Source: a virus
Strand: one strand, 5' to 3'
Virus record (IMG/VR): IMGVR_UViG_3300032285_001869
Span: 1-22,311 of that record
Length of the DNA stretch: 22,311 bases
A program made the translations under genes and the position numbers. This document shows, one piece after another, positions 1 through 22,311 of the stretch. Below the pieces are notes generated by a model. It did not search any database and was not told the origin of the DNA. It saw nothing but the letters and a program-made list of their open reading frames with translations. How positions within the stretch are numbered: the first letter of the stretch is position 1; each line of letters begins with the position of its first letter.

Positions 1-887
1 CCAGATATGTAAACACTGCTAGGATATGTATTTGTCTGTGTGAAACTGATAGCCTGATAGGCTTTTTCGAAATGACAGTTATCAAACACTATGTTGTCAA
101 TCACTGTGCCAATGTTATTGTTGTTTGACATGATGATTAAACTGTCAGTCTGTAGCGTGTACGTAGCATCTGACAGAGTAGGTTCAGGGCCTTGGAAATT
201 AACATGGCTAAATCTAGTGTTAGCCACTCCTGTTAGATCCATGTTTGAAACCAGTCCAGACGATGAATTATAGGTAAATCTAAAAGTTAGATTCTGTACC
301 AAGATAGCCTGTGGTCTATCTGAAGATGAAAATAAAGAAGGAGCAGTTCCACTGTAACTAGTATACTCGATATGAGTTCCTTTGATTAACAGGATCGTGC
401 CTAGTTGTGACTCGCCATCAAGAATAGCGCCTGTTGGGATTTTCAACACTCCGGCGATATTATAATGACCAGTAGGAACGAATAGCTGCTTGCGGAATTC
501 AATGCTGGTGTTTCTATACAGTTGATCTAGTGCGTTTTGGAAAGACTGTGTATCATCTTGGATACCATCACCTTTGGCACCAAAGTCTTTTACGTTAACA
601 CGATCGTCTAGCTTGGCCTGTAGCGTTCTAAACACGCTTCGTGTAATCGAAGGACTGCTTCGAGCCCAACGATAGCTTTCGATCAGTTCTAGCAAGTTAT
701 CATGTTCTGTCAAGATCTTACTGTTGCCAACAGCAGGAGCACCTTCGGCTACAGATCCGTTACCAATGAAAAGTTCTTGCGTGTCGACTGTCCAAGCCAT
801 CTCTCCGCTGGAAAGTTGTGGGACGCCGGATTCGCCGTTTTTACGGCCTCTTCGTACTTGTATTTTTGAGATTTGGACTACAGCCAT
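1..887 (-). CDS. Tailspike with pectate-lyase-type beta-helix (partial, C-terminus outside window)
   Basis: The frame is open from the ATG at 887 to the left edge, giving 295 residues with no stop. Residues 1-60 form a virion-attachment-like module (IQVRRG, then LSSGEMAWTVDTQELFIGNG), a type common at the start of phage fibres. Residues 97-112 read VNVKDFGAKGDGIQDD, the hallmark start of Pectate_lyase_3/tailspike right-handed beta-helices; the rest shows short Asn/Gly-turned strands typical of such a helix. Family knowledge suggests a trimeric surface-polysaccharide depolymerase or binder on the tail. The catalytic residues would lie further along and cannot be judged. AAGGG lies 9 nt before the ATG, and a late-promoter-like AATAAATA (916-909) overlaps the end of the exonuclease gene upstream. 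Spike identity is fairly sure; the substrate is unknown. Confidence 0.85.
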   Translation of the reverse strand, partial: MAVVQISKIQVRRGRKNGESGVPQLSSGEMAWTVDTQELFIGNGSVAEGAPAVGNSKILTEHDNLLELIESYRWARSSPSITRSVFRTLQAKLDDRVNVKDFGAKGDGIQDDTQSFQNALDQLYRNTSIEFRKQLFVPTGHYNIAGVLKIPTGAILDGESQLGTILLIKGTHIEYTSYSGTAPSLFSSSDRPQAILVQNLTFRFTYNSSSGLVSNMDLTGVANTRFSHVNFQGPEPTLSDATYTLQTDSLIIMSNNNNIGTVIDNIVFDNCHFEKAYQAISFTQTNTYPSSVYIS

Positions 888-908
888 AGAATTCTACCCT
901 TGTTAGAG

Positions 909-916
909 TATTTATT
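909..916 (-). promoter_or_regulatory. T4-type late promoter core (AATAAATA)
   Basis: On the minus strand this reads AATAAATACT, one mismatch from T4 late TATAAATA. A start about 6 nt downstream would give a leader of roughly 15 nt carrying AAGGG before the tailspike ATG at 887. It overlaps the stop codon of the exonuclease gene. Inferred from motif and position only. Confidence 0.5.
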
Positions 917-1645
917 CTATTGTGTCAGGAGTTGCTTGTAGCCTTGTAGACCCGTAGTGTAGTACTCTTCGACCTTCTTTAACCACTGCTCTTGATACAT
1001 GTCAAAGTCTTCGGGCATTAGATCAAATTGCTGATACTGTAAGTCTCGTGAACACATGAACACGACTCCTCTACGTATGTTAGTACCGTAGACTTCGTTG
1101 TGTGCCATAATGTAAGCAGTTAATTGTAAGTAGTAGTCTTGTACCCACTCTGCTTTCTTGGGCTTGTTGGTCTGCTTGTAGTCCATAACAGCTGGCTCGC
1201 CATCATAGACACCTACCAAGTCAGTTGTACCTGAGTACAGTCCTGGGAAGTACAAGCTCTGTTCCATTGCCCATACTTCGTTTACTTTGCTTAGACCATG
1301 GATAATGATCTGATCAGCCATCTTGTGTGCTTGTACGTGTACAGGAGCATTGCCGGGCTGTCTAGTCTCGCCAACCATAAAGCGTTCTAGGTTGGCATGC
1401 ATCGCAGTACCTACGCCTGCGGCTTCTGTAGTGATCTGTTTGGCGTTCTGTTCTCCTACACGTTTACGCCACTCGTTTAACGCAGTCATATCTTTAGTAG
1501 CACTAAGGATAGTGGTTACGCTAGGAGTAGTGTCTCCGTCTGGAGTTTGATAAACTCGTTTACCTGTTACAGGATCATTTATCTGTTTACAATTTTTGTA
1601 TTGGAAACGTTCAACATATGGTGGTGGCGTGAATTCAGTAGTCAT
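917..1645 (-). CDS. PD-(D/E)XK exonuclease (RecB/Cas4-like nuclease superfamily)
   Basis: A 242-residue protein with the ordered motifs of RecB-type nucleases: GVGTAMHANLE (H83, E87), E128 in the WAMEQSLYF strand, D142 in SGTTDLVG, the D155-Y-K157 metal/catalytic pair in VMDYKQ, and Q174xxxY178 in LQLTAYIMA. All expected catalytic positions are present, so it should be active on DNA ends; such exonucleases are common in T4-like marine phages. The likely role is DNA processing or recombination, or breakdown of host DNA. It sits among late genes but has its own perfect sigma70 promoter (1681-1653), so early expression is inferred. There is no Shine-Dalgarno sequence before the ATG, and the promoter would start the RNA almost exactly at the ATG. 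Confidence 0.88.
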   Translation of the reverse strand: MTTEFTPPPYVERFQYKNCKQINDPVTGKRVYQTPDGDTTPSVTTILSATKDMTALNEWRKRVGEQNAKQITTEAAGVGTAMHANLERFMVGETRQPGNAPVHVQAHKMADQIIIHGLSKVNEVWAMEQSLYFPGLYSGTTDLVGVYDGEPAVMDYKQTNKPKKAEWVQDYYLQLTAYIMAHNEVYGTNIRRGVVFMCSRDLQYQQFDLMPEDFDMYQEQWLKKVEEYYTTGLQGYKQLLTQ

Positions 1646-1652
1646 AAGTTTA

Positions 1653-1681
1653 ATTATAGATTGTTGTTATTGATTTGTCAA
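1653..1681 (-). promoter_or_regulatory. Consensus sigma70 promoter TTGACA-N17-TATAAT
   Basis: On the minus strand TTGACA occupies 1681-1676, then exactly 17 nt, then TATAAT at 1658-1653. Both hexamers match the consensus at every base. The -35 box contains the TGA stop (1680-1678) of the upstream gene. Only 7 nt separate the -10 box from the ATG at 1645, so the predicted start is at or next to the start codon. Confidence 0.85.
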
Positions 1682-2037
1682 GCGATATTTTTAGCTGCCG
1701 CAGAAGCTGCTATCTTGTTTACCTCTGCTTTAGATTGATCCACGCGATCTTGACTATCTGCTGGATCTTGGCTGACACCAGGTACGTTTAGTTCAATACC
1801 ATTAGCATTGAAGTTGTGTACCATCTTTTGTAACACTGGTGAACTGTCGTATAATGACTTGAATGCGTCGTAGTCTATGACTTCATCGCCTGTTTTCTTG
1901 AGTAGGTTATTGATACTACCCCAATTGAGTGTAGAAGGCTGATTCTTGCTAGATGCTCTACCAGATATATTTCTTAGTAGAAGCACTAGATCATCCGCTC
2001 CCGGGTTATCTAAACTTTGGAATTCGAAGAATCTCAT
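1678..2037 (-). CDS. Unrecognised 119-aa phage protein
   Basis: I do not recognise a family. It begins MRFFEFQSLDNPG, whose first residues resemble the M-K/R-x-x-E-F start shared by several proteins here. A mixed alpha/beta body follows, with a C-terminal Lys/Ala-rich helix (residues about 95-119). Its ATG overlaps the upstream stop as ATGA at 2037-2034, so translation is coupled to the Ala/Gly/Gln-rich protein and the 392-aa protein before it; the three form one operon, probably late. Its own stop codon forms part of the -35 box of the exonuclease promoter. It may be a minor head or internal protein, by context only. Confidence 0.7.
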   Translation of the reverse strand: MRFFEFQSLDNPGADDLVLLLRNISGRASSKNQPSTLNWGSINNLLKKTGDEVIDYDAFKSLYDSSPVLQKMVHNFNANGIELNVPGVSQDPADSQDRVDQSKAEVNKIAASAAAKNIA

Positions 2038-2570
2038 TTTACGCCTGCTATATTTTTAACAGCACCTAAGGATTGCTCGATGCTCTTGATGTAAGACTGT
2101 AAGTCTGCTTGCTGTTTAGCTGCTGCCTGTGTTGCCTGTTGCTGTTGCTGTTGTTGCTGCGATGCTTGTTGTGTAGTCTGCTGTGGAGCTGCTTGTGTGG
2201 TACCGCCACCTGTACCGCCACCTGTACCGCCACCTAATGCTCCTGCTACATTACTAACTGTATCAACAGCATTGCCAACTTTGTTAACTACACCCCCAAC
2301 TTTACTGGCTGCGTTTCCAACTGTACTAGCTGTCTTTTGTGCTGCTGAACCTATACGGCTGCCTACAGCAGTAGCACCTCTGCCAATAGCAGAAGCTGCT
2401 GTACCTACGCCACGTGCTGCCGCACCAATTCCACTAGCTGCGGCTCTACCTAGTGCCATAGCACCTTGACCCACGGCTGCTCCAACTCTAGCTGCTCCGG
2501 CGGCTAGGGCTGGTAGGAACTCGTCTAGTTGTTCACGCTCCTTTGGGGAGACAAACTCGTCTAATCTCAT
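2034..2570 (-). CDS. Low-complexity Ala/Gly-rich, Gln-rich protein (178 aa)
   Basis: The protein starts MRLDEFVSPKE. Residues about 20-115 are almost entirely Ala, Gly, Val, Ser and Thr with periodic Arg/Lys, which reads as long, weakly amphipathic helices with glycine zipper-like spacing. A GGGT triple repeat follows, then a Gln/Ala tract with eight consecutive Gln, and a short C-terminal helix ending in VK. No enzyme motif is visible. Such composition suits a membrane-inserting, pore-forming or scaffolding protein, but this is inference. It is coupled at both ends by 4-nt ATGA overlaps (2570-2567 and 2037-2034). The coding DNA carries a 12-bp tandem repeat and CAG-type triplets prone to slippage. 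Confidence 0.7.
   Translation of the reverse strand: MRLDEFVSPKEREQLDEFLPALAAGAARVGAAVGQGAMALGRAAASGIGAAARGVGTAASAIGRGATAVGSRIGSAAQKTASTVGNAASKVGGVVNKVGNAVDTVSNVAGALGGGTGGGTGGGTTQAAPQQTTQQASQQQQQQQQATQAAAKQQADLQSYIKSIEQSLGAVKNIAGVK
2201..2235. repeat. Three tandem 12-bp units encoding GGGT
   Basis: The plus strand shows taccgccacctg repeated three times (2201, 2213, 2225) with only the last base changed. It encodes the glycine linker of the 178-aa protein. A nearby run of gctgtt-type triplets (about 2135-2160) encodes its polyglutamine tract. Confidence 0.9.
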
Positions 2571-3745
2571 CCAGCTAATGTCTTTAATAGTCTATTGCTG
2601 TACTCAATGCTTTCGCGTTTAGCACGGCCTGCTTCTTCTGCTCCGCCTGCTGCTGGTTCAGCTGCTGCGAAATCATCTGCTGGTGCTTCCATGTCTGCGT
2701 TCATAGCATCTGGTGCTGCTGGATCAGCAAAGTCACCGCCTTCTGGTGCTGGTGCTTCCATGTCTGTTCCTGTTGGCTCACCACCGATCATATCTTCTGG
2801 TTGAGCATCACCTGTTAGTGTGCGCACACCGTTTGACATTGTTTCACGTGTGGTTTTTAGTGCTGCTAATGCTGTCTGAATAGCAGGAGCAACTGCGGTC
2901 AAGAATGCCTTGGCCTGTTGCTGCCCCATTTCATCACGGATTGTATCACCTAATGATAATAGCTGATCGTTTTCCATGCCACTTAATTCTTCAATCCAAC
3001 GGCTAACTCTGTCAACCATTGTTTTTGCCGTTACCACAGCACTGGCTTTGTCTGTGGCGCTTTCTCTAACTTGACTCATATCTTCTCCTTGAATGCTTTC
3101 GTCATGGCCATTGTAGCCGTAATCTTCATCTGATCCAAACCCTGCTGAAGCAAGAGCGTATGAATCGTCAGTCTCACCACCTTCGTCGTGATCTCTGCTA
3201 GCCCACTGATCTTCAGCATCTTCCTGGGCTGCTTCTATATAGTCTCTACTGTAGTCAGGGTCAGATAAAAGATGCTTGATCATGTAATCGTCTACTTTAG
3301 CGTTACGATTAGCATATTCATCAGTGACTTCACCTTGTAGTGATTTTGGATCTACTGTTACTCGTCCTGACTCGTGATCTACGTGTGCTGTATAATAAAG
3401 TACTCCACCTGCTTCTTCGCCGTCATCGCCAATCCAGCTTACGTCAACTTGCCCATCGAATGTTTCTGGGTCATGTCCTTCTGCTGCCATTGTTTCGCGC
3501 TGTAGCAATTCTGCGTTGATAGCATCTAGCATCCATTGTGCTTTAGTAAATGCTTCGTTTTCCACAGTCTCGTTGAAGCTGGCGCTTTGTTTAAAATTGT
3601 ATACCTGAGTGCGCAATCTGTTACGAGAGTCTTCTAGCTGCTCATTGGTATAAGACTCGAACTTTACTCGTTGTCCGAAAGTTCGCTCTAATGTTTCGTT
3701 GAGCTTTTTAGAATCAGCTCTAGTAAAAAAGTCAGTTGTTTTCAT
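2567..3745 (-). CDS. Acidic 392-aa phage structural or internal protein, function unknown
   Basis: The N-terminus MKTTDFFTRADSKK resembles the capsid-targeting type of start seen elsewhere in the window. Residues about 30-85 are helical (YTNEQLEDSRNRLRT and onward). A central beta-rich part (about 95-140) and a very acidic stretch with DEDYGYNGHDE follow. Residues about 230-310 are helical, and a Pro/Ala/Asp/Glu-rich low-complexity region (about 315-375) precedes a basic C-terminal helix ending LLKTLAG. The strong charge and helix content would suit a scaffold or head-core protein of a T4-like phage, but I cannot name the family. GGGGA lies just before the ATG, and a late-promoter-like AATAAATA lies 26-33 nt upstream. 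It starts the operon that runs down to 1678. Confidence 0.75.
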   Translation of the reverse strand: MKTTDFFTRADSKKLNETLERTFGQRVKFESYTNEQLEDSRNRLRTQVYNFKQSASFNETVENEAFTKAQWMLDAINAELLQRETMAAEGHDPETFDGQVDVSWIGDDGEEAGGVLYYTAHVDHESGRVTVDPKSLQGEVTDEYANRNAKVDDYMIKHLLSDPDYSRDYIEAAQEDAEDQWASRDHDEGGETDDSYALASAGFGSDEDYGYNGHDESIQGEDMSQVRESATDKASAVVTAKTMVDRVSRWIEELSGMENDQLLSLGDTIRDEMGQQQAKAFLTAVAPAIQTALAALKTTRETMSNGVRTLTGDAQPEDMIGGEPTGTDMEAPAPEGGDFADPAAPDAMNADMEAPADDFAAAEPAAGGAEEAGRAKRESIEYSNRLLKTLAG

Positions 3746-3770
3746 AGTTCCCCATCCAGGATTTATTTTA

Positions 3771-3778
3771 TATTTATT
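3771..3778 (-). promoter_or_regulatory. T4-type late promoter core (AATAAATA)
   Basis: AATAAATA on the minus strand, one mismatch from TATAAATA, sits directly after the stop of the 147-aa gene. The leader would be about 20 nt and carry GGGGA before the ATG at 3745. The surrounding 35 bases are very AT-rich, so chance occurrence is possible. Confidence 0.45.
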
Positions 3779-3780
3779 AC

Positions 3781-4224
3781 TTATTTGGCCAAAAGGGTAG
3801 CTGCTTTTTTGTGATACTCAGATGCGTCTTTGCTGTAACACATACGAGCCATATACAAATCCATCTTGAAAGCGTCTTGATTTAGGCGGGCAGCATTGTA
3901 TTTTTCTTTGAAAATCTGATAATCCTGTAGTGCTAGTCCAAATCTAAGATCAGCTTGATAGAGTTCTTTAACACGGCCTTGGTTTTTACTTTGGCTCAAT
4001 GCTAACAAGTTAGCTATCTTGATAGCCACTTTGTTTAAGCTGATGCTTTGGTATATTAGTTCGCCATCCATGTAGATATCTTTAAGGGCGTCTCTGCTGA
4101 CTATCAAAACATTGCCTATGAGGATGCCAGCTTCTGTCTTTACAGGAATTAGGAATTCGTCTTGGGCTAGCTTTTCGTGTACTTTGGTTATTACACGATC
4201 TAGCTTTTGCTGGATGTTAGTCAT
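3781..4224 (-). CDS. Unrecognised 147-aa protein
   Basis: No family recognised. The first part is helix then strand (EFLIPVKTEAGILIGNVLIV), followed by a long helical body rich in Lys, Gln, Tyr and Ala (residues about 60-147) ending in KKAATLLAK. It is single-domain, soluble and without signal peptide. The ATG at 4224 follows the T-run of a perfect hairpin by one base, so it has no normal leader. The only Shine-Dalgarno candidate is AGGG (4238-4235), lying in the loop and 3' arm of that hairpin. A late-promoter-like GTTAAATA (4255-4248) would start RNA inside the hairpin and free this site. The gene is therefore probably expressed only late; see the findings. Confidence 0.75.
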   Translation of the reverse strand: MTNIQQKLDRVITKVHEKLAQDEFLIPVKTEAGILIGNVLIVSRDALKDIYMDGELIYQSISLNKVAIKIANLLALSQSKNQGRVKELYQADLRFGLALQDYQIFKEKYNAARLNQDAFKMDLYMARMCYSKDASEYHKKAATLLAK

Positions 4225-4225
4225 G

Positions 4226-4248
4226 AAAAAAGGACCCTGTGGTCCTTT
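4226..4248 (-). terminator. Rho-independent terminator or RBS-masking hairpin
   Basis: On the minus strand AAAGGACC (4248-4241), a loop ACAG, and GGTCCTTT (4236-4229) form a perfect 8-bp stem ending in a run of six T (4231-4226). It follows the stop of the coiled-coil/TM gene by about 17 nt and directly abuts the start codon of the next gene. It can act as a terminator of upstream RNA and also mask the AGGG of the downstream gene. Confidence 0.8.
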
Positions 4249-4255
4249 ATTTAAC
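4248..4255 (-). promoter_or_regulatory. Late-promoter-like GTTAAATA overlapping the terminator stem
   Basis: GTTAAATA keeps the TAAATA core of the T4 late promoter (two mismatches in the first two bases). The expected +1 is near 4242, inside the 5' arm of the hairpin, so RNA from it could not form the stem. Confidence 0.4.
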
Positions 4256-4265
4256 TGCTACTATT

Positions 4266-4592
4266 TTATAGTCCCAAGAACTTGAGTATTGCGGGAAAGT
4301 TAGTTGTGTGTAACCAACCTGCGCCTGCTGCGAATGCCAGTGCTACCATTAGATACATTTGCCACTTGTTTTTGATTTTTTCTAGGTCTTTGACCTTACC
4401 AGCTAGCTCGCCGTGCTGTTTAGATGATTCGTCACGCATAGTAGTCAGCGTGGTCAACAAGGTTGTGTGATTATTAGAGATGTCATTCTTGACATCGTCA
4501 ATCTTTTCGTCAATGTTAGATACTTGTACTTCAAGTACGCTTACACGTTCGGGTATTGTCGCTAGTTGCGCTGCTGCTGATGCTCTGGCCAT
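4266..4592 (-). CDS. Coiled-coil protein with one C-terminal membrane segment
   Basis: A 108-residue protein. Residues about 13-72 form a heptad-patterned coiled coil (RVSVLEVQVSNIDEKIDDV and onward to KVKDLEKIK). A single hydrophobic segment, residues about 79-97 (YLMVALAFAAGAGWL), follows, then a short hydrophobic tail FPAILKFLGL. The layout resembles XhlA-type haemolysin/holin-accessory proteins, which suggests a role in lysis or inner-membrane anchoring, but this is an architectural likeness only. AAAGGA lies about 10 nt before the ATG; a two-codon reading frame (ATG CCA TAA) lies in between. The leader is about 85 nt from a late-promoter-like GATAAATA and holds a small hairpin at 4637-4625. 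Confidence 0.75.
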   Translation of the reverse strand: MARASAAAQLATIPERVSVLEVQVSNIDEKIDDVKNDISNNHTTLLTTLTTMRDESSKQHGELAGKVKDLEKIKNKWQMYLMVALAFAAGAGWLHTTNFPAILKFLGL

Positions 4593-4624
4593 TATGGCAT
4601 TTTCCTTTGTATGTTAAGTCAAGT

Positions 4625-4637
4625 GCTCGCTCCGAGC
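4625..4637 (-). promoter_or_regulatory. Leader hairpin GCTCG-GAG-CGAGC
   Basis: A perfect 5-bp GC-rich stem with a GAG triloop lies in the leader of the coiled-coil/TM gene. It shares the CGGAGCG core with the hairpin at 5625-5611. No T-run follows, so it is not a terminator. Confidence 0.5.
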
Positions 4638-4684
4638 CATGTGCCTAAGTTAAGAATGCCTAATGGTTTATGCCTTTGATACTT

Positions 4685-4692
4685 TATTTATC
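4685..4692 (-). promoter_or_regulatory. T4-type late promoter core (GATAAATA)
   Basis: GATAAATA has one mismatch from TATAAATA and lies directly after the end of the 131-aa gene. It is the only promoter candidate I see for the coiled-coil/TM gene. Confidence 0.45.
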
Positions 4693-4695
4693 AGC

Positions 4696-5091
4696 TTATG
4701 TTAGTTTTTGGATTATAGTATTGATTTTATCACCCGTTGTTTTAAACACGGGCACAGCAAAGTCTGCTGTATTATTTAGTTGTGATATTATAGGAACACC
4801 GTCTAAGTCCTGTTTTAGCAGGGCTACAGGATCCCCGTCGTCCCAAAATACATCTTCACGTTCTACAGTGAATTCGTATATCCAATGGGCAGCTTTGCCT
4901 GTCCACGGGTCTGGCAAACGTCCTGTTTCTCGCACAGGATCAATATCGTCGATGATCATGGCCCTAAGATTTATAGCCTGGGTCAACGAATTGAAGTTTG
5001 CCTGTTGGCTTTGCCGTAGATGATCTGTGTCGGATCTCGTTGGGCGTGTTCTGGTGATGTCCACCATTGTTGTGATTTGATAGCGTTCCAT
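4696..5091 (-). CDS. 131-aa phage protein, function unknown
   Basis: I do not recognise a characterised family, though the style (MERYQITTMVDITRTRPTRSDTD at the start) is familiar from hypothetical proteins of T4-like aquatic phages. The N-terminal half is basic and Gln/Asn-rich (LRQSQQANFNSLTQAINLRAM). The second half holds IDPVRETGRLPDPWTGKAAHW, EFTVEREDVF and a C-terminal strand-helix. It has no signal peptide or membrane segment. There is no Shine-Dalgarno sequence; TGTAAATA (5109-5102) stands so close that late RNA would have about a 5-nt leader. The strong terminator at 5141-5115 separates it from the structural gene upstream. Confidence 0.75.
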   Translation of the reverse strand: MERYQITTMVDITRTRPTRSDTDHLRQSQQANFNSLTQAINLRAMIIDDIDPVRETGRLPDPWTGKAAHWIYEFTVEREDVFWDDGDPVALLKQDLDGVPIISQLNNTADFAVPVFKTTGDKINTIIQKLT

Positions 5092-5101
5092 AATCTGCTA
5101 T

Positions 5102-5109
5102 TATTTACA
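5102..5109 (-). promoter_or_regulatory. Late-promoter-like TGTAAATA near start codon
   Basis: TGTAAATA differs from TATAAATA at one base. The expected +1 is near 5096, five bases before the ATG at 5091. It lies between a terminator and the gene, which supports a role, but the motif is short. Confidence 0.35.
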
Positions 5110-5114
5110 CAGAT

Positions 5115-5141
5115 AAAAAAAGGCCGGAAATTAATCCGGCC
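5115..5141 (-). terminator. Strong rho-independent terminator
   Basis: On the minus strand GGCCGGA (5141-5135), a 6-nt loop, and TCCGGCC (5128-5122) are followed by seven T (5121-5115). It lies 33 nt after the stop of the 137-aa structural gene and should end its transcript. Confidence 0.92.
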
Positions 5142-5173
5142 CTTAGTTTCCCATCCCTGAGAATTAGTTGCTA

Positions 5174-5587
5174 TTAAGCGAGTGTGTTTGCGCTTAGTTG
5201 TAGTTCAGTGATTGTGAACGCTGAAGCTGACTGACCGCTTGCTGCTGCTAGAGCATCTTTCAAAGCACCGTATGTGCCAGAAGTTGTTAGACCTGGGCCA
5301 GTGTTGAATGTAGCTGCGTCTACGCAGAATGTTACAATGCTGTTTGATGTAACTGCTGCTGGTGTGCCGATGATTACTGGGCTAGCTACAGTTTGAACAG
5401 CGCGAACTACGTCAGCAAAGTTGCTGTCTGCTGCTGAGTAGCTTGTGTGCATATTGAATGTAGATGTTGCTACAGAAATAGACACAAATGAAGGCTGATA
5501 GCCGTAAACAGCAATTGGCTTAGCGATTAGATAGTTTGCTTTGACTGTTGAGTCAGGTGTTGGTACGTTGGTATATGTCCATGCCAT
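5174..5587 (-). CDS. Small, probably abundant virion protein (137 aa)
   Basis: The sequence is rich in Ala, Ser, Thr and Val, with few charged residues and alternating strand patterns (FVSISVATSTFNM, SNSIVTFCVDAATF, AFTITELQLSANTLA), as in small beta-rich capsid-decoration or fibre proteins. No enzymatic motif is seen. It has the best-equipped expression unit in the window: an exact TATAAATA late promoter (5642-5635), a 5' stem-loop, a strong AAGGAGA ribosome-binding site 7 nt before the ATG, and a strong terminator behind. This isolation as a single-gene unit argues for a high-copy structural protein. The exact role is not known. Confidence 0.75.
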   Translation of the reverse strand: MAWTYTNVPTPDSTVKANYLIAKPIAVYGYQPSFVSISVATSTFNMHTSYSAADSNFADVVRAVQTVASPVIIGTPAAVTSNSIVTFCVDAATFNTGPGLTTSGTYGALKDALAAASGQSASAFTITELQLSANTLA

Positions 5588-5610
5588 GATAAGTTCTCCT
5601 TAAATTTATA

Positions 5611-5625
5611 GTCCCGCTCCGGGAC
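5611..5625 (-). promoter_or_regulatory. 5' stem-loop GTCCCG-GAG-CGGGAC
   Basis: A perfect 6-bp GC-rich stem with a GAG triloop begins about 4 nt from the expected +1 of the late promoter. 5'-terminal hairpins of this kind are known to protect mRNA from decay. The weak tail (TATAAATTT) makes a terminator for the gene before less likely. Confidence 0.55.
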
Positions 5626-5634
5626 TGGCATGTT

Positions 5635-5642
5635 TATTTATA
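5635..5642 (-). promoter_or_regulatory. Exact T4 late promoter TATAAATA
   Basis: The only perfect match to the T4 late -10 element seen in the gaps. It sits in the short gap after the ligase-like gene and upstream of the 137-aa structural gene. Use would require phage sigma and clamp factors (gp55/gp33 type), which are not in this window. Confidence 0.75.
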
Positions 5643-5665
5643 TGTTTTGGAAAAAATCGTGCTGA

Positions 5666-6796
5666 TCAGCGTATTTTTGCGCGGTTTGCTTGAGAGAAAT
5701 GTAGTCTAGGAACAGCTTTAAAACCTGTGCCTTTTACATATCCTTCACCGCCTGGACGGCCGTTGATGCTCTGCTTGACTTCTGCTTTGGAATCCAGCTG
5801 TCCAATAACATCATCTTTGATAGCCATGATCTGCTCTAGAGTGCTAAAGATAGCTGCGAATGCTGTGCTGTGTGATTTACGATAGTCTTGTATCTTGGCC
5901 TGTTTAGGGCCGCTTACTTTGCTAGTTGTTAACCACTTGTCAAACTTGGCGTTCAAGTTGCTTAGATCACCTGTATCTACCTGTTGGTTAACAAATGTGT
6001 ATAGGGTAGCTTTAAGGTCACTCATCTTTTCTGCTGCTAGTCTTTGATCATCTAGCAGGCTGTCTATGTCGTTAGCGTGTTGCGTCACAAACTGTTTGAC
6101 CTTTTCAATGCTGCGATCATCGATAGCTGGCATGTGGTTAACTACTACAGGACCCTGTATCATGACTTCGCCTGGCTGTATACCCTTGATAGGTCCTTTC
6201 AAGGGCTGCGAGTTACCATCTAGACCTGTAAAGCTGTGTACAGCTATACCAGCTGTGCTTTTAGCCATTTGCTGACCAATGCTAGAGCCCGGAGGTATGT
6301 GATAGGTAACTGTGTTTGGAGTGAATGTATAATCACCATTTTGGTCTTTTTGCGGAGCATTGAAGTACAACAAGTCACCTTTGATGTAGCCTCTGAAAGT
6401 AGGAGCGATCATGGCTTCTAGTCTATCCCATAAGCCACCCATCTTGCCTGCGAATTCTTTTCGGCTGGCTGCTTTCTCTGGATCTTGTTTGCCGCGAGTC
6501 ATTAGCATACGCTCTAGATCAACTTGTGAAGTTACTTTGCCTTCATATCCTTTGGCTGTAAAAGCATTTCCATCTGTTAGCACGAACTGTCCTTGTTCAT
6601 TGCGTCCAAAGAACACAGCAGGGCTGCCGTCCCATTTGACAGTAACATCATCTACGCTCTTGGCCATAGCGGATAGTTCGCCTAGTGCTTCTAGTGCGCC
6701 TCGGCTACCATCAACGATAACCATGTCTTCAAAGTGCTGTAGAGTACGCCCTACTTTGGGCTTGTCTGCTTCTGCTAAAAATTCAAATGCTCTCAT
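5666..6796 (-). CDS. Ligase-like nucleotidyltransferase with capsid-targeting-like N-terminus
   Basis: I place the start at the ATG at 6796, where ATGA overlaps the stop of the upstream gene; the longer form from 6826 would add ten unlikely residues. The 376-aa protein begins MRAFEFLAEAD, very close to the T4 internal-protein start MKTYQEFIAEA, with a gp21-type LAE-A cleavage site after residue 9. The body carries covalent-nucleotidyltransferase motifs in order: V-K54-W-D-G (motif I), YIKGDLLYF at 137-145 (motif III-like), EGYVK at 351-355 and K360-AVPR (motif IV/V-like). The C-terminal EGYV...FSQAN pattern reminds me of an uncharacterised phage family, possibly DUF6267. A role in joining or capping nucleic-acid ends is inferred. 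Confidence 0.7.
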   Translation of the reverse strand: MRAFEFLAEADKPKVGRTLQHFEDMVIVDGSRGALEALGELSAMAKSVDDVTVKWDGSPAVFFGRNEQGQFVLTDGNAFTAKGYEGKVTSQVDLERMLMTRGKQDPEKAASRKEFAGKMGGLWDRLEAMIAPTFRGYIKGDLLYFNAPQKDQNGDYTFTPNTVTYHIPPGSSIGQQMAKSTAGIAVHSFTGLDGNSQPLKGPIKGIQPGEVMIQGPVVVNHMPAIDDRSIEKVKQFVTQHANDIDSLLDDQRLAAEKMSDLKATLYTFVNQQVDTGDLSNLNAKFDKWLTTSKVSGPKQAKIQDYRKSHSTAFAAIFSTLEQIMAIKDDVIGQLDSKAEVKQSINGRPGGEGYVKGTGFKAVPRLHFSQANRAKIR

Positions 6797-7566
6797 TTTA
6801 TCTTGTCCATCATTCTGCGGAACCAATTGCTATTATAGCTTTCAATCACGCTCTCGGGCAAGTCTATTCCCTGTTTACCTAGTGTTTCTCTTGCTGCTGC
6901 TACTAGTTCTTCGTAGTTTGGTAGTTTCTTGATGAACTCCAAAATGCTTTCCATGCTGTGTAGATCTTTGGGCTTGGCCATTTGACCTAGCAGCATTTTG
7001 GCCATTTGATTAGGATCTTTGGTAATAACTTCGTTTGTCTCTGCGTTTACTAATCCGTTCTTGTAACTGTATTTGAAACCTTTGGCTCTAGCTATGCTGG
7101 CCAATAGGATGTGTCTGTGTTCGCCTTTGTAAGGACTGCCTTCTAGTCCTCCTCTAACACTGAACTGTTGCCATTTAGTGTCGGGGCTAAACATGAAATC
7201 TGTTTGTGCGTAACCACTGGCTTTATCACCATTGATCGGAGTCATTAGGTGTACGCTGTCTCCGCTTTTCTTGATCCAGCTCTTGTCAAAGCCAGCTGCT
7301 AATAATTTTTGTACTAGGGTTTCTTTGTCTATTTCGTTTTCATCTACAGAGAGGTCTAGGTCGCCACTGTCTGTTTTGCGTCCTGTAGTTCCTAACCATT
7401 TGATTGGAACACCAGCTTCGTCTTTGTCCATGGTAAAATCAAGACCGGACACTTTTTCGAGGTAAGCTATAGTACCAGGAATTTCGTCTCTGGTAATCCT
7501 TCTAGTTAGTACCTGTTTATCGGCGCCCTTAAAAACGTTGCCGCCTTCTTTTAATAGATCATTCAT
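6793..7566 (-). CDS. Pol beta-superfamily nucleotidyltransferase
   Basis: A 257-residue protein with the signature of the Pol beta/MNT/CCA fold: LGTTGRKTDSGDLDLSV (G59, then S67-G68-D69-L70-D71) and a third acidic residue D123 in AQTDFMFSP. The metal-binding triad D69, D71, D123 is therefore intact. FSVRGG (135-140) and a helical C-terminal part follow. The protein begins MNDLLKEGG, giving a possible gp21-type LKE-G site at residues 5-7. It overlaps the 93-aa gene by 8 nt and the ligase-like gene by 4 nt (ATGA), so the three are made together. It should transfer a nucleotide to a nucleic acid, protein or small molecule; the substrate cannot be told from the sequence. Confidence 0.75.
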   Translation of the reverse strand: MNDLLKEGGNVFKGADKQVLTRRITRDEIPGTIAYLEKVSGLDFTMDKDEAGVPIKWLGTTGRKTDSGDLDLSVDENEIDKETLVQKLLAAGFDKSWIKKSGDSVHLMTPINGDKASGYAQTDFMFSPDTKWQQFSVRGGLEGSPYKGEHRHILLASIARAKGFKYSYKNGLVNAETNEVITKDPNQMAKMLLGQMAKPKDLHSMESILEFIKKLPNYEELVAAARETLGKQGIDLPESVIESYNSNWFRRMMDKIK

Positions 7567-7840
7567 CTTTGGTTTCTAATTTTTTCTTCATTTTACGTGC
7601 TTCCGATATCTTACGGATGCCACGTGTAAATTTAGCAGGATCTTTGCCTTTGATAGCGTTTAGTAGTCTACGCTCTAATTCATCCGCCATTTCGGGCTCA
7701 TAGTGTTTGTTTAGGGATTCTATCAAATTGATAGCACTATTGATGATGTTGGTGGCTCTGCTTTCCATTAGAGCATCAGTGTTGCGAAGTGATGCTACTT
7801 GGTTCAGTTCCTGTAAAATCGATCGAGTGCTTATTTTCAT
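7559..7840 (-). CDS. Small helical basic protein (93 aa)
   Basis: Not recognised. It is almost wholly helical, with MKISTRSILQELNQVAS at the N-terminus (a weak LQE-L site), a middle helix NIINSAINLIESL, and a basic tail KKISEARKMKKKLETKDE-like that could bind nucleic acid. The stop overlaps the nucleotidyltransferase start by 8 nt (AAAGATGAATGA). AGGAAAGG provides a good ribosome-binding site. It is the first gene of the minus-strand trio, so it may be a partner or adaptor of the two nucleotidyltransferases. Confidence 0.7.
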   Translation of the reverse strand: MKISTRSILQELNQVASLRNTDALMESRATNIINSAINLIESLNKHYEPEMADELERRLLNAIKGKDPAKFTRGIRKISEARKMKKKLETKDE

Positions 7841-7860
7841 AATTGCCTTTCCTAGTAGTG

Positions 7861-7868
7861 TATTTAAG
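7861..7868 (-). promoter_or_regulatory. Late-promoter-like CTTAAATA
   Basis: CTTAAATA keeps the TAAATA core (two mismatches at the first two bases) and lies 21 nt before the ATG at 7840. It is the best candidate for driving the nucleotidyltransferase operon, which would make it late. Confidence 0.4.
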
Positions 7869-7909
7869 TCAGATTACATCGAAACAAAAAACTATGACTT
7901 AACCTGATT

Positions 7910-7940
7910 TTGTGCGCCGCACACTTAGAAGGCATAAATA
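7910..7940 (+). promoter_or_regulatory. Plus-strand promoter region with operator-like palindrome
   Basis: In the divergent gap 7841-7986, TGTGCG-C-CGCACA (7911-7923) is a perfect 13-nt palindrome. TTGTGC (7910-7915) and CATAAA (7933-7938), 17 nt apart, are a moderate sigma70 pair, and CATAAATA (7933-7940) is also one mismatch from the T4 late core. The palindrome overlaps the -35 box, as a repressor site would. Confidence 0.5.
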
Positions 7941-7986
7941 ACTCAGTAGAAACCATAAGTTTCAAACACACAAACAGAGGAATAAA

Positions 7987-8157
7987 ATGAAACACATCTT
8001 ATCAGCTATCAAAAGCTGGTTTACAACACCAGCACACTACAGTGAACTCGAAAGATTCATCGTATCAAATAACCCACAAAATAACGCACACGTAGAAGCA
8101 CTAGAACGCGAGTTCGATTCGTTACAGCGTCGCAACAACTGGGCAAGGGGATCCTAA
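7987..8157 (+). CDS. 56-aa small phage protein
   Basis: The frame runs from ATG at 7987 to TAA at 8155-8157, with AGAGGA placed 5 nt before the start. The protein begins MKHILSAIKSWFTTPAHYSE, an amphipathic helix, then has an Asn-rich turn (SNNPQNNAHVEALE) and a helical acidic/basic end EREFDSLQRRNNWARGS. No family recognised. Its stop overlaps the next start by one base (TAATG), so the two are coupled. It is a typical early small phage protein, often host-directed, but no target can be named. Confidence 0.65.
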   Translation: MKHILSAIKSWFTTPAHYSELERFIVSNNPQNNAHVEALEREFDSLQRRNNWARGS

Positions 8158-8276
8158 TGAAAAATTTCTTTGTAGCAGTTTATGACGTTTTCGCTAGTAT
8201 TGGACGTGCCCGTGCCGCAGCATATTTTGCTCGCCAAGGGGATTACCAAGCAGCAAAAGAAGTGATGTTAGGGTAA
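8157..8276 (+). CDS. 39-aa small phage protein
   Basis: From ATG at 8157 (sharing its A with the preceding TAA) to TAA at 8274-8276. MKNFFVAVYDVFASIGRARA is followed by AAYFARQGDYQAAKEVMLG: a hydrophobic N-terminal helix and a second Ala-rich helix. This two-helix pattern (ARAAAYFARQGDYQAAK) resembles small proteins I associate with other aquatic phages; function unknown. Coding support comes from the coupled start, the following AC-rich leader of the next gene, and even codon use. Confidence 0.6.
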   Translation: MKNFFVAVYDVFASIGRARAAAYFARQGDYQAAKEVMLG

Positions 8277-8303
8277 CATCAAACACACACAGAGGAGACA
8301 CAC

Positions 8304-8423
8304 ATGTGGCCATACACCGACGAAGAACTAGTCTTTATCAATCAGGCTTGCCAATGGCAACCAATGACTGACGAAGATGTTGAATGGGTGAATAACCCAA
8401 CTAAGATGCCCACAAAGGGTTGA
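8304..8423 (+). CDS. 39-aa acidic small protein
   Basis: ATG at 8304 preceded by AGAGGAGA with 5-nt spacing; TGA at 8421-8423. MWPYTDEELVFINQACQWQP opens the protein and MTDEDVEWVNNPTKMPTKG ends it. It is acidic and Trp-rich, without a known motif; small acidic proteins can mimic DNA or bind host enzymes, which is only a possibility. The stop codon is part of the -35 box (TTGACT) of the next promoter. Confidence 0.6.
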   Translation: MWPYTDEELVFINQACQWQPMTDEDVEWVNNPTKMPTKG

Positions 8424-8449
8424 CTGTATGCCGGATAGGCATATATACT
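8420..8449 (+). promoter_or_regulatory. Strong sigma70-type promoter TTGACT-N18-TATACT
   Basis: TTGACT at 8420-8425 and TATACT at 8444-8449 are each one base from consensus, with 18-nt spacing (TATATA at 8442 would give 16). The TGA of the -35 box is the stop of the 39-aa gene. It drives the phasin-like gene and its partner. Confidence 0.75.
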
Positions 8450-8454
8450 AATAA

Positions 8455-8480
8455 TAACAGCGAAACAGAAGTAGCTGTTA
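8455..8480 (+). promoter_or_regulatory. 5'-terminal stem-loop in leader of phasin-like gene
   Basis: TAACAGC (8455-8461) pairs with GCTGTTA (8474-8480) around a 12-nt loop. The expected +1 is near 8456, so the stem forms at the very 5' end of the RNA, a layout that stabilises mRNA. AGGAGA lies downstream, 6 nt before the ATG at 8509. Confidence 0.6.
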
Positions 8481-8508
8481 GACACACAAACATACACAGG
8501 AGAATTAC

Positions 8509-8724
8509 ATGTTTACAGCAGATCATTTTATCGACAGCGTACAGAACGCTAAGAAAACTTTCGTCAACACAGTTTTTGCTGACGCTAAGTTCAAGGAAGA
8601 CCTAGTTAAGTTGATTGATGCGCAGACTGAGTTTGCCAAAGGTCAAGTTAAAACTACCCTAAGCATCGCAGAAGCTTTCGTTAAGAATGCCAGCGAAGCA
8701 GTTTACGCCAAGAAGGGAGCTTAA
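8509..8724 (+). CDS. Phasin-like small helical protein (71 aa)
   Basis: The protein is one continuous amphipathic alpha-helix: MFTADHFIDSVQNAKKTFVN, then KFKEDLVKLIDAQTEFAKGQ and AEAFVKNASEAVYAKKGA. The pattern of Ala, Lys and Glu with periodic Phe, and the phrase LIDAQTEFAKGQ, resembles phasins, the proteins that coat polyhydroxyalkanoate granules. It is about half the usual phasin length. The gene has a near-consensus sigma70 promoter, a 5' stem-loop, an optimal ribosome-binding site and a strong terminator after the next gene, so high early expression is expected. It could coat host PHA granules or act as a helical scaffold or DNA-binding protein; the phasin reading is a resemblance only. 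Confidence 0.65.
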   Translation: MFTADHFIDSVQNAKKTFVNTVFADAKFKEDLVKLIDAQTEFAKGQVKTTLSIAEAFVKNASEAVYAKKGA

Positions 8725-8726
8725 TT

Positions 8727-8993
8727 ATGTCAGACAATACACCAAAGCTACCAGAAGTCAAGTTTAATAAGAATGGCTACGAGATCCGCACAGACATCCT
8801 AGCAATGGCAAAGGATCTAGTACAATCTGAGTACTCTGTTAAGTTCCAAGGTTGGGAAATGAGCGCACAGCGTGACGAAAAGACAGGTCAAATTGTTAGC
8901 ACAGTTTCTATGCCTGAGTTCCCAGGACTTGATAAAGTTCTTGAAACAGCTGAAAAGATGTACTCTTTTGTAAATACTGGTGCTAAGAAGTAA
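8727..8993 (+). CDS. 88-aa phage protein paired with the phasin-like gene
   Basis: Starts two bases after the phasin-like stop, with AAGGGAG as ribosome-binding site inside the end of that gene. The N-terminal part contains KFNKNGYEIRTDILAMAKDL, then KFQGWEMSAQ, a Thr/Gly turn, and VSMPEFPGLDKVLETAEKMY near the end: an alpha/beta protein of about one domain. The wording is familiar from hypothetical proteins of T4-like aquatic phages but has no known function. Tight coupling and shared strong signals suggest it works with the phasin-like protein. Confidence 0.7.
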   Translation: MSDNTPKLPEVKFNKNGYEIRTDILAMAKDLVQSEYSVKFQGWEMSAQRDEKTGQIVSTVSMPEFPGLDKVLETAEKMYSFVNTGAKK

Positions 8994-9039
8994 TATATTT
9001 CCTCGTAGAGGGTTATTAGAGTTATAGTTTATATTAGTA

Positions 9040-9696
9040 CTATGGGGAAGGGCTCTTCGGAGCCTTTCCTTTTGACCGCAGATTATAGACCATCTGCTCT
9101 CTTAGGTTTGGTTGTAAAAACATTGTGATAGGTATAGAACTATCTAGCCACTTTTTAAATGTGTTATTTTTCTTAGACATGTAAGAATATCTATTGTTGT
9201 TTTCTAAAGATCCATTTACTATAGATAAATTTGTTCCAACTATATTATAGTAAGCTGTGATTTCTAATAAACGATCTCCAGTTAATGCTTCTTTATCAAT
9301 CACTAAAAATTCGTATTCTTTTACCTTCAGCCCTTTCATAACACCGGTTCTATCTCTAGTAGAACCAAAATATGTTTCGTCATATCGAATAGCAGGTAAA
9401 GGATCAGACCATTGGCCAAAAATCAACCAAGTACGGTATAAGACCATTATTTTTTCTAATCTTTGTATGAAATTTATAACGTGTTCGCTGGCGAAGTTGT
9501 TGTAGTAATTTTCTTTGATAATAGATTTATTATCTTCAAAAATCTGTATGTCGTTGTAACACAACCAATCATACATAATTTTGCCTAAAACATCGCCATA
9601 TATGTGTGTATGGCTTTCTTGGGTTTTGGTTTTACCGATACCAGCTATTCTAATGAAAGCCAGGTCTATCGTTTGATAACCGATAAACCCTGGCAT
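9040..9696 (-). CDS. AT-rich ORFan (218 aa)
   Basis: Not recognised. The sequence (MPGFIGYQTIDLAFIRIAG at the start) is a soluble alpha/beta protein with His-rich ESHTHIYGD, WLCYNDIQIFED, and many Ile, Asn, Tyr and Lys codons. The DNA is visibly more AT-rich than its neighbours, which suggests recent acquisition. AGGA precedes the ATG, which lies one base after the upstream TAG. The last codons (KAPKSPSP) lie inside the plus-strand terminator hairpin, so the convergent transcription units overlap. No membrane or signal segment is evident. Confidence 0.7.
   Translation of the reverse strand: MPGFIGYQTIDLAFIRIAGIGKTKTQESHTHIYGDVLGKIMYDWLCYNDIQIFEDNKSIIKENYYNNFASEHVINFIQRLEKIMVLYRTWLIFGQWSDPLPAIRYDETYFGSTRDRTGVMKGLKVKEYEFLVIDKEALTGDRLLEITAYYNIVGTNLSIVNGSLENNNRYSYMSKKNNTFKKWLDSSIPITMFLQPNLREQMVYNLRSKGKAPKSPSP
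9046..9073 (+). terminator. C(TTCG)G terminator of the plus-strand island
   Basis: GGAAGGGCTC (9046-9055), tetraloop TTCG, and GAGCCTTTCC (9060-9069) form a 10-bp stem with one G-U pair, followed by TTTT (9070-9073). C(UUCG)G loops are very stable and typical of bacterial terminators. The same bases encode the C-terminus of the convergent gene. Confidence 0.88.
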
Positions 9697-9697
9697 G

Positions 9698-10843
9698 CTA
9701 TCCTACTTTAGCTAGTGTGATGTCGTCCATGTTGATTTGAGGATTACGAGCACGGATTTGATCTAGTACATCTTGTCTGCTCTGACCTTGGATATTCACC
9801 GTCCTGTTAGTAGGTCCGTGTGTAGCTGCGTATGTGCCTGGGCCGTCTTGATCATCTGCTGCTGGTTCTTCAGCTGCTGGTTCTTCGGCTGCTGGTTCTT
9901 CAACTTTGGAGTTGTATGATAATGGATACTTTCTCTTGATCTCTGCTACTTCTTTAGCAACATCGTATCCGCCGCGGGCGATAACTTTAGATCTTTCTTT
10001 GATCTCTTCTGCTTTAGCTGTCATGGCATCAGCAATTTCTTTCATCAAGCCAGGGAACAGTTTAGCAAAGCGTTCGTCATTGTATGGAACATCGTGTCTA
10101 CGAGTCTGTTCAGCATCTACTAGCTGATTAGTAGCAGCATGGAACTGCCATTTGCCTTCCACTTCGTCTGATCTTGCTTTATCAAAGATAGAAACAACAG
10201 GACCGTTAGGAGCATAGTTTTGGAACCAATGTAACCCTGAACTTGATCCTGTACAGAAGTTAGCCTGTACACCGTTTGCGTTATTGAATGTGTAGCAAGC
10301 ACCGTAGTTCAAAGGAATCACTACCAAGAAACGTTCGTTGTCGATCAGTGGAATTTCTTCTTTGGTACGCTTGTGTTTTTCAATGACTTCAGCGTCTTTG
10401 ATCTTTCTTAGTTCATCTCTATATGCGCGATCACCGAGGATCTTTTGTAGCTGTCTAAGAGTTTTGAATCTGTTGAAGTCTTGATCCATCGGCTTTAGTT
10501 TGCCACGTTGGCTCAAAGCTCTCCACGCACCTAGTGCGTCACCGCCTTCACCGTTGATATCTTCATAGTCAGCAGCACCGTTGATGTACATGCGTGTTAG
10601 CCAGTCATCAAACTTGCCGTCACTGACATCACCGTAGTCTGTTGCTCTCAGTGACTTGTCTATTAGATCACTCCATAGCTTGATAAGCTCTGTGGGATCT
10701 GGCTTAGGACCTAGTCTAGCTACTGCTGCTCTAGGTATGGTGCTGTCATGTGAAATAGCGATTGTTAATCGCTTGGTCATCTTTGGATCTTTTAAGACCT
10801 TTTCGCCTGCGTTGGCTTCTTTTATAATGTTTTCTAATCTCAT
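9698..10843 (-). CDS. Probable head-packaged protein with FCTG/QFH domain (381 aa)
   Basis: The N-terminus MRLENIIKEANAGEK has a gp21-type IKE-A site after residue 9. Residues about 20-170 are helical and charged. A compact domain then holds ERFLVVIPLNYGACYTFNNAN, ANFCTGSSSGLHWFQNY, GPVVSIFDKA and KWQFHAATNQLVDAE. The W/F-C-T-A/G motif followed by an aromatic, a Gly-Pro strand and a Y/W-QFH motif recurs in many uncharacterised phage proteins I have seen; Cys and His could be catalytic, but no reaction is known. After a helix come three EEPAA repeats and a C-terminal domain (GQSRQDVLDQIRARNPQIN). ATGA overlap (10843-10840) couples it to the gene upstream. Confidence 0.7.
   Translation of the reverse strand: MRLENIIKEANAGEKVLKDPKMTKRLTIAISHDSTIPRAAVARLGPKPDPTELIKLWSDLIDKSLRATDYGDVSDGKFDDWLTRMYINGAADYEDINGEGGDALGAWRALSQRGKLKPMDQDFNRFKTLRQLQKILGDRAYRDELRKIKDAEVIEKHKRTKEEIPLIDNERFLVVIPLNYGACYTFNNANGVQANFCTGSSSGLHWFQNYAPNGPVVSIFDKARSDEVEGKWQFHAATNQLVDAEQTRRHDVPYNDERFAKLFPGLMKEIADAMTAKAEEIKERSKVIARGGYDVAKEVAEIKRKYPLSYNSKVEEPAAEEPAAEEPAADDQDGPGTYAATHGPTNRTVNIQGQSRQDVLDQIRARNPQINMDDITLAKVG
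9858..9902. repeat. Three tandem 15-bp units encoding EEPAA
   Basis: gctgctggttcttc plus one variable base is repeated three times in register at 9858, 9873 and 9888. It encodes an acidic Glu-Glu-Pro-Ala-Ala hinge between the central and C-terminal domains of the 381-aa protein. Confidence 0.92.
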
Positions 10844-11700
10844 AGTGTCACCAAAGCACGTTTAAAGAATCCTAACACTGTGCCCATCTTCTTCATGTCA
10901 CCGTTGGATATGTCTGCTAGCAGTTTTCTAGGACCATCTTGGGAAGCTGATGACCAACTGCTGCCATAGCTTTTGGTAATCTCTCCAGTCTCATCAGGAT
11001 AGTAATGACTTGCGGCCAATGCTACTGCCTGTCTAACCGCAGGTTCGATAATATCTGGGATCTCACCATAACGGATCTTGTCAAGACCGCTGTCTAATTG
11101 CTGTACGATTCTTAGCTTTCTTTCAGCTTTTTCAAAAGAATCGTTTTGGATCATGATACCGATCATGCCTTTAACGTCTGCCATAGCAGCTACCATGGCT
11201 TTTTCCCACATGGGTTTGAACTTGGTCATTAGCACAGATGTAGTAACCTGTCCTGGTGTTGCTCCTGCTTTAGCATCAGCACGTGATTTCTGTTTGTCTT
11301 TGACTGCGTGTGTATTGCGTCCTTGATAGTAAGTGTTCAACTTGCCTATCTTGCCTTTCAAAAAGTCGATGATATTGCCACCACGATCGTTCTTGAATAC
11401 ATCTACTTCTCCGCCTTTACTAGCTAGAGCAATATAGCTGCCGCTTTGTTGTTTGATAGCACCAACACCGTTAGCACCATCTATAATAACCCAAGCACCG
11501 CGACTCATGTCTTTTAGTTCACTCCATGAAATCTTAGTGATAGGTGCGTAGTCTTGTTCGTGTGATAGTCCGTATTCTCTATGTAGCTTCTGTATGACTT
11601 CTTTGCCGCCTGGGCGACCTTTAACCATATTCAGTGTGCTACTGACTTCGAATACTAGTCCTTCACAGAGTTTAGCAAATAGTTGTGTTCCGTTCATCAT
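10840..11700 (-). CDS. 286-aa protein, possible internal head protein
   Basis: Not recognised. It starts MMNGTQLFAKLCEGLVFEV, with a possible gp21-type LCE-G site. A short beta domain (SRGAWVIIDGANGVGAIKQQ, SYIALASKGGEVDVF) is followed by a basic linker rich in Lys/Arg (KDKQKSRADAKAG) and a long helical part (about 150-286). There is no Shine-Dalgarno sequence. A late-promoter-like GATAAATA (11715-11708) is placed so that RNA would begin about two bases before the ATG. The gene is coupled to the downstream 381-aa gene by ATGA. Context suggests it is made late with other head-packaged proteins. Confidence 0.68.
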   Translation of the reverse strand: MMNGTQLFAKLCEGLVFEVSSTLNMVKGRPGGKEVIQKLHREYGLSHEQDYAPITKISWSELKDMSRGAWVIIDGANGVGAIKQQSGSYIALASKGGEVDVFKNDRGGNIIDFLKGKIGKLNTYYQGRNTHAVKDKQKSRADAKAGATPGQVTTSVLMTKFKPMWEKAMVAAMADVKGMIGIMIQNDSFEKAERKLRIVQQLDSGLDKIRYGEIPDIIEPAVRQAVALAASHYYPDETGEITKSYGSSWSSASQDGPRKLLADISNGDMKKMGTVLGFFKRALVTL

Positions 11701-11707
11701 GATCTAA

Positions 11708-11715
11708 TATTTATC
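11708..11715 (-). promoter_or_regulatory. Late-promoter-like GATAAATA
   Basis: One mismatch from TATAAATA; it includes the TAA stop of the preceding gene. The expected +1 lies near 11702, two bases before the ATG at 11700, which would make the transcript nearly leaderless. Confidence 0.4.
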
Positions 11716-12514
11716 GGTTAGGCAGACGAGGACGATCATGTCCCAGTGCTGGCGTGTTAGTGTGTTCTACGCTGTCCTGTTCTGGCCAGCTATAGATGTA
11801 ATTACCAAACTCATCACGCACCAGCAACCAACGGATGCCTGCTGCGGAGTATTGCTTGATATCTGCGTTGTATCCTGGGATAGTGGTATCAAAGTCGATA
11901 TTGCCATCTCCTAGATCTTCACCATGCTGACGTACCCAATTGGCTACAGCATTGATTTCTTGTGTTGTGTTAGGACCACGACCACCTAGGTTTCCGATCA
12001 TGTGTATCTGATCAGTAGGTGTTGTTGTCATCGCACCAAATAGGTGTTTGCCCAGTGTACGGATAGCACGGCTCATGTTGCCTGGTAAGTTAGCTACCTT
12101 GTGCCACTCTGGATCTTGTACGCCATCTGCTGCTAGAGCACGACTGGCTACACTGGGTAGGTTATCTGTGTTAACTCTAGTGCTAGGCAGTGTTTCAGGT
12201 TCCTGTGTAGGATAGCCTGCGTCATCTGGATCTGCTTCAATGTCACGCATACGACCTAACAAGTCTGCCATGCGTGGATTTGCCAGCCCTGATGTCTTGC
12301 GCAGTGTATCCGATTGGCTGGCTTTCTTTAGTTCTGGAGCCTGTGGTTCATCTTGCTTAGGCTCGTCCTGTTTGGGTTCATCACGTTTAGCCAATGGCTG
12401 GTCTGCCTTTGGCTCGAACATCTTGCTGAGATCAGGATTGGGTTTATCCTGTGTTTTTGTTTTGGTTTTCTTCTTGCCTTCTTCTTCAGCAAGGTATTCG
12501 TAAAGTGATTTCAT
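11711..12514 (-). CDS. Probable head-packaged protein with strong capsid-targeting-like N-terminus (267 aa)
   Basis: I place the start at the ATG at 12514, two bases after the nuclease stop; a longer frame from 12541 would add nine residues and lose the match. The N-terminus MKSLYEYLAEEEGKK aligns with the T4 internal-protein leader MKTYQEFIAEA and offers an LAE-E cleavage site. Residues about 14-65 are a Lys/Pro/Asp/Gln-rich disordered linker with DEPKQ repeats. The C-terminal part (about 125-255) holds EWHKVANLPGNMSRAIRTLG, GNLGGRGPNTTQEINAVANW and IRWLLVRDEFGNYIYSW, which looks like a folded domain I do not know. A packaged and injected protein is inferred. Confidence 0.7.
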   Translation of the reverse strand: MKSLYEYLAEEEGKKKTKTKTQDKPNPDLSKMFEPKADQPLAKRDEPKQDEPKQDEPQAPELKKASQSDTLRKTSGLANPRMADLLGRMRDIEADPDDAGYPTQEPETLPSTRVNTDNLPSVASRALAADGVQDPEWHKVANLPGNMSRAIRTLGKHLFGAMTTTPTDQIHMIGNLGGRGPNTTQEINAVANWVRQHGEDLGDGNIDFDTTIPGYNADIKQYSAAGIRWLLVRDEFGNYIYSWPEQDSVEHTNTPALGHDRPRLPNR

Positions 12515-12515
12515 A

Positions 12516-13340
12516 TTAGTCTGCCTTCCCACATTTAGCACGTTTGGCGTTGGTTAACGCACCAAAGTCCACAGGCCATTCCTGTCCAGGCTGTAGTTCA
12601 ACTGCGCCTGCTGGAAAATGATACTGTACTCCGGCTTCTTTCATAATGTCAGCAACGGGTCTACGGAAAACACGCAGGTCATTGCCTAGATTAGGGTATG
12701 GAGCAATGTGTGGAAAACTCCATCCTGCGATCTGTTTTGTGTTATTGTTAATTACAATCTTGTAGTAACCGTGTGGAACGATAACGCCATTGCCTATCGA
12801 CTTGTCACCAGCGCCATAGTATGCCCCCACGTATATAGTATAGCTCTGGTTGGTTTGTACTGCCCAACCGCGCACGGAAGTCTCCAGTAATTTCCAAATT
12901 CCACGATTTAATGAGCCAGCCTGAGGGTACATATTTGTCATTAGGAATGACTCGTACTCGACCTGCTGGCTCCAGGACAAATCCCCGTCTGGAGCGGCAT
13001 GACCTTTGTCATAGCCTGTGCTAGCATAATCGTCTGGGCGGGCACCGTTCGGTACTGATTGGTCAGCTACGAAAGCATTAGTGCGAGCCACACAACCTAA
13101 AGCGTTTTGTGGTAGTAGTGTGTAGGCAACATAAGCAGGAATCTTTACAGGAGCATCGTATGCTACTAGATATGCTTCACGGCAAATAGGCTGTGCTTGG
13201 CGCTGTGTTTGAGCGAATCCGTAAGGACTGTGTACTTGACATTGTTGAACTGGGTTTGGAGCACGTTGATCCCAAGCATATGCTTGTGTGCCGGCCAATG
13301 CTGTTAACGAAACTAGCAGCACTGATAAAAATTTATTCAT
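12516..13340 (-). CDS. Exported DNA/RNA non-specific endonuclease (NucA/Serratia type)
   Basis: A 274-residue protein, the usual length for this family with its signal peptide. Residues 1-22 are a clear Sec signal (MNKF, hydrophobic core, cleavage after TQAYA). The beta-beta-alpha-metal motif is complete: D111-K-G-H114-AAP with the general-base His, and N145-R-G-I-W-K-L-L-E153 carrying the metal Asn and Glu at the same spacing as in Serratia nuclease. Four Cys (34, 53, 83 and one near the C-terminus) suit disulphides outside the cytoplasm. It should cut DNA and RNA with Mg2+ in the periplasm or medium. AAGGA is its ribosome-binding site, with a late-promoter-like AATAAATA upstream. Loss of the leader would keep it inside the cell; none is seen. 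Confidence 0.9.
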   Translation of the reverse strand: MNKFLSVLLVSLTALAGTQAYAWDQRAPNPVQQCQVHSPYGFAQTQRQAQPICREAYLVAYDAPVKIPAYVAYTLLPQNALGCVARTNAFVADQSVPNGARPDDYASTGYDKGHAAPDGDLSWSQQVEYESFLMTNMYPQAGSLNRGIWKLLETSVRGWAVQTNQSYTIYVGAYYGAGDKSIGNGVIVPHGYYKIVINNNTKQIAGWSFPHIAPYPNLGNDLRVFRRPVADIMKEAGVQYHFPAGAVELQPGQEWPVDFGALTNAKRAKCGKAD

Positions 13341-13368
13341 TTGAAATCCTTAAAATTAAGTTGTAGTA

Positions 13369-13376
13369 TATTTATT
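13369..13376 (-). promoter_or_regulatory. T4-type late promoter core (AATAAATA)
   Basis: AATAAATA, one mismatch from TATAAATA, sits at the stop codon of the 211-aa gene, 29 nt before the nuclease ATG, and leaves room for the AAGGA site. Confidence 0.5.
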
Positions 13377-14007
13377 GCCAAGCAACCATCTTGAAGCGTT
13401 CTTCAGGAATGCCAAAATACTGACATTTCCAACGGCTCTGCGCAAAAAAATCTAAGTGATGCCACTCTTGCTTGTGATCTAGTATCTGCTGTGCTGCGTC
13501 TTGCCAGTCTATGCTAGATAACACAGGTTCTACAGATTCTTTAACTGCGCATATTTCTTCATAGTTAAAGCTGTCCCATTCCCAATGTAGAACTTCAAAA
13601 CTGTTGCCCTCACGATCAGCATAGTCCATTGAAAAGTCCAAGCCCCATTTAGGACGAAGTGCGATAACTTTGTTGACCAAGGGCAGTTTTTTAGCCCAGT
13701 GCTCAAGTTCTTTGAGAGCAGCACCTGTGTAGCCCTTGCGTTCAAATATCAGGCTGTGGTTTAGGTGTGCCCCTTCAATTGCGGGCTGTTGTGTAAACCA
13801 ATCTTCTTTAAGAGCTCGTAGATGATCTCTATGCTTCTTGGGTTTTGTTCTGTTGCTGTAGGCAAAGTGTTGTTCTAAGGGTGTAAGATCGTAGCCATTT
13901 TGATCAAATAGATCAAGATCTTCTATGGTAGGTTGATACAGCATTTTTTCTACGGGCTTGTCCCAATAACCGTTTGGATTAAATTGATTATCGGTTAAGA
14001 AAACCAT
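13372..14007 (-). CDS. 211-aa phage protein, function unknown
   Basis: Not recognised as a characterised family. The first 20 residues (MVFLTDNQFNPNGYWDKPV) precede a strongly aromatic and acidic body: MLYQPTIEDLDLFDQNGYDL, GAHLNHSLIFERKGYTG, WGLDFSMDYADREGNSFEVL and HWEWDSFNYEE. A C-terminal helical part contains DHKQEWHHLDFFAQSRW. It is soluble and without signal peptide. There is no clear ribosome-binding site; the ATG lies four bases after the stop of the glutaredoxin-like gene, so reinitiation is likely. A TATAAT lies nearby without a convincing -35 box. It may be co-transcribed with the fibre genes. Confidence 0.72.
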   Translation of the reverse strand: MVFLTDNQFNPNGYWDKPVEKMLYQPTIEDLDLFDQNGYDLTPLEQHFAYSNRTKPKKHRDHLRALKEDWFTQQPAIEGAHLNHSLIFERKGYTGAALKELEHWAKKLPLVNKVIALRPKWGLDFSMDYADREGNSFEVLHWEWDSFNYEEICAVKESVEPVLSSIDWQDAAQQILDHKQEWHHLDFFAQSRWKCQYFGIPEERFKMVAWQ

Positions 14008-14011
14008 ATCA

Positions 14012-14260
14012 TTATAGCTTAGTTACATCAACACCTAATTCTGTGATTAGTTCTTTTAAGCCACCCACATACTTTTCACCTACAAAGATCTGCGGAACTT
14101 TAGTAGCATTAGGAACTACTTCACGTAGTTCTCTCCAGCTGAACTTGTTGCTGATGTTTTTAATTTCATACTCGTAGCCAGTTTCTACACATAGTTTAGC
14201 GGCCATAACGCCATCACCTGTACCATTCTGCATCCAAATTGTTATTTTTTCTTTTGCCAT
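14012..14260 (-). CDS. Glutaredoxin-fold protein lacking the CxxC active site (82 aa)
   Basis: The length and order of elements are those of a glutaredoxin: strand KITIWM, helix VMAAKLCVETG, strand YEYEIKNI, helix, then the conserved cis-Pro strand KVP56QIFVGEKYVGG67LKELI with the glutathione-binding Gly pair. The active-site CPYC is replaced by T14-G-D-G17; the only Cys is C24, inside the first helix. Ordinary dithiol or monothiol redox catalysis therefore seems lost, while the fold and possibly glutathione or protein binding are kept. GGAGC precedes the ATG inside the end of the 900-aa adhesin gene (TAATATG). It could be a tail- or host-protein-binding module; function inferred only. Confidence 0.82.
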   Translation of the reverse strand: MAKEKITIWMQNGTGDGVMAAKLCVETGYEYEIKNISNKFSWRELREVVPNATKVPQIFVGEKYVGGLKELITELGVDVTKL

Positions 14261-14261
14261 A

Positions 14262-16964
14262 TTATGCTCCTGTTCCGCCGTTCAATGTTTTAACCACTGC
14301 GGCCAATCTGTCTATTGCGGCCTGTATTGTAGTTGGGGGTGTTCCTGCCCAATCGCCTGCTGTTGTCGGTGTATAAGCAATAGTGCCACCACTTGGTAAA
14401 GTTAAATTACCAGTTCCATCAAATAACCATTCTTTTTGGTTGCCTGCTGTAGTAATTTTGACTTCGCCGTGACTGCCGCCTGATCCGCCTTGACCGCCTT
14501 CGATATGTATGAATCCGCCTACACCACCAGTAGCTGTGTTATTACCGCCACGGATTTTAATAGTACCACCATAAGTTCCTGTAGCATTACCAGCGTCAAC
14601 TTTAATATCACCACCGTCATAGCCGGTGCCTGCCCATAGGTACAAGTCGCCGCCTTCGCCTGTGCCATAACCATCTCCGCCAGCAATAACCAAGCGCGGT
14701 GCCGAGTTGTATGAGCTATTTGCGGCTGGCCCTGTAATAGCTACTTGACCTGCAGACGCATCGCTGTCAATAACCAGTGTGTTGGCTGTACCAGTTCTAG
14801 CGTTAGGTGCTATAGATGATACAGTACCATTACTGGTCCAACTTAGGTTACCACTGCCGTCTGTTTTCAATATTTGATTGGCTGTACCATCACTGGCTGG
14901 GAATGTAATGTAAGGGAAACTAACTGTGCCATTAAAATTCAATGTTAGATAGTTGTCATTGATACTTAGTTGTACGCCGTTGTTGTCATAGCTACTGATA
15001 CTACCTAAATCATTACCCCAACCGATTGCGCCCATATACCAAGCTGCGTTACCTGGATCTAGTAAAATATTAGCATTGGAACCATAGTTTGAATCTGCCA
15101 CACTTACACTAAATTCGTTGGCCAGGATCATTTGATTGACAATACCTAACCCATCATCGACTGTGTAGGTCCAGGCTGTGTCTGGGCTATTAACAACGCC
15201 GTATGAAATTGCGTTAAACCAATACCAAAACAAGTCACCGTGTGGGTAAACCAGATACCACTGCCAGTTGGCCTGTACTGTAGGGTTACCTGTGCTTACT
15301 GCTGTCCAAGTACCTGGGCCGTTATAGCTATTCAAGCACATAAACTGCTCGCCACCGAAGGTAACATCATAGTTATAAGCACCGTGACCGTAGGTTAGAC
15401 CGGGATAAAATGTTTCACTGTCTTCAATAGCTTCGTACCAAAATGGTTGATCAAGAGTAACGGTATTGCCATTGATTGCTGTGATAAGTGGGTTTGGGTT
15501 ATCGCCAATACTACTGCCCATTACCATTCCTACACGTAGGCCGCTGGCATCGCCGTTGACTGTGAATGTGTTGGATCCATAGTTGTGATTTATGCTGACA
15601 GTTACACCGCTGAGGTCCCAAGAGGTTGTATCCACAGGTACAGATAACTCTGCATCTGCATATATGAGATATTCAGCAGGATCTATGTCTGTACCAAAGT
15701 AGAAAGTACCGTTCATAGCTGAAACGCTTGATCCAGCAATGGTAAACTTTTCTCCAGTGTAATATACATCGTCGTAGTCTAAATCGATATATCCTGTACC
15801 GTTGTATGTTCCCTTGCCTGTGATTCGTGTGCGGACAGGAACAGGAGTAATACCGCTCCAAGTACTGCCGCCGTTGGCACTGACCAACGTTTGACCACTG
15901 CTCATATTCACCACAAGATAATCTGTGCCGGCAACTGTGCCGTGTGCTAGTCCTTCAATGGAATAATAATAACTACCAGAAGGTGTACCAAACTGTCCGT
16001 GAGCCGCTGTGCTCATATTATGTGAAGTCCAAGAACCTGTCTTAGGATCAGTGGCGGTATTGATCCATAAAATATCTTCGTCAGGACCTTCCCAGTCCCA
16101 TAAGGCTATGGCCCAACGGCTACCAGTCCAAGTGGCGATACTTGCGGCAGGAATAGTGTTGCTATAGCTGGCTGTGTTTAGTGTGCCAGTGATACTGGTA
16201 ATGTAAAATCCGCCTGAATTAGTCTGTTGGTTCCATTGGCCACTATAACTCCAATTTGTATTAAATAACCAACCAGTACCATTATAGGTAACTGCGTTCA
16301 GATACAGACCATTGACGTTGCTATTGCCTGCTGTATATTCTGTATCTGTAATAGATTCGATATCAGCATTAGATACATTACCACGTGTCCAGTTTTCGCC
16401 GTCTTGTGAATAAATCCAAATAGGTGTATAGATAGATGATGGCGGACTTGTAATAGCATCGACATTTATATTACCATAGGCAAAAAAGTATCCGCCTTGA
16501 TAAGTTACTCCGTTCCAATTAACATAGGCGAGATCTGGACTTTCTTCTAGTTCAACAGGTTTAATATCTCGAACATTTTCGTAAGGAGTACGACTCCAAC
16601 CAATACTAGGAGGTCCGTAAGTATTGATCAAATAAACAACAGCATTGTTTCCAACAGCAAGACTGCTAATGTAGTCATAGTTGCCCGAAGTGCCGTTTGG
16701 TGTTGGGTTAGTCCAATCACGTCCGTTGATACTAGTAGCTGTTAGCTGTCCGTTGCCACAGGTATTAACAGTCGCTACCCAACGAGCTCCACTTGCGTTA
16801 CCACCACCTGCGGAATAGGGCAATGTGCTCCAGTGTGAAGTACCGTCACCGTACTTGATCTTACGGGTATCTATTTCTAAACCGGGTTCGCCTAGGGCTA
16901 AAATAGGGTTATTTGTTGCCCAGTTTGCGGCTGTGTCGCGTCTTAGTTTAATTCTAGTTGTCAT
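14262..16964 (-). CDS. Large tail adhesin with Asp-box repeats and Gly-rich beta-solenoid (900 aa)
   Basis: Residues 1-50 (MTTRIKLRRDTAANW, then GEPGLEIDTRKIKYGDG) match the virion-attachment module found at the start of Mtd-like phage fibres. Asp-box-like motifs S-x-D/N-G-x-x-W occur at 78-84, 186-192 and 362-369, as in sialidase-type beta-propellers, so a sugar-binding propeller is likely in about residues 60-400. A beta-rich middle follows. Residues 762-841 hold five Gly-rich coils of about 15-17 residues with the pattern GG-x-h-x-h-x-x-G, a predicted beta-solenoid. The C-terminal IQAAIDRLAAVVKTL is a trimerising-type helix. The stop of the small gene upstream shares one base with this start (TAATG). 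Probably a receptor-binding fibre or fibre tip. Confidence 0.82.
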   Translation of the reverse strand: MTTRIKLRRDTAANWATNNPILALGEPGLEIDTRKIKYGDGTSHWSTLPYSAGGGNASGARWVATVNTCGNGQLTATSINGRDWTNPTPNGTSGNYDYISSLAVGNNAVVYLINTYGPPSIGWSRTPYENVRDIKPVELEESPDLAYVNWNGVTYQGGYFFAYGNINVDAITSPPSSIYTPIWIYSQDGENWTRGNVSNADIESITDTEYTAGNSNVNGLYLNAVTYNGTGWLFNTNWSYSGQWNQQTNSGGFYITSITGTLNTASYSNTIPAASIATWTGSRWAIALWDWEGPDEDILWINTATDPKTGSWTSHNMSTAAHGQFGTPSGSYYYSIEGLAHGTVAGTDYLVVNMSSGQTLVSANGGSTWSGITPVPVRTRITGKGTYNGTGYIDLDYDDVYYTGEKFTIAGSSVSAMNGTFYFGTDIDPAEYLIYADAELSVPVDTTSWDLSGVTVSINHNYGSNTFTVNGDASGLRVGMVMGSSIGDNPNPLITAINGNTVTLDQPFWYEAIEDSETFYPGLTYGHGAYNYDVTFGGEQFMCLNSYNGPGTWTAVSTGNPTVQANWQWYLVYPHGDLFWYWFNAISYGVVNSPDTAWTYTVDDGLGIVNQMILANEFSVSVADSNYGSNANILLDPGNAAWYMGAIGWGNDLGSISSYDNNGVQLSINDNYLTLNFNGTVSFPYITFPASDGTANQILKTDGSGNLSWTSNGTVSSIAPNARTGTANTLVIDSDASAGQVAITGPAANSSYNSAPRLVIAGGDGYGTGEGGDLYLWAGTGYDGGDIKVDAGNATGTYGGTIKIRGGNNTATGGVGGFIHIEGGQGGSGGSHGEVKITTAGNQKEWLFDGTGNLTLPSGGTIAYTPTTAGDWAGTPPTTIQAAIDRLAAVVKTLNGGTGA

Positions 16965-17173
16965 TATGCTATTCCACCATCTAATGTTGTATCGTATAGG
17001 TTATTTACAGGAGTATCCCACGTGTAAGCATCACCGCCTTCTTCTACGTAACCTGCTGTTCCGTTGTTAATTGCTACCACTGAGCTCCAGCGGTTGCCCA
17101 GCCATACATACGTAGCGCCGTTTAGCGCCACATATTCTTGTCCTAATGTTGGGTCTGTTGGGAATGTAATCAT
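16964..17173 (-). CDS. Small tail-associated protein (69 aa)
   Basis: MITFPTDPTLGQEYVALNGA is followed by TYVWLGNRWSS, a strand-turn-strand pattern that recurs in fibre domains of aquatic phages, and by a tail NNLYDTTLDGGIA typical of small proteins found next to phage fibre genes. It is likely a fibre cap, connector or chaperone. It lies between the giant fibre and the 900-aa adhesin and is coupled to the latter by TAATG. No ribosome-binding site is seen, and a GGTAAATA element is placed so that its +1 would fall on the ATG. Confidence 0.7.
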   Translation of the reverse strand: MITFPTDPTLGQEYVALNGATYVWLGNRWSSVVAINNGTAGYVEEGGDAYTWDTPVNNLYDTTLDGGIA

Positions 17174-17178
17174 ATGTA

Positions 17179-17186
17179 TATTTACC
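17179..17186 (-). promoter_or_regulatory. Weak late-promoter-like GGTAAATA
   Basis: It keeps the TAAATA core with two mismatches at the first two bases. It stands five bases before the ATG at 17173, so use would give a leaderless RNA. Translation by readthrough from the giant fibre gene is the simpler alternative. Confidence 0.25.
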
Positions 17187-17189
17187 CGT

Positions 17190-20100
17190 TTAACGAGCTA
17201 TCTCCGTAATCCTCATCCAAACACTGGTTGCTGTCCAGTCGTACGACCAATAATCGTCTGCTGAGTCTCTGCGAACAGAAATAGCTATTGTTTTAGCATT
17301 TGTATCGCTGTTAGTGTATCTTCCCAACAATGGAAATAAATTACCGGTACGGTTTCCGTTTACGGTACTGGTCCAACTGTAGGTTATTTCGCTGAGTCCT
17401 ACAGCTACGCCGTTGGAATCACGGCTATAACCGCTGGTAGCACCTACTTTCATTTGTGAGAAATAGCTGTCATTACCAGTACCTTGGTTGTCAGTGTATT
17501 TGGCTAGATGGAAATGTATTACAAGATAGCTTGAATTGCTTACTGGAGTATAACTGTAATAACAAAAATCTCTGTTGTTTCCGTCAGTGGCAAATTGGTT
17601 AGCACTATTGATCTGTATCTGTGTGAGATCTGTATTACTTAACATAACGTCTTTGATAACCTGCCCAGCTCTATAAGCACCTGCTTGTATGAAACCGCCG
17701 GTGGCAAAGTTTCCGGTTGTGTCAAGAGCGGCTTTCATTGAGCCACCACTTTCGTTTAAGTTATTAGTAAAACGAATTAACTGTCCGCTGAGAACGCTAA
17801 ATGATCCATTATAACTATCAATACCCCAGTTCTTGTTGTTATCGTAGTACATTAAAACAGCCGGAGTATCTGTACTGCCGTTGTCTAGAGCAATATCACC
17901 AGCACCCAGTGTTTTACTCAATGTGCCTGTACCTGCTTTGACAGCACTGGAAATGTTAGTAGTACCACTGCTGGCACCAATGTTTAGTGTAGTAGCCGCG
18001 CCGGCAAAGTTTATAGTAGTTGCGGTGGTGTTAAAAATACTAGCACTGGTGTTTCCAGTTAATAGATTCTGTGCTGTAAGATCACCACTGGCTGTGGAGA
18101 AGCCGCCAGCATAGATGGTTCCACTAGAGTTAATGCCGCCACCAAGATATATGTTACCCGACACACCTACACCGCCGCGTACCTGTAGAGCACCTGTGGT
18201 TGTGTTTGCGCTGTTAGTAGTATCTGTGATAAGAACTGTACCGCTAGATGTTAAACCAGTTAGTGTTCCTACGCTGGTCAAACTACTGCTGACCACTGTA
18301 GATTTTAATGTTGTGCCAGTTAGAGATCCTGCGGCAGCACTGGTGATAGCGTTCCAAGGAGTCTGTACCCAAATGTTAGATAACGATGCGCCTGTGTTAA
18401 GTGTAAAGCTAGAGCCACTACTGGCTGTACCACTCCAACTAGTATTCAGAGTCAAGTTCCAATAGCCGTTTGGTTGGCTGTTAGAATAGCTTGGAACGTT
18501 AGTAACTGTGCGTGTGATATTTCCACTACCGTTGTTAAATGTTATGGTCCAACCGTTGGCAGGAGAGTAGGCTGTGCCCGATTGCCAGTTATTACTAATC
18601 TGAATAGTAAGAGAGTTTGAACCACCGTAACTGCTAGTGAATGTACCTGTGAATGTATTTGGTGTGTAGGCTGTTGTACAGTAATAGATGTATGTGCTAT
18701 CAAATGCTATGTTACCCGGAGTATCTCCACTAGCACCAGTTAGGCCGCTAGGTGCGGCTACAATCTTCATTACATTAGTACCATTGGTAATGTTATCTAC
18801 GTTGATTGCCGCGCTACCATCAAATGCTACACCGTTAATATTCTTAGTAGCGGCAAGTTTAGTTGCTGTACTTGCGTTGCCAGTTAGTGCGCCTACAAAC
18901 GTAGCGGCCGTAACTGTTGTGCCTGCGCCAAGTGTTAAACTTGTATCGCCCCAGCTAGTTGTGTCTGGAATAAACCCATGTGCGTCCCACGATCCGTTTC
19001 CTGAACTAATGCTTGTACATACTGGCTCAACGCTTGCTCCACCCGGTAGTGTGTAAAGAGTAGTACCAGAGTAGTTTTTAACTGTTACGTTACCAGTTGA
19101 ATTATTGTTAATAAAGAAACTGATACCAACTGTTAAAGTAGTAGCATCTGGTAACACTACGTTTTGTGTGCTGGTACCAGTTAAGATAATGTTACGTGGA
19201 CTACTAACGGTTAACGTTGTAGTGCCTGCGGCTGTAGCAATTTGTGTAACAGCTGGTACAAAGTTATTGGCTGTAACATTGCCTGTGGCTGTTAGTGTAG
19301 TAACTGTGCTTGGTACTACCATGTTGGCTACAGGTATCACTGTAACAATTATGCCTGGAGTTACCGGAGTTGTAGGAGTTGTGCCTGCCGCAATGGTACT
19401 GATAGTTGTACTACTGTTATCACATTGCCACATGATCTGTACATAGTCTCCAGCAGACAAGTTTTCAAATAGTAAAGGACTTACGGCAATCAATGCGCCG
19501 TTACTATTCTGTTTACTTGGCACAACAAATAAACTGTTTGAATCTGCTACATCAGTGCCATTCTTTCTTGCCCAAATTTGTACGCTGGAAGATTTAGTAT
19601 CTGTATTAACAAACTGAATACTGTACTGTACTTGATAGTTTCCCCCGTAGGCAAATGTAATTCTATTACTGCTGTTTATAGTAACACCATTACCACTACC
19701 ACTGTTGATGTTTATAGTATAGGCTGTTGTACTACTGGATGCGTTTTGTGTACTTGTATCGTAGAAGTTACCATAGTAGGCAATACCAGTCACTGGCGTA
19801 GCAACACCGTTAACTGTTGTAGGAATCCACTTACTGCTTGATGTACTCCAAGTTAATACTTGGTTGTTAGTTGGAGTACCTACTGTAACATCAGTTAAGC
19901 CAGCAAGTGTTGTTGAGTAGTTGGCCTGTATAACTCCACTGCCATTGATAGTGATTGTTGAGTTATCAACTTTAACACCACCAAGCACACTTGCTGAAGC
20001 TGTAGGTAATGTATATTGAACAGCTGGAGCAAATGTAAATGTTGTTCCACTTAGACTTAAACTACCACCTCCGCTGGCTGTAGTAGTTGATACTGTGTAT

Positions 20101-22311
20101 GTTGGTGTTGTATAACTGATAACACCAGTTGAATTATTATAGCTTAAACTACCACTGACTGATATTGCCCCACGAGCCAATGCATCTGTGTATTGTGTAA
20201 TAGATGAACTCAATACACCAGTGCCGCTGTTAATACTTAATCCAGTACCAACTTTAACTCCACCAAGCACACTTGCGGTTGCTGTCGGTAGTGTATATCC
20301 ACCACTGCCGCCGCCTGTGTAGTATAACTGTCCGCTACCGTTAAGTGCTAATGTGACTCCGTCAAACTTAATGCCGCCTACTTGTGTAGTGCTGGCTGTG
20401 CCTAAATAGGCTGTTGTTTGTGTTGAGTTATCAGGGAATACAATAGAGTTTGGTATTACAACTTTACCATTGGTAATGGTTAAACCTAAGATACCGTTAG
20501 TTGGTAACGACCCGTATTGTGTGCCGTCACTTGTATAGAAATCAAATGCGTTGCCTGTGCCTGAGCCCGCATTGTGTCTTGTGTGTATCCACTGGCGATA
20601 TCCATTACCGCTACCGTGCCATTCAAATGTCAACTGTGGAGTTGAATAAACAGTTTGGTCGTCACCGTTTTTAAGTGTGCTGGTTATGTAGCCCTGACTT
20701 GTCACATAGTACTCAGTAGCATACGGCAAGCTCATTGGATTGTACAACACACCGCCACTTAGAGCTACTGTGTTTGTACCGTCAAACAAACTGCTAACAT
20801 GTCCAAGCCATGCTGTAGTCTGTACTGTTGTATCTGGGAATGTTAATCCGCCATCTGCGCTTAGTCGCCAATCAGTTGTTCTAACGCTTATGTTAAACGT
20901 ATAATATGAGAAATCGTTTGTTACAGTTATAACATCGCCATCAGTATAACCATAGCCCGGTGTATGTATAGCGATAGAAGCAGGATAACCACTAACATCT
21001 CCTACAACATCTACAGTCAAACCAGTGCCGGTACCGCCTGTCGTAGGTAAGTTAGTTCCTCCGTTAACATCCCAGCCACCTATGCCAGTACCTAAAGTAA
21101 GATCGATTGGTACGCCTAACTGTATTTTAATATCTGATTCAGCTCTTATATTTCCAGTAGGTAGTGATAGTTTACCATCAGCACCAAGTACCCAACGATA
21201 GCCATTAGAGTATAGTTCTTGATGTGCGTCGGTTGCTGTACTACCTCTAATATATTTGGTGTAAGCACTCCATACATTGCTTTCAGCATACTGTATACCA
21301 AAACGTGCTACTTCAGTTCCTGTGGCGTTTGATGCTACACCGTTTTGTGCTGTTAGTTGAAAATTAACATCCGATCCGTGAGTCAGTACTGTTGTTATTG
21401 CGTCATGGGCTGTTTGATTAATATAAAGCGCAGGAGTTTCTACTTGTGAGGCTACAGTTAAGAATCCATCGCCAGTTAGTTCAAGTACTTTATTTTCTCC
21501 ACCATACCATCTAAAGTAGTGAGTATGATCGTGTATAGGAACACTATGCCACATGGAGTAAGCCTCCATACCAATAGCATAGTCGACTGCTGACGCTCCT
21601 TCCTCAGGCCATATAACGATTCGTGTTCCTGCGCTTTGTGTTCCAAATGTAGGAGCACCTAAGCCTCCGTTGATAGGCATTACAATGCGGCCACCAGTTG
21701 GCAATCCTAATACACCCGAGTTGTTTAGTGTAGCAGAATAAGTTCCGTTAGGACTTACTATACGATCAAAGCTGGTTGGTATAGTAGGCTTGTTCTTAAT
21801 GTAATCTAACAACGCATTGTTAGTTTGGTTCCAATCACTTTGTATCTGTGCCGCGGGTATTGTAGGTTTATCTGTTAGGTCATTGTAACTGGTAACACCA
21901 CCGCCTGTGTTGTTTAATAATCCCAAGTCATCTGTGAGTTCGCTAATGTCTGTGGGAACTTGTTGCGATACTTGTGGATTGGCATCTACCCAAGTATTGT
22001 TGTATTTTACATACGTTCTACCATCTGCTGGATTAAACCATACCAGTGTATTGCTATTATAACTACCAATAGCTATTTCTTCTTGTAGTAACGTGGGTTT
22101 ATTAAGAAGATCATCGTAGCTACCAGATGTAGCCACCGTAGCAAGATTTGGCTTGTGTCTAATATAATCTAACGAGCTTATGTTGGACTGATTCCAGTCT
22201 GCTTGCTTTGCGGCTGTAGTCTGTCTACTGCCATCTGGGAACTGTAGACCAACGTTGGCTAATTGTGTGTAGCCTGTATCAAGTAAAGCACCAATAATAA
22301 TGTTTTGATCA
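17190..22311 (-). CDS. Giant modular tail fibre (N-terminus outside window)
   Basis: The frame stays open through the right edge; a GTG at 22136 is internal, so at least 1706 residues are visible. Modules in order: FPDGSRQTTA and related FPD-x-QTTA repeats (three copies); KPTLL/KPTIP repeats after SYDDLLN or YNDLT; paired LPTASASVLGGVKV repeats; a C1q-like jelly-roll (GGNYQVQYSIQF to AGDYVQIMW); GALQVRGGVGVSGNIYLGG, a common fibre-shaft motif; and a C-terminal beta-rich domain (FCYYSYTPVSNSSYLVIHFH onward). This is the architecture of long tail fibres of T4-like aquatic phages; the C-terminal domain probably binds the receptor. Ser, Thr, Gly and Asn dominate. No cleavage or chaperone domain is apparent. 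Confidence 0.88.
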   Translation of the reverse strand, partial: DQNIIIGALLDTGYTQLANVGLQFPDGSRQTTAAKQADWNQSNISSLDYIRHKPNLATVATSGSYDDLLNKPTLLQEEIAIGSYNSNTLVWFNPADGRTYVKYNNTWVDANPQVSQQVPTDISELTDDLGLLNNTGGGVTSYNDLTDKPTIPAAQIQSDWNQTNNALLDYIKNKPTIPTSFDRIVSPNGTYSATLNNSGVLGLPTGGRIVMPINGGLGAPTFGTQSAGTRIVIWPEEGASAVDYAIGMEAYSMWHSVPIHDHTHYFRWYGGENKVLELTGDGFLTVASQVETPALYINQTAHDAITTVLTHGSDVNFQLTAQNGVASNATGTEVARFGIQYAESNVWSAYTKYIRGSTATDAHQELYSNGYRWVLGADGKLSLPTGNIRAESDIKIQLGVPIDLTLGTGIGGWDVNGGTNLPTTGGTGTGLTVDVVGDVSGYPASIAIHTPGYGYTDGDVITVTNDFSYYTFNISVRTTDWRLSADGGLTFPDTTVQTTAWLGHVSSLFDGTNTVALSGGVLYNPMSLPYATEYYVTSQGYITSTLKNGDDQTVYSTPQLTFEWHGSGNGYRQWIHTRHNAGSGTGNAFDFYTSDGTQYGSLPTNGILGLTITNGKVVIPNSIVFPDNSTQTTAYLGTASTTQVGGIKFDGVTLALNGSGQLYYTGGGSGGYTLPTATASVLGGVKVGTGLSINSGTGVLSSSITQYTDALARGAISVSGSLSYNNSTGVISYTTPTYTVSTTTASGGGSLSLSGTTFTFAPAVQYTLPTASASVLGGVKVDNSTITINGSGVIQANYSTTLAGLTDVTVGTPTNNQVLTWSTSSSKWIPTTVNGVATPVTGIAYYGNFYDTSTQNASSSTTAYTININSGSGNGVTINSSNRITFAYGGNYQVQYSIQFVNTDTKSSSVQIWARKNGTDVADSNSLFVVPSKQNSNGALIAVSPLLFENLSAGDYVQIMWQCDNSSTTISTIAAGTTPTTPVTPGIIVTVIPVANMVVPSTVTTLTATGNVTANNFVPAVTQIATAAGTTTLTVSSPRNIILTGTSTQNVVLPDATTLTVGISFFINNNSTGNVTVKNYSGTTLYTLPGGASVEPVCTSISSGNGSWDAHGFIPDTTSWGDTSLTLGAGTTVTAATFVGALTGNASTATKLAATKNINGVAFDGSAAINVDNITNGTNVMKIVAAPSGLTGASGDTPGNIAFDSTYIYYCTTAYTPNTFTGTFTSSYGGSNSLTIQISNNWQSGTAYSPANGWTITFNNGSGNITRTVTNVPSYSNSQPNGYWNLTLNTSWSGTASSGSSFTLNTGASLSNIWVQTPWNAITSAAAGSLTGTTLKSTVVSSSLTSVGTLTGLTSSGTVLITDTTNSANTTTGALQVRGGVGVSGNIYLGGGINSSGTIYAGGFSTASGDLTAQNLLTGNTSASIFNTTATTINFAGAATTLNIGASSGTTNISSAVKAGTGTLSKTLGAGDIALDNGSTDTPAVLMYYDNNKNWGIDSYNGSFSVLSGQLIRFTNNLNESGGSMKAALDTTGNFATGGFIQAGAYRAGQVIKDVMLSNTDLTQIQINSANQFATDGNNRDFCYYSYTPVSNSSYLVIHFHLAKYTDNQGTGNDSYFSQMKVGATSGYSRDSNGVAVGLSEITYSWTSTVNGNRTGNLFPLLGRYTNSDTNAKTIAISVRRDSADDYWSYDWTATSVWMRITEIAR
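19971..20016. repeat. 46-bp imperfect direct repeat, copy 1, in giant fibre
   Basis: Copies at 19971-20016 and 20253-20298 share most bases, including ccaccaagcacacttgc. They encode LPTASASVLGGVKV and LPTATASVLGGVKV. They mark a duplicated shaft module of about 94 residues and a possible recombination site. Confidence 0.85.
20253..20298. repeat. 46-bp imperfect direct repeat, copy 2, in giant fibre
   Basis: Second copy of the repeat at 19971-20016, 282 bp apart, which keeps the reading frame. Loss or gain of one unit would shorten or lengthen the fibre by 94 residues. Confidence 0.85.

Follow-up and report, generated by a model that had tools for sequence, protein, structure and literature searches.

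The window analysed here is the whole of a 22,311-base IMG/VR virus record, and the element under study is read throughout on its minus strand: cagTTAAATAAAGGACCACAGGGTCCTTTTTTCATG. It lies between a gene for a 108-aa protein and a gene for a 147-aa protein, and consists of a putative late promoter motif, a hairpin whose first base is also the last A of GTTAAATA, a T-run and the start codon of the 147-aa gene (Table 1). A sequence-only reading of this DNA had proposed a late promoter nested in a terminator hairpin, and its coordinates for GTTAAATA, the 8-bp hairpin, the T-run, AGGG and the ATG all hold. It had also put the +1 near 4242, within the 5' arm, which agrees with the position predicted from T4, where the late motif TATAAATA occupies -13 to -6 (PMC1524935).

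Table 1. Features of the element and its surroundings in the window
Feature	Position	Strand	Basis
Late promoter motif GTTAAATA (putative)	4255-4248	minus	Sequence; TAAATA enriched upstream of genes; 71/71 relatives' leaders
Hairpin AAAGGACC-ACAG-GGTCCTTT	4229..4248	minus	About -10.5 kcal/mol; paired in all distinct relatives
Stem arms AAAGGACC / GGTCCTTT; loop ACAG	4248-4241 / 4236-4229; 4240-4237	minus	Sequence
AGGG, candidate Shine-Dalgarno (SD) site, in loop and 3' arm	4238-4235	minus	Sequence; ten bases before ATG
T-run (T6 following the GC core), intrinsic-terminator-like	4231-4226	minus	Sequence; at least six T in 28/31 distinct cores
C, then ATG	4225, then 4224-4222	minus	Sequence
Predicted +1 of late RNA, C (nearest purine A4243, adjacent)	4242	minus	Expected from T4 spacing
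Controlled gene, 147-aa protein, uncharacterised phage family	3781..4224	minus	Sequence, family alignment
Upstream gene, 108-aa coiled-coil protein, C-terminal hydrophobic segment	4266..4592	minus	Sequence
Late motif GATAAATA of upstream gene	4685..4692	minus	TAAATA before upstream gene in 69/69 loci
Late motif AATAAATA of downstream gene	3771..3778	minus	TAAATA after 147-aa gene in 63/63 loci
Ordinary boundary: terminator, then late motif, before ORF 4696-5091	5144-5119, then 5107-5102	minus	Same order in relative G007

The hairpin was not listed by a simple terminator scan, although its 5-bp GC core and six T are conserved, because three or four T are left when the A-T pairs are counted as stem (8 bp); six T follow when the stem is taken as the GC core. 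Such a core with three to four unpaired U would make a moderate terminator at best. A search of 4000-4700 against Rfam gave no match at E values up to 1. An upstream inverted repeat, ACTATAAAATAGT, was considered as part of the element but discarded, since it contains the stop codon of the upstream gene and varies irregularly between relatives.

Neither PHROGs nor 50,697 annotated phage records (INPHARED) contained a match to the 147-aa ORF, and single-protein searches with it found no relatives; these were reached only by way of the neighbouring gene and by the DNA pattern. Matches of the family in PHROG, Pfam and PDB were only marginal and inconsistent, and those to the S4 domain and other Pfam entries were set aside as weak. 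The protein was modelled with AlphaFold2 at a pLDDT of 91. A structure search with this model found no close solved structure, and its Foldseek matches were uncharacterised proteins of uncultured and jumbo phages, including RaK2 and fHe-Yen9-04. The nearest annotated relatives of the neighbouring exonuclease belong to GAP32-like jumbo phages. GAP32_289, annotated as a virion structural protein, was tested as the positional counterpart of the 147-aa gene and rejected, and GAP32_292 is a marginal match at best. The host search found no relative in genome contigs.

The downstream gene (2567-3745) belongs to phrog_14154, head and packaging, and a homologous upstream gene is present in 59 of 69 loci. 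The 108-aa upstream protein shows sub-threshold similarity to XhlA-type holin accessory proteins. Its leader (4593-4692, about 90 nt) carries repeated AGGCA words and a GCTCGGAGCGAGC hairpin, is similar in the relative G007, and is possibly another structured leader. In the leader (5588-5640) of ORF 5174-5587, TATAAATA is followed by a hairpin, AGTCCCGGAGCGGGACT, with no T-run, a possible 5' stabilising stem-loop. A perfect TTGACA-17-TATAAT promoter (1681-1653) precedes the exonuclease gene (917-1645), in contrast to the late motifs of its neighbours.

Conservation of the element and its putative promoter motif

A pattern scan (TTAAATAAAGGNNCN{3,9}GNNCCTTTTTT) was run over 2.9 million viral contigs, with counts taken as distinct matches in the returned loci. 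An ORF-opening ATG stands 0-1 nt after the T-run in 50 of the 57 distinct matches (window included), and the 53 complete ORFs obtained align as a single family; the co-occurrence of hairpin pattern and ORF start is not due to chance. Since this set had been selected by the hairpin, relatives were collected again by protein alone, and as the 38-row family alignment was too divergent to be usable for scanning, two sub-family alignments were used. The protein collection gave 255 and 27 relatives, with 107 loci kept. Together with the window and the locus L003, the relatives with an intact leader make up 71 distinct leaders, a set that leans to the same clade because the query alignments were built from hairpin-bearing members. 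All 71 have TAAATA on the 5' arm, the hairpin, the T-run and an ATG 0-1 nt on.

The proteins behind these leaders form 18 clusters below 60% identity (mean 45% amino acid identity, lowest 26%), and four-fold degenerate sites in the same genes are 36% identical, which is near saturation. TAAATA is kept letter for letter in all 71 leaders and in 18/18 clusters. The first four base pairs of the core are unbroken in 31/31 distinct cores, and two of them show two-sided changes among relatives: pair 3 is A-T (26), G-C (3) or G-T (2) and pair 4 is C-G (26) or A-T (5). Loops vary in both length and sequence. The first relative found (44-45% identity, L003-L005) already had this layout, though its stem differs: GTTTAAATAAAAGGGCCCAGTGGGCCCTTTTTTATG. 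The T-run lies 0-1 nt from the ATG in 114/114 distinct family sites when all loci are counted, and the GG-to-ATG spacing is 10 nt in 58 of the 71 leaders, so that terminator geometry and translation geometry both look constrained at the sequence level. The element is absent in the most distant homologues, L006 (HMM E 5e-11) and L002 (E 3e-4), where the upstream genes are tightly packed. Outside the family, 48 other nested sites in all loci share no common gene, and their starts are mostly scattered or absent; a scan for an AAAGC-type nested stem gave 12 scattered matches, likewise with no common gene.

No hexamer is more enriched upstream of genes than TAAATA, at 21.6-fold in the window and 11.8-fold in G007, a relative of 363,943 bases in which the element is also present. 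A gp55 homologue, a gp55-like late sigma, is encoded in G007 (E 3.4e-7) and in a further relative (G005). The TAAATA core upstream of genes and the gp55-type sigma of the relatives argue for a T4-type, gp55-dependent late promoter. Position -12 is T in 17/18 clusters, whereas the other late motifs of these phages favour A (44/81), which leaves the strength of the promoter in doubt.

Among approximately 50 terminator-like hairpins outside genes in G007, only the element has TAAATA on its stem. Most other terminators of this genome lie at a distance from the next start, and several gene boundaries are ordered terminator, late motif, gene. In two other G007 genes a T-run touches the ATG, with sigma-70-like elements in or beside the hairpin. 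One of them, on the minus strand, encodes a dNMP kinase (L235; G007:C1 39210-39854 plus leader); its ATG directly follows the hairpin and T-run, and its leader has TTGACA-17-TATTAT with the -10 inside the hairpin. Across loci L235 and L387-L390, this sigma-70-like promoter is conserved in four phages and the hairpin is found in G007 alone. The other is a 118-aa ORF on the plus strand (L241; G007:C1 147547-147900 plus leader), in which TACAAT stands beside the hairpin AATATCCTAGCAT...ATGCTAGGATATTTTTATG, AGGA lies in the 3' arm and the T-run touches the ATG. On another virus contig (L254, 152-190), an ORF called by eye as dihydrofolate-reductase-like directly follows TAAATA and AAGCCAGGG...CCCTGGCTTTTTT; this may be an independent nested case, although the pattern that detected it had an ATG built in.

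Predicted folding of readthrough and nested-promoter RNA

The sequence-only reading held that readthrough RNA would fold and either terminate or hide the AGGG site of the 147-aa gene, and that RNA from the late promoter would leave AGGG free. The cost of opening -16 to +8 around the start was computed from folding predictions, in which RNA starting at the predicted +1 keeps little of the 5' arm. In the window, the predicted cost is 12.4 kcal/mol in readthrough RNA vs 2.2 in RNA from 4242, and averages 12.0 vs 3.0 kcal/mol over the 71 leaders, with a difference above 4.5 in every one of them. Comparable predicted values were obtained for the long and short RNAs of T4 gene 49 (17.7 vs 3.5 kcal/mol) and gene e (18.1 vs 4.6). 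The hiding of the start region in readthrough RNA is thus supported in silico. Pairing of the start codon with GUUA, seen in the fold of readthrough RNA, was rejected as a feature, as it is not kept in relatives with CTTAAATA.

The release of AGGG is borne out in part. The predicted opening cost falls as proposed, but by a stricter and less favourable measure the GG in the 3' arm of the window remains largely paired even in late RNA (unpaired probability 0.002 to 0.05 in the folding model), here in weak alternative pairs. In L003 and some other members, late RNA would retain a 4-bp GC hairpin. AGGG as an SD site fares similarly: 60 of the 71 leaders contain AGG or AGGG, but nine have only GG and two have neither, so the site is weak and not universal, although its strength in the window (-3.7) is ordinary for the phage (gene median -4.2). 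On these models, the occlusion and release mechanism of the sequence-only reading is plausible.

Competing readings of the element

We propose, with a probability of roughly 0.6, that the element is a self-insulating late promoter which silences readthrough from neighbouring late genes. The phage late sigma would start RNA at TTAAATA, with the first transcribed base inside the 5' arm of the hairpin. Polymerase arriving from the upstream late gene would copy the full hairpin; part of it would terminate, providing the 3' end of that gene, and in RNA that reads through, the start region would be locked within the hairpin. RNA from the nested promoter, being without the outer 5' arm, would escape termination and expose the AGG/AUG region, and the 147-aa gene would be expressed from its own promoter only. 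A T-run of at least six in 28/31 cores is superfluous for hiding an SD site and hence speaks for a terminator function; the fixed distance from T-run to ATG is superfluous for a terminator and speaks for a translational role. Together, they favour the combined reading.

The strongest alternative, which we nevertheless consider unlikely, is that the element is only a terminator with an overlapping promoter, compactly packed, in which hiding of the start is a by-product of no selective value. The same T-run would be expected of it, the loops vary freely and AGG is not universal. However, a terminator needs neither the fixed spacing between T-run and ATG (114/114) nor a fixed GG-ATG distance, and most other terminators of G007 leave a gap before the next start, several having the late motif after the T-run.

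The sequence-only reading regarded the element as a T4 gene e-like timing switch; in such a switch, early or middle RNA reading into the gene would be silent and late RNA active. T4 49 and e, which have been described as switches of this kind, have the same geometry, and the late motif, occlusion, release and geometry of that interpretation are retained in silico. The timing is not supported. A late motif of its own precedes the upstream gene in 69/69 loci and the next gene in 63/63. Within 3 kb upstream, sigma-70-like sites on the sense strand are at or below chance (0.33 vs 0.54 in shuffles) and late motifs exceed it (5.2 vs 2.0), the clear sigma-70 promoter of the window (1681-1653) sits downstream of the 147-aa gene, and another terminator (5144-5119) precedes the upstream gene. 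A separation of early from late expression is therefore improbable here. Since late motifs lie upstream in every locus and sigma-70-like sites are not enriched, the most likely source of the RNA to be silenced is late transcription of the neighbouring gene, and the element would separate two late genes.

Two further explanations have very little probability. In one, a phage protein, perhaps the 147-aa product itself, would bind the hairpin as a translational operator; GGACC/GGTCC is retained in most members, and T4 gp43 and RegA regulate through binding of translation initiation regions (PMC3014915), but the 16 loop types and compensatory stem changes point to pairing rather than sequence recognition, and no RNA-binding domain was recognised in the 147-aa family beyond the weak S4 matches. 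The other takes TTAAATA as the A-rich side of a bidirectional terminator and not as a promoter; although it is A-rich and adjoins the stem, and hairpins with TAAATA on the stem occur by chance at the 48 other sites, this is hard to reconcile with the invariance of TAAATA in 18 clusters, its rank as top hexamer upstream of genes and the T within TTAAATA, which disrupts complementarity to the T-run.

Returning to the self-insulating late promoter, we tentatively suggest a broader generalisation, less probable than that reading itself: a distinct regulatory module of about 35 nt may exist in which a promoter is built into an intrinsic terminator and the U-run extends into the start codon. It would serve simultaneously as 3' end for one gene, as promoter for the gene that follows and as an RNA lock against all foreign transcripts. 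Such a module would have become fixed in a single gene family of jumbo T4-like phages, and these phages would have evolved it separately around sigma-70 promoters. The element would be a natural test case of phages insulating neighbouring late genes from one another, beyond the separation of early from late, and a compact part with which to drive a gene and at the same time bar readthrough into it.

Comparison with known systems

The closest counterpart is the leader of T4 gene 49, which encodes endonuclease VII (NC_000866), where AATAAATA is directly followed by CCCTTATC...GGTAAGGG. Its SD lies in the 3' arm, with the ATG 6 nt on, and its +1 falls within the 5' arm, as is predicted for the window; it differs in that its spacer, UUUAUU, is no terminator-like U-run and its SD, AAGGG, is stronger. 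Gene 49 is listed among those whose RNA is kept silent by its structure if transcription starts at earlier promoters (PMC3014915). In T4 gene e (lysozyme), too, late promoters lie on the 5' side of a hairpin that hides the SD, and for its long RNA a 100-fold reduction in synthesis has been reported (PMC3014915). Its strong SD (AGGAGG), lack of a U-run, two late motifs and long transcripts made early set it apart. The e-type geometry recognised by the sequence-only reading, with the predicted promoter +1 in the 5' arm of an SD-hiding hairpin, is upheld in silico by the leader comparison and by folding.

In I-TevI, I-TevII, I-TevIII, segB and Aeh1 mobE, RNA from the late or middle promoter similarly lacks part of an SD-hiding hairpin, but these are homing endonuclease genes within early or middle units, and the excerpts of PMC2988022 that deal with their leaders describe no terminator function. 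T4 genes of such design sit behind early or middle genes, as far as these excerpts and PMC3014915 go. Judged by its predicted +1 within the 5' arm and its modelled hiding and release, the element would belong to the class of T4 e, 49 and I-TevI. The ordinary boundary of terminator then late promoter (window 5144-5102; G007) shares with it the motif, the terminator types and the separation of late genes; there, in contrast, the late motif comes after the T-run, which leaves the hairpin clear of promoter, SD and start.

The logic of T4 e and 49 was previously known from single genes of T4-like phages. Here, a version with a terminator-like hairpin is shared by all the close relatives that were analysed, in large T4-like phages from water, at protein identities as low as about 26%; the 147-aa protein family concerned is found in no annotated phage among those searched. 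The element thus shares its logic with T4 49 and e but carries in addition a U-run of the terminator type, and the unwanted RNA probably comes from neighbouring late genes.

Follow-up and report, generated by a model that had tools for sequence, protein, structure and literature searches.

A polymerase-like and a ligase-like protein with prohead-protease-type sites, conserved as a pair in large phages: a possible head-packaged repair module

Prohead cleavage in phage T4 falls after (L/I)xE sequences. A conserved capsid targeting sequence is found in the T4 internal proteins, some of which are injected (PMC3012670). In jumbo phages, Pol-beta nucleotidyltransferases of the RlaP type are used beside RNA ligases and are predicted to restore lost tRNA bases (PMC7824862). 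Nucleotidyltransferases are also known from phage particles and from phage effectors: the cytitidyltransferase T4-GC190 was detected in virions of cyanophage S-SM1 (PMC3037559), NMNAT-like proteins of a similar kind have repeatedly been found in cyanophage virions (PMC10665884, PMC9602691), and among the polyvalent phage effectors are Pol-beta nucleotidyltransferases for which protein modification is predicted (PMC5512222).

The locus described here lies in a 22,311-base virus record (IMGVR_UViG_3300032285_001869), which was analysed whole and is referred to as the window; it also contains tail-fibre and other structural-type genes. A tight minus-strand operon encodes, in order, a small basic protein, a Pol-beta-like protein (hereafter Pol) and a ligase-like protein. 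Its features are listed below; the arrow marks a predicted cut.

7559-7840, minus strand: small basic protein, 93 aa, matching phrog_11854 (virion structural protein) at E 2.4e-18
7559-7566, minus strand: 8-nt overlap of the small gene and the Pol gene
6793-7566, minus strand: Pol-beta-fold, family-X-like nucleotidyltransferase of 257 aa, palm and thumb (AlphaFold2, Foldseek/VIA, PolX profile)
7543-7554, minus strand: L5-K-E7↓G8, predicted prohead-protease site (from relatives' sites)
7354-7392, minus strand: Pol-beta active-site motif G59...SGD69LD71, aligning with PolX GDLD
7198-7200, minus strand: third catalytic aspartate D123 (QTD), from conservation and PolX profile alignment
6949-7125, minus strand: thumb-like part, residues 148-206, from VIA alignment to the Pol beta end (residue 335) and the PolX thumb in the profile
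6793-6796, minus strand: ATGA overlap of the Pol stop and the ligase start
5666-6796, minus strand: DUF6267 ligase-superfamily (covalent nucleotidyltransferase-like) protein, 376 aa (PF19782, AlphaFold2, fold matches)
6770-6796, minus strand: leader MRAFEFLAE, residues 1-9, predicted cut after E9 and before A10 (disordered residues 1-16, relatives' sites)
6626-6637, minus strand: motif I, K54-W-D-G57, with the predicted AMP-accepting lysine; K54, D56 and G57 invariant in 80 relatives
5732-5746, minus strand: motif IV, E351-G-Y-V-K355; E351 and G352 invariant in 80 relatives
5717-5719, minus strand: motif V lysine K360, invariant in 80 relatives

The coordinates, motifs and overlaps given in the initial annotation, together with the MRAFEFLAEAD start and LKE-GG, are all present in the sequence. 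The ligase-like gene is taken to start at the ATG at 6796; the ORF list gives an alternative TTG upstream. Homologs of the small phrog_11854 protein are labelled structural in the PA5oct and CBB records. Because gene content and order in the window agree with those of a 363,943-base relative (L012), whose head cluster is T4-like (a portal-like gene, a prohead protease of family PF03420, a scaffold-like gene and a Gp23 capsid protein), the window phage is most likely a large T4-like myovirus. Elsewhere on the minus strand of the window, a DNA/RNA non-specific endonuclease (12516-13340; PF01223, E 1.9e-37) that seems to have a signal peptide adjoins possible internal-protein genes, and a small glutaredoxin-like protein (14012-14260) seems by eye to lack the CxxC motif.

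Structure prediction bore out the Pol-beta fold that had been proposed for the first enzyme from its motifs. The AlphaFold2 model, built with 72 aligned relatives, has a pLDDT of 93.6, and its best 50 PDB matches are all family X (Pol lambda, mu and beta; Foldseek E 2e-4), a list filled by redundant PolX entries that permits no ranking of PolX against other Pol-beta families. By VIA, residues 13-206 align with Pol beta 139-335 from palm through thumb, with Z of about 10.3-10.8 against family X over 171-178 residues (10.3-10.5 for the Pol beta rows); the model thus has a palm and thumb as in Pol beta and lambda. The GxxG..GDxD motif and a third aspartate sit on the Pol-beta palm, as in the Pol-beta superfamily at large. 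D69, D71 and D123 are invariant in 13 diverse relatives, and among the 72 aligned relatives D71 is invariant while D69 and D123 are conserved in at least 90%.

Profile comparison with 65 bacterial PolX sequences gave Prob 66 and E 5.6e-5 across palm and thumb, placing SGD69LD71 on GDLD, D123 on the third aspartate and the next helix on the PolX thumb. Control profiles, all of them shallow, scored lower: the MNT-type one (11 sequences) gave Prob 16, the CCA-type one (6 sequences) 0.9 and the RlaP one (2 sequences) 0.3. PolX downsampled to 6 sequences scored anywhere from Prob 2 to 69, always with palm and thumb covered. Because the controls are shallow and the 6-sequence PolX profiles varied so widely, sequence by itself does not settle the subfamily of Pol. 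The protein of 257 aa begins at the palm and has no N-terminal lyase/fingers domain. No family X model scored above its cut-off in the records of six relatives; DNA_pol_B_thumb appeared weakly in 4 of the 72 Pol relatives (best E 0.028), and Pol itself had no convincing Pfam, PHROG or NCBIfam match. Searching solved structures by sequence, with either protein or its profile, gave no real relative, and one scan of a genome collection with a single pattern returned no cellular relative of Pol, which is weak evidence of absence.

The ligase-like protein belongs to DUF6267 (PF19782; E 3.6e-35, 122.5 bits against a cut-off of 27), a family with no assigned function. Its members occur in over 470 sequenced phage records, most of them from cyanophages, and the literature searched does not mention the family. 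All 80 aligned relatives match PF19782. The AlphaFold2 model (pLDDT 93.4, 80 relatives) is disordered over residues 1-16, and the top 50 VIA rows are all RNA or DNA ligases at moderate Z (5.6-7.5; Foldseek E 0.03), with RNA and DNA ligases returned weakly by a viral-structure library as well. These moderate matches are compatible with the ligase-superfamily fold that the motifs had first suggested. Motifs I (KxDG), IV (EGxV) and V (K) occur in order, and the invariant residues are exactly those of these three motifs, D141 also being invariant in the 80 relatives. About 200 residues, largely helical in their latter part, separate motifs III and IV. Motif V sits at residue 360 in a protein of 376, so that the 16 residues after it leave no room for a C-terminal OB domain with motif VI, and none is present. 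PF01068, the family of ATP-dependent DNA ligases, is absent from the 25 families listed for the ligase relatives, and profile comparison found no similarity between DUF6267 and the DNA ligases that the phages themselves encode. Four relatives also carry a conventional ATP-dependent DNA ligase, which implies that the DUF6267 enzyme would be a second, specialised one. In three ligase genes (L009:6774-7988, L086:1835-3112 and L157:3051-4271) an insert, SxKYKxSINCxxPKGFSQKAHCAGRKK, lies between leader and core and resembles a shuffled module.

These properties bear on the nature of the substrate. It is possible that the pair repairs RNA, with the Pol-beta protein restoring missing nucleotides and the DUF6267 enzyme sealing the RNA, most probably tRNAs of the host or the phage that defence nucleases have cut, in which case both may still be packaged for immediate action. 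An RNA substrate is favoured by the missing OB domain, by the known pairs of RlaP and RNA ligase, and by slightly better matches to RNA ligases, led in the VIA list by Naegleria RNA ligase (Rnl; Z 7.5) and T4 Rnl1 (6.3) with DNA ligases I, III and IV at about 6, differences that amount to ties. The PolX palm-thumb fold favours DNA instead, as Pol is closest, thumb included, to template-using DNA polymerases. Furthermore, RlaP (PF10127) is absent among the Pfam families found at E<=1 for the 72 Pol relatives and gave no hit in four relative phage records, and the genes scanned beside the pair included no recognisable kinase, phosphatase or 2H end-healing enzyme. On balance we consider RNA repair somewhat less likely than action on DNA, and the strongest of the alternatives.

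The initial annotation had called for a survey of adjacency in other phages, and the pair proved to be conserved. DUF6267 was present in the same locus in 76 of 80 loci picked by similarity to Pol, and a contig end cuts two of the four exceptions; conversely, among 74 new loci picked on DUF6267 alone, 60 had Pol next to it or fused with it, 24 of them with a single fused ORF. Both gene orders occur, and fusion or fission has happened several times. A tree of 94 ligase domains requires five changes of the Pol-ligase fusion label, four of them forced by well-supported branches, and a separate ligase-Pol fusion is additional to these. Some lineages, cyanophages included, have DUF6267 without Pol.

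Three jumbo phages encode Pol near a different ligase-like protein. In Agrobacterium phage Atu_ph07 and Sinorhizobium phage Phosso, the gene for the Pol homolog overlaps another ligase-like gene with weak matches to PF09414, and in PA5oct the ligase-like gp256 lies near the Pol homolog. Aligned with the Atu_ph07/Phosso partner, the DUF6267 profile covered only motifs IV-V (E 0.095). The viral-structure search independently listed PA5oct gp256 (E 6.7e-4) and an Atu_ph07 'RNA ligase' (E 0.027) as fold relatives of DUF6267. From these partners and the listing of fold relatives it follows that the Pol family accompanies ligase-type proteins of more than one type. A search of viral contigs with the Atu_ph07 partner returned that phage alone. 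The Atu_ph07 partner speaks for RNA repair in that it hits PF09414 RNA_ligase (E 0.002, below its cut-off); on the same side, seven relative records contain no other PF09414 ligase. Atu_ph07, however, has a separate RlaP elsewhere. Two proteins encoded close to the ligase-like genes in PA5oct and DLP_6 (L175:10472-11491 and L093:4076-4993) have PDDEXK-nuclease-like motifs by eye that Pfam does not support, and PDDEXK-like nuclease partners (PA5oct gp255, DLP_6 gp65) were rejected for want of that support.

Several fusions extend beyond the two enzymes. In L119-L121 the ligase is followed by a region with another Pol-beta-like motif and then by Pol; for instance, the 990-aa proteins at L119:3918-6890 and L121:7935-10907 contain a second, distinct motif, GSAGYY..GDIDVMV, and have protease-type sites at their junctions. 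A three-way fusion (L154:3817-6006) joins Pol-beta, DUF6267 and an NMNAT-like HIGH nucleotidyltransferase, again with protease-type sites at both junctions. Such association of DUF6267, fused or adjacent, with NMNAT-like HIGH nucleotidyltransferases (in L154 and in cyanophages), proteins that are themselves found in virions, would fit injected effectors, comparable to the T4 ADP-ribosyltransferase Alt or the NMNAT-like virion proteins, that put nucleotides on host proteins or small molecules, and the Pol-beta effectors of polyvalent phage proteins would be a parallel. The polymerase thumb and the strict pairing with more than one type of ligase-type protein nevertheless indicate nucleic acids, and we regard an effector role as quite improbable.

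Both window proteins have the arrangement of a T4-type internal-protein leader, (L/I)xE↓(A/G/S) directly before the mature domain (LAE↓A in the ligase-like protein, LKE↓G in Pol). Among 93 complete, distinct Pol N-termini, [LIVMFY]xE↓[GS]G is found in 88, and the other five begin at or near the would-be mature residue (M-GG or M-S), as in the Pol homologs of Atu_ph07 and Phosso (M-GG) and PA5oct (M-SG). Of the 62 distinct unfused ligases, whose leaders vary greatly in length and sequence, 51 have [LIVMF]xE[AGS] at most 22 residues ahead of the core; within the mature parts the background is 4.2% of windows. In fused proteins the site before the ligase core is kept in 25 of 26 cases (background 8.7%), and L119 and L154 have further sites at other domain junctions. 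Binomial probabilities for these sites are very small but overstate independence, the sequences being related. The observation is well above chance: two independent searches gave about 150 loci, most of which keep the pair, the two genes are repeatedly fused, and protease-type sites are orders of magnitude more frequent than background.

The protease itself, of T4 type, is found among relatives, including the jumbo one whose Pol is closest. A gp21-type prohead protease is encoded in L012, L041 and L121, with none in the 22-kb window. In L012 and L041 the capsid protein, too, has the protease-type motif, at what we take to be the place of gp23 cleavage. In L121 the fused gene has the tail sheath gene on one side and the genes for terminase, portal and prohead protease on the other. 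Neighbouring genes are enriched in N-terminal protease-like motifs as well (14% vs 4-8%), which could mean that both proteins are ordinary, non-packaged repair or replication enzymes whose likeness to leaders is a common gene-start style of this phage group; furthermore, the conserved glutamates could serve the enzyme and not the protease. Yet the site stands directly before the core despite very different leaders and survives in nearly all fusion linkers, the fused L121 gene lies among structural genes, four relatives already have an ordinary DNA ligase, and a Pol homolog, PA5oct gp253, is recorded in virions. There is accordingly only a small chance that the enzymes stay outside the head. 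The same enrichment, about twofold over elsewhere, suggests that more proteins of the neighbourhood may be packaged. Leader-like starts (MRLENIIKEA, LCEG, MKSLYEYLAEEE) are seen in the window at 9698-10843, 10840-11700, 11711-12541 and 2567-3745, all on the minus strand.

Gp253 of the Pseudomonas phage PA5oct is a Pol homolog (profile E 1.6e-25 in a 12-protein set) annotated in its record as 'structural protein, ESI-MS/MS', so that the presence of a Pol homolog in virions is supported by one published record. The ligase-like gp256 of the same phage carries no MS-detected mark, and no direct evidence was found for DUF6267 itself in a virion. In S-SM1 the DUF6267 gene (T4-GC71) overlaps that of the virion cytitidyltransferase T4-GC190; in S-CREM2 a cytidylyltransferase (ORF154) is in the virion, and ORF153, a candidate DUF6267 protein, is not listed. 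The proposal that both window proteins are targeted to the capsid thus stands in part, upheld by protease-type leaders at the predicted sites, by the protease in the closest-Pol relative and by the PA5oct virion listing, and packaging is supported, that of the ligase-like protein as a prediction.

Computation gives the two predicted folds, intact catalytic motifs, an obligate-looking partnership, protease-type sites and a prohead protease in relatives. The best explanation, to which we assign a probability of roughly 0.4, is a packaged and injected repair pair of polymerase and ligase-like enzyme that acts on DNA. Both proteins would be made late and packed inside the phage head, where the T4-type prohead protease would trim them, and the mature proteins would be delivered with the genome. 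The small palm-and-thumb Pol would then fill a gap or extend a recessed end by adding nucleotides, leaving the DUF6267 enzyme to adenylylate the end and seal it. The substrate would most likely be incoming phage DNA, with gaps, nicks and ends left by packaging, injection and host nucleases. We infer that the ligase-like protein is packaged, that the enzymes are catalytically active and act jointly, and that they act on DNA. A bolder version, which we put forward tentatively, is that the prohead protease releases a gap-filling polymerase and a ligase from a polyprotein or operon packaged in the head, and that the two form a widespread injected machine for end joining or gap repair that mends the genome before viral gene expression, and that DUF6267 is perhaps an overlooked ligase of T4-like cyanophages.

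Injected repair by such a pair would give a testable identity to DUF6267, a family without assigned function, and to a Pol-beta family that Pfam does not assign. It suggests that phage heads may deliver repair enzymes and not only inhibitors or modifiers, and prohead maturation would gain a new use through the protease sites kept within fused proteins. The pair is also relevant to cyanophages, many of which apparently have no DNA ligase; most of a T4-like cyanophage subgroup has no recognised one (PMC7824862). In cyanophages P-HM1 and S-SM1 (L090, L330), DUF6267 lies beside the virion cytitidyltransferase and is a candidate for the missing DNA ligase of the subgroup.

Compared with described systems, the components come from known superfamilies. 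Family X polymerases (Pol beta, lambda and mu) share with Pol the palm GD(L/I)D, the third aspartate and the thumb (Z about 10.8); unlike them, Pol has no N-terminal lyase/fingers part and falls below the family-model cut-offs. A gap-filling polymerase works with a ligase in NHEJ and BER (LigD; PolX with DNA ligase), and African swine fever virus pairs PolX with a DNA ligase. The pair described here differs in its ligase family, which has no OB domain, in its predicted phage head packaging, and in that no Ku was recognised beside it. With the T4 internal proteins (IPI-IPIII and Alt, with their capsid targeting sequence and gp21 cleavage) it shares a short leader ending in a prohead-protease-type site, and T4-type head genes and protease occur in relatives of the window phage, whereas the payload is a polymerase and a ligase-like enzyme, sometimes fused with sites at the junctions. 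In RlaP systems, too, large phages use a Pol-beta nucleotidyltransferase together with an ATP-grasp-type ligase (PMC7824862); in contrast to RlaP, for which no report of virion occurrence was found in the literature searched, the pair has a PolX-like thumb and prohead-protease sites, and its 72 Pol relatives have no RlaP Pfam match. T4-GC190 likewise adjoins DUF6267 (T4-GC71) in P-HM1 and S-SM1 and is found in virions, but it is a HIGH-superfamily and not a Pol-beta nucleotidyltransferase, and these two phages have no adjacent Pol. The initial remark that no system of this form had been described therefore calls for qualification, given that jumbo phages have RlaP with RNA ligase (PMC7824862) and that NMNAT-like nucleotidyltransferases are packaged in heads (PMC3037559, PMC10665884, PMC9602691). 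No description of a virion-packaged polymerase and ligase pair with protease sites at domain junctions was found in the literature searched. Pairing and head packaging each have separate precedents, and their combination is, as far as we have found, new.
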